The position numbers and the translations under genes were made by a program. The notes beneath the pieces were generated by a model, which saw only the letters and a program-made list of their open reading frames with translations, made no database searches and was not told the DNA's origin. Positions 1-43,134 of a DNA stretch of 43,134 bases are shown here, one piece after another (the stretch's first letter is position 1; each line of letters starts with the position of its first letter). Source of the DNA: Thermoleophilia bacterium (GTDB lineage Bacteria > Actinomycetota > Thermoleophilia > Miltoncostaeales > Miltoncostaeaceae); NCBI GenBank assembly GCA_020848615.1, contig JADLHW010000103.1:1-43134 (forward strand), read 5' to 3'.

Positions 1-2
1 CG

Positions 3-842
3 GACGGGCTGCGGCTCACGCCCGTCGCCGCCCCGCAGGGCGTGACGGTGCTGGACGCCCCGCCCATCGCGCTGCAGGTCGCCGGCCCGTACCCCACCGA
101 CGCGATGCAGGCCACGGCGTCCGGGCGGATCCTGGTGACCCACGGCCCGGGGATGGTGCGCACCGTGCTGGTGCCCGAGCTCGCGCAGGCGTTCGACCGC
201 CGGCCCCCCGGCATGTCGGAGGCCCTCGGGGCGGCCGAGGCGAACGCCGCCCTGCTGCGGGCCGGAGACGGCTGGCGGGCGGTGGTGCTGCCCTCCATCG
301 GGGACCGCCTGCCGGATCTGGGCGACGGCCCGGTCGCGATCGCTCCCGACGGCCTGCGCATCGCCGTCGCCGGCGACGGGGTGGTGCGGGAGGGGGCCAT
401 CGCCGACGGGCAGGTGCTCGCGGAGCACCCGGGCCCCGCGGAGGCGCTCGCGTACGCGGGCGACCGGGGCCTGGTGATCGCGCGCGGCGGCCGCCTGGAC
501 GACGGGGACCCGCTCCCGGCCGTGCGGATGCTGGCGGGGGCCTCGCGGGCCCCGCTCGCGCTGGCCGTGCACGACGACGGCATGCTGCGGCTGCACGGCC
601 CGGACGGCCCCGGCGCGCCGTGGCCGTCCCCGGTGGGCGCGCCGCGCACGCTGGGGATCGCCGCCGACGGCGCGTGGGCCGCGATCGCCGGGGGGGACGC
701 CTCGGCGGTGGTGCGGGCGGCCGACGGCGCCGTGGCCGCGAGGATCTCGGGCGCCACCGCGATCGCGCTGGCGGCCGGCGGCAGGATCGCGATCGGCGGG
801 CCGTGGGGGCTCGCCCTGGCCGGAACCGTGGAGGAACGATGA
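3..842 (+). CDS. Propeller-like hypothetical protein, 5'-truncated
   Basis: The reading frame is open to the window edge, so the gene starts upstream; a GTG at 42 is in frame but the codons before it read equally well as coding. The visible ~280 residues are rich in Ala, Gly and Asp and carry short repeated strand-turn patterns such as IAPDGLRIAVAGDG, LAVHDDGMLRLHGPDG and IAADGAWAAIAG, as in WD40/YVTN-like beta-propellers. No catalytic motif or membrane segment is seen. The last blade-like unit (GGRIAIGGPWGLALAG) resembles the end of the next gene (GEILVVGGEWGLLALRH), so the two are probably related. The stop overlaps the next start (ATGA at 839-842), implying translational coupling. Function unknown. 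Confidence 0.7.
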   Translation, partial: DGLRLTPVAAPQGVTVLDAPPIALQVAGPYPTDAMQATASGRILVTHGPGMVRTVLVPELAQAFDRRPPGMSEALGAAEANAALLRAGDGWRAVVLPSIGDRLPDLGDGPVAIAPDGLRIAVAGDGVVREGAIADGQVLAEHPGPAEALAYAGDRGLVIARGGRLDDGDPLPAVRMLAGASRAPLALAVHDDGMLRLHGPDGPGAPWPSPVGAPRTLGIAADGAWAAIAGGDASAVVRAADGAVAARISGATAIALAAGGRIAIGGPWGLALAGTVEER

Positions 843-1480
843 GCACCCGCCCGCTGCAGCCCCCGCCCGTCGTGCCGGACGACCCGGGCCCGTGGTCCGG
901 CGTCCTCGAGGTCCTGCAGCGCCGCGGCGGCCTGCCGGGACGCCGGCGTGCCGAGCCGCCGAACGGCCTCATGATCTCGCCGCCGCCGCGAACGGCGCTC
1001 ACGCTCGCAGGGCTCGAGACCGGCTCCTCGGTTGCCGGCACCGGGCCGGTGCGCGTGGTGACCGGCGCGCGGGAGCCGGCCCTGCGGCTGGCCACCGTGC
1101 CGGGCGGCGTGACCGGCGTGAGCCGCATGGTGCGCCGCACGTGGGCCGTGCCCGGCCTGTCGGTGAGCGCCGAGGAACGGCCGCAGGAGGACCCGGCCGG
1201 CGGCCTGGAGGCCGACGCCCTCATCGACGACCTCGCACAGGGCGACCTGCCGGCGAACGCCGTGCGCTCCCCGGACGGCGCGTACGCCGCCGTGGGGGTC
1301 GTGGAGCCGCCGCGCTACAACGGCCTGGCGATCGTCCGGGTGGCCGACCGCGCGGTGGTGCGGTTCATCCGGTTCGCCCGGTGCGGGGCGTGGTCGGAGG
1401 ACGGGGAGATCCTGGTGGTGGGCGGCGAGTGGGGCCTGCTGGCGCTGCGGCACCACGTCCCGGAGCCCGCCGGGGAGTAG
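839..1480 (+). CDS. Propeller-related hypothetical protein
   Basis: 213 residues. The ATG at 839 is chosen because it overlaps the upstream stop as ATGA; the frame stays open further 5' but that part only shadows the preceding gene. The N-terminal 60 residues are proline- and arginine-rich and probably disordered. The C-terminal part has propeller-like units, AVRSPDGAYAAVGVV and WSEDGEILVVGGEWGLLALRH, the last matching the end of the upstream protein. It has no signal peptide and no known catalytic motif. The pair looks like a two-gene operon, possibly reporting or scaffolding proteins; I cannot name a function. Confidence 0.65.
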   Translation: MSTRPLQPPPVVPDDPGPWSGVLEVLQRRGGLPGRRRAEPPNGLMISPPPRTALTLAGLETGSSVAGTGPVRVVTGAREPALRLATVPGGVTGVSRMVRRTWAVPGLSVSAEERPQEDPAGGLEADALIDDLAQGDLPANAVRSPDGAYAAVGVVEPPRYNGLAIVRVADRAVVRFIRFARCGAWSEDGEILVVGGEWGLLALRHHVPEPAGE

Positions 1481-1498
1481 CCGCCGCCCGCCAGGTAC

Positions 1499-1544
1499 TT
1501 GACGAAGCAAGCTTTGGGGTCCAAGATGGTTGCACGATCAACCA
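1499..1544 (+). promoter_or_regulatory. Putative pirin promoter and inverted repeat
   Basis: This is an AT-richer island in very GC-rich surroundings. TTGACG (1499-1504) is a good -35; CAAGAT (1522-1527) is a weak -10 at 17 bp spacing. Just downstream, TGGTTG and CAACCA (1527-1544, 6-nt spacer) form an inverted repeat in the expected start region, a possible operator for an unidentified regulator. Confidence 0.4.
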
Positions 1545-1582
1545 CATGGCCCCCGAGGGGCCGGTGCGAGGAGGGCGGAACG

Positions 1583-2449
1583 ATGCGGAAGGTCCTCGGC
1601 ATTCACGAGGGGTCGGGCACCCACTGGGTGGGCGACGGATTCCCGGTGCGGACGGTGTTCACGCCGGGGTCGACCGGCGGGCGGCTGAGCCCGTTCCTGA
1701 TGCTCGACCACGCGTCGGCGACCAGGTTCGGCCCCGCGGAGCACCCGAGGGGCGTGGGCGTGCACCCGCACCGCGGGTTCGAGACGGTCACCATCGTCTA
1801 CGAGGGTGAGCTGGAGCACCGGGACTCCACGGGTGCGGGCGGGCGCATCGGGCCCGGGGACGTGCAGTGGATGACCGCCGCGTCCGGGATCCTCCACGAG
1901 GAGTTCCACTCCGAGGCGTTCACCCGCGACGGGGGCACGCTGGAGATGGCGCAGCTGTGGGTGAACCTGCGGTCCGCCGACAAGAACGCGGCGCCCGGGT
2001 ACCAGACGATCCTGGAGTCCGACATCCCCTCGGTGGACCTGCCGGACGGCGCCGGACGCGTACGGGTGATCGCCGGCACCCTGGCCGAGCGCGAGGGCCC
2101 GGCCCGCACCTTCACGCCCATGGACGTCTGGGACGTCCGGCTGGCCGGCGGCCGGCCCGCGGCGCTGCCGCTGCGACCGGGCTGGACGGCGGGGCTGGTG
2201 GTCCTGCGCGGCGCCGTGAGCGTCGACGGCGGCGAGCCCGTGACGGCGGGTCGCATGGTGCTGCTGGACGGCGACGGCGGCGACGTGGCGGTCGAGGCCG
2301 CCGGGGACGCGGTGCTGCTGGTGCTGAGCGGCGAGGCCATCGACGAGCCGGTGGTGGCGCGCGGGCCGTTCGTGATGACCAGCGAGGACGAGATCCGGCA
2401 GGCGTACGAGGACTTCCGGGCCGGGCGGTTCGGGGCGATCGCGGTCTGA
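1583..2449 (+). CDS. Pirin family protein
   Basis: 288-residue bicupin. The ATG at 1583 follows GAGGAGGGCGG at a normal SD distance; the frame is open 28 codons further but has no comparable start. The N-terminal pirin cupin has the metal-binding pattern HPHRGFETVT followed by ILHEEFHSE, which in the family holds one iron through three His and a Glu. The C-terminal cupin (from about residue 170) is degenerate, as usual. Pirins act as redox-sensing cofactors or as quercetinase-like dioxygenases; sequence alone does not separate these. Cytoplasmic, transcribed alone from its own promoter and closed by a strong hairpin. Confidence 0.9.
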   Translation: MRKVLGIHEGSGTHWVGDGFPVRTVFTPGSTGGRLSPFLMLDHASATRFGPAEHPRGVGVHPHRGFETVTIVYEGELEHRDSTGAGGRIGPGDVQWMTAASGILHEEFHSEAFTRDGGTLEMAQLWVNLRSADKNAAPGYQTILESDIPSVDLPDGAGRVRVIAGTLAEREGPARTFTPMDVWDVRLAGGRPAALPLRPGWTAGLVVLRGAVSVDGGEPVTAGRMVLLDGDGGDVAVEAAGDAVLLVLSGEAIDEPVVARGPFVMTSEDEIRQAYEDFRAGRFGAIAV

Positions 2450-2457
2450 TCCGGCGC

Positions 2458-2486
2458 GGTGGTGCCCGGCGCGGCCGGGCACCACC
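2458..2486 (+). terminator. Terminator hairpin after pirin
   Basis: Perfect 13-bp inverted repeat (GGTGGTGCCCGGC and its complement) with a GCG loop, starting 9 nt after the pirin stop. There is no T-tract, as is common for intrinsic-like terminators in GC-rich actinobacteria. Confidence 0.6.
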
Positions 2487-2535
2487 CGTAGTGTCTGACG
2501 GCCGGCGAATCCCCCGCATTCAGCGTTCTTCGTCG

Positions 2536-2564
2536 TTGTTGGGGTCCGAGGGCCGAGCTAGTCT
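2536..2564 (+). promoter_or_regulatory. dnaE promoter (near-leaderless)
   Basis: TTGTTG (2536-2541), a 17-bp spacer and TAGTCT (2559-2564). The dnaE ATG is only 9 nt after the -10, so the mRNA would have at most a few leader bases; there is no SD sequence. Confidence 0.55.
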
Positions 2565-2573
2565 GGGCGACCG

Positions 2574-5500
2574 ATGGCACATGCACCCCCCTTCGTCCAC
2601 CTGCACGTCCACTCGGACTACTCGATCCTGGACGGGGCCTGCAGGATCGGCCGCCTGCTGGACCGCGTGGAGGAGATGGGGCAGTGGGCCACCGCCCTCA
2701 CCGACCACGGGGTCATGAGCGGCGCGGTGGAGCTGTACCGGTCCGCCAAGAAGCGCGGCATCACCCCCGTGGTGGGCCTCGAGGCGTACCTGGTGCCCGA
2801 CCGCCACGCCCGCCCCACGCGCGAGAAGCGGGCGCACATCACGCTCCTGGCGGAGACCACCCAGGGGTACTACAACCTCATCAAGCTGTGCTCCGCGGGC
2901 TACCTCGAGGGCTACCACCGCCGGCCGCGCGTGGACTACGAGGTCATGTCGCGGTACTCGGAGGGCATCATCGCCCTCACCGGGTGCCTGTCCGGCACCG
3001 TCTGCGGGCTGGTGGAGCAGGACGACCTGCCCGGCGCCCGCCGCGAGCTGGACAACCTGGTCCAGATCTTCGGGCCGCAGGACGTGTACGTGGAGATCCA
3101 GAACTCCGGGATCCCCGTGCAGGACCGCATCAACACGGAGCTCCGGAAGATCGCCCGCGACGCCGGCCAGCCCATGGTCGCCACCTGCGACGCGCACTAC
3201 GTGTGCCAGCACGACGCCGACGCCCACGAGGCGCTGCTGGCCATCCAGACCCGCGACGTGCTGTCCAACCCCAACCGCTTCCGGTTCAGCACCAAGGAGT
3301 TCTACCTCAAGACCTCCCAGGAGATGGTGCGGGCCCTGCCGGACTTCGTGGACGCCATCCCGGTGAGCTGCGAGATCGCCGAGCGCTGCAAGGCGCTGGA
3401 GCTGCCCATCGGCGAGACCCGGCTGCCGCGCTTCCCGGTGCCGGACGGCTCGAGCCCCACCGAGTACCTGGAGCGCCTGTGCCGCGAGGGCATGGGGATG
3501 CGGTACGGGCGGGAGATGCCGAACGGCGCCGAGGAGCGTCTGCGGTTCGAGCTGGACGTGATCGAGGAGATGGGCTTCTCCTCGTACTTCCTCATCGTGT
3601 GGGACTACATCCGGTGGGCGCGCGAGAACGGCGTGGCCGTGGGGCCGGGCCGCGGGTCGGCCGCCGGGTCCCTGGTGGCGTACACGCTGCGCATCACGGA
3701 CCTGGACCCCCTGGAGCACGACCTCCTGTTCGAGCGGTTCCTCAACCCGGGCCGCAAGTCCATGCCCGACATCGACACCGACTTCGCCGTCGCGGGCCGC
3801 GACCGCGTGGTGCGGTACGTCACCGAGAGGTACGGCGACGGCGCGGTGGCCCGCATCGGGACCTTCGGCAAGCTGCTGGCCCGTGCCGTGGTGCGCGACG
3901 CCGGACGGGTGCTGGGCTTCAGCTACGGCCAGGTGGACCGCATCGCCAAGCTCGTCCCCGAGCGCCCCATCGGCATCAGGCTCGAGGACGCGATGAAGCC
4001 GGGCGGCGAGCTCGCCGACGCCTACGACGCCGACGAGGCCGTCCGCACGATCGTCGACACGGCGCGGCCCCTGGAGGGGCTGGTTCGCAACGAGGGCGTC
4101 CACGCCGCCGGCGTGGTCATCGCACCCGGCGACGTCACCGACTACATCCCGGTGCGCCTGGACGACGAGGGCAACGTCGTCACGCAGGTCCCGGACCACG
4201 ACGTCGAGGCCCTCGGCCTCCTGAAGATGGACTTCCTGGGCCTCCGGAACCTCGATGTCATCCAGGGGTGCCTGGCGCTCGTCGAGGAGACCACGGGCCA
4301 GGTGGTCGACATCGAGGCGGTGAGCCTCGACGACCGGGCCACGTACCGGATGCTCGCCAAGGGCGACGCCCTCGGGGTGTTCCAGTTCGAGTCCAGCGGC
4401 ATGCGCGACGCCCTCCGGGAGGTGGGTCCCACCGAGTTCGCCGACCTCATCGCCCTGGTCGCGCTGTACCGGCCGGGCCCCATGGCGTTCATCCCCACCT
4501 ACGCCCGGAACAAGCGCGATCCCGCCAAGGTGGAGTTCGCCGACCCGCGCCTGGAGCCCATCACGGGCCCCACGTACGGCGTCGCGATCTACCAGGAGCA
4601 GCTCATGGCGATCTCCCGGGTGATCGCCGGCTTCACGCCGTCCCGCGCCGACGACCTGCGGAAGGCCGTGGGCAAGAAGGACAAGGACCTCATGGCGTCC
4701 CTCAAGGACGAGTTCATCGAGGGCTGCATCGGGAACGGCACCCAGAAGCGGGTGGCGGAGGACCTGTGGGCGCTCTGCGAGGCCGCGGGCGACTACTCGT
4801 TCAACAAGAGCCACGCCGCCTGCTACGCCCTGCTGGCGTACCGGACCGCCTACCTGAAGTGCAACCACCCGGCCGAGTACATGGCGGCGCTGCTGTCGTC
4901 GGTGATGGACACCAAGGACCGGGTGCCGTTCTACGTGTCCGCCTCCCAGGACATGGGCCTGTCGGTGCTGCCGCCCGACGTGCACCGGTCGCGCGCGGAC
5001 TTCGCGGTCACGGCCCCGGGCGAGATCCGGTTCGGGCTCACCGCGGTGAAGGGCGTGGGCGACAACGCGGTCGCCGCGATCCTGGCGTCGCGCGAGAGCG
5101 GCGGCCGGTTCGACTCCATCTACGACTTCTGCCGCCGCGTCGACCAGGCGCAGGTGAACAAGCGCGCGCTGGAGAGCCTCATCAAGGCCGGCGCCCTGGA
5201 CTCCACCGGCAACACGCGCTTCGGGATGCTGGAGGCCCTGCCGCAGGCGATGGGCGCCGCGGCGAAGGCCCGCAGCGACGCCGCCGCCGGCCAGGAGTCG
5301 CTGTTCGGCCTGCTCGCCGCGTCCGACGACGGGCCCGCCCTGGACCTCGACCCGCCGGTCCCCGCCCGCGAGATGCCCAAGGAGGAGCTCCTGCTGCTGG
5401 AGAAGGAGGCCCTGGGCCTCTACGTCTCCAGCCATCCGCTGCAGGACTGCCGCCGGCAGCTGCGGCGGGCCGTGACCTGCGGCCTGGGGGCCCTGGGGGA

Positions 5501-6011
5501 GCGCGGCGACGGGGAGTTCATCACGCTCGGCGGGATCATCGGCTCGGTGAAGGCCATCACCACCCGCAAGGGCGAGCCCATGTTGTTCCTGCGGCTCGAC
5601 GACCTGGAGGGCAGCGTCGAGGTCGTCGTGGTCCCGGACGTCTACACGGAGGCCCGCGAGCTGCTGCGGGAGGACGCCATCGTCCTCATCGGCGGGCGCG
5701 TGGACCAGAAGGGCGAGGGCGAGACCAAGCTGGTGGCCCGCACCGTCACGCCGTTCGAGCCCGACCCGGACCTCGAGGAGGACCGCCTCACGCTGCGGGT
5801 CCACGCGTCACGGCTGGGCGTGAGCATGCTCCCGCAGCTGCGCCAGCTGCTCATCGACCACCCGGGCGAGGCCCCGGTGGTGATGGTGATGGACACCGAG
5901 GATGGCCCCATCCGGTACCGCTTCGGCAGCGCGTTCCGGGTCGACCCGCAGCACGGGAGCCTGCAGGCGTCCCTGAAGACCCTCTTCGGCGAGGGCTGCC
6001 TGGTCCGCTGA
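2574..6011 (+). CDS. dnaE: DNA polymerase III alpha subunit
   Basis: 1145 residues, close to the 1160 of E. coli DnaE; the replicative DNA polymerase. The N-terminal PHP domain begins HLHVHSDYSILDG (His9, His11, His13) and keeps TDHGVMSG, so its metal site looks intact and it may act as a proofreading exonuclease, as in other bacterial DnaE1 proteins. The polymerase core has GPGRGSAAGS, then PDIDTDF (Asp399, Asp401) and KMDFLGLRN (Asp553), equivalent to E. coli Asp401, Asp403 and Asp555. An internal clamp-binding motif QESLF lies at 907-911. The OB fold spans about 980-1025. The C-terminus is short. The clamp motif and full length favour DnaE1 over the mutagenic DnaE2/ImuC. Monocistronic. Confidence 0.97.
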   Translation: MAHAPPFVHLHVHSDYSILDGACRIGRLLDRVEEMGQWATALTDHGVMSGAVELYRSAKKRGITPVVGLEAYLVPDRHARPTREKRAHITLLAETTQGYYNLIKLCSAGYLEGYHRRPRVDYEVMSRYSEGIIALTGCLSGTVCGLVEQDDLPGARRELDNLVQIFGPQDVYVEIQNSGIPVQDRINTELRKIARDAGQPMVATCDAHYVCQHDADAHEALLAIQTRDVLSNPNRFRFSTKEFYLKTSQEMVRALPDFVDAIPVSCEIAERCKALELPIGETRLPRFPVPDGSSPTEYLERLCREGMGMRYGREMPNGAEERLRFELDVIEEMGFSSYFLIVWDYIRWARENGVAVGPGRGSAAGSLVAYTLRITDLDPLEHDLLFERFLNPGRKSMPDIDTDFAVAGRDRVVRYVTERYGDGAVARIGTFGKLLARAVVRDAGRVLGFSYGQVDRIAKLVPERPIGIRLEDAMKPGGELADAYDADEAVRTIVDTARPLEGLVRNEGVHAAGVVIAPGDVTDYIPVRLDDEGNVVTQVPDHDVEALGLLKMDFLGLRNLDVIQGCLALVEETTGQVVDIEAVSLDDRATYRMLAKGDALGVFQFESSGMRDALREVGPTEFADLIALVALYRPGPMAFIPTYARNKRDPAKVEFADPRLEPITGPTYGVAIYQEQLMAISRVIAGFTPSRADDLRKAVGKKDKDLMASLKDEFIEGCIGNGTQKRVAEDLWALCEAAGDYSFNKSHAACYALLAYRTAYLKCNHPAEYMAALLSSVMDTKDRVPFYVSASQDMGLSVLPPDVHRSRADFAVTAPGEIRFGLTAVKGVGDNAVAAILASRESGGRFDSIYDFCRRVDQAQVNKRALESLIKAGALDSTGNTRFGMLEALPQAMGAAAKARSDAAAGQESLFGLLAASDDGPALDLDPPVPAREMPKEELLLLEKEALGLYVSSHPLQDCRRQLRRAVTCGLGALGERGDGEFITLGGIIGSVKAITTRKGEPMLFLRLDDLEGSVEVVVVPDVYTEARELLREDAIVLIGGRVDQKGEGETKLVARTVTPFEPDPDLEEDRLTLRVHASRLGVSMLPQLRQLLIDHPGEAPVVMVMDTEDGPIRYRFGSAFRVDPQHGSLQASLKTLFGEGCLVR

Positions 6012-6012
6012 C

Positions 6013-6052
6013 CTCCCGCGGGTCCGGCGGGCGACCGCCGGACCCGCGGGAG
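6013..6052. terminator. Bidirectional terminator, dnaE/copC
   Basis: Perfect 18-bp inverted repeat with a GCGA tetraloop, between the dnaE stop (6011) and the convergent copC stop (6059). It can terminate both transcripts. Confidence 0.8.
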
Positions 6053-6058
6053 CGGTGC

Positions 6059-6424
6059 TCAGCGGCCGGAGACCCTGAAGCGGAAGGCGCCGCGCACGCC
6101 GTGGCCGTCCACGGACAGCACGCGCCAGCGCACGGTGAAGGTCTCGGCCATGTTCCCGGAGGTGAAGATCTGCACCTGCCTGCGGTTCCGCGGGTTCACC
6201 CGGGTCCGCGTGGCGTGGTTCATGGTGTCGTGCCTCACGGTGGCGGGGTACGCCCGCCCGATGGCCTCGCCGAAGGTGAGGGTGATCACCCTCGGGAGCT
6301 TCTTCACCGTGCTGCCGGCCTTGGGGGTGGTTTTCACCAGCTCGGCGTGCGGCATCGCGGCGGGGGCGGCGACGGCGAGCATGGCGGCGGCGCCGAGCGC
6401 CGCCGTGCGGATGGTGCGGGTCAC
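6059..6424 (-). CDS. copC: CopC-domain copper-binding secreted protein
   Basis: 121 residues with a Sec signal peptide; cleavage after AAMP would expose His26 as the mature N-terminus, the position of the Cu(II)-binding His1 in the CopC family. The start of the mature protein (HAELVKTTPKAG) and the SVDGHGVRG motif near the end (Asp106, His108) complete the His-Asp-His site. CopC proteins carry copper outside the membrane, often with a CopD-type membrane protein. Start is GTG at 6424, 6 nt after a GGAGG. It lies 48 bp downstream of the membrane protein at 6473-7024 on the same strand, so probably one operon. Extracytoplasmic or lipid-facing location inferred. Confidence 0.9.
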   Translation of the reverse strand: MTRTIRTAALGAAAMLAVAAPAAMPHAELVKTTPKAGSTVKKLPRVITLTFGEAIGRAYPATVRHDTMNHATRTRVNPRNRRQVQIFTSGNMAETFTVRWRVLSVDGHGVRGAFRFRVSGR

Positions 6425-6472
6425 GTGGGTCCTCCGGATCGTGGGGCCCGGCGGCCTGCCGGGCGGAACGGT

Positions 6473-7024
6473 TCAGGCCACGACGGGGACGGGAGGACCG
6501 CGGGGCGCGCGGACCGGCACCCGGGCACGGCGTGCGCGCAGGCCGGCGGCGGCGGGCGCCCGGCCGCCGGGGCACGGGGCGCCCGGGCGGCCGCCCCGCA
6601 TGGCGGCGGCGATGCGCCGGGCGGCGCCGCACAGGGCGGCGAGCGCGGTGTCGGTCCCGGTGAGCAGGACCGCGAGCAGCAGCGCCGCCGCGGCGTGGGC
6701 GATCAGCGCGCCGGGCGTGACGAGCGGGACGTGGGCGTGGCCGGTGAGTCCGAGGGCCCAGGGGGCCTGGGTGAGCACCGCGTGCGCGGCGAGCTGCGCC
6801 GCCGCCAGCGTGACCGCCGCGGTGCCGGGGCCACGGGGCCGGAACCGCCCCGCGCGTGACCCCGCGAGCATCGCAACGGCGACGATCCCGAGCCACAGCG
6901 CCGGTGTGCCCGCGTACATCCCGGTGTGCCCGGTTGCGGCGTGGTGGGCGGCGACGGTGGCGGTGAGCGCGGCGGCGGCCAGCAGGCCCCGCCGGACCGC
7001 CAGTGCCTGGACGTCCCGCAGCAT
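6473..7024 (-). CDS. His-rich membrane protein, likely CopC partner
   Basis: 183 residues with about four hydrophobic segments and a basic, proline-rich C-terminal tail of about 40 residues. His residues cluster near the first membrane segment (AAHHAATGHTGM) and in the third (AAHAV, TGHAHVP), which could bind copper. The start at 7024 is supported by a TACCCT hexamer exactly 6 nt upstream, giving a leaderless mRNA. Position before copC suggests it replaces CopD as membrane partner, but it is shorter than CopD and I do not recognise the family. Copper role is inference from the neighbour and the His residues. Confidence 0.7.
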   Translation of the reverse strand: MLRDVQALAVRRGLLAAAALTATVAAHHAATGHTGMYAGTPALWLGIVAVAMLAGSRAGRFRPRGPGTAAVTLAAAQLAAHAVLTQAPWALGLTGHAHVPLVTPGALIAHAAAALLLAVLLTGTDTALAALCGAARRIAAAMRGGRPGAPCPGGRAPAAAGLRARRARVPVRAPRGPPVPVVA

Positions 7025-7030
7025 TCCGGC

Positions 7031-7036
7031 AGGGTA
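7031..7036 (-). promoter_or_regulatory. Leaderless -10 for the CopC-locus membrane gene
   Basis: On the minus strand TACCCT is followed by 6 nt and the ATG at 7024. No convincing -35 is visible. Confidence 0.45.
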
Positions 7037-7114
7037 GTGCCGGTGCCGGCGTCCCGCATCCGGGGCGGGCACGGATGGCGGACGGACCGGATGGCGAGGC
7101 GGGAAACGGTCCGC

Positions 7115-7120
7115 TACGGT
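7115..7120 (+). promoter_or_regulatory. Putative -10 with a ~108-nt leader
   Basis: TACGGT, the same hexamer found before terC, yidB/MFS and the nuclease gene, suggests transcription from about 7127. The Cys-rich gene starts at 7235, leaving a leader of about 108 nt that can form a small GC hairpin (GGCGC...GCGCC). No known riboswitch class recognised. Confidence 0.35.
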
Positions 7121-7234
7121 CATTCGTGCGGCGCTGAGAGGGCGCCGCTCGACGTTTTCCGGGAGGACCGCCCGCTGCGGGACGACGGACACATCCATCG
7201 CGAGGGCCCGGCACCCATCGCCGGGGGACCCACC

Positions 7235-7573
7235 GTGGCCGACAGCGCCGGCTCGTGCCGCCTGTGCCCCGTGGCGTGCGAGCGGCTGGTGTACCCGTCC
7301 GGCTGCCTGGAGTCCGGATGCACGCGGCTCTACTCGTACGACCGCGCCGGACGCCCGGTGATGGGCTGCCTGGAGGGCGTGTTCTCGGTGGAGATCGACA
7401 TCGACGCGTTCACCGCCCTGCAGCGCACCCGCGCGGGCTTCGGGGCGCTGCGCGTGCGACGGGAGCCGCTGGCGATCTGCCGGTGCGTGATCGAGCGGAC
7501 GTTCGAGCACCGCCCCCACGGCGACTGCGCGAACCCCGGGTTCCTGGCGGCCGCGCCGCCGGCCCGGGCCTAG
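7235..7573 (+). CDS. Small nine-cysteine conserved protein
   Basis: 112 residues from GTG 7235, which follows GGGGGA at a good SD distance. Nine cysteines at 8, 11, 15, 24, 29, 45, 82, 84 and 98 sit in CRLCPVAC, GCLESGC, GCLEG and CRC motifs, suggesting zinc or an Fe-S cluster. The middle part (GCLEGVFSVEIDIDAF) is amphipathic and hydrophobic. No signal peptide, so probably cytoplasmic. I believe I have seen similar proteins in Thermoleophilia but cannot name a family or function. It converges on mntR: the two stop codons share the CTAG at 7570-7573. Redox or metal sensing near a manganese locus is only a guess. Confidence 0.75.
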   Translation: MADSAGSCRLCPVACERLVYPSGCLESGCTRLYSYDRAGRPVMGCLEGVFSVEIDIDAFTALQRTRAGFGALRVRREPLAICRCVIERTFEHRPHGDCANPGFLAAAPPARA

Positions 7574-8253
7574 CCGGTCCGCACGAACAGCCCGGCGGCG
7601 GCCTTCTCGCCGATCACCTGGGAGCCGTCCCCGAAGCGGATGCGGATCTCCCCGGCGGCGGGGGCGACCTCCTCGACCACCACCCCGGTGCCCGGCACCA
7701 GCCCGCGGTCGTAGAACCAGTGCAGGAGGTCGCCGTCGTGCTCGGCGAGGCGCACGATGGTGACGGCGTCGCCCGCCGGCACCGACGACAACGGCCGCAG
7801 CTCCTGGTTCTCGCTCTGCTCGTGCGAGGGGTCGACCGGCCAGCCGTGCGGGCAGCGGTCGGGGTGGCCGAGGCGCTCGGCCAGGCGCTCGACCATCTCG
7901 TCGGTGAAGGCGTCGCCCATCGCGTCGGCGTGCTCGTGGGACTCCGCCGGGCTGTAGCCCATGAAGTCCGTGAGGAACCGCTCGATGATGCGGTGGTTCC
8001 GCACGACCCGCTCGGCCTCGGCGCGCCCCTTGTCGGTGAGCAGCGGACGCCGGCCGGTGCGCTCGATGTACCCCTCCGCCTCGAGCCGCTTCATCATCTC
8101 GCTCGCCGTGGGGGGCGTGACGTTGAGCATCTCGGCGACGCGGGCGGCCGGAGCCGGCCCGGCCTTCACCACGGGGCCGTACTCCCCCACGGGGAACGCG
8201 AGGAAGTAGATCGCCTCCAGGTAGTCCTCGACCGAATGCGTGCGGGTCGCCAT
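7570..8253 (-). CDS. mntR: Manganese-responsive DtxR-family repressor MntR
   Basis: 227 residues: winged helix (about 1-75; recognition region VTPPTASEMMKRLEAEGYI), dimerisation/metal domain (to about 145) and a C-terminal FeoA/SH3-like domain, the long architecture of actinobacterial DtxR proteins. The metal ligands match Mn-selective MntR: Asp10 where DtxR has Met10, Glu13, His87, Glu104, Glu107 and His108; the Cys typical of iron-sensing DtxR is absent. It would repress mntH when Mn2+ is high. It lies 21 bp downstream of mntH on the same strand, yet TACACT 6 nt before its ATG also gives a leaderless promoter of its own. Confidence 0.9.
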   Translation of the reverse strand: MATRTHSVEDYLEAIYFLAFPVGEYGPVVKAGPAPAARVAEMLNVTPPTASEMMKRLEAEGYIERTGRRPLLTDKGRAEAERVVRNHRIIERFLTDFMGYSPAESHEHADAMGDAFTDEMVERLAERLGHPDRCPHGWPVDPSHEQSENQELRPLSSVPAGDAVTIVRLAEHDGDLLHWFYDRGLVPGTGVVVEEVAPAAGEIRIRFGDGSQVIGEKAAAGLFVRTG

Positions 8254-8259
8254 GGGGGC

Positions 8260-8265
8260 AGTGTA
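8260..8265 (-). promoter_or_regulatory. Internal leaderless -10 for mntR
   Basis: TACACT on the minus strand, 6 nt before the mntR ATG, within the 21-bp mntH-mntR gap. It would keep a basal level of repressor independent of the operator at 9613-9634. Confidence 0.4.
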
Positions 8266-8274
8266 GTGCGCGGG

Positions 8275-9624
8275 CTACCCCAGCAGGGTCTGATGCAGCA
8301 GGAACGCGTTGAGGCAGACGATGAGGGCCACCACCACGACCGCGGCGCCGGTGGTCGCACGGCGGTTCACGAGGTTCCCCATGAGCCCGCGGCTGCTGCA
8401 GAACATGACCAGGGGGATCAGGGCGAAGGGGATGCCGAACGACAGGGCCACCTGGCTCCACACCAGGGCCTGCGAGGGGTTCACGCCGATCGCGACGATG
8501 AGGAGGGCCGGGGCGAGGGTGACCGCGCGGCGCGCGAAGACCGGGATGCGCCGCCGGATGAAGCCCTGCATCACGACCTGGCCGGCGAGGGTGCCCACCG
8601 AGGTCGCCGACAGCCCGGAGGCCAGCAGGGCGATGCCGAACGCCAGGGAGGCGTGCTGCCCCACGATGTCCCGCAGCCCGTCGGAGACCTGGTCGATGTC
8701 CTGCACGCCGGTGAGGCCGCGGCTGTGGAACACCCCGGCGGCCATCACGATCATGCTCATGTTCACCGCGCCGGCGATGAGCATCGCGATGATCACGTCG
8801 GTGCGCTCGAAGCGGAAGATCCGCAGCCGGGCGCGGTCGTCCCGGCCGGTGATGCGCCGCTGCGTGAGCGCCGAGTGCAGGTAGATCACGTGCGGCATCA
8901 CGGTGGCGCCGAGGATGCCGACGGCCAGCATGACGCTGTCGCCCCCGTCGAAGCGCGGCGTGGCGAGTCCCTCCAGGACCCCCGAGCCGGAGGGCTCGGC
9001 GAGCGCCACCTGCACCGCGAACCCCACGAGGATCATGCCCACGAACCCCACGATCACGGCCTCCAGGCGGCGGAAGCCCCCGTAGGTCTGCAGGGCCAGG
9101 ATCCCGAACGAGAACGCCCCGGCGATGACGGCGGCCGGGAACAGCGGGATGCCGAACAGCAGGTTCAGGCCGAGCGCCGCGCCGATCACCTCGGCGAGGT
9201 CCGTCGCCATGGCGATGAGCTCCGCCTGGATCCACAGCAGGATGCTCACGGGCCTGGGGAAGCGCTGCCGGCAGACCTCCGGCAGGTTCATGCCCGTCGC
9301 GATGCCGAGCTTGGCGCTCATCGTCTGGATGAGCATGGCCATGAGGTTCGAGGCCAGCACGACCCACAGCAGCATGTATCCGTACCGGCTGCCGGCGGCC
9401 ACGTTCGTGGCGAAGTTCCCGGGGTCGACGTACGCCACCGCGGCGACGAAGGCGGGCCCGAGGAACGGCCAGAGCCCGCGGAGCCCGCCGGCCTCGGACC
9501 GCAGGGACCGCTCGGCGGCCTCCGCGACGCGTGCCTCTCCCGGCAGGACGGCCTCGACCGGAACGTCGGGGTCGCGGTGGTGCGCGACGAGGGGCCCGCC
9601 GTCCGCCTCGGGTGATTTAGCCAT
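8275..9624 (-). CDS. mntH: Nramp Mn2+ transporter MntH
   Basis: 449 residues with about eleven membrane segments. The Nramp metal-site motifs are present: DPGN at 67-70 in TM1 and MPHVIYLHS in TM6. A 50-residue hydrophilic N-terminus precedes the first helix. It imports Mn2+ (also Fe2+) using the proton gradient. The ATG at 9624 is the only sensible start near the conserved N-terminus; it sits in the centre of a perfect palindrome and has no SD. The next gene is its likely repressor MntR. The frame continues open into the cyclophilin gene region upstream, which is coincidental. Confidence 0.93.
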   Translation of the reverse strand: MAKSPEADGGPLVAHHRDPDVPVEAVLPGEARVAEAAERSLRSEAGGLRGLWPFLGPAFVAAVAYVDPGNFATNVAAGSRYGYMLLWVVLASNLMAMLIQTMSAKLGIATGMNLPEVCRQRFPRPVSILLWIQAELIAMATDLAEVIGAALGLNLLFGIPLFPAAVIAGAFSFGILALQTYGGFRRLEAVIVGFVGMILVGFAVQVALAEPSGSGVLEGLATPRFDGGDSVMLAVGILGATVMPHVIYLHSALTQRRITGRDDRARLRIFRFERTDVIIAMLIAGAVNMSMIVMAAGVFHSRGLTGVQDIDQVSDGLRDIVGQHASLAFGIALLASGLSATSVGTLAGQVVMQGFIRRRIPVFARRAVTLAPALLIVAIGVNPSQALVWSQVALSFGIPFALIPLVMFCSSRGLMGNLVNRRATTGAAVVVVALIVCLNAFLLHQTLLG

Positions 9625-9634
9625 GGCTAAATCA
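9613..9634. promoter_or_regulatory. MntR operator palindrome over the mntH start
   Basis: A perfect 22-bp palindrome, half-site TGATTTAGCCA, centred on CCATGG where the ATG is the mntH start codon. The core TTTAGCC/GGCTAAA resembles DtxR/MntR-family boxes built from TTAG(G/C) half-sites. Binding here would block initiation or early elongation. It is one of the most AT-rich spots in the window. Confidence 0.75.
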
Positions 9635-9669
9635 GAGCAGCGTTCACCGTTCTCCGCAAACGGCTCCCG

Positions 9670-9684
9670 GCCGGGACACCCGGC
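9670..9684 (-). terminator. Weak hairpin after cyclophilin gene
   Basis: GCCGGG-ACA-CCCGGC, 9 nt past the cyclophilin stop and before the mntH operator. Short stem, no T-tract. Confidence 0.35.
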
Positions 9685-9692
9685 GGGGCGCG

Positions 9693-10385
9693 CTACCGCT
9701 CGTCGACGGTGACCGAGTACAGCCAGGCGGTCTGGCGCGGGACCTGCGCCGCGGGATCGCTGGCGTCGCTGCCCGGGGGCGCCAGCGACTCGATGCGCTT
9801 CGCCGCGTCCTGGCCGTCGGTGACCTCGCCGAACCGCGCGTACTGGTTGGGCAGCTGCGTGCCGTTGGCGCCCGTGACGATGAAGAACTGGCTGCCGCCG
9901 GTGTTCGGCTGGCCCGAGTTCGCCATCGCCACCGAGCCGATCTCGTAGCCGTCGGTGGGCAGCTCGTCCTCGATGTCGTAGCCCGGGCCACCGGTGCCGG
10001 TGGCCGTGGGATCGCCGCCCTGGATGACGAACGACGGGACCACGCGGTGGAACGTGGTGCCGTCGAAGAACTTCTCGCGGGCCAGGAACACGAAGCTGTT
10101 CACGGTCTTCGGCGCGTTCTCGGCGTCCAGCCGGATGACGATGTCGCCGCACGAGGTCCTCAGCGTGGCGGTGTAGGTCTTCGTCGTGTCGATCGACATC
10201 GCCGGAGCCGCGTCGTATTGCTTCGCGGCGTTCTTCGTGGTGGGCGGCGTGGTGGTGCATCCCTCCACGACGCTGGGGCCCGTGGAGGTGGAGGGGCCCG
10301 CGGACGAGTCGGAGCCGCACCCGGCGAGTGCGGCGACGGCGGTCGTGGACATCACGACGGCGAGGATGCTTCGGCGGCTGTTCAT
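9693..10385 (-). CDS. Lipoprotein peptidyl-prolyl isomerase, cyclophilin type
   Basis: 230 residues. The N-terminus (MNSRRSILAVVMSTTAVAALAGC) is a lipoprotein signal with lipobox ALAGC, so the enzyme is tethered outside the cytoplasmic membrane; a Ser/Thr/Pro-rich linker follows. The cyclophilin domain (about 75-225) shows the family core motifs: FHRVVPSFVIQGGDP with the catalytic Arg, and NSGQPNTGGSQFFI. It would help fold secreted proteins. TATCCT lies 8 nt before the ATG, with no SD. Longer in-frame starts exist but would lose the signal peptide. Confidence 0.93.
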   Translation of the reverse strand: MNSRRSILAVVMSTTAVAALAGCGSDSSAGPSTSTGPSVVEGCTTTPPTTKNAAKQYDAAPAMSIDTTKTYTATLRTSCGDIVIRLDAENAPKTVNSFVFLAREKFFDGTTFHRVVPSFVIQGGDPTATGTGGPGYDIEDELPTDGYEIGSVAMANSGQPNTGGSQFFIVTGANGTQLPNQYARFGEVTDGQDAAKRIESLAPPGSDASDPAAQVPRQTAWLYSVTVDER

Positions 10386-10393
10386 CGCCGGGC

Positions 10394-10399
10394 AGGATA
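10394..10399 (-). promoter_or_regulatory. -10 for cyclophilin gene
   Basis: TATCCT on the minus strand, 8 nt before the ATG at 10385; a leader of one or two bases expected. Confidence 0.4.
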
Positions 10400-10458
10400 G
10401 CGGGCGCCCGGGGCGGCCACGGGCATGGAAGGATGCGATCTCCGACCGGGAGGAACCG

Positions 10459-10596
10459 ATGGACGAGACGCCCAGGCGCATCGACCGCTGCCCCACCTGC
10501 GGGGCGGTGGACTTCGAGGAGGTCGAGGACGACGTGGTGCGCTGCCGCAACTGCACGTACCTGTGGGTGCGCGAGCCGGATGGCGGCGGCGACTGA
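10459..10596 (+). CDS. Small zinc-ribbon protein
   Basis: 45 residues (MDETPRRIDRCPTCG...CRNCTYLWV) with two CxxC pairs (Cys11/Cys14 and Cys30/Cys33) spaced as in a zinc ribbon, and an acidic middle. The ATG follows GGGAGGAACC, a strong SD, which identifies this as a true small gene. It may bind RNA, protein or DNA; no function assigned. It is divergent from the cyclophilin gene and converges on the ABC permease with a 3-bp gap. Confidence 0.8.
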   Translation: MDETPRRIDRCPTCGAVDFEEVEDDVVRCRNCTYLWVREPDGGGD

Positions 10597-10599
10597 CCG

Positions 10600-11391
10600 T
10601 CAGGTGCGCAGGCCCTCGCCGCGCTCGAACAGCCACCACGACCAGGCGAGCATGAGCGCCGCCAGGCCGCCGGACACCCCGAAGCTGATCCAGGGATCCA
10701 CGTCGGCGCGTCCCAGCAGCCCGTACCGGCCCGCCTCGACCATGTAGAGGATGGGGTCCAGGTGCGACACGGCCTCCCACGGGGCGTCGAGGGACTGCAC
10801 CGAGTAGAAGACGCCGCCCAGGAAGACGAGCGGCTGGATCACGAGGCTCCCCACGAAGGACTGCAGCTCCCAGCTGCGGGAGTACAGCCCCACGACCGTC
10901 CCCAGGCCCGAGAACGCGAGGGCGGCCAGCAGCAGCGCCAGCAGGAAGGCCGCGGGGTGGCGCAGCGGGAAGGCCACGAACACGCGGGCGGCCCCGAGGG
11001 TGAGCAGCCCGATGACCAGGCCGCGGATGACGCCGCCGGAGGTGTAGGCCACCGCCAGCTGGGCGGGGGTCATGGGGCTGGAGACCGGGTCCTCGATGAA
11101 GCCGTCGCTGCGGGCCTGGAACAGCGTGGTCGCGTTGTTGGCGAACGCTGCGGTGGCGACCCCCATGAGCGTGAGGCCGGGGACGATGAACTGCTCGTAC
11201 GGCACCCCGCCGACCGTGCGGATCGAGTTCCCCAGGGCCAGCCCGAACACCACCACGAACAGGGCGGACGCCGTGACCTGCGGGGCGATGGTCTGCGGCC
11301 ACAGGCGCACCACGCGGCGCACGACCTCGCGCTCCACCAGCGCCAGCACGCCCAGCCACTGGCCGCGCCGCAGATCACCGCCGCCGTTCAC
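10600..11391 (-). CDS. ABC-2 type exporter permease
   Basis: 263 residues with six predicted membrane segments, ABC-2 family (YadH/DrrB-like). The motif YEQFIVPGLTLMGVATAAF and later GGVFYSVQSLD..W..VSHLDPILYMVEAGRYG are typical. Starts with GTG at 11391, overlapping the ATPase stop as GTGA, so it is made together with that subunit. Substrate unknown; family members export drugs, lipids or polysaccharides. Confidence 0.9.
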   Translation of the reverse strand: MNGGGDLRRGQWLGVLALVEREVVRRVVRLWPQTIAPQVTASALFVVVFGLALGNSIRTVGGVPYEQFIVPGLTLMGVATAAFANNATTLFQARSDGFIEDPVSSPMTPAQLAVAYTSGGVIRGLVIGLLTLGAARVFVAFPLRHPAAFLLALLLAALAFSGLGTVVGLYSRSWELQSFVGSLVIQPLVFLGGVFYSVQSLDAPWEAVSHLDPILYMVEAGRYGLLGRADVDPWISFGVSGGLAALMLAWSWWLFERGEGLRT

Positions 11392-12134
11392 CGGCCCACC
11401 AGCCGCAGGTACACGTCCTCGAGGCGCTCCGCGCCGAACCTGCTGATGAGCTCCGGCGGCTCCCCCTGCGCGGCGATGCGGCCGGCCCGGATGAACGCGA
11501 CCCGCTCGCACAGGGCCTCCGCCTCCTCCAGGTAGTGCGTGGTGAGCAGGATCGTGGTGCCGTCGGCGTGGAGCCGGCGGATGTACTGCCACAGGTCCAG
11601 GCGCAGCTCGATGTCCACGCCCGCCGTGGGCTCGTCCAGGATCACCAGCGGCGGCCGGTGCACGAGGGCCCGGGCCAGCACCAGGCGGCGCTTCATGCCG
11701 CCGGACAGCCGGTTGGGGAGCACGGTGGCCTTGTCGGCGAGGTCGAACACCTCCAGCAGCTCGTCCGTGCGCGCGGCGGCGTCACCCCGGGTCATCCCGA
11801 AGTACCGGCCGTGGAGCTCCAGCACGCGCCGCACCGTCACGAAGCGGTCCAGGCCGGCGTCCTGCGGTGCGTACCCGATGAGCCGGCGGCTCTCCGCCGC
11901 GGTGGCGCCGTCCGTGCGCCGCCCGAACACCTCGATGTGCCCGCCGTCCGGCCGGGTGAGCCCCACGATGCTGCGGATGAGGGTGGTCTTGCCCGCGCCG
12001 TTGGGGCCGAGCAGGCCGAAGAACGCGCCGCGCGGCACGTCGAGGTCGAGGCCGTCCAGCGCCAGGACGTCCCCGGGGAAGGCCTTGGCGACGCCCCGGC
12101 AGGCGAGCGCCGTGATGTGGTCACCCGGATCCAC
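11388..12134 (-). CDS. ABC exporter ATP-binding subunit
   Basis: 248 residues. Walker A GPNGAGKTT, Q-loop YAPQDAGLD, signature LSGGMKRR, Walker B LVILDEPTAGVD and switch His in TTHYLEEAE. The DrrA/YadG/CcmA class pairs with an ABC-2 permease, here the next gene. The start is GTG 12134 with TACCCT 8 nt upstream and no SD. It hydrolyses ATP to drive export by the permease; substrate not deducible. Confidence 0.93.
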   Translation of the reverse strand: MDPGDHITALACRGVAKAFPGDVLALDGLDLDVPRGAFFGLLGPNGAGKTTLIRSIVGLTRPDGGHIEVFGRRTDGATAAESRRLIGYAPQDAGLDRFVTVRRVLELHGRYFGMTRGDAAARTDELLEVFDLADKATVLPNRLSGGMKRRLVLARALVHRPPLVILDEPTAGVDIELRLDLWQYIRRLHADGTTILLTTHYLEEAEALCERVAFIRAGRIAAQGEPPELISRFGAERLEDVYLRLVGR

Positions 12135-12142
12135 GGCCGGTC

Positions 12143-12148
12143 AGGGTA
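12143..12148 (-). promoter_or_regulatory. -10 for the ABC exporter operon
   Basis: TACCCT on the minus strand, 8 nt before the GTG start at 12134. Confidence 0.4.
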
Positions 12149-12210
12149 GCGCCCACGGGCCCGGACGTTCGCCCTTCCCGCCGGGCCCCGGGGATGCGAC
12201 GCTTCCGGCG

Positions 12211-13347
12211 ATGACTGATCTCGGACACGTCGCCCTCGGCTCCTGGAGCGGTGGGCGCTTCATGCACTTCGGCGAGGCGCTCGACGACGAGCGGTACCTC
12301 GCCCTCATCCGGCCCGGCGACGACATCGGCACCGTCGTCACCGCGGACGTCTACGGGCAGGGCGCCGCCGACACCGCCGTCGGCCGGGCCCTGCGGGACC
12401 TGCCCCGCGGCGACTACGCGCTGGTGGGGATGATCGGGCACGACTTCTACCGGGGCGAGCGGGCGGGATCGAAGGGGTTCCCGCGCTTCACGGACCCGCA
12501 GCTGCGTGCGCCGGAGAAGTACGCCGACTACCTGCGCATGGCCGCCGAGAAGAGCCTCGAGCGGTGCGGCGCGGACCACTTCGACCTGCTCATGCTGCAC
12601 AACCCCGACCGCGTGGGCTACGGCAGCCCGGTGGTGTGGGAGCAGGGCATGGCGCGGCTGAAGGAGGAGGGGCTCACCCGCATGCTGGGCGTCGCCCCCG
12701 GTCCCGCCAACGGCTTCACCCTCGACATCATCCGCTGCGTGGAGCGGTACGGCAGCCTCCTCGACTGGGCGATGATCATCCTCAACCCGTTCGAGCCGTG
12801 GCCCGGGCGCATGGTGCTGCCGGCATGCGCCGACCAGGACGTGAAGGTGCTGGCGCGGGTCGTGGACTACGGCGGCGTCTTCCACGACGACCTGAAGGCG
12901 GAGGGCGACCTGGGCCACCACGACCACCGTGCGTTCCGCCCGGAGGGATGGGTGGCGGCCGCCCGCGAGCGGCTGGAGCGCATCCGGCCCATCGCGGACC
13001 GCCACGGCCTCACGCCGCTGCAGCTGTCGTGCCAGTGGACGCTGGCGCAGGACCGGGTGCACAGCGTGGTCCCGACGCTCATCCAGGAGGCCTCACCGGG
13101 CGCGAAGTCCGCGGAGGAGCAGCGCGCGGACCTCGCCGCCGTGCCGCGCGAGATCGTCCTCACCGCGGACGAGATCGCGGAGATCGGGGAGGTGGGGGAC
13201 AACACGGGCTGCATGGCGCTGAAGGGCGGCTCCCCTGCGCACACCGGCCCGGAGGCGGCCGATGCCTGGCCCCTCGACGACGACCTGCGCCGCATCGCGG
13301 ACCGCTGGGGCATCACGCCCGAGCGGGACCTCGTGATGGCCGGGTAG
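12211..13347 (+). CDS. Aldo/keto reductase-fold protein lacking part of the tetrad
   Basis: 378 residues of the aldo/keto reductase superfamily: TADVYGQGAADTAVGRAL, then FDLLMLHNPD and a C-terminal LQLSCQWTLAQ barrel end. Of the Asp-Tyr-Lys-His tetrad, Tyr48 and His130 are present, but the Asp position (DTADVYG in relatives) is Val43 and the Lys strand reads ALVGMIGHDF, with no Lys. A GFPRF insertion follows at about 89-93. A long tail (from about 300) ends NTGCMALKGGSP...WGITPERDL. Such changes suggest a different chemistry or a non-enzyme role; I recall similar actinobacterial proteins but no assigned function. The ATG at 12211 begins the conserved region; no clear SD. Divergent from the ABC operon. 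Confidence 0.8.
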   Translation: MTDLGHVALGSWSGGRFMHFGEALDDERYLALIRPGDDIGTVVTADVYGQGAADTAVGRALRDLPRGDYALVGMIGHDFYRGERAGSKGFPRFTDPQLRAPEKYADYLRMAAEKSLERCGADHFDLLMLHNPDRVGYGSPVVWEQGMARLKEEGLTRMLGVAPGPANGFTLDIIRCVERYGSLLDWAMIILNPFEPWPGRMVLPACADQDVKVLARVVDYGGVFHDDLKAEGDLGHHDHRAFRPEGWVAAARERLERIRPIADRHGLTPLQLSCQWTLAQDRVHSVVPTLIQEASPGAKSAEEQRADLAAVPREIVLTADEIAEIGEVGDNTGCMALKGGSPAHTGPEAADAWPLDDDLRRIADRWGITPERDLVMAG

Positions 13348-13356
13348 GAGCCGGGC

Positions 13357-13719
13357 TCAGGTCCCGACGGCCACGACCGCGACCGCCACGACGAGGTGGT
13401 CGCGGCCGGGGCCGTGGTCCGTGCCGTTGGGGGTGCGCAGGCCGCCCTGCACGGGGGTCACGGTGACGGTGCCGTAGGGGAACTCGGCGGCGACGGCGTC
13501 GCGGTCCACCTCATCCGGCCGCGGCACGGCGATGGTGACCCCCACGCGCATGTGCGAGCGGTCGCCACCGGGCAGGAGATGCCCGACCCCCGGCAGGGAC
13601 GTGCGGTTGATCGCCTCCCGCACCGCGCGCCGCGCGGCCTTGGTCATGTCCTCGCCCACCAGGTCCACGCCCATCCCCATCTCCAGGAACAGGGGGAACA
13701 GGTGATCCTCCCCGCTCAT
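13357..13719 (-). CDS. Lin0512 family protein
   Basis: 120 residues matching the Lin0512 conserved hypothetical family: FLEMGMGVDLVGEDMTKAARRAVREAI and a glycine-rich middle, with a GTVTVTPVQGGLRTPNG segment near the end. The family is a small alpha/beta protein of unknown role. ATG 13719 overlaps the stop of the diguanylate cyclase gene (ATGA), so the two are translationally coupled. Converges on the aldo/keto reductase gene with a 9-bp gap. Confidence 0.85.
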   Translation of the reverse strand: MSGEDHLFPLFLEMGMGVDLVGEDMTKAARRAVREAINRTSLPGVGHLLPGGDRSHMRVGVTIAVPRPDEVDRDAVAAEFPYGTVTVTPVQGGLRTPNGTDHGPGRDHLVVAVAVVAVGT

Positions 13720-14720
13720 CGCGCGACGGGCTCCCCGCCGCCGTCGCGGACGATGCGGTCACGGCCCGCGGCCTTGGCGCGGTAGAGGGCGCGGTCGGCG
13801 CGCCGCACCAGGTCGGACGCGTCGTTCGCCAGCGACAGCTCGGAGATGCCGATGGACACGGTGAGCCGGCCGACGCTGGCGAACGGGGCCTCGCGCACCG
13901 CGGCCCGGGCGCGGCGGGCGGCGGCCTCCGCCCCGTCTCCGGAGGTGAGGGGCAGGATCCACGCGAACTCCTCGCCGCCGATGCGCGCGACGGACTCCCC
14001 GATGCGGCACGTGGCGGCCAGGCGGCGGGCGACCTCGGCGAGGGCGTCGTCCCCGCGCTGATGCCCGTGCTCGTCGTTGATCCGCTTGAAGTGGTCGACG
14101 TCCAGCAGCGCCAGCGACAGGGGGTGGTGATGCCGCTGGGCCTGCTCGACGGCCACGTGGAAGCGCTCGTCGAAGTGCCGTCGGTTGCCGAGGCCGGTGA
14201 GCGCGTCCGTGCTGGCCAGCGTGGACAGGCGCCGACGGTCCTCCACCCGCACCAGCACCATCGACAGCAGCTGCCCGAACGCCCGCAGGCGGTCCTCGGT
14301 GCCGTCGGGCAGCCTGGCGCCGGACACCACCAGGGCGCCGGCGTTGCGGCCGTCCACCACCACGGGGACCGCCGCCTCCATGAGGTCCGCCTGGCCGGGG
14401 ACCGTCGCGGCATGGGCGACGCGGCCCGACATCGCCCGCTCGAGGGCGCCGCCGGGGAGGGCCGCCACGCGGGTGCCCGGCATGATGGCCTCCGCTCCCG
14501 CGGCGGTGCGCACGCGCAGGATGCCCTCGACCCCGCGCTCCACCACGACCGCGAGGTCGGCGCCGGTCCCGGCGAGTGCGGCGGCCGCCACCCGGGCCAG
14601 CGCCTCCTCCGGCGGCGGGCTGCCCGCGAGGACGCCGATGGCGATGCGCAGCGCATCGCGCTCGAGCTGCGTCTCACGGGCTGGGGGCGCGTCCTGCGGG
14701 GCGCTTCCGTGCCTGGTCAC
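13716..14720 (-). CDS. GAF-GGDEF diguanylate cyclase
   Basis: 334 residues. An N-terminal GAF-like sensor region (about 30-165) precedes a GGDEF domain (about 170-330) with the intact active site GGEEF near 247-251, DVDHFKRINDEHGH upstream, and the typical end ADRALYRAKAAGRDR. It should make c-di-GMP from two GTP. The inhibitory I-site, normally RxxD, reads RIGE, so product inhibition may be altered. No membrane segment or signal peptide: cytosolic. The start GTG 14720 is chosen because it begins the conserved N-terminus; a weak GAGTCT hexamer lies 6 nt upstream. The frame stays open further 5'. Confidence 0.88.
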   Translation of the reverse strand: MTRHGSAPQDAPPARETQLERDALRIAIGVLAGSPPPEEALARVAAAALAGTGADLAVVVERGVEGILRVRTAAGAEAIMPGTRVAALPGGALERAMSGRVAHAATVPGQADLMEAAVPVVVDGRNAGALVVSGARLPDGTEDRLRAFGQLLSMVLVRVEDRRRLSTLASTDALTGLGNRRHFDERFHVAVEQAQRHHHPLSLALLDVDHFKRINDEHGHQRGDDALAEVARRLAATCRIGESVARIGGEEFAWILPLTSGDGAEAAARRARAAVREAPFASVGRLTVSIGISELSLANDASDLVRRADRALYRAKAAGRDRIVRDGGGEPVAR

Positions 14721-14800
14721 GGCCCTAGACTCGCAGCCGCCGGGGTGCGGGGGCAAACCCGCCGCCCGCGGCCCGCGCAACGCGCCGGGTGCCCCCGGGG

Positions 14801-14806
14801 TAGGAT
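14801..14806 (+). promoter_or_regulatory. -10 for lipoprotein gene
   Basis: TAGGAT followed by 9 nt (CGGCGACCG) and ATG. The segment GCGACCGATG is identical to that in front of dnaE. Confidence 0.45.
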
Positions 14807-14815
14807 CGGCGACCG

Positions 14816-15421
14816 ATGAACGTGCCCCGTCGCATCCTCCCCGCCCTGCTCGCGGCCGGTCTCCTGGCCGGGTGCGGTGGCGGCGCGGCGAAGGTCGCGA
14901 CCACCGGCCCGACCACCGCGGCACCGGTCACCACCACGGCCGCGCCGCCCGTCACGACCCCTCCGGCGACCACGATCCCGCTGATCACGGCGCCGCCGGT
15001 CACGGTGACGGTCACGACGCCCACGACCCCCGCCGGCCCGCCGCGGCGCCCCCTGCGCCCCGGCGTCCCCGTCGCGAGCCCCGCGCGGTACACGCGGGAC
15101 ACCGCGCTCGCGTTCAGGGCGCTCACGCGGTTCTCCAACACCCTCCGCGGCGTGGACAGCCCGTCGGAGTTCCGCTCCAGCCTGCGCCTGCTGCGCGCCG
15201 AGCTGAGGATCTTCGACGCCGCCATCCGGCGCCTGCGGGGATACCAGCTCGAGAGCGCCACCCTGGACGGGCAGCGGGCACGGCTGGGCCGCCTGGGACC
15301 GCCCCTGGCGCGCGCGATGAGCAACTTCCTGGACGCGGTGCGGGATGGCGACGTCACCGCCGCCCGTCGGCTGGCGAACGAGATCCAGCGCAGGCTGAAC
15401 GAGTTCCGCGCCGCGCTCTGA
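14816..15421 (+). CDS. Putative lipoprotein with Thr/Pro linker
   Basis: 201 residues. Signal peptide MNVPRRILPALLAAGLLAGC with lipobox LLAGC. A Thr/Pro/Val-rich linker (about 25-80) spans the envelope, then a helical domain of about 115 residues (RYTRDTALAFRALTRFSNTLRG...RRLANEIQRRLNEFRAAL). The charged heptad-like helices suggest a small bundle. No family recognised. Divergent from the diguanylate cyclase gene; followed by a short hairpin. Confidence 0.8.
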   Translation: MNVPRRILPALLAAGLLAGCGGGAAKVATTGPTTAAPVTTTAAPPVTTPPATTIPLITAPPVTVTVTTPTTPAGPPRRPLRPGVPVASPARYTRDTALAFRALTRFSNTLRGVDSPSEFRSSLRLLRAELRIFDAAIRRLRGYQLESATLDGQRARLGRLGPPLARAMSNFLDAVRDGDVTAARRLANEIQRRLNEFRAAL

Positions 15422-15428
15422 TCGCCCG

Positions 15429-15446
15429 GCACCCACGAAAGGGTGC
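15429..15446 (+). terminator. Hairpin after lipoprotein gene
   Basis: GCACCC-ACGAAA-GGGTGC, 7 nt past the stop, followed by a partly T-rich stretch (CATTTCCGGTTTTGG). A modest intrinsic terminator separating the lipoprotein from terC. Confidence 0.5.
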
Positions 15447-15476
15447 TCGACATTTCCGGTTTTGGTGATCGCCTGA

Positions 15477-15482
15477 TACGGT
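15477..15482 (+). promoter_or_regulatory. -10 for the terC riboswitch transcript
   Basis: TACGGT places the transcript start near 15489, at the 5' edge of the riboswitch core. Confidence 0.4.
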
Positions 15483-15488
15483 GACCGC

Positions 15489-15606
15489 GCGGAGGGGAGT
15501 ACCCCGTCAGCGCGCGGTCGTCAGCCCGGCACCAGCCCGGCCGCGGCACCCCGATCGGGGTGGGGAAGACCTCGGCTCGACGTCATCGACGAGACCGGGA
15601 GTCCCC
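15489..15606 (+). ncRNA. Putative yybP-ykoY Mn2+ riboswitch
   Basis: The leader of terC starts with GGAGGGGAGTACCCC, matching the conserved GGGGAGUA entry of the yybP-ykoY class. It continues with GGTCGTCAGCC and ends with CGAGACCGGGAGTCCCC. The terminal TCCCC can pair with the 5' GGGGA to close P1. The GGGAG just before the start codon is the only SD candidate and lies in the 3' strand, so folding would gate translation. The class binds Mn2+ and commonly controls TerC-type exporters. Called from motifs and position, not from a covariance search. Confidence 0.75.
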
Positions 15607-15607
15607 T

Positions 15608-16588
15608 GTGAACGACGCCCTCCAGTTCGCCGTGCCCGTCTGGGCGTGGCTGGCCTTCGGCGGCGCCATCGCCGCGTTGCTCGCTGTCGACCTGTTCCTG
15701 CACCGCGACGATCACGAGGTCTCGTTCCGGGAGGCCGCCGTGTGGAGCGGGGTCTGGATCGGGGCGGGCCTGGCCTTCGGGGTGGTGCTGTGGGCCTGGC
15801 GGGGCGGTGAGGTTGCGGCCACCTACTACTCCGCGTACCTCATCGAGAAGGCGCTGTCGGTGGACAACGTCTTCATCTTCGCCCTCATCTTCGGGTCCTT
15901 CGCGGTGCCGCCCCGCCTCCAGCACCGGGTGCTGTTCTGGGGCGTCGTGGGGGCCCTGGGCCTGCGGCTGGTGTTCGTGTTCGTCGGCTCCGGCCTGCTG
16001 CAGGCGTTCTTCTGGACCGCGTACGTGCTCGGCGCGTTCCTCGTGTTCACGGGCTACCGGATGGCGTTCCGGCACGACGAGCCCATGGATCCGGGACGGA
16101 ACCCCATGGTCCGCCTCGTCCGCAGGGTGATGCCCGTCGACCCCGCGTTCCACGACGGCCGTTTCGTGATCCGCCGCGACGGCCGGCGCGTCGCGACGCT
16201 GCTGGGTGTCACCCTGGTCGCGATCGAGGCGAGCGACCTGGTGTTCGCCGTCGACTCGGTGGCCGCCGTGCTGGCGATCACCACCAACACGTTCGTGGTG
16301 TGGGCGTCCATCGCGCTGGCGGTGCTGGGCCTGCGGGCGCTGTACTTCTGCCTCGCCGGGCTGCTCGAGCGGTTCGTCCACCTCCACCACGGCCTGGCGT
16401 TCCTGCTGGCGTTCGCCGGGGTGAAGCTCATCCTGTCCGAGACCCCCGTCGGGAAGCTGCCGGTGTGGCTGTCCCTGTCGGTCATCGCGGTCACGCTGGC
16501 GGTGAGCATCGCGTGGTCGCTGCTGGACTCCCGCGGCGGCGTCCCGGCGGACGAGGCGGAGGTCAGTCCGCCGGCGGCGGCGCGGTGA
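15608..16588 (+). CDS. TerC-family Mn2+ exporter
   Basis: 326 residues, TerC/Alx family, about nine membrane segments. The two acidic signature motifs are present: YLIEKALSVDNVFIFALIF and EASDLVFAVDSVAAVLAIT, whose Asp/Glu residues are thought to form the metal path. A cytoplasmic loop (about 155-200) has the usual RNPMVRLVRR...VDPAFHDGRF pattern. Family members export Mn2+. The start is GTG 15608, immediately after the riboswitch; the frame continues 16 codons upstream through the leader. The 3' end overlaps the convergent small gene at 16563 by 26 bp. Confidence 0.93.
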   Translation: MNDALQFAVPVWAWLAFGGAIAALLAVDLFLHRDDHEVSFREAAVWSGVWIGAGLAFGVVLWAWRGGEVAATYYSAYLIEKALSVDNVFIFALIFGSFAVPPRLQHRVLFWGVVGALGLRLVFVFVGSGLLQAFFWTAYVLGAFLVFTGYRMAFRHDEPMDPGRNPMVRLVRRVMPVDPAFHDGRFVIRRDGRRVATLLGVTLVAIEASDLVFAVDSVAAVLAITTNTFVVWASIALAVLGLRALYFCLAGLLERFVHLHHGLAFLLAFAGVKLILSETPVGKLPVWLSLSVIAVTLAVSIAWSLLDSRGGVPADEAEVSPPAAAR

Positions 16589-16730
16589 ACTCCACGGGCA
16601 GGCCCTGCAGGCCGAGCGACGCGACCGGGTCGCCCGCGCCCATGAGGGCCAGCAGGGCCAGCGCGCCCTCGTCGCCCAGGGTGGCGGCCAGCAGTGCGCC
16701 GAGCGCGTCGCGGGGGTCGTCGCGGATCAC
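16563..16730 (-). CDS. Small hypothetical protein
   Basis: 55 residues from GTG 16730, which overlaps the stop of the upstream membrane-protein gene (GTGA). Sequence VIRDDPRDALGALLAATLGDEGALALLALMG looks like two amphipathic helices, then a proline-rich end. No family recognised. Its coupling to the membrane gene and the coding-like composition are the evidence; the last 26 bp lie under the end of terC on the other strand. Confidence 0.5.
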   Translation of the reverse strand: MIRDDPRDALGALLAATLGDEGALALLALMGAGDPVASLGLQGLPVEFTAPPPAD

Positions 16731-17383
16731 CACCTCCCGGCCCCCGCGACCGTGACCGCCAGGATGAGGGCGGCCTCCGCGGTGAGCAGCCAGCCCATCA
16801 TCGCGGTGATCCTGCCGCGCCGGGCGACGACCAGTTCGCCCACCACGCCGGCCGCCATCCTGCGCGCCGCCATCGCGCGCACCGGGTCGGGGTGGCCGGG
16901 ATCGGGCGGTGCGATGACCGGCGGCGCCCACTCGCCGGTCACGGCGGCGGTGCACAGGCCGAGCCCGGCGACGGGCGCCGCGGTGACCAGCAGCAGTGCG
17001 ATCGTGCCGCACGCGCCGGCGACGATGCCGTCGGGGCCGGGCAGGAGCCACACGGGTGCGCTGGCCAGAAGGCCCACGGCTCCGATGGCCGTCATCCACC
17101 AGGCCCGTCGTTCCAGGAGGTCGGCCACGGCCGCCAGGGACCGCTCGCGGCGGCGGGCCTCCTCGGCGTGGAACCGCAGGAGGTCCGGGCCCGCGGCGCC
17201 CAGTCCCCGGGCGAGGGCCGCGCCGTCGCGTCGTGGCGGGGCCGGGACCGGGGCGATGAGCCGGGTCGCGGTGACCAGCAGCACCAGCGCCGCGCAGGCG
17301 GCGCCGGCCACCAGGAGGGCGGCACCCTCCACGCGCCCGGATGCGGTGGCGGCGCTCACGACCAGCGCCGTCGCCGCCACCAC
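16727..17383 (-). CDS. Four-helix membrane protein, start uncertain
   Basis: About 218 residues with two pairs of membrane segments: residues 1-45, then a charged helical stretch (GPDLLRFHAEEARRRERSLAAVADLLERR), then about 100-155, another cytoplasmic segment (PPDPGHPDPVRAMAARRMAAG) and a last helix pair end (MGWLLTAEAALILAVTV). No family recognised. The first hydrophobic stretch starts nine or ten codons before the GTG at 17383, in frame and after a GGAGGG (17421-17426), but that position has only a GTC codon; a CTG at 17452 overlaps the msrB stop. The true start may therefore be non-standard. Lies downstream of msrB on the same strand. Confidence 0.6.
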   Translation of the reverse strand: MVAATALVVSAATASGRVEGAALLVAGAACAALVLLVTATRLIAPVPAPPRRDGAALARGLGAAGPDLLRFHAEEARRRERSLAAVADLLERRAWWMTAIGAVGLLASAPVWLLPGPDGIVAGACGTIALLLVTAAPVAGLGLCTAAVTGEWAPPVIAPPDPGHPDPVRAMAARRMAAGVVGELVVARRGRITAMMGWLLTAEAALILAVTVAGAGRW

Positions 17384-17448
17384 GCCCAGCGCGATCGCGG
17401 CCGTCGTGACGGGGGCGACGCCCTCCGGGTCGCGTGCGCCGCGGCCGG

Positions 17449-17859
17449 TCAGGCCGCCTCCCCGTCCTCGCGGGGCGCGAGCTCCAGGGACGCGGAGTTC
17501 ATGCAGAACCGCTGGCCCGTGGGCGCCGGGCCGTCGGGGAACACATGCCCCAGGTGCGCGTCGCACGACGCGCACACCACCTCCGTGCGGGTCATGCCGT
17601 GCGAGGTGTCGGTGCGGCCCTCCACGGCGCCCGCCGCGACGGGGCGCGTGAAGCTGGGCCACCCGGTGCCGGAGTCGAACTTGTCGCCGGCGTCGAACAA
17701 CGGCTCGCCGCAGCACACGCAGCGGTACACGCCGTCGTCGTGGCAGTCCCAGTAGCGTCCCGTGAAGGCGCGCTCGGTGCCGCCCCGGCGGGTCACGGCG
17801 TACTGCTCGGGGGTGAGGCGCTCACGCCACTCGGCGTCGCGCGGGTCGTCGGCAGCCAT
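17449..17859 (-). CDS. msrB: Peptide-methionine (R)-S-oxide reductase
   Basis: 136 residues, a complete MsrB that reduces methionine-R-sulfoxide in proteins. Catalytic Cys119 in RFCMNSASL; zinc cysteines Cys47, Cys50, Cys96 and Cys99; substrate motif SGTGWPSF. At the usual resolving-Cys position the protein has Thr (SGTGW), so recycling probably uses another Cys or thioredoxin directly. Cytosolic. ATG at 17859; the SD is weak. Upstream of the four-helix membrane gene. Confidence 0.95.
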
Positions 17860-17953
17860 GCGGGCCCCCCTCGGGTCGTGGGTGGATTACATCCCCGCGA
17901 CCGATGATGCCGCAACCCGCGTGTCGTCGCCGCCGGCTGGGAGCATGTGCGGG

Positions 17954-19201
17954 ATGACGACACGGGACCGCCTCTCGCGACGCCTCGGCCCGGGGTGGGC
18001 GCTGGTGACCGGCCTTGGGGCGATGCTGGGCGCCGGGGTGTTCGGCGCGGTGGGTCCCGCCGCCGGCTCCGCGGGGTCGGCGCTGCTGCTGGCGCTGGTG
18101 CTGGCCGCGGCGGTGGCGGCCTGCAACGCCGCCGGCTCGGCGCGGCTCGCCGCCCGGTTCCCGGAGTCCGGCGGGGCATACGCGTACGCGGGCCGCCGCC
18201 TGGGCGCGCCGTACGGCTTCGCCGCCGGGTGGGCGTTCACAGCGGGCAAGCTCGCGTCGTGCGCCGCGATGGCGCTCGTGCTGGGGAACCACGTGTGGCC
18301 GGAGCATCCCCGGGTGCCCGCGCTGGTGGCGGTCGCGGCCTGCACCGCCGTGAACCACATGGGGATCGCCAAGACCGCCGGCGCGACCGCCGCGATCCTC
18401 GCCGTGGTGGGCGTGGGCCTCGCCGCCGCGGTGGTGGGCGCGCTCGCCGGGGGCCATGCGGATCCCGGGCGCATCGCCGACGCATGGACCGCCACGCCCG
18501 GCGGGGTCCTGGAGGCCGCGGGGTTCCTGTTCTTCGCGTTCGCCGGCTACGCGCGGCTGGCGACGCTGGGGGAGGAGGTCCGCGACCCCGCGCGCACCAT
18601 CCCGAGGGCGATCGCGCTGAGCGTCGGCATCGCGTTCGCCGTCTACGCGCTGGTGATGACCGCGGCCCTCATGGCCGTGCGGCCGGAGGTGCTCGCCGCC
18701 GCGCCGCGGCCGCTCGTCGCCGCCGTGAGGGCCGGGAGCCTGGACGCGCTCGCCCCGGTGGTGTCCGCCGCGGCCGCCGTGGCGAGCCTCGGCGTGCTGC
18801 TGTCCCTGCTCGCCGGCGTGAGCCGCACCGTGTTCGCGATGGCCCGGAAGGGCGACATGCCCCGGCCGCTGCGCACCGTGCACCGGCGGCGCCGGGTCCC
18901 CCACGTGGCGGGGCTCGCCGCCGGCCTCGCCGTGGCCGCCGTCGTCGCGGTCGCCGACGTGCGCGGCGCGATCGGGTTCTCGAGCGTCCTGGTGCTCGTC
19001 TACTACGCCCTCGCGAACGCGTCGGCGCTGAGCCTGCCGGCGGGCAGGTTCGGCCTGCTGCGCGCCGTCGCCGTGGCGGGCCTGGCGGGATGCCTGCTGG
19101 TGGCGGCGGCGCTGCCCCCGTCCAGCGTGCTCGCCGCGGCGGGGATCATGATGCTCGGCTTCGCCGGGTGGGTGCTGCGGCCCGTGCGGGCTCCGCGGTA
19201 G
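17954..19201 (+). CDS. APC-family amino acid permease
   Basis: 415 residues with about twelve membrane segments. TM1 has the unwound GLGAMLGAGVFGAVG; YAYAGRRLGAPYGFAAGW and FFAFAGYARLATLGEEVRDPARTIPRAI are hallmark APC motifs. It would import an amino acid or related amine; substrate not deducible. ATG 17954 lies 8-9 nt after a GGGAG; an alternative ATG at 17945 adds three residues. Divergent from msrB; converges on the propeller gene. Confidence 0.9.
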   Translation: MTTRDRLSRRLGPGWALVTGLGAMLGAGVFGAVGPAAGSAGSALLLALVLAAAVAACNAAGSARLAARFPESGGAYAYAGRRLGAPYGFAAGWAFTAGKLASCAAMALVLGNHVWPEHPRVPALVAVAACTAVNHMGIAKTAGATAAILAVVGVGLAAAVVGALAGGHADPGRIADAWTATPGGVLEAAGFLFFAFAGYARLATLGEEVRDPARTIPRAIALSVGIAFAVYALVMTAALMAVRPEVLAAAPRPLVAAVRAGSLDALAPVVSAAAAVASLGVLLSLLAGVSRTVFAMARKGDMPRPLRTVHRRRRVPHVAGLAAGLAVAAVVAVADVRGAIGFSSVLVLVYYALANASALSLPAGRFGLLRAVAVAGLAGCLLVAAALPPSSVLAAAGIMMLGFAGWVLRPVRAPR

Positions 19202-19227
19202 GCGCGCCGAGACGCCGCTGACGCCGC

Positions 19228-19341
19228 GCCCGGGCCGGTGAGGGTGACGACGACCCGGTGCGCGTCCTTCTAGCGCAGGCGGAGGGTCCGGGTCACGGTG
19301 GCGGTGCCGCCCGGGCCGGTGAGGGTGACGGTGACCCGGTG
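19228..19341. repeat. Tandem duplication flanking a stop codon
   Basis: A 33-bp block at 19309-19341 recurs at 19228-19260 with 31 of 33 bases identical, offset 81 bp (27 codons). On the minus strand the second copy lies in frame just past the TAG of the propeller gene and would read KDAHRVVVTLTGPG, parallel to THRVTVTLTGPGG inside the gene. Confidence 0.75.
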
Positions 19342-21171
19342 GGTGCCCCGCACCTTCCCGAGGCGCAGCGTGGCGATGCCCGCCGTGAACGCGACGGTCC
19401 GGCGCTTCACGGTCGTCCAGCGGGCGGCGTCGGCGCAGCGGGTCCTCGCGGCGCCCCGCTTGCCGGCGCAGGCGGCGAGCGCACGCGTGAGCGCCGCGCC
19501 CCTCGGGCGCTTGGCGGCGACGGTCAGGGCGGCCGTCGTCGCGTCCGTGGCCCGGACGGTGAGGAGGCCCCTCGCGGCGGTGAGCGCGCTGAGCGCCGGT
19601 GCGGCAACGGGGGTGGAGGGGACGGTGGGGCCCGGGGCCGGGGCGGACGCCGGCGGGTCGTATCCCGGGGGAGTCGGGGCGGCGCCCGTGAACGTCCCCT
19701 CGCCGGTGAGGGTGCGCGTGAGCGCCCCCGCCGGGTCGTCGCTGGGGATGGTGAGGGTGTCGGTGACGGTGCCCACCTCGTCCGGGTCGAACGCCAGCGT
19801 GACCGTGCAGGTGGCGCCGGCGTTCACGGGCTTGCCGGCGCAGGTGCCGCCGGTCACCGAGAACGCAGGGGTGTCGGCGCCGGTCACCGACGGCGTGCCG
19901 AACGTGACGGGTGTGCCGCCGGAGCTGGTGACGGTGAGCGTCGCGGTCGCGGCGCCCGCGGCGGCGTCCACGGAGCCCATGTCCACGGCGCCGGCCGGGG
20001 CGGCGGCCACCGGGTCGGACGCCGCGACGCGCAGGCCGCTCACGGTGTCGCTGCGGTAGGCGATCACCGGGCGCCCGTTGAAGCCCAGCGCGATGGAGCT
20101 CGCCGAGCCGGCGCCGTCCGCGTCGACCACGCTCATGGTGTTGCCGCCGGGGGTGCACGCGGCGTCGTTGCACTCCAGCAGCTTGAGGTCGCCGTTGGCG
20201 GTGTCGTGGTAGCTGATCACCGGGTTGCCGGCGGCGGTCACGGCGATCGCGCTGTGGTCGCCCACGTTCCCGGTTGCATCGACGGTCTGCGGGGGATGAC
20301 CCGGGTCGGGCGTGCAGGACGCGTCGGAGCACCTCGCGACCTTGAGGTGGTCCGTGCCGTCGCTGTGGTAGCTGATCACCGGCCGGCCGTCGGCCGGCAC
20401 GGCCATGGCCGGCGCGTCGCCGACGTCTCCCGTGGTGTCCACCGGCATCACCGTCTCGTCGGCACCGGCGCAGGCGGCGTCGTTGCAGCGCATGAACCAC
20501 AGGTCCGAGTCACCGGCGCTCGTGACGTTGAAGGCGATGACCGGCTTGCCGTCGTGGCCGATCGCGATGGCGCTCTGGAGCCCGGCGGTGCCGGTCGAGA
20601 AGACGGTGGTGATGGTCTCGTTCGCGCCCGCGCACGCGGTGTCGTTGCACTTCATGACCTTGAGGTCCGATCCCACGGCGTCGAAGTAGCTGATCACCGG
20701 GAACCCGTCGGCGGGTACCGCGATCGATGTGGCGCCGATCACCATCGATGCGCTGTCCACGGTCTCCACGGTGTCCCCGGTGCCCGCGCAGGCCAGGTCG
20801 TTGCAGCGCGCGACCCTGAGGTCGTTGCCCGTGAGGTACTGGTAGGCGATCACCGGCAGGTGGCCGGACAGGACCATCGCGGACGCCCGCCCCGTCTGGG
20901 CGGCGGTGTCCAGCGCCGAGACGGCCTCGTCGCCGCCGCGGCACGCGCGGTCGTTGCAGCGCGACACCAGGAGCCGGCCGTTGGCGGCGTCGTAGTGGGC
21001 GATCACCGGCCGGCCGTCGGCGGGGATGACCATGGACGGCCACATGCCGGTGTTCGACGCCTGCAGGGTGGCGGGCCACAGGGTGGTGGCGCTGGCGGCC
21101 GCGGGCAGGACGGCCGGAACGGTGAGGGCGGCCACCAGCAGGGCGCGGCGCACCACGGTGCGTGGGGTCAT
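19270..21171 (-). CDS. Secreted seven-bladed Cys-rich propeller protein
   Basis: 633 residues. Sec signal peptide (MTPRTVVRRALLVAALTVPAVLPAAASA). Residues about 40-370 hold seven repeats of about 45 residues, pattern AIAVxADGxPVISYxDxxxxDLKVxRCNDxACxG; six carry a Cys pair (CNDxAC or CSDxSC), probably one disulfide per blade. Next comes an ASPM/HYDIN-like or choice-of-anchor beta domain (about 375-480, GSVDAAAGAATATLTVTSSGG...FDPDEVGTVTDTLTIPSDDP), a proline linker and a C-terminal basic beta domain with two Cys. No membrane anchor seen. Likely cell-surface or secreted; ligand unknown. An in-frame partial repeat follows the stop. Confidence 0.85.
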   Translation of the reverse strand: MTPRTVVRRALLVAALTVPAVLPAAASATTLWPATLQASNTGMWPSMVIPADGRPVIAHYDAANGRLLVSRCNDRACRGGDEAVSALDTAAQTGRASAMVLSGHLPVIAYQYLTGNDLRVARCNDLACAGTGDTVETVDSASMVIGATSIAVPADGFPVISYFDAVGSDLKVMKCNDTACAGANETITTVFSTGTAGLQSAIAIGHDGKPVIAFNVTSAGDSDLWFMRCNDAACAGADETVMPVDTTGDVGDAPAMAVPADGRPVISYHSDGTDHLKVARCSDASCTPDPGHPPQTVDATGNVGDHSAIAVTAAGNPVISYHDTANGDLKLLECNDAACTPGGNTMSVVDADGAGSASSIALGFNGRPVIAYRSDTVSGLRVAASDPVAAAPAGAVDMGSVDAAAGAATATLTVTSSGGTPVTFGTPSVTGADTPAFSVTGGTCAGKPVNAGATCTVTLAFDPDEVGTVTDTLTIPSDDPAGALTRTLTGEGTFTGAAPTPPGYDPPASAPAPGPTVPSTPVAAPALSALTAARGLLTVRATDATTAALTVAAKRPRGAALTRALAACAGKRGAARTRCADAARWTTVKRRTVAFTAGIATLRLGKVRGTHRVTVTLTGPGGTATVTRTLRLR

Positions 21172-21211
21172 ACGGGGGTGGATCGGCGGCGGGACGCCCG
21201 CCTTGACGCAT

Positions 21212-21250
21212 GCGCCCGCCGGATCGCCCCGTGGGCGCTCCGGCGGGCGC
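21212..21250 (-). terminator. Terminator hairpin after acs
   Basis: Perfect 12-bp arms (GCGCCCGCCGGA and complement) enclosing a 15-nt loop that can itself pair (CGCC/GGCG). Begins 7 nt after the acs stop on the minus strand. Confidence 0.6.
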
Positions 21251-21256
21251 CGGTGG

Positions 21257-23233
21257 TCAGTCCTCCTCGTGTTGGCGGGCGGCGATGCGTTCGGTGAGGC
21301 TGGCCATGATCGTGGGGTCGCGCAGGGTGGTGACATCCCCCAGCTCGCGGCCCTCGGCGATGTCGCGCAGGAGGCGGCGCATGATCTTCCCGGAGCGGGT
21401 CTTGGGGAGGTCGTGCGTCCAGATGATGCGCTTGGGGCGGGCCAGCTTGCCGATGACCTCGGCGATGTGCTCCCGGATCTTGTCGTCCAGGCCGTCGGTG
21501 TCGAGCCCCTCCTCCGGGGTCACGAACGCGACGATCGCCTGGCCGGTGAGGTCGTCGCTCTGGGCGACCACCGCGGCCTCGGCGACGTGCGGATAGCTCA
21601 CGATCGCCGACTCCACCTCGGCCGTGGACAGGCGATGGCCGGAGACGTTGATGACGTCGTCGATGCGGCCCAGGATCCAGATGTCGCCGTCCGCGTCCAT
21701 GCGGGCGGCGTCGCCCACGACGTAGACGTCCCGGCCGAAGCGGTTCCAGTACGTCTCCACGTACCGGTCCGGGTCCTTGTAGAGCGTCCGCAGCATCGAC
21801 GGCCACGGCCGGCGGATGACCAGCAGCCCCTGTCCCTCCGAGATGGGGTTGCCCTCGTTGTCCACGACGTCGGCGGTGATGCCGGGCAGGGGACGCATCG
21901 CCGAGCCGGGCTTGGCGGCGGTGACACCCGGCATCGGCGAGATCATGATCGCGCCGGTCTCGGTCTGCCACCACGTGTCCACGATGGGGCAGCGGCCGCC
22001 GCCGATGACCTGCTGGTACCACAGCCAGGCCTTCGGGTTGATGGGCTCGCCCACCGACCCCAGCAGCCGGAGGCTGGAGAGGTCGTGCTTGTTCGGCTCC
22101 TCCGCGCCCCAGCTCATGCACGCCCGGATGGCGGTGGGGGCCGTGTAGAAGATCGTGACGCCGAACCGCTCGCACAGCTCCCACCAGATCGCCCGGTGCG
22201 GGTAGTCCGGTGCGCCCTCGTACATCACGCTGGTCGCGCCGTTCATGAGGGGCCCGTAGACGATGTAGGTGTGCCCGGTGACCCAGCCGACGTCGGCGGA
22301 GCACCAGAACACGTCCTGCTCGGGCTTCAGGTCGAACACGTGCCTGTGCGTGTACGCCGCGCAGGTGAGGTACCCGCCGGTGGTGTGCAGGATGCCCTTC
22401 GGCTTGGCGGTGGACCCGGAGGTGTAGAGCACGTACAGCGGGTGCTCGGCGTCGAAGCCCTCGGCGGGGCACACCGGGTCGGCGGCCGCCAGGATCTGGT
22501 CCCACCAGACGTCGCGGCCCTCGGTCATGGGGCACTCGGTGCCGGTGTTGCGCACCACCACGATGTGCTCGAGGCGGTCGAGGGACGTCATGTGGCCGTC
22601 CACCTCGGCCTTCACCGGGGCGGCCTTCCCGCGGCGGCGGGCGGCGTCGACGGTGATGAGGGCCTTCGCCTCGCTGAACTCCATCCGCTCGCGCACGGCC
22701 TCCGCGGAGAACCCGCCGAACACCACGTTGTGCGGCGCGCCGATGCGGGCGCAGGCGAGCATCGCGACGACGACCTCGGGGATCATGGGCAGGTAGATGC
22801 CCACCACGTCGCCGGCCCCGATGCCCAGGGCCTTCAGGGCGTTCGCGGCCTTCTGGACCTCCTGGTGGAGCCACCCGTAGGTGAGGGTGCGGGCCTCGCC
22901 CTCCTCGCCGACCCAGTGGAACGCCACCCGGTCGCCCAGCCCCGCCTCCACGTGCCGGTCCAGGCAGTTGTACGACGCGTTGATGCGGCCGCCGATGAAC
23001 CACTTCGCGAACGGCGGGTCCGACCAGTCGAGGACGGTGTCCCACCGCCGCTCCCAGTCCAGGGCGTCGGCCTGGGCCTCCCACCACGCCAGCGGGTCCG
23101 CCTCGGCCTGCGCGACGACGGACGGGTCCTTCCAGAGTGCGTTCTGCGCGAACTCGGGCGGCGGGGGGAAGCTCCCGGTCCTCAGGAGCTCCTCCAGGCG
23201 GTGCTCGAGCGCGTCACCGGAGAGCTTGGACAT
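21257..23233 (-). CDS. acs: Acetyl-CoA synthetase
   Basis: 658 residues, full-length AMP-forming acetate-CoA ligase. Motifs: YTSGSTAKPKGI (phosphate loop), TWWQTETGAIM, GDAARMDADGDIWILGRIDDVINVSGHR (hinge and C-terminal domain) and PKTRSGKIMRR with the acetylatable Lys near 616. Makes acetyl-CoA from acetate, ATP and CoA in the cytosol. The ATG at 23233 gives the standard Acs N-terminus; TAAGGT lies 7 nt upstream and no SD is present. Divergent from copZ with a 112-bp gap. Confidence 0.97.
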   Translation of the reverse strand: MSKLSGDALEHRLEELLRTGSFPPPPEFAQNALWKDPSVVAQAEADPLAWWEAQADALDWERRWDTVLDWSDPPFAKWFIGGRINASYNCLDRHVEAGLGDRVAFHWVGEEGEARTLTYGWLHQEVQKAANALKALGIGAGDVVGIYLPMIPEVVVAMLACARIGAPHNVVFGGFSAEAVRERMEFSEAKALITVDAARRRGKAAPVKAEVDGHMTSLDRLEHIVVVRNTGTECPMTEGRDVWWDQILAAADPVCPAEGFDAEHPLYVLYTSGSTAKPKGILHTTGGYLTCAAYTHRHVFDLKPEQDVFWCSADVGWVTGHTYIVYGPLMNGATSVMYEGAPDYPHRAIWWELCERFGVTIFYTAPTAIRACMSWGAEEPNKHDLSSLRLLGSVGEPINPKAWLWYQQVIGGGRCPIVDTWWQTETGAIMISPMPGVTAAKPGSAMRPLPGITADVVDNEGNPISEGQGLLVIRRPWPSMLRTLYKDPDRYVETYWNRFGRDVYVVGDAARMDADGDIWILGRIDDVINVSGHRLSTAEVESAIVSYPHVAEAAVVAQSDDLTGQAIVAFVTPEEGLDTDGLDDKIREHIAEVIGKLARPKRIIWTHDLPKTRSGKIMRRLLRDIAEGRELGDVTTLRDPTIMASLTERIAARQHEED

Positions 23234-23240
23234 GCCGATG

Positions 23241-23246
23241 ACCTTA
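23241..23246 (-). promoter_or_regulatory. -10 for acs
   Basis: TAAGGT on the minus strand, 7 nt before the ATG at 23233. Confidence 0.4.
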
Positions 23247-23333
23247 CCCGGAGCTCGTGCGGTTTGTCGCCAACACCCTGCGGCGGTGCCCCGTCCGGGG
23301 ATCCGCACCCGCGGTCCCCATGCCCGCCAGGAG

Positions 23334-23339
23334 TACGCT
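23334..23339 (+). promoter_or_regulatory. -10 for copZ-copA
   Basis: TACGCT followed by GGGGCA and the copZ ATG: a leaderless arrangement. No obvious copper-repressor (CsoR/CueR) palindrome was noticed in the gap. Confidence 0.4.
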
Positions 23340-23345
23340 GGGGCA

Positions 23346-23570
23346 ATGAGCGACTCGAGCACGAGCACCATCAGCCTCTCCGTCCCGGACATCAGCTGCG
23401 GGCACTGCAAGCGCGCGATCGAGGGCGCCCTGGCCGGCGTCCCCGGCATCACCGGCGCGGAGGTCGACGTGGAGGCCCGCACCGTCTCCCTGTCCGCGGC
23501 GGGTGACGACGCCGTCGCCGCCGCGGTCGCCGCGATCGAGGACGCCGGGTACGACGTCCCCGGTCGGTAG
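23346..23570 (+). CDS. copZ: Copper chaperone CopZ (HMA domain)
   Basis: 74 residues, a single heavy-metal-associated ferredoxin-like fold. The metal motif is DISCGHCKRAI (CxxC with the preceding Ser instead of the common Thr). It delivers Cu(I) to CopA, encoded 15 bp downstream. The end (AAIEDAGYDVPGR) is typical of the family. Leaderless start. Confidence 0.92.
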   Translation: MSDSSTSTISLSVPDISCGHCKRAIEGALAGVPGITGAEVDVEARTVSLSAAGDDAVAAAVAAIEDAGYDVPGR

Positions 23571-23585
23571 CGCGCCGCCGGGCGT

Positions 23586-25829
23586 ATGACGATCACCCGG
23601 CCCCGCGAGACCGCCGCACAGGCGACCGAGGTTCGCTACGCGGTGCGGGGCATGACCTGCGGCGCCTGCTCGGCCCGGGTCCAGCGCGTGCTGGAGAAGC
23701 AGGACGGGGTGGCGGCGGCGGAGGTGAACCTGGCCACCGGCACCGCGGTGGCGCACCTTGCCCCGGGCGCCGGCGACGCGCCCCTGGTCGCGGCCGTCGA
23801 ACGCGCCGGATACGAGCTGGTGCCCCTCGCCGCGGGGGAGCTCCCCCGGGACGACCACGCCGGGCGCCGCCGCACCTGGGGGCTGCGTGCCGCCGCCGCC
23901 GCGCCCGCCGCCGTGTTCCTGATCGCGGGGATGCTCGCCGGGGACCGGCTCATGGACGCCGACTGGTACCGCTGGACGTCGTTCGCGCTGGCCACGGTGG
24001 TGCAGTTCGGGGTGGGATGGCCGTTCCTGCAGGAGGCGGGCCGCCGCGTCCGCCACCTGGGCGCGAACATGGACACGCTGGTGGCGGTGGGGACCCTCAC
24101 CGCGTACCTGGCGAGCGTCGCCGCGCTGCTGGGGTGGCTGGAGCTGGGCGGCGGCGGCGCGGCGGACGGGATGATGCGTGAGCCCGGGCCGCTGTGGTTC
24201 GAGAGCTCGGTGGTGGTGATCGCGTTCGTGTCGCTGGGCCGGTACCTGGAGGTGCGCGCCACGAGCCGGGCGGGGGAGGGCCTGCGCGCCCTGCTGAGCA
24301 TGGGCGCCACCGAGGCGACGCTGCTCACCGGCGACGGCGAGGCGTCGGTGGTGCCGGTCGCGGCGATCCGGGTGGGCGACCTCACGCTGGTGCGGCCGGG
24401 CGGCCGGATCCCCGCGGACGGCGAGGTCGTCTCCGGCGCCTCCTCCGTGGACACCTCCATGCTCACGGGTGAGGCCGTCCCGGTCGAGACCGCACCGGGC
24501 GCGCACGTGGCCGGCGGCACCGTGAACCTCACGGGACCGCTCACCGTGCGGGTCACCGCCGTCGGCGGTGACACCGCGATGGCCCGCATCGGGGCCATGG
24601 TCGCCGCCGCGCAGGCGGGGAAGGGGGGCGCCCAGCGCCTCGCGGACCGGGTGTCCGCGGTGTTCGTGCCGGCGGTGCTCGCCGTTGCTGCGGCGACGTT
24701 CGCGGGCTGGTGGCTCATCGCGGGCGAGCCCACCGACGGGTTCCGGGCCGCCGTGGCGGTGCTGGTCGTGGCGTGCCCGTGCTCCCTGGGCCTCGCGACG
24801 CCGGTGGCGCTGATGGCCGGCCTGGGCCGCGCCGCGGAGCTCGGCATCGTGATCCGCGGCGTCGACGCCCTGGAGCGGGTGCGCCGCGTGAGCACCGTGG
24901 TGTTCGACAAGACCGGGACGCTCACCGCCGGTGCGCCGGAGCTGGTGGAGGTGGCCCTCGCGCCGGGCGGCGACCGGGACCGGGTGCTCGGGATGGCCGC
25001 CGCCGTGGAGCGGTTCAGCGAGCACCCCCTGGCCCGCGCGGTCGTCGCGGCGGCCGATGGCCGCCCCGTGGCCGCCGCCGCGGACGTCTCCGCCGTCGCC
25101 GGGGTCGGCGTGCGCGGCGACGTGGAGGGCCGGGACGTGATGGTGGTGCGGCCCGGCGCGGACGCCGGCCTGCACGTGACGGCCGAGCTCCACGCGGCCG
25201 AGGAGGCGATGCGCGACCGGGGCCTCACCACGTCGCTGGTGGGGTGGGACGGCTCGGCGGAGGCGGTGCTGGGGTTCGACGACCCGCCGCGGCCGGGCGC
25301 CGCGCGGGCCGTCGCCGACCTGCGCGGCAAGGGCCTCGAGGTCGTGCTGGTCACCGGGGACAACGCCCGCGCGGCGGCGGCGGCCGGCGAGCGCCTCGGG
25401 ATCCCCCGTGTGCTGGCGGGGGTCATGCCGGGCGCCAAGCGCGATGAGGTGGCCCGCCTGCAGGCCGGCGGGGAGCGCGTGGCCGTCGTGGGCGACGGGG
25501 TCAACGACGCGCCCGCCCTCGCGCAGGCCGACCTGGGCGTCGCCCTCGGCACCGGCACGGACGTCGCGATGGAGACCGCCGACATCACGCTGGTGCGACC
25601 CGACCTGGAGGGCGTCGCCACGGCCCTGGAGGTCTCGCGCCGCACCCACCGCACCATCACCCAGAACCTCGCGTGGGCGTTCGCCTACAACGTGGCGGCG
25701 ATCCCGCTGGCCGTCGCCGGGGTCCTGAACCCCGCCATCGCCGGCGCCGCCATGGCCATGTCGTCGGTGAGCGTGGTGCTGAACGCCCTGCGCCTGCGCA
25801 GGGTCCGCCGCGGGGGAGGCCGCCCGTGA
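23586..25829 (+). CDS. copA: Copper-exporting P-type ATPase
   Basis: 747 residues, P1B-type ATPase. One N-terminal HMA domain (GMTCGACS, Cys25 and Cys28), about eight membrane segments, TGE actuator motif (LTGEAVP), ion-binding CPC at 397-399, phosphorylation motif DKTGTLT (Asp441), HP motif [16 protein letters not shown], and MSSVS in the last helix. CPC plus N(x)nY/MSS residues indicate Cu(I). Pumps Cu(I) out of the cytoplasm using ATP. Coupled to copZ; its stop overlaps the next start as GTGA. Confidence 0.95.
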
Positions 25830-27010
25830 CGGAGCGCATCGCGTACGCCGATCTGGACGGGCACCCGCTGGTCCGGGCGCTCGCCGACGTCCACCGGCAC
25901 GCGGGGGACCCGGCGGCCGCGGCGGAGCTCGCCCGCGCCGTGTTCGGTCTGGAGACCTCCGTGCCGGAGGCCGTCGCCCGCCTCGTGCTGGGCTCGGAGG
26001 GGCCGTTCGCGCGGCTCGCCCGCGGTGGCCTGGCCGCCGGGGACCGGCGCCTCGCCCGGGCCGCCGCGGAGCTGGAGGACCTCGGGGAGCTCGCCCACGC
26101 GGACATCGGCACCGCGCTGGCACGCCACGGGCTGGAGGCCACGGCCCCGGAGGGTGACGGCCATACCGCCGACGCGCCCCCCGCCGTGCGGGAGCTCACC
26201 GCCGCGCTCGGCGGTGCCGCCGGATGGGGGGACCGCGCGGCCCCGGTCGCGGCGTTCCATGCGGCGGAGGGCACCGGCGCGCTCGCCACCCACCGGGTGC
26301 TGCGGTTCGCCGCCCACCGGCTCACCGGCATCGACCATCCGGACCCCGTCGCCCCGGGGGACCTCATCGGCGGGGAGGCCCGCCGCGCGCCGCTGCGGGA
26401 CGCCCTGGAGCGCTTCGCCGCCGGGCGGCCGGCGAACGATGCCCTGGTGTACGGCCCGCCGGGAACCGGGAAGTCCGCCACCGTCCGGGCGCTGGCCGCC
26501 GGCCTGGCGCACACCGGCCTGCGGCTGGTGCAGGTGGACCGTGCCGACGCCGGCGTGATCGGCGCCCTGTTCGCCGGGCTCGCCGGTGACGGGCCCCGGT
26601 GCCTGGTGCTGCTCGACGACCTGGTGTTCGACGACCAGGCCCGCACGGACCGCGCGCTCCGCGCCGCGCTGGAGGGCGACGCCGCGGGACGCCCCGCGAA
26701 CGTGCTGGTGTGGGCGACCTCGAACCGCCTCAAGCTGCTGCGCGAGACGCACTCCGAACGCGAGGACGACATGGACGAGGCCCTCGGGCGGGGCGAGAAG
26801 GCGGCGCTTGCGACGCGCTTCGGGCTCCGGGTGCCGTTCCCGGGGCTGGGACAGGACGAGTACCTGGAGGTGGCGATGGGGCTGGTGGAGCGACTCGGGG
26901 GACGGCGTGAGGGCGCCCCGGCGGCGGCGCTGCGGTTCGCCCGGCAGGGGCACGGGATGAGCCCGCGCACGGCCCGCCAGTTCGCGATCGACTGGGCGGG
27001 CCGGCCGTGA
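25826..27010 (+). CDS. DUF815-type AAA ATPase
   Basis: 394 residues. The N-terminal half (to about 180) is helical and variable. The C-terminal half matches DUF815: Walker [12 protein letters not shown] (about 209-219), [10 protein letters not shown], Walker [12 protein letters not shown] (about 260), [39 protein letters not shown] and an end with [16 protein letters not shown]. Role of the family is unsettled. GTG 25826 overlaps the copA stop (GTGA), and its own stop overlaps the next start the same way. Whether it serves copper export or is only in the same transcript is unknown. Confidence 0.85.
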
Positions 27011-27381
27011 CGCGGGGCACCGCCGTCCGCGCCGCCGTGCTGGACCTGGTGGCCGTCGTCGCGTTCGCGGCCCTCGGCCGCCGCTCCCACGGGGAGGCGC
27101 TCGCCGGCACCCTCGTCGTGGCCGCCCCGTTCGCGATCGGCGCGGCCGTGGGATGGGTCGTCGCCCGGGCCTGGCGCGATCCCCTCGCGCCGTCCGTCGG
27201 CGCCGTGGTGTGGCTGGGCGCCGCCGTCGCGGGCCTCGCCCTGCGCGGCGCCGTGTTCGGCCGCGGCCTCGCCCCGAGCTTCATGGTGGTCTCCATCCTC
27301 ACCCTCGGCGCGCTCATCATGGGATGGCGTGCCGTCGCGGCGCTGCTCCGGCGCCGCGCCCCCGCGGTCCCCGCGCCATGA
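27007..27381 (+). CDS. DUF3054 membrane protein
   Basis: 124 residues with four membrane helices. DUF3054 features: DLVAVVAFAALGRRSHGE near the start, a WRDPLAPSVGAVVW segment, and LRGAVFGRGLAPSFMVVSILTLG. An actinobacterial family of unknown function. GTG 27007 and the stop at 27381 both sit in four-base overlaps with neighbours. Confidence 0.88.
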   Translation: MTRGTAVRAAVLDLVAVVAFAALGRRSHGEALAGTLVVAAPFAIGAAVGWVVARAWRDPLAPSVGAVVWLGAAVAGLALRGAVFGRGLAPSFMVVSILTLGALIMGWRAVAALLRRRAPAVPAP

Positions 27382-27950
27382 CCGGAGGGCGACGCATCAT
27401 CGCGACGGGTGCCGCCGCCGCGGTCCTGCTGGCCGCCGGCTGCGGCGGCGACGAGGCGCCGTCCGACGTGGCGCCCGTCGTCACGACCGCACCCGCCGCG
27501 ACCTTCCCGACCTCGGTCGAGGGCGATGTCACCACCGTCCCGCCGACGGTGCCGGCACCCTCGGCCACCGCCCCGGGGAGCACGGTCCCCGTCGTCACGA
27601 CCGGCGCGGACGTCGCCGCGGCGCGGGCCGTGCTGCGGCGTTACGTCGACGCGTTCATCGCCGCGGACGGCGCGGCCGCGTGCGCCCTGCTCACCGAGGA
27701 ATCAGCGCGGGCGTTCCTCGCCGAGGTGGGCCCGGGCGTTGGCGCCACCACGTGTGCCGACGCGTTCACCGCGGTCACGGGTCAGGTGCCGCAGCAGCAG
27801 CGCGACGCGTTCCGCGGTGCGGTCATCGATCGCCTAAGCGTGTCCGGGGACACGGGGGCGGGGCGCTTGACCGTGGCCGGCGTCCCGAACGAGATCCGGC
27901 TGGTGCGGCGGTTCGGCGAGTGGAGGATCGCGAACCTGCCCGGCCAGTGA
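27378..27950 (+). CDS. Lipoprotein with NTF2-like domain
   Basis: 190 residues. Lipoprotein signal ending LLAAGC; a Thr/Pro/Val linker to about 75; then an NTF2-like alpha+beta domain (ARAVLRRYVDAFIAADGAAACALLTEESARAFL...EIRLVRRFGEWRIANLP), the pattern seen in envelope lipoproteins of high-GC actinobacteria. ATG 27378 overlaps the DUF3054 stop. No catalytic residues identified; likely ligand-binding or structural. Confidence 0.82.
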   Translation: MTGGRRIIATGAAAAVLLAAGCGGDEAPSDVAPVVTTAPAATFPTSVEGDVTTVPPTVPAPSATAPGSTVPVVTTGADVAAARAVLRRYVDAFIAADGAAACALLTEESARAFLAEVGPGVGATTCADAFTAVTGQVPQQQRDAFRGAVIDRLSVSGDTGAGRLTVAGVPNEIRLVRRFGEWRIANLPGQ

Positions 27951-27954
27951 CGTC

Positions 27955-27973
27955 GGCGGGCGCGAGCCCCGCC
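27955..27973. terminator. Short hairpin between convergent genes
   Basis: GGCGGG and CCCGCC around a 7-nt loop, 4 nt after the lipoprotein stop and before the stop of the small minus-strand gene. Confidence 0.4.
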
Positions 27974-27986
27974 CAGCGGTGCGGGC

Positions 27987-28139
27987 TCATGCCGCCGCCA
28001 GCAGCGCGTCGCGGTGGCCGGTGAGCCACTCGTCGAACGCCGCGTGGTTGGCCAGGTACTCCTCGAACCGCGAGATGCCCCGGTCGGCCCATTCGGGGAC
28101 CATCGACTCCGCGGGGATGATGAGGATGCTGCCGGGCAT
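27987..28139 (-). CDS. 50-residue hypothetical protein
   Basis: MPGSILIIPAESMVPEWADR and then GISRFEEYLANHAAFDEWLTGHRDALLAAA. A perfect AGGAGGT lies 5 nt before the ATG, one of the best SD sequences in the window, so it is very likely translated. The protein is acidic, one beta-like strand then amphipathic helices, with Trp and Phe spaced for packing. No signal peptide or Cys. No family recognised. A possible promoter lies at about 28160-28190 (TTGGCC, 17 bp, CCATAG on the minus strand). Confidence 0.75.
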   Translation of the reverse strand: MPGSILIIPAESMVPEWADRGISRFEEYLANHAAFDEWLTGHRDALLAAA

Positions 28140-28234
28140 GTTGACCTCCTGCCTCAATCTCGACGCTCTATGGGTGAGAACGGAGAAGGCGGCCAAGAGT
28201 TCCGCCTACTCTGTAAGCGATTTGTGAGGGCTCT

Positions 28235-28262
28235 CGTGACGGGCCCCCGGAGGCCCGTCACG
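28235..28262. terminator. Orphan perfect hairpin
   Basis: CGTGACGGGCC-CCCGGA-GGCCCGTCACG, 11 bp perfect stem. No gene ends near it on either strand, so it may terminate an unrecognised short transcript or block read-through. Confidence 0.4.
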
Positions 28263-28393
28263 GGGAGCGCGCGGGCCCCGGGTCCCATCGCGGAGACCCG
28301 TGCCCCCGAGCCCGTGTTCGCCGCCGGCCGGCGTCACGTCACCGCCTGCGCCGGGGCCGGTGCCGGACGTGTGTCCGTCTGCGCCGGAGCTCC

Positions 28394-28422
28394 TTGACAG
28401 CGCACGCACCCTGCACTGGAAT
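28394..28422 (+). promoter_or_regulatory. Consensus-like sigma-A promoter
   Basis: TTGACA (28394-28399, a perfect -35), 17-bp spacer, TGGAAT (28417-28422). Predicted start near 28429, about 110 nt before the winged-helix gene. Confidence 0.6.
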
Positions 28423-28540
28423 CCCGCGCTGGCCGTGGCGACCCCCCGTCCGGCCGCCCACACACTCAAGTGGCGTCCCCTCACGCCGATGCCGGCCTGC
28501 GGCATCGAGCGGCGGGATGCGCCGTGGAACCTGGAGACGC

Positions 28541-28816
28541 ATGCGACGGGCTGAACTGCGCCTGGAGTCGTTCCTGGCCGAGAGCCGGGGACGCTGGGTG
28601 ACGATGCGGGACATCAAGGCGAACTGCGACCTCGACTGGCACGAGGCGGGGCACGTCTGGGATCACGCGCTGCCCCGGCTCGTCGGAGCCGGCCTGCTCG
28701 AGGCCCGCACCCGCATGGGGCGCACCTCCCGCGAGTACCTGCCCACGCATCACCTCGTGGTCGCCGTCGCCGGCCTCCAGTGGTCCATCCCCGGGACGGC
28801 CCCGGTCCCCGCGTAG
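28541..28816 (+). CDS. Small winged-helix-like protein
   Basis: 91 residues from ATG 28541, 5 nt after a GGAGA; an in-frame ATG at 28517 would add eight residues. The pattern RLESFLAESRGRWVTMRDIKANCDLD, then ALPRLVGAGLLEARTRMGRTSREYLPT is that of a short winged helix with a wing ending in a Tyr-Leu strand. Probably a DNA-binding regulator or a protein-interaction module. No family name given. Lies upstream of iclR on the same strand but 138 bp away. Confidence 0.65.
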   Translation: MRRAELRLESFLAESRGRWVTMRDIKANCDLDWHEAGHVWDHALPRLVGAGLLEARTRMGRTSREYLPTHHLVVAVAGLQWSIPGTAPVPA

Positions 28817-28852
28817 CCCGCTCGTACGGAATGGGAGGCGAAGGGTGTGTGC

Positions 28853-28868
28853 GTCTCGAACACGAGAC
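28853..28868 (+). promoter_or_regulatory. Inverted repeat upstream of iclR
   Basis: GTCTCG-AACA-CGAGAC lies about 90 bp before the IclR-type start and could be an operator used for autoregulation. Confidence 0.3.
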
Positions 28869-28954
28869 ACCATGTTCCCCGTCCCGTGAATGACGCGGCC
28901 CCCGGGCGGGTAACTGCGATCGAGTTGTCTGGGATGGAGGGGGGAACCGCCCGT

Positions 28955-29722
28955 ATGAAGTCCGCCGACAGGGCCCTTCGGGTGCTGCAGACGCTCGCGC
29001 GCCACGCCAGGCCGATGCCGACGATGGCGATCGCGAGAGCCTGCAACGTGCCCAAGAGCAGTGCCCACAACCTGTTGAACACGATGCGGGCCCTCGGGTT
29101 CGTGTCGTACTACCCCACGGATCACGCGTGGGGCCTCGGACCGAGCGCCTTCGAGGTGGGGGCCGCGTACCTGCGTGCCGGGGCGATGGAGCGCATGGCC
29201 CGGCCGGAGCTCGCGACCCTGGCGAACGAGACGGAGAGCTCGGCGCAGCTGTGGGCCCCGGTGGGGTCCGAGATCGTGTGCATCGAGTGCGTGCCGCCCG
29301 ACGGGGTCCGGGCCGCGCTGCGCGTCGACACCGGCACGCGATTGCCGTTCGTGGGAACCGCCCCCGGCCGCGCGATGCTCGCGACGCTCCCGCCCGCCCA
29401 GGCGCGGCTGATCCCCGACCCCGCGAACCGGAATGGACCGCGGGAGTGGGGGGACCCGTCCGGGCTGGAGGAGGTCCGCGGCGCGGGCTACGCGCAGGAC
29501 AGCGGCGGATTCGCCCCGGGCGTGGGGTGCATCGCGTCCGCGGTCGTCGCGCGCGACGGGCTGCCGCTGGGCGCCGTGAGCGTCATCCACGTGTCGTTCA
29601 ACGGCGACTCCGAGCGCGGCGCGTACCTGAGCGGCGCGGTCACGCGGGCGGCGTCACGCCTGTCCGGTGTGATCGCCGGGGGTGTCGCGATGGCGGCGGT
29701 GATCCCGGAGGCCGCGGTCTGA
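28955..29722 (+). CDS. IclR-family transcriptional regulator
   Basis: 255 residues. N-terminal winged helix (RALRVLQTLARHARPMPTMAIARACNVPKSSAHNLLNTMRALGFV), then an IclR effector domain from about 80 (ETESSAQLWAPVGSEIVCIECV...GTRLPFVGTAPGRAMLATLP...GYAQDSGGFAPGVGCIASAVVARDGLPLGAVSV). Binds an unknown small ligand; tetramer expected. ATG 28955 begins the conserved N-terminus, about 10 nt after a GGAGGGGGGA; an in-frame ATG at 28934 is possible. Last 69 bp overlap the 3' end of the convergent nuclease gene. Confidence 0.92.
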   Translation: MKSADRALRVLQTLARHARPMPTMAIARACNVPKSSAHNLLNTMRALGFVSYYPTDHAWGLGPSAFEVGAAYLRAGAMERMARPELATLANETESSAQLWAPVGSEIVCIECVPPDGVRAALRVDTGTRLPFVGTAPGRAMLATLPPAQARLIPDPANRNGPREWGDPSGLEEVRGAGYAQDSGGFAPGVGCIASAVVARDGLPLGAVSVIHVSFNGDSERGAYLSGAVTRAASRLSGVIAGGVAMAAVIPEAAV

Positions 29723-30763
29723 CGGCGGGGGCGGCGGCCCGGACAGCGTGCGGGACACCACGGCGAGCCGCGTCGTGAGGCGTCCCGCGAGGTCCGGGTC
29801 GTCGTTCCCCGAGACCCCGTCCAGCACCGCGAGCCGCTGCACGTCGCCGCGCTCCAGCAGCGCGACGGTGACGGGCCACGCGTACGTGCGGGGCTCGCCG
29901 ACGGCGAGGTCCTCGAGATCCGCGGGCACCAGGGCCTCCGCGAGGGCCGCGGCGTGCCGTGCCCGCGCCGCCGGCTGGCTGAGCGACCGGGACCGCTCGA
30001 ACGCCCTGGCGATGCGCTCGGCCACGGCGGACCCCGCCACGAGTGCCGGCAGGCCGGCCCCGGCGAGGTCGACGGCCTCGGTGGGGCACTCGGCGGGCCA
30101 CCCGGCGAGCGCCGACCCGGTGACGGCCTCGTACGTGACGTAGGCGCGGGTGACCTCCACGGCGTGACGCCGCCGGCCCGTGGCGCGGGCGCAGTCGAAC
30201 GGCAGCTCGTGCACGGGCAGCCACGCGTCCCGCACCCAGGTGATGCGCTCCCGCAGGGCCCCCCACGGCCCGCGGGCACGTGAACGAAGCCGGTCGGCCG
30301 CATCCGCGCCCCCCAGCCGCCGGGCCATGCCGAGCGCCGGCTCCCTGGCGGCGACCGGCTCCAGGGCGGCCATCGCGGCGGCCGCCAGGCGCCGCCCGAG
30401 CTCATCCCGGTCCCACAGCTCCACGCCGTGCTCGGCCGCCGCGCTGCGCGCCGCGGGGCCCGCCCCGCCGGGACACGCCACCACCACCTGCGACAGCCCG
30501 AGGTCGTCGCGCAGCAGCCGTGCGCGCGCCACCACCTCCGTGCCCACCGGCTCCGCCCAGTGCTTGCACTCCACGCCGACCAGGTGGGTCACCAGGCCGT
30601 CGGCGCGCCGGGCGAGCACGTCGACCTCGTGGCGTGCGCCGGAACGCCCCGTGAGCAGGACGTTCGGGGTGACCGAGTACCCGTGCGCGGAGAACAGGTC
30701 GGCCACGACCCGCTCCAGGTCGCGCCCGCGGCGGGCGGCGTCGGTGGCGGCGGCACGGTCCAT
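29654..30763 (-). CDS. Mrr-like PD-(D/E)XK endonuclease
   Basis: 369 residues. The N-terminal domain (about 10-130) has the restriction-endonuclease-like core: Glu17 (DLERVVADLFSAHGYSV), Asp48 (RHEVDVLAR), Glu65-x-Lys67 (GVECKHW), as in Mrr and archaeal Holliday-junction resolvase relatives. The remaining 240 residues are helical and unrecognised. No methyltransferase gene is adjacent, so it may cut modified or branched DNA. ATG 30763 has TACGGT 7 nt upstream and no SD; GTG 30766 is an alternative. The last 22 residues (Arg/His-rich) are encoded opposite iclR and may be tolerated rather than functional. Confidence 0.82.
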   Translation of the reverse strand: MDRAAATDAARRGRDLERVVADLFSAHGYSVTPNVLLTGRSGARHEVDVLARRADGLVTHLVGVECKHWAEPVGTEVVARARLLRDDLGLSQVVVACPGGAGPAARSAAAEHGVELWDRDELGRRLAAAAMAALEPVAAREPALGMARRLGGADAADRLRSRARGPWGALRERITWVRDAWLPVHELPFDCARATGRRRHAVEVTRAYVTYEAVTGSALAGWPAECPTEAVDLAGAGLPALVAGSAVAERIARAFERSRSLSQPAARARHAAALAEALVPADLEDLAVGEPRTYAWPVTVALLERGDVQRLAVLDGVSGNDDPDLAGRLTTRLAVVSRTLSGPPPPPSDRGLRDHRRHRDTPGDHTGQA

Positions 30764-30770
30764 CACGCCG

Positions 30771-30776
30771 ACCGTA
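30771..30776 (-). promoter_or_regulatory. -10 for the nuclease gene
   Basis: TACGGT on the minus strand, 7 nt before the ATG at 30763. Confidence 0.4.
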
Positions 30777-30791
30777 GCCGCCGCGCACGAC

Positions 30792-30825
30792 GGCACCGGT
30801 CCCGGACGGCGCCGGGACCGGTGCC
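30792..30825 (-). terminator. Terminator after yidB-like gene
   Basis: Perfect 14-bp stem (GGCACCGGTCCCGG and complement) with a 6-nt loop, 6 nt past the stop at 30832. Confidence 0.75.
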
Positions 30826-30831
30826 CGGACG

Positions 30832-31242
30832 TCAGCCGAGCAGCTTGCCCAGGCTGCCGAGCTTGTCCATGAGGCCGCCCTCGTCCGGCACGTCGCCGTC
30901 GGGGGTGACCTTGTCGATGAGCTGCGGGAGCAGCTGCGCGAGGCCGCCCGCGGCCTCCTCCTGGGACACGCCGGCCTCCTCGGCCACGCGCGCGACCTCC
31001 TCGTGACCCAGGGCCTGGGTGACGTTGTCCGCGGTGATCTCCTGGTTGTCGCCCTTCGACACCCACGAGTCGGCCTGGTCCGTCAGGCCCGCGCCCTGAA
31101 ACTTCGAGAGCAGCCCCGAGAGGCCGCCGAGGCCCCCGGCGCCGCCCAGCATGCTCATCGCCACCTGCACCAGCTTGCCGCTGTTACCGCCGCCCATCAG
31201 CTTGCCGAGCGCGCCGCCGGCGAGGTCGTCCAGCAGTCCCAT
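30832..31242 (-). CDS. YidB/DUF937 family protein
   Basis: 136 residues. Gly/Leu-rich N-terminus (MGLLDDLAGGALGKLMGGG...GGLSGLLSKFQGAGLTDQADSWVSKGDNQEITADNV) and a helical C-terminus (LGHEEVARVAEEAGVSQEEAAGGLAQLLPQLIDKVTPDG), both diagnostic of YidB. No signal peptide. Function unsettled in the family. AAGGAG lies 6 nt before the ATG. Divergent from the MFS gene, sharing an overlapping promoter, and closed by a strong terminator. Confidence 0.93.
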   Translation of the reverse strand: MGLLDDLAGGALGKLMGGGNSGKLVQVAMSMLGGAGGLGGLSGLLSKFQGAGLTDQADSWVSKGDNQEITADNVTQALGHEEVARVAEEAGVSQEEAAGGLAQLLPQLIDKVTPDGDVPDEGGLMDKLGSLGKLLG

Positions 31243-31269
31243 TGGGTCTCCTTGAGTCGGGGGACCCGG

Positions 31270-31279
31270 ATTCTACGGT
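31270..31279. promoter_or_regulatory. Overlapping divergent -10 elements
   Basis: ATTCTACGGT holds TAGAAT on the minus strand (31275-31270, for yidB) and TACGGT on the plus strand (31274-31279, for the MFS gene), sharing two base pairs. The two RNA polymerases could not bind at once. Confidence 0.45.
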
Positions 31280-31307
31280 TCAGGGTCGGCCAAAGGACAG
31301 GGCCCGG

Positions 31308-32684
31308 GTGGCCTCCGGCGGCTACAACAACCGGGTGGCACCGGCCATCACACGCAACGCCGCCGTCGCGGCCATCGCCGCGGCCGTCGGCGTCGTGCTC
31401 GCCGACTCCTCCGTCGTCATCCTGGCCCTCCCGGAGATCCTGGCGCGGTACGACGTCAGCGTCGCGACCGTCGCCTGGGTCCTCACCGCCTACAACCTGG
31501 TGCTGGGACTCGCCGCGGTGCCCGCCGCCCACGCCGCGCGCCGTCACCCGCGGGCGGTGTTCACCGCCGGCATCGCCGTGTTCTCGGCGGCGTCCCTGGG
31601 GTGCGCGCTCGCCCCGTCCCTGGGCGCCCTCCTGGCGGGGCGGTGCGTGCAGGCACTCGGCGGCGCGCTGGCCGTCACCGCGGCACTGGAGCTGCTGCCG
31701 GGGCTGCTGGGCTCGGAGGCCGCGGCGGCCCGCCGGTGGGCCGCCGCGGGAGCCCTCGGGACGGCCGTGGGCCCGGCCGCCGGCGGGCTCCTGACCCAGC
31801 TGATCTCCTGGCAGGCGATCTTCGTGGCGCAGGTCCCGGTGGCGGCCGCCGCCGCCGCGGTGGTGGCCACCCGGCCCGTGCGCACCGCGGCGCCCGCCGG
31901 CCGTCCCCACCTCGCCGCGAACGCGGCGCTGGTGCTGGTGTCCGCCGCGCTCACCGCCGCGCTGTTCCTGGTGGTGCTGCTGATGATCAACGGCTGGGGG
32001 CTGGAACCCGTGCAGGCCGCCGTCGCCGTGTCGGTGATGCCGGTCGCGGCGCTCGTGTCCGGCCGGTGGCTCGGCGGGCTGGGCGGTCCCGCGGCCCGTG
32101 CCGCCGCCGGTGCCCTGGCGGTGGCGGCCGGGCTCGCCGCGCTCGGGCTGATGCCGGGGGCGTCGGTCGCCTGGACCCTGCCCCCGCAGGTGCTGGTGGG
32201 CGTCGGCCTGGGGCTCACGGTGGGGGCCCTCACCGAGGCGGCGCTCGCCGGGCGCAGCCCGCAGGGTGTGCACGGCGGGTGGACGCTGGCATCGCGCCAC
32301 CTCGGCGTGGTGCTGGGCATCCTGCTGCTCACGCCGGTGTTCGTCGCCGACCTGGACCGCCAGCAGGCGCGCGCGCAGGACGCGGTCACCGCGATCCTGC
32401 TGGACAGCCGCGTGGCCCCCTCCACCAAGATCGAGCTCGCCCAGGCCGGCGAGCGGGTGCTGGGGACCACCGACGGGCGGGTTCCCGACCTGTCGCCCAT
32501 CTTCCGCGAGGTGACACCCGCGCAGGAGGACCGCGCCGAGTTCGAGCGCCTCCGGAGCGCGCTCGGCGACCAGCTCGACCGGGCGGCCACCGCTTCGGTG
32601 GCCCGGTCGTTCCTCGCCGCCGCGGCGTTCGCGCTGCTGGCGCTCCTGCCGGTGGCCGTGTCCCGCGGGCGGGTGCGGTTGTGA
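31308..32684 (+). CDS. MFS transporter with long loop
   Basis: 458 residues from GTG 31308, 11 nt after AAAGGA; GTG 31335 is an alternative start. The N-terminal half is DHA2-like (LADSSVVILALPEILARYDVS, then WVLTAYNLVLGLAAVPA; QALGGALAVTAALELLPG; GTAVGPAAGGLLTQLISWQAIF). After about twelve to thirteen helices, a hydrophilic helical insert of about 85 residues (DLDRQQARAQDAVTAILLDSRVAPST...EDRAEFERLRSALGDQLDRAAT) comes before the last helix. This insert is unusual. Stop overlaps the next gene (GTGA). Likely drug or metabolite exporter with an accessory protein; substrate unknown. Confidence 0.82.
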   Translation: MASGGYNNRVAPAITRNAAVAAIAAAVGVVLADSSVVILALPEILARYDVSVATVAWVLTAYNLVLGLAAVPAAHAARRHPRAVFTAGIAVFSAASLGCALAPSLGALLAGRCVQALGGALAVTAALELLPGLLGSEAAAARRWAAAGALGTAVGPAAGGLLTQLISWQAIFVAQVPVAAAAAAVVATRPVRTAAPAGRPHLAANAALVLVSAALTAALFLVVLLMINGWGLEPVQAAVAVSVMPVAALVSGRWLGGLGGPAARAAAGALAVAAGLAALGLMPGASVAWTLPPQVLVGVGLGLTVGALTEAALAGRSPQGVHGGWTLASRHLGVVLGILLLTPVFVADLDRQQARAQDAVTAILLDSRVAPSTKIELAQAGERVLGTTDGRVPDLSPIFREVTPAQEDRAEFERLRSALGDQLDRAATASVARSFLAAAAFALLALLPVAVSRGRVRL

Positions 32685-33160
32685 GGCGCCCCGGGCCGCT
32701 GCTGGTGGCCGCCGTCGCGGCCCTCGGGATCCTGCTGGTGGGCGTCTATGTCGCGCTGGGCGGCGGGCGGTACGACCCGCTCGCGGTGGCCGACCCGTGC
32801 CAGCAGCGGGAATGGCGCGACCCGGAGGGCACCCAGGCCGTCGCCGAGCAGATCGCCCTGTCGGCACTGGACGGCGCCGCGTGCGACCTGGGCGTGTCCC
32901 GCGAGGCCCTGGCCCTGGCGGTGACCGGCGACGACCGGTTCCGGGAGTTCACGCGCGCGTACCGGCTGGATGAGGGCCGCGTGGAGGACGCCCTGCGCAA
33001 GGGGCTCCTGCGTGCCATCGACGACGCCGCGCGGGCCGACGCCATCAACGGGCCCACGGAGTTCCTGCTGCGGCAGGCCGCGGAGCGCCTGCCGCTGCAG
33101 CGCCTCATCGAGGCGGTGCGCGACGGCGACCTGGACTGGGTGCCGGGGCTGCTCGGCTGA
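32681..33160 (+). CDS. Membrane-anchored partner of the MFS protein
   Basis: 159 residues: an N-terminal signal anchor (RRPGPLLVAAVAALGILLVGVYVALGG), a Cys pair (Cys40 and Cys67 region: DPCQQREW, GAACDLGVS), then a helical domain ending RLIEAVRDGDLDWVPGLLG. Extracytoplasmic by the positive-inside rule. GTG 32681 overlaps the MFS stop, so it is made together with the transporter. No family recognised; a transporter-associated role is inferred from the coupling. Confidence 0.78.
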   Translation: MRRPGPLLVAAVAALGILLVGVYVALGGGRYDPLAVADPCQQREWRDPEGTQAVAEQIALSALDGAACDLGVSREALALAVTGDDRFREFTRAYRLDEGRVEDALRKGLLRAIDDAARADAINGPTEFLLRQAAERLPLQRLIEAVRDGDLDWVPGLLG

Positions 33161-33188
33161 GCCGCCCGCCGCCGTGCCGCCGCCGGTG

Positions 33189-33194
33189 TAGCGT
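33189..33194 (+). promoter_or_regulatory. Leaderless -10 for the antiporter gene
   Basis: TAGCGT, 6 nt before the GTG at 33201. Confidence 0.4.
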
Positions 33195-33200
33195 GCGGCC

Positions 33201-34355
33201 GTGGGCTTCGGGACGCTGGCGCTGATCATCGCGTGCGGCCTGGCGGGGCCCCTGCTGGCCGGGCTGCCCCGGCTCGCCCCGCCGCTGGTCGTGGGGGAGC
33301 TGGCGGCCGGCGTGCTGGTGGGCCGCACCGGCACCGGGTGGGTCGACCCGGGGACGCCGACGCTGCGGTTCCTGTCCGACATGGGCTTCGCCCTGCTGAT
33401 GTTCTCCCTGGGCGCCGCGCTGCCGCTGCGCGAGCCGGGGCTCCGGGCCGCGCTGGGACGCGGCGGCATCGCCGCGGCCGCCGCGTTCGCGCTCGCGGTG
33501 CCCGGCGGATACCTGGTGGCCGCCGGCGGCGATCTGGACCGGCCCTGGCTGGCGGCGGTGCTGCTGGCCTCCACCTCGGCGGCGATGGCGCTGCCGGCGC
33601 TCGCCGAACGCCGCATGGACCGCACGGCCATGGGGATGGCGATCGCTGCCTGGGCGAGCATCGCCAACGTCACGGCGGTGATGGCGCTGCCGCTGGTCAC
33701 GACCTCCGGCACGGTGTGGCGGACCCTCACCGGCAGCGTCGTGGTGACGGGGGCCACCGTGGCGGTGTGGATCGTGTGGCGCGACGCCCGCCGCCGCGGG
33801 TGGTTCAAGCGGTACCGGCGGCTGTCCAAGCGCCGCCGGTGGGGCCTGGACCTGCGCATCGCCCTCGCCAACCTGTTCCTGCTGGCCTGGCTCGCCGTGA
33901 CGTTCGAGACCAGCATCCTGGTCGCCGGGTTCTCCGCCGGGGTGGTCGTCGCGCTCATCGGGCGGCCCCGCCGCCTGGCGTGGGAGGTGCTGGGGATCGC
34001 GGAGGGCCTGTTCGTGCCGCTGTTCTTCGTGACCCTCGGCGCCCAGCTCGACCTGCGCGCGCTCGCGCAGGAACCCCGGCAGATGCTGCTCGCCGCCCTG
34101 CTGCTGGCCGCGGGCGTCGCCGTCCACGCCGGTGCGGCGCTCGCGGGCCGCATGCCGGCCGCCGCCGGACTGGTCGCGGCGGTGACGATGGGGGTGCCGG
34201 CGGCCGCGGTCGCGCTGGGGCTGCGCGAGGGGACCCTCAGCCCGGCGCATGGCGCGGCGGTGATGGCCGCGGCCCTGGGGTCGGTGGCCGTCATGGCCGT
34301 CGGCGTGCGGCTGGTGGGCGCGCCGGTGCGCGGCGAGGCGCCGGCGCCGGGGTAG
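33201..34355 (+). CDS. CPA2-type antiporter variant
   Basis: 384 residues, about eleven to twelve membrane segments, Na+/H+ exchanger (CPA2/KefB) fold: PPLVVGELAAGVLVGRTG, FLSDMGFALLMFSLGAALP, LLASTSAAMALPALAE and FVPLFFVTLGAQLDL. At the ion-binding position, where relatives have Asp (for example FQDIAA in KefC), this protein has Asn156 in WASIANVTAV, with no acidic residue nearby. A basic cytoplasmic loop (DARRRGWFKRYRRLSKRRR) lies near residue 200. No TrkA-N domain. Transport of protons may be altered, or it may be a channel-like or sensor relative. GTG 33201 is leaderless. Confidence 0.85.
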   Translation: MGFGTLALIIACGLAGPLLAGLPRLAPPLVVGELAAGVLVGRTGTGWVDPGTPTLRFLSDMGFALLMFSLGAALPLREPGLRAALGRGGIAAAAAFALAVPGGYLVAAGGDLDRPWLAAVLLASTSAAMALPALAERRMDRTAMGMAIAAWASIANVTAVMALPLVTTSGTVWRTLTGSVVVTGATVAVWIVWRDARRRGWFKRYRRLSKRRRWGLDLRIALANLFLLAWLAVTFETSILVAGFSAGVVVALIGRPRRLAWEVLGIAEGLFVPLFFVTLGAQLDLRALAQEPRQMLLAALLLAAGVAVHAGAALAGRMPAAAGLVAAVTMGVPAAAVALGLREGTLSPAHGAAVMAAALGSVAVMAVGVRLVGAPVRGEAPAPG

Positions 34356-34358
34356 ATT
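34353..34358 (+). promoter_or_regulatory. -10 ahead of the micro-ORF chain
   Basis: TAGATT, overlapping the antiporter stop codon (TAG 34353-34355), 7 nt before the ATG at 34366. Confidence 0.4.
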
Positions 34359-34365
34359 GCGGCCC

Positions 34366-34401
34366 ATGGCCTTCCCATCCGAGCCCGGCGCCCGCCGATG
34401 A
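34366..34401 (+). CDS. Putative leader micro-ORF 1 (11 codons)
   Basis: MAFPSEPGARR, then TGA. Its ATG is 7 nt after TAGATT. Its stop overlaps the next ATG (ATGA at 34398-34401). Coding capacity unproven. Confidence 0.3.
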   Translation: MAFPSEPGARR

Positions 34402-34424
34402 CCCCGGAGCGACCGGGGCCGTGA
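34398..34424 (+). CDS. Putative leader micro-ORF 2 (8 codons)
   Basis: MTPERPGP, then TGA, whose last bases overlap the GTG of the MBL-fold gene (GTGA at 34421-34424). Together with micro-ORF 1 it forms a chain of coupled frames. Confidence 0.3.
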   Translation: MTPERPGP

Positions 34425-35023
34425 ACGTCGCCCGCATCGACGACGGCCTGTGGCGGTGGAGCAGCGACCACCCGGACTGGCGGCCCGGCGCGTCCTGGGA
34501 TGCCGAGGTGGCGAGCGTCTACCTGGAGGTCCCCGAGGCCGTCGTGCTGGTGGACCCGCTGGTGCCGACGGACCCCGCCCAGGCGGAGCGGTTCCTCGTC
34601 CACCTCGACGCTGACATCGAGCGGCTGGGGCTGTCGGTGGTCGTGGTCGTCACGGTGGACTGGCACCGCAGGAGCGCCGACGCGCTGGCCGCGCGCTACC
34701 CCGGCGGCCGCATCATCGGGGCCGGGCGCGAGGGGGACCCGCCGGACGGGGTCGTGCTGGTGCCCGTGCCGGCCGCGCGGGAGGTCGTGGTGTGGATCCC
34801 CGGGCATCGCGCGGTGGTGCCCGGCGACGTGCTGCTGGGCGACGGCGCCGGCGGCGTGCGCCGGTGCCCGCCGGACTGGCTGCCGGAGGGGTCGTCCGAC
34901 GCGGAGCTCGGCAGGCAGCTCGCGCCGCTGCTGGACCTCGGGGCCGAGCGGGTCCTGCTGAGCCACGGGGCGCCGGTGCTCGAGGGCGGGGGAGCCGCCC
35001 TGCGGGCGGCGCTGGACGGTTAG
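34421..35023 (+). CDS. Degenerate metallo-beta-lactamase-fold protein
   Basis: 200 residues with the MBL strand order: EVASVYLEVPEAVVLVDPLVP, VVVVVTVDWHRRSADALAARYPGGRIIG, a PGDVLLGDG strand and LLSHGAPVLEGG. The zinc motif THxHxDH is replaced by TVDWHRRS (Asp80, His82), so only parts of the metal site remain (Asp in GDVLLG, His in LSHGAP). It may bind one metal or none. GTG 34421 is the only in-frame start near the conserved N-terminus; GGAG lies 11 nt upstream within micro-ORF 2. Stop overlaps the stop of the convergent giant gene by three to four bases. Confidence 0.78.
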   Translation: MNVARIDDGLWRWSSDHPDWRPGASWDAEVASVYLEVPEAVVLVDPLVPTDPAQAERFLVHLDADIERLGLSVVVVVTVDWHRRSADALAARYPGGRIIGAGREGDPPDGVVLVPVPAAREVVVWIPGHRAVVPGDVLLGDGAGGVRRCPPDWLPEGSSDAELGRQLAPLLDLGAERVLLSHGAPVLEGGGAALRAALDG

Positions 35024-38000
35024 TCCAGGTCGTTGGAGGCGTCGCGCAGGTGCCGGGCCTCCACGTGCCCGGGCCCGGCGGGCGTCTCCACCTCCACCCA
35101 CCGCCCGCCGCGCCGCCGCCGGGGCCGGTTGCGGGACCACACCGGCCCGGCGTCCCGGCGCAGCACGAACCGCAGCTCCGCCGCCGGGTTCGGGGCGGTG
35201 AGCACGCGCAGCACGCGGCCCGGCGGGACGTCCACCACGAAGTACGGACGCCGCCGCCGCCGGCGCACGCCGATGAGCGAGACGAACATGACCGTCCACG
35301 CGCCGCCCATCGACAGCAGCTGCACCGGGACGTCGAGCTCCGCGACCGCGGTGAGGGCCTTCAGGGGGGCCTGCAGGGTCACCGTGACGCGGTCGTCGAC
35401 CGTCGCCGGCAGGCCGGCGGCGGGCGGCTCGAACCGCAGGACGCGGGCGGCGGGCAGCACGGGGGCGGCGGGTGCCGGCGTCGTGCCGTCCGGCTTCGGG
35501 GACGGCTTGGGGGGCTGCGGCGCGGGCCGCACGCCGTTGCCGCCGCCGGTGCCCGGGCCCGGCAGCGGCGCGATCCCGCCGCCGCCCCCGCCTCCGCCGC
35601 CGCCACCGCCGCCGCCCGGGGGGGAGGGGGCCGTGCCGCCGCCCCCGCCGCCCCCGTCCGCGGGTGCCGCCGTGACCGTGATCGTGAAGGTCCGGGTGTC
35701 CTGCCTTCGCGGCGCGCCGTCGTCGAGGATGCGCACCGTCACGGCGTGCGTGCCGGTGTCGGCGTCGGCCGGGGTCCAGGAGACGGTGCCGGAGTCGTCC
35801 ACCGTGAGGCCGGCGGGGCCGTCCACCGCGAAGCGCAGCAGGTTCGCGGGGATGTCGGGATCGGTGGCCACCGCGACGACGGTCATCGCGGTGCCCGCCC
35901 TGGCCTGCTGGTCGGGGATCGCCGAGAGCACGGGGGCGCGGTTCACCTCCGCCACCTTCACCGTGAAGGCGCGCTCGGCGGACATGGCGGGCGAGCCGGC
36001 ATCGGTGGCCGCCACCTTCACGGTGAAGGTGCCCGGGCCCTGAGCCTCCGACGGGGTCCAGCGGATGACGCCGGTGGCCGGGTCGATGGTCATCCCCTGC
36101 GGGGACTGCCGCAGCGAGTACGTGACCGCCTGGCCCTCGGCGTCGGTGGCCGCGGCCGTCGCGGTGAACGGGTCCTGCTCGTCCACGGTGGCGTCCGGGA
36201 TGGCCTGCAGCACCGGGGCCGAGTTCGAGATCGCGACGGACCACCCGAAGGCCACCTGGGCCGAGGCGCCGTCCGGGTCGGTCACCGTCACGGTCACGGC
36301 GTACGGGCTGCCGGTGGCGGCCCCGGCGGACAGCGTGCCGGTGATCGCGCCGGTGGACGGGTCAATCGACAGCCCGGGAGGCAGGCCCGCGGCCGACCAG
36401 GTGAGGGCCTGCGCCGGGACGTCGGGATCGGTGGCGGTGACCTGCAGCGAGACGGGGTCGCCCTCGCCGCTGGACTGGTCGGCCACCGGGTCGACCAGCG
36501 GCGCGGCGTTCACCTCGGTCACGTCCACCTGGGCGGGCTCGGAGTCGGACGCCAGGGTGGCGTCGGTCACCACCACCGCGAAGGTGTGGGAGCCGGGGCC
36601 CTGCTGCTCGGTGGGCGTCCACGTGAACGCGCCGGTGGCGGGATCGATCGCCGCCCCGGGCGGCGCGCCCACCAGTGACCAGGTGAGCGTGTCGGCGGGA
36701 AGGTCCGGGTCGCCCGCCGTCGCCGTGAACGACAGGGCCGACCCCTCGGGGACGGTCTTGGGGGGGATCGGGTCGAGTGCCGGGGGACTGGGGTTGGGGG
36801 GGAGGGTGATCGCCAGCGCGTCGCTGTCGGCGAGGGTGCCGCCGGCCCCCGTGGCGCCCTGGTCGGAGACGTCGACCTGGATGGACGCCGGCCCGCTGTA
36901 GCCCGGTGCCGGCAGGAACGTGAGCCCGTCGAGCGCCGCCAGCACGTCGACCAGCGAACCGGTGAACGTCATGGAGACGTCCAGGGACCCGTCACCAGCC
37001 ACGAACGCCAGGTTCGCGGTGGTGGACACCGTGAGGGTGCCGTGCGTGGCGGAGAGCGTGACGCGGGCCGGGGAGGCGGCGATGTCCGGGTCGGCGATGG
37101 TCACGGCGTTCCCGCCGGCCACCGACAGCACCAGCGGACTGCCGCCCGGCGCGGTGACCGGCGCCGGCAGGGTGATGGCCGGGGCGTCGTTCTGGGCGGT
37201 CACCGTGATCGGGAGGGTGTCGTCGTCGGTGAGGCTCCCGCCGCCGCCGGTGTTGCCCTGGTCGTCGGTGACGATGCGGAGGGACGCGGCGCCCACGTGG
37301 TCCCCGGCGGGGGAGAACGTGAGCCCGTCGAGTGCGGCGTTCACGTCCGCGAGGGTGCCCGTGAAGACCATGGCGGGGTCGATGACCCCGTCCCCGGTCG
37401 TGAAGGCCAGGCCGGCGACGCCGGAGAGCGTGAGGACGCCGTTGCCGCCGGTGAGGGTGACCTTCACGGCGCCGGCGCCGGCGTCCGGGTCGGCCACCTG
37501 GATCGCCGAGGGGCCGCCCAGGATGAGCGGGGTGTCCTCCGCCACGGCCTGCGCGGGCGGCATCGCGTGCAGCGGGGGGTCGTTCTCGGCGTTCACGGTG
37601 ATCGGCAGCGTGTCGGCGTCGGTGCGGGCGCCGCCGACCCCGGTGTTGCCCTGGTCGTCGGTCGTGATCTGCAGCGACGCGGGGCCCGCGTACCCCAGGG
37701 CCGGGACGAACCGGGCGCCGTTGAAGGCGGCGTTCACGGCGGCCAGGGTGCCCGTGAACCGCATCGCCGCATCGGCGGTGCCGTCGCCGGTGGTGAAGGT
37801 GAGGCCGGCGGTCCCCGAGAGGGTGAGCGTGCCGGCGGCGGCCGTGAGCGTCACGTCCACCGCCCCGGCCCCCGCGTCGGGGTCGGCCACCGAGAGCTCC
37901 AGCGCGCCGCCGGCGGTGAACACCAGGGGCGCGTCCTCGGCGATGATCTGTGGCGCCGGCACCGTGTTCACCGGCGGGTCGTTGCCCGCGACCGCCGCGA

Positions 38001-41000
38001 CGGCCCGCGAGATCTCCGAGGTCTGCCCGAACGTGCCGCCGCCGGTGTCCTCGGTCACGGTCGCGGTGATGACGTCGCCGGCCGACGCGGACAGCGTCTG
38101 GACGTAGGTCGCGGTGCCGCCGGGATGCACCACCGTGGCGGCCGCGCGAAGCACCCCGGCCTCGCCGCTGCCGGACGGGTCGGCGCCCGCCGGGTTCGCG
38201 AAGAACTCCACCCGGTGGGTCCCGGCGGCGACGTCCAGGTCGTACGTGACCGTGGCGTTCGCCGTGTGCTCGACGACGGAGACGATGTCCGGGGTGTTCA
38301 GGATCCCGTCGGCGTCGCCCGGGTCGTTGGCGGTCACGCCGTCGGACGGGGCGGAGGAGGTGATGACCGCAGCGTTGCGGTCGATGCCGAGGCCGCCGTT
38401 GCCGGCCATCGCGTTGCGCAGGATGGCGTTGCCGGTGGCGCCGCCGTTCACCATGACCCCCGCCCGGGTGTTGCCGGAGATCGTGTTGGCGTCGGCCGCG
38501 GCGGTGCCGCCGATGGTGGTGCCCGAAGTGGCGACCCACACCCCCAGGTCGCCGTTGGCGACCACGCCGCCGCCGGACCCCACGCCGATGGCGTTGCCCC
38601 GCACCAGGGCGCCGTTCGCGCCGGTCTCCAGGCTCACCCCGTCATCGCCGTTGCCGGAGATGACGTTCCCGTCCCCGGCGCCCGGGCCGCCGATCGCCGC
38701 GGTGGGGGAGCCGTTCACGCGGACGCCGTCGCCGCCGTTCGGGACCGGGGCGTCGCCGGTGGCGTCCGTGCCGATGCGGTTGCCGCGGAGGGTGTTCCCC
38801 GAGCCGCCGGCGAGCACGACGCCGTCCCCGCCGTTGCCGGACACCACGTTGCCGTCGGCGGTCCCGCTCCCGCCGACCGCGGCGGCGCCGCCGGTCACGC
38901 GGACGCCGTCACCCGCGTTGGGGCGGGCCGTGGCGCCGTCCAGGCCGATGCCGACGCGGTTCCCGGCGACGGTGTCGCCGTCGGTGAGCACCCGCACGCC
39001 GTCGCCCGCGAAGGAGTGGACCGCCAGGCCGCGCAGGGTGCTGCCGCCGGTGCCCGCCCCCAGGGTGATGCCGTTCGCGGTCCCCGCCGACGTGCCGTCC
39101 ACCGCCACCACCGGCCGGCCCTGCGCGCCGGCCTGGGCCTGCGTGGACGCGTCGAGGGTGACGGGGTCGACCAGCGTCGGCAGGGCGGCGGCCGGGGTGA
39201 CCGTGAAGCCCACCGGCGAGGCCGTGTACCCGCCGTCGGTGGTGGGGATCGCGAACACCGACGACTGCGCCCCGACGATGGCGTTGGCGTTGCGCATGAA
39301 CCGGCGCAGGGATCCCTGGCCGGTGCGGGCCGTGTCGTACCGCAGGATCTCGGAGGAGAAGTCCGTGCCGTTGTGCCAGTGCGAGGCGTAGAGGTAGCGG
39401 CCGTCGAACGACGCGCCCAGCGCGCCGTCCGGATCGGTGCCCACGCCGGCCGCGCCCGGGTCGTACAGGTCCCAGGACCCGGCGGCGCCGAACGCCGCGC
39501 GGGTGTCGTAGCGCAGGACGTCGCCGGCGGGGGCGCCCGAGGCGTCCGCGTACTGGGCGAAGTAGGCGAAGCGCCCGTCGAAGGTCGCGGTCCGGAAGCC
39601 CACGGCGTTCGCGCCCAGGCCCGCGGTGGACGGGTCGAACACCGACCAGCCGGCGGCAACCCCGAACGCCGCCTGGGTGTCGTAGCGCAGCACCTCGCCG
39701 CCGTACGCCGATCCGTTGAAGTACGGGGCGAAGTAGAGGTACCGGCCGTCGCCGGTGATCGCCGCGTACCCGTCGGCATCGGTCCCCACGCCGTTCGCGC
39801 CGGGGTCGAAGCCGGCCCAGCTGCCCGCCGCGGTGAACGACCCCGTGGTGTCGTAGCGAAGGATCTCGCCGCGGTTGCCGATGGGCGCGAAGTACAGGTA
39901 CCGGCCGTCGAAGCGAACGTCGAAGAACCCCTCCGGGGCGGTCCCCACGCCGTTCGCGCCGGGATCGAAGGTGGTCCAGCCGGCCGAGGAGCCGAAGGCC
40001 GCGTGGGTGTCGTAGCGCAGGACCTCGCCGGAGATCGCGGTGCCGTTGTCGAACGGCGCCAGGTAGACGTACCGGCCGTCCCAGGCCATCCCGCGGTAGC
40101 CGTCCGGGTCGGCACCCACCCCGTCGTCGCCCGGGTCGTAGGCGTCCCAGCTGCCGGTGTCCTGGAAGTCCCCCCGCGTGTCGAGGCGCAGGACCTCGCC
40201 GTGCGGGCCGGACCCGTTGTCGTCGGGGGCGAAGTACACGTACCGGCCGTCGAACACCGCGCCGACGTAGCCGTCGGGGTCGCTGCCGACGCCGTTGTCG
40301 CCCGCATCGAAGCTCGTCCACGACCCCACGTCGGTGAACGCCCCCGCGGTGTCGTACCGCAGCACCTCGCCGTGCCGCCCGCCGGACCGCATGGACGGCA
40401 CGAAGTACACGTAGCGGCCGTCGAACACCTGGTGCTCGTAGCCCTCGGGGTTCGTGCCGATCCCGGCGCCGTCGGCGTCGAAGTCCTCCCACGAGGCCGC
40501 CGTCGCGAACCCGCCTGCGGCGGGGTCGTCACCGGTGTTGGTGACCGCGGCGAAGCTGAACCCGGTGACCAGCCCGGACACGTCGGCGCCCGACACGACG
40601 GCCCGCTGGACGTGCTCGGCGGACGAGAGCACCGGGAAGCCGTCGCCGCGGCCGGGCCGGGCCCCGCCGTAGAGGGCCCCGGGGGACCCCGTGAACGTGA
40701 ACGACCCGCCGCCGGCGTCGCGCACCGCCCCCGGCGATGCGTAGGTCTGCTCGGCCCAGACGTCCTCCCAGGTGTACCCGCCCCGCAGCCCGACGGCGGG
40801 CGTGACGTCCCGGGAGTCGACGGCCGCCCAGTAGGTGCCGTCGCCGGGGACGGTGACCGACCAGTTGCCGACGCCGTCGGTGCGGGTGGTGCGGCTCACC
40901 GCGTCGCCGGCGTCCGGCACGCCGTTGCCCTGGTCGGCGAACACCCAGACGTCCACGCCGGCGACGCCGCTGCCGTCGTCGCCCACCTGGCCGTCGCCGT

Positions 41001-42807
41001 CCACGTCCTCCATCACCGATCCGGAGACCACCTGGGTGGCCAGCGGGGTCACCATCGGGCTCGCCTCGCTCGTGGAGCCCGGCCCCGGGGCGCCGCCCTC
41101 CTCCGCCGTGAGCGCGGCGACCACGCCGTCCGGGGCGGGACCGTCGAAGGTGACGGTGAGGGTGGCGACGCCGCCGGTGGTGAGGAGGCGCTCGGTGGCG
41201 AGCGGGACGATCGCCGCGCCGGCGGTGCCGGGGTCCGACACGCCCAGGAACTCCAGCCGGTACTGCCCGGCGGCAGCATCCACGCGTGCGGTCACGGTGA
41301 CCGTGTCGCCGTGCACCGTCGCGGCGGTGAGCTCGGGGTGGTTGAGCAGGCCGTTGGGGCCGTCGTCGCCGTCGCCGCGGTCGTTGGGCTGGTCCCCCGA
41401 CCGCCCCAGGTCGACCGGACGGCCCGTGCCCGCGAACCGGTTCCCGAGGACGGTGTCGTCCCGGGCCGCGGGGCCCGTCACGCGGACGGCGGCGGCCGAG
41501 CCGATGCCCAGCAGGTTGCCGTCCTCCGGGGCGGTGCCGCCGATGGTGACGTCCTCCGCGCCGGCGATCCGCACGGCGGCCTCCAGGCCACGGGACGGCG
41601 CGGTGCCCGCCGGGTCCGCTCCCAGCACGTCGCAGGTGAGCACCGCCCCGCGGGCGGGCGCGCCGAGGGCCACCGCCACGGGCGCCCCGTCGATCGCGAC
41701 GCCGCGGAGCGTGAGGCTGCCGCCGGTCACGCGCAGGGCCGTCCCGCCGGCCCGGGACGCGTCGATCCGGACCGACGGCACCGGCGCGCGCGTGGCGGTG
41801 GCGCAGGAGCCGCCCGCCTGGGTGGTGCCGTCGATGGTCACGGTCCGCGAGATCACCGGCAGCGCGCCGCCCGGGCGGATGACCCAGTGGCGGGAGGGGT
41901 CGTCGTCGCGGCCGGTGTCGGAGTCCGGGATCCCGAAGCCCACCGTGTCGACCAGCGGGCTGGCCTCGGCCTCCATGAGGGCCGCCCGCAGCGTGCACTC
42001 GGCCTCGGCGACGGTGACGGCCTCGCCGGTGCTGCACACCCCGTCGCCCGGCTGGGCGTCCGGCAGGTCACGGGTGCTGTTCACGACGACCGCGATGCCG
42101 AGCGGCCCCAGCTCCACCAGCGGGGAGGGCGTCGCCGCCGGCTCGGGCGCGGTGGGCGGCACGGTGACCGGGTCGGGCTGTGCGGGTGCCCCGGGGTCCG
42201 GGGTGACGGGGTCCGGCGCGGTGGGCGGCACCGGCGTGGTCACGGGGTCCGGCGCCGGCGCCGGGTCGGGGGCGGGCTCGGTGTCGGGCGGGTCCGGCGC
42301 GGTGGGCGGGGTCTCCACGAGGATGTCGCCGCCCAGCAGCATGCCCCGGACGGTGACGGAGCGCAGCCGCGAGGGCGCGGTGGCGATGAGCCCGGTCGCG
42401 CCGCCCAGCAGGCCGCCGTCCAGGACCAGCCGGTGCGGGACCAGCGACGGCGTGGCCGGGTCACCCGACCCGTCCACCACCAGCGCCTCGGCGATGGGCG
42501 GGTACGGCGTGGCGGGGGTGACGCGCGTCTCCCCGGCCGGGCCGGTGCCGCCGGGCACCCAGGCCGGGACGGCGACCACCGCGGTGTCCTCGCCCGGGGT
42601 GGCGTTGGCGTGCGCGATGGCGGCCCGCAGGGTGCACTCGGGGACGCCCTCCGCGGTGAGGGCGCCGGTGTCGCAGCGCCCGTCGGCGGGGTCGGTGTCG
42701 GCGGCGTCCCCGGTGCTGTTCACCACGATCGTCGCCCCGGCCGCGGCGGCCGGCAACGCGGCCACCGCCAGGGCCCCCGCGGCCAGGACGGCGGCGAGCC
42801 GGCTCAC
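35020..42807 (-). CDS. Giant mosaic surface protein
   Basis: 2595 residues. Signal peptide (VSRLAAVLAAGALAVAALPAAAAGA); two CSLREA-like units (VVNSTGD...CTLRAAIAHAN and VVNSTRD...CTLRAALMEAE) around a proline linker; a parallel beta-helix; an SdrD B-like domain (GSVMEDVDGDGQVGDDGSGVAGV); seven propeller repeats (about 770-1165); a second beta-helix (about 1170-1600); three beta repeats with VADPDAGAGAV/DDQGNTG (about 1610-2000); four He_PIG-type Ig repeats (about 2005-2380); a Gly/Pro linker; one membrane helix (about 2493-2512) followed by RRRRRR and an SH3-like end of about 75 residues. Should be displayed outside with a short inside tail. GTG start overlaps the upstream stop. Adhesion role inferred. 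Confidence 0.88.
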   Translation of the reverse strand: MSRLAAVLAAGALAVAALPAAAAGATIVVNSTGDAADTDPADGRCDTGALTAEGVPECTLRAAIAHANATPGEDTAVVAVPAWVPGGTGPAGETRVTPATPYPPIAEALVVDGSGDPATPSLVPHRLVLDGGLLGGATGLIATAPSRLRSVTVRGMLLGGDILVETPPTAPDPPDTEPAPDPAPAPDPVTTPVPPTAPDPVTPDPGAPAQPDPVTVPPTAPEPAATPSPLVELGPLGIAVVVNSTRDLPDAQPGDGVCSTGEAVTVAEAECTLRAALMEAEASPLVDTVGFGIPDSDTGRDDDPSRHWVIRPGGALPVISRTVTIDGTTQAGGSCATATRAPVPSVRIDASRAGGTALRVTGGSLTLRGVAIDGAPVAVALGAPARGAVLTCDVLGADPAGTAPSRGLEAAVRIAGAEDVTIGGTAPEDGNLLGIGSAAAVRVTGPAARDDTVLGNRFAGTGRPVDLGRSGDQPNDRGDGDDGPNGLLNHPELTAATVHGDTVTVTARVDAAAGQYRLEFLGVSDPGTAGAAIVPLATERLLTTGGVATLTVTFDGPAPDGVVAALTAEEGGAPGPGSTSEASPMVTPLATQVVSGSVMEDVDGDGQVGDDGSGVAGVDVWVFADQGNGVPDAGDAVSRTTRTDGVGNWSVTVPGDGTYWAAVDSRDVTPAVGLRGGYTWEDVWAEQTYASPGAVRDAGGGSFTFTGSPGALYGGARPGRGDGFPVLSSAEHVQRAVVSGADVSGLVTGFSFAAVTNTGDDPAAGGFATAASWEDFDADGAGIGTNPEGYEHQVFDGRYVYFVPSMRSGGRHGEVLRYDTAGAFTDVGSWTSFDAGDNGVGSDPDGYVGAVFDGRYVYFAPDDNGSGPHGEVLRLDTRGDFQDTGSWDAYDPGDDGVGADPDGYRGMAWDGRYVYLAPFDNGTAISGEVLRYDTHAAFGSSAGWTTFDPGANGVGTAPEGFFDVRFDGRYLYFAPIGNRGEILRYDTTGSFTAAGSWAGFDPGANGVGTDADGYAAITGDGRYLYFAPYFNGSAYGGEVLRYDTQAAFGVAAGWSVFDPSTAGLGANAVGFRTATFDGRFAYFAQYADASGAPAGDVLRYDTRAAFGAAGSWDLYDPGAAGVGTDPDGALGASFDGRYLYASHWHNGTDFSSEILRYDTARTGQGSLRRFMRNANAIVGAQSSVFAIPTTDGGYTASPVGFTVTPAAALPTLVDPVTLDASTQAQAGAQGRPVVAVDGTSAGTANGITLGAGTGGSTLRGLAVHSFAGDGVRVLTDGDTVAGNRVGIGLDGATARPNAGDGVRVTGGAAAVGGSGTADGNVVSGNGGDGVVLAGGSGNTLRGNRIGTDATGDAPVPNGGDGVRVNGSPTAAIGGPGAGDGNVISGNGDDGVSLETGANGALVRGNAIGVGSGGGVVANGDLGVWVATSGTTIGGTAAADANTISGNTRAGVMVNGGATGNAILRNAMAGNGGLGIDRNAAVITSSAPSDGVTANDPGDADGILNTPDIVSVVEHTANATVTYDLDVAAGTHRVEFFANPAGADPSGSGEAGVLRAAATVVHPGGTATYVQTLSASAGDVITATVTEDTGGGTFGQTSEISRAVAAVAGNDPPVNTVPAPQIIAEDAPLVFTAGGALELSVADPDAGAGAVDVTLTAAAGTLTLSGTAGLTFTTGDGTADAAMRFTGTLAAVNAAFNGARFVPALGYAGPASLQITTDDQGNTGVGGARTDADTLPITVNAENDPPLHAMPPAQAVAEDTPLILGGPSAIQVADPDAGAGAVKVTLTGGNGVLTLSGVAGLAFTTGDGVIDPAMVFTGTLADVNAALDGLTFSPAGDHVGAASLRIVTDDQGNTGGGGSLTDDDTLPITVTAQNDAPAITLPAPVTAPGGSPLVLSVAGGNAVTIADPDIAASPARVTLSATHGTLTVSTTANLAFVAGDGSLDVSMTFTGSLVDVLAALDGLTFLPAPGYSGPASIQVDVSDQGATGAGGTLADSDALAITLPPNPSPPALDPIPPKTVPEGSALSFTATAGDPDLPADTLTWSLVGAPPGAAIDPATGAFTWTPTEQQGPGSHTFAVVVTDATLASDSEPAQVDVTEVNAAPLVDPVADQSSGEGDPVSLQVTATDPDVPAQALTWSAAGLPPGLSIDPSTGAITGTLSAGAATGSPYAVTVTVTDPDGASAQVAFGWSVAISNSAPVLQAIPDATVDEQDPFTATAAATDAEGQAVTYSLRQSPQGMTIDPATGVIRWTPSEAQGPGTFTVKVAATDAGSPAMSAERAFTVKVAEVNRAPVLSAIPDQQARAGTAMTVVAVATDPDIPANLLRFAVDGPAGLTVDDSGTVSWTPADADTGTHAVTVRILDDGAPRRQDTRTFTITVTAAPADGGGGGGGTAPSPPGGGGGGGGGGGGGGIAPLPGPGTGGGNGVRPAPQPPKPSPKPDGTTPAPAAPVLPAARVLRFEPPAAGLPATVDDRVTVTLQAPLKALTAVAELDVPVQLLSMGGAWTVMFVSLIGVRRRRRRPYFVVDVPPGRVLRVLTAPNPAAELRFVLRRDAGPVWSRNRPRRRRGGRWVEVETPAGPGHVEARHLRDASNDLD
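35575..35640 (-). repeat. Poly-glycine low-complexity linker
   Basis: Within the giant gene, GGN-repeat codons encode a run of 14 glycines preceded by APSPP; a flexible stalk before the membrane segment and a likely site of slippage. Confidence 0.8.
39310..40510 (-). repeat. Seven propeller repeats, about 170 bp each
   Basis: Within the giant gene: SWxxFDPGxNGVGTDPDGY, then FDGRYVYFAPxxNG and GEVLRYDTxxAF. Seven copies; the fourth is shorter and the first and seventh more divergent. Expected to close a seven-bladed propeller. Confidence 0.85.
42147..42309 (-). repeat. Pro-rich linker with 13-bp direct repeats
   Basis: GCGCGGTGGGCGG (plus-strand) occurs at 42147-42159, 42216-42228 and 42297-42309, each encoding PPTAP in a PPTAPDP-type linker between the first and second CSLREA-like units. 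Confidence 0.7.
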
Positions 42808-43134
42808 GCGGCCACCGGCGGCACCGGCGACGAGACGGGCGCGGGAGCCGGCACGGGCCGCCCGGGCGCCGCCTCGTCGAGCTGCACGGCGAAGGCCGGC
42901 ACCGGCCCGCGCAGCACCCCGAGGCGCGCCCCCAGGCCCTCGGCGAGCGCGGCGGCGCTCAGCAGGCGCGGCGGCGGCGGCGCGTCGTCCGCCCACGCGC
43001 CCTGGGCCAGCAGCGCCTCGACGTCGTCTCCGGGCGCCGGGCCGCGGAAGGCCACGGCCAGCTGCAGGCGGCCGTCCGACCGGGTGCACAGCAGCCGCGG
43101 CTCGCGACCGCCCGCCGCCGCGACGTGCCGCAGC
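42804..43134 (-). CDS. C-terminal part of an unidentified protein
   Basis: The frame is open to the window edge; about 109 residues visible. RLLCTRSDGRLQLAVAFRGPAPGDDVEALL, then LLSAAALAEGLGARLGVLRGPVPAFAVQLDEA and a proline tail. The second segment faintly resembles the end of histidine-kinase ATPase domains (alanine-rich helix, GxxLxV, then FxxxL), but without the N, G1 and G2 boxes this cannot be tested. Its stop overlaps the giant gene start (GTGA), so the two are coupled. Confidence 0.6.
   Translation of the reverse strand, partial: LRHVAAAGGREPRLLCTRSDGRLQLAVAFRGPAPGDDVEALLAQGAWADDAPPPPRLLSAAALAEGLGARLGVLRGPVPAFAVQLDEAAPGRPVPAPAPVSSPVPPVAA

Follow-up and report, generated by a model that had tools for sequence, protein, structure and literature searches.

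The region directly 5' of terC in a 43,134-nt stretch of DNA from a Thermoleophilia bacterium (the window, by which we mean the whole stretch analyzed) is very probably a Mn2+-sensing riboswitch of the yybP-ykoY kind, in a form that is missed by the Rfam model RF00080. Our joint reading, to which we give a probability of about 0.87, is a P2-less yybP-ykoY Mn2+ riboswitch resembling that of E. coli alx and switching translation of terC on. The element class is known already and the mechanism is an ordinary one among known riboswitch types; the window copy is a new yybP-ykoY member of the P2-less, translational ON type. Most likely, high Mn2+ switches on translation of a Mn2+-handling membrane protein, TerC. 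Sequence comparison shows homology to Mn2+ riboswitches of E. coli, establishes the aptamer fold through covariation, and finds the site residues, the promoter spacing and a competing pairing of the Shine-Dalgarno (SD) with the P1.1 3' strand conserved.

To build a comparative basis, terC genes of related genomes were collected with their leaders, and 23 leaders, the window and its congener left out, were aligned. The alignment contains the invariant blocks GGG-AGUA, CG-CA, CG and A-ACC, an invariance that is partly built in because the leaders were chosen by motif search. RNAalifold, given no structure, folded the 23 leaders into P1.1, P1.2, P3 and a distal helix; 15 of the 24 pairs show compensatory changes, and the alignment itself had been made without structure. 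A covariance model from these leaders (R1), which had never seen the window or its congener, matched the window at 15486-15577 with 58.8 bits (E 5.1e-12 over the window), the next-best match in the window reaching E 1.6. R1 matches were found in 98 of 399 Thermoleophilia genomes, and in the alignment of 101 class matches (A2) 94.6% of cells are paired, with 374 double-change cells vs 84 in shuffles; sliding A2 by one column lowers pairing to about 53%, and no slid version exceeds 54%. Because A2, like A4, was fitted to the model structure, the RNAalifold test on the 23 leaders is the cleaner one. Over 17 kb of E. coli K-12 sequence from the mntP and alx regions, R1 returned exactly two matches, the alx leader (38.4 bits, E 1.5e-7) and the mntP leader (36.1 bits, E 5.4e-7), both established Mn2+-responsive yybP-ykoY riboswitches (PMC9603457), and it also matches terC leaders of Micromonospora, Actinoplanes, Salinispora, Nonomuraea, Kineosporia and Nocardia. 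A second model (R2), built from actinomycete terC leaders plus the E. coli leaders and not fully independent because it was aligned with R1, matched the window at the same boundaries (15486-15577; E 8.2e-8) and only two places in the source genome. An earlier note on this DNA had proposed the yybP-ykoY Mn2+ class with terC as its target, and both proposals are supported by the comparative evidence. The GTG start codon of the gene lies at 15608-15610, and its product belongs to the TerC family. The aptamer and its gene are laid out as follows.

15486 to 15577, plus strand: predicted yybP-ykoY-type Mn2+ riboswitch aptamer, given as the extent of the model match (R1, 58.8 bits; R2, 36.1 bits)
15492 to 15495, plus strand: P1.1 switch helix, 5' strand GAGG, pairing with 15570-15573 (in A2, pairing at 94% and double changes)
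15496 to 15501, plus strand: 5' half of loop L1, GGAGUA (conservation in 101 matches)
15502 to 15505, plus strand: P1.2 helix, 5' strand CCCC, pairing with 15562-15565 (all four pairs with compensatory double changes)
15506 to 15509, plus strand: short linker at the place of P2 in the four-way-junction form, P2 being absent (length counts in relatives)
15510 to 15547, plus strand: P3 arm, 15510-15520 with 15538-15547, and distal helix, 15528-15530 with 15535-15537 (RNAalifold, pair counts, single-sequence fold)
15521 to 15527, plus strand: loop L3, UCAGCCC, Mn2+-sensing by class (conservation; L. lactis site residues)
15548 to 15561, plus strand: P4 hairpin ACCCC-GAUC-GGGGU, 15548-15552 with 15557-15561 (fold)
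15562 to 15565, plus strand: P1.2 helix, 3' strand GGGG (RNAalifold, R1 match, A2 pair counts)
15566 to 15573, plus strand: 3' half of L1 and P1.1 3' strand, AAGA-CCUC, the aptamer's true 3' hallmark (aligned in 101/101 matches)
15608 to 16588, plus strand: terC, GTG start, 326 aa (PF03741, E 5.5e-47; same start site in orthologues)

P1.1 comprises just four pairs in the window, followed by a G-G mismatch, and the L1 block GGGGAGUA that characterizes the class lies beside it at 15494-15501, where the 5' hallmark GGGGAGTA had rightly been placed before. Across the 101 matches, A15498, A15501, A15569 and C15570 are invariant and T15500 is kept in 100, while the length and sequence of P4 vary among relatives. 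The four-way junction with P2, a feature of the class, is lacking in the window, which has about 4 nt at the P2 position; this stretch measures 3-8 nt in 94/101 class members and 16-29 nt, with a hairpin, in the remaining 7. The absence of P2 is not treated as excluding membership because an accepted member, E. coli alx, is also without a P2 insert, and for the same reason we dropped P2 loss as a structural novelty.

The 3' end of the aptamer differs from the one first proposed. A GAGACC-type strand after the P1.2 3' strand belongs to the class (in X. oryzae the counterpart is GAGACC; PMC6754395) and is found in the window as GGGG-AAGACC at 15562-15571. The earlier note had instead taken CGAGACC as the 3' hallmark and had the aptamer abut the GTG; CGAGACC is indeed present at 15590-15596, but the hallmark is AAGACC at 15566-15571, and some 30 nt separate the end of the aptamer from the GTG, the note having set that end about 25 nt too far downstream. 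In its exact form that model, a single compact element running from 15477 to the GTG and closed by CGAGACC and the SD strand, has next to no chance of being right. CGAGACC does resemble the class hallmark, and AGGGGA at 15493-15498 could pair with UCCCCU at 15602-15607; yet both covariance models end the aptamer at 15577, CGAGACC at 15590 has no preceding strand able to pair with the P1.2 CCCC, and the second GAGACC, though shared with the congener (L002), is absent from the next orthologues (L003-L007), which carry CGAGCGGAGG there. Because all homologues use GAGACC or AAGACC directly after the P1.2 3' strand, the copy at 15590 is not the 3' hallmark; as an aptamer end it is ruled out by the comparative alignment, in which it falls in the expression platform.

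We take U15521, C15522, A15523 and C15527 of L3 to be the equivalents of L. lactis U39, C40, A41 and C45, a mapping that rests on spacing and on the 4Y1I sequence. By this mapping, the window L3 has the invariant adenosine and the U39, C40 and C45 equivalents that mark the class, and among the 101 matches U15521 is conserved in 97, C15522 and A15523 in 101 and C15527 in 99. The L. lactis Mn2+ site consists of U39, C40, A41, U44 and C45 plus a G of L1 (PMC9190785), and its UCA-N3-CG spacing is kept in the window. This branch might share the fold and the switch while sensing another divalent ion, to which TerC-family and other genes would then respond: a review holds that some common yybP motif variants have probably changed ligand (PMC7266159), and some class elements precede genes with no evident link to Mn2+ (M48 protease, Usp, Na/Ca exchanger, V-type ATPase D). 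We consider that improbable: every inner-sphere position of the site legible in the sequence is of the Mn2+ type, with the A41 equivalent in 101/101, TerC heads the targets, which include MntP and GDT1, and R1 also finds E. coli alx and mntP. By analogy with its class, Mn2+ would be the ligand of the window aptamer.

The Rfam search proposed in the earlier note as a check gave no match, formally the outcome that it had named as speaking against the class; the purpose-built model matches, however, and RF00080 is an unfair test of this branch. No RF00080 match was obtained in the window at the gathering cut-off of 45 bits, in the leader alone at E up to 10, or over the whole source genome (3.6 Mb, 183 contigs), and weak Plasmid_R1162 and P10 matches to other Rfam models in the leader, from the search at E up to 10, are chance. 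Among 149 Thermoleophilia genomes none exceeded the cut-off, and the two weak RF00080 matches, of 33.3 and 22.4 bits (G057 and G052, respectively), lie at the same places as R1 matches; likewise, 0/12 actinomycete terC loci found by R1 reach the cut-off. The missing match is not evidence against the class because RF00080 underscores E. coli mntP (41.6 bits, under the cut-off) and omits alx, which it does not list at E up to 5. The P1.1 and P1.2 pairs are absent from the RF00080 alignment as shown. For G+C-rich Actinomycetota, an absent RF00080 match thus says little. The model overlooks this branch, which R1 located in 98 of the 399 Thermoleophilia genomes sampled, and it fails on both E. coli members as well, leaving one out and scoring the other too low, so annotations relying on it will under-count Mn2+ regulation.

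15474 to 15482, plus strand: extended -10 box TG-A-TACGGT, with TACGGT at 15477-15482 (sequence, conserved spacing); predicted transcription start about 15488-15490

The position of this box places the start at the foot of P1.1. A plain sigma-70 scan found no promoter at the window leader. In 88/101 leaders a TANNNT hexamer starts 16-21 nt 5' of the GGGG core, whereas other 6-nt windows yield 1.1 leaders on average and 2 at most. The RNA model reaches just 8 nt upstream of the core, so this spacing does not depend on the way in which the leaders were identified. The fixed spacing supports the earlier suggestion that transcription begins at the edge of the aptamer.

Two further elements lie between the aptamer and the GTG.

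15568 to 15603, plus strand: predicted SD-hiding hairpin GACCUCGGCUCG / CGAGACCGGGAGUC, -18.5 kcal/mol, which excludes P1.1 (predicted fold; relatives' pairing)
15597 to 15601, plus strand: Shine-Dalgarno GGGAG, 6 nt before the start codon (sequence, fold)

In the predicted fold, the strand 15568-15579 has two alternatives, pairing either through 15570-15573 with the P1.1 5' strand or forward with 15590-15603, and the hairpin formed in the latter case pairs the GGG and the last G of GGGAG. GGGAG is the sole SD-like site, as had been claimed, but it ends six bases before the GTG and not two, and it sits in this separate downstream hairpin and not in a closing strand of the aptamer. Among class terC leaders, the SD is paired in 62/66 folds and is paired specifically with the P1.1 3' strand in 57/66. 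Native strand pairs average -13.7 kcal/mol vs -9.3 kcal/mol when strands are swapped between loci, with 0/5000 permutations as good (uncorrected for relatedness). Without ligand, the OFF form is the preferred one in the fold program, by about 10 kcal/mol, and in the ON form as modeled the SD can still form weak pairs, through its GGG, further downstream. In these folds the SD would thus be held by a helix that excludes the ligand-stabilized one, the arrangement that defines a translational ON switch.

The window leader has no T-run or terminator-like site 3' of the aptamer, and a run of five or more T within 80 nt of the aptamer occurs in only 2/101 class leaders. Together, this rarity of T-runs and an SD that pairs with the P1.1 3' strand support a translational ON switch, in agreement with the translational control suggested earlier. 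Were the aptamer instead to act mainly via transcription (Rho-dependent termination or pausing) or mRNA decay, the hairpin would merely insulate the SD. The X. oryzae and L. lactis relatives do act on transcription (PMC6754395, PMC9190785), and a few class members with T-runs after the aptamer (e.g., L145 and L156) resemble transcription terminators, but the same scarcity of T-runs and a hairpin that pairs with the SD itself make this reading a long shot, somewhat less probable still than a change of ligand. Control of terC presumably acts at translation and not through transcript stability or Rho, and the ON direction would follow from the class, in which Mn2+ turns on translation initiation at the E. 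coli mntP leader (PMC9603457).

We propose that the translational switch would work as follows. With its 5' end near 15488-15490, the transcript would begin at the foot of P1.1. When Mn2+ is scarce, GACCUC (15568-15573) would pair forward in the hairpin 15568-15603, hiding the SD. When Mn2+ is abundant, the ion would dock L3 (U15521, C15522, A15523 and C15527) onto L1 and stabilize P1.1, which may then reclaim GACCUC and weaken the long hairpin, allowing ribosomes to start at the GTG at 15608. Such pairing of the SD to a P1.1 strand is a clear, testable design for a translational switch.

As is typical of the class, the element stands 5' of genes for Mn2+ export or handling: terC in the window, TerC in 70/101 class elements and GDT1 elsewhere. 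By category, the genes following the 101 elements are 69 TerC, 12 HtpX, one htpX-terC pair (counted within the 70) and 19 others. Downstream genes confirmed by Pfam comprise M48 protease, Usp, GDT1, Na/Ca exchanger, V-type ATP synthase D and zinc-ribbon protein, and the assignments of MntP (L166) and of a P-type ATPase (L091) were made by eye from their sequences only. We tentatively suggest, at somewhat below even odds, a large Thermoleophilia Mn2+ regulon unseen by RF00080, in which the same translational switch may control TerC, HtpX-type membrane proteases and a small Asp/Arg-rich protein (the last in three genera, including the source's). Such a regulon, if real, would tie Mn2+ sensing to membrane-protein quality control.

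Several further observations concern the genes at these loci. HtpX-type M48 membrane proteases follow the element in 13/101 cases (L083, L084, L090, L102, L109, L112, L114, L116, L129, L139, L151, L165 and L167), with terC next in line at L112; in B. subtilis, HtpX co-purifies with TerC-family proteins (PMC10550928). Small Asp/Arg-rich open reading frames of 58-67 aa with a good SD follow three matches, namely L106 (220-396; source genome, C114), L107 (218-418) and L108 (217-420), and are themselves followed by a zinc-ribbon protein in L106 and L107. The reading frames of L106 and L107 differ by 26 non-synonymous and 6 synonymous codons. Of two matches about 1.2 kb apart (L126 and L155; G156, C307), one precedes terC and the other V-type ATP synthase subunit D. 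Universal stress protein-type genes lie directly after L086, L113 and L118 (confirmed by Pfam for L086 and L113), and Na/Ca exchanger family genes follow matches with long P2 inserts (L172, L173 and L162; confirmed for L172 and L173).

Among known systems, the 'Manganese' family RF00080 itself shares the blocks GGGGAGUAGC and GUCAACAUACU...GGC, which align by eye with L1 and L3 of the window, but its current 177-position model, with no P1.1 or P1.2 pairs in the alignment shown, scores nothing there. The leader of C. glutamicum cg2157 is likewise an actinobacterial terC leader assigned to RF00080, with a mapped transcription start at most 6 nt from the predicted aptamer edge (PMC3890552), though it comes from another class of Actinomycetota and was recognized by the 2013 Rfam model (49.1 bits). 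E. coli mntP, which R1 matches and whose translation initiation is turned on by Mn2+ (PMC9603457), differs in having a P2 insert and another target gene. E. coli alx is A+T-richer than the window element, has a P4 of much greater length and carries an expression platform of its own, but it shares L1, L3 and the closing strand, likewise lacks an insert at P2 and also stands before a terC-family gene, and it was matched by R1, a model trained on relatives of the window only.
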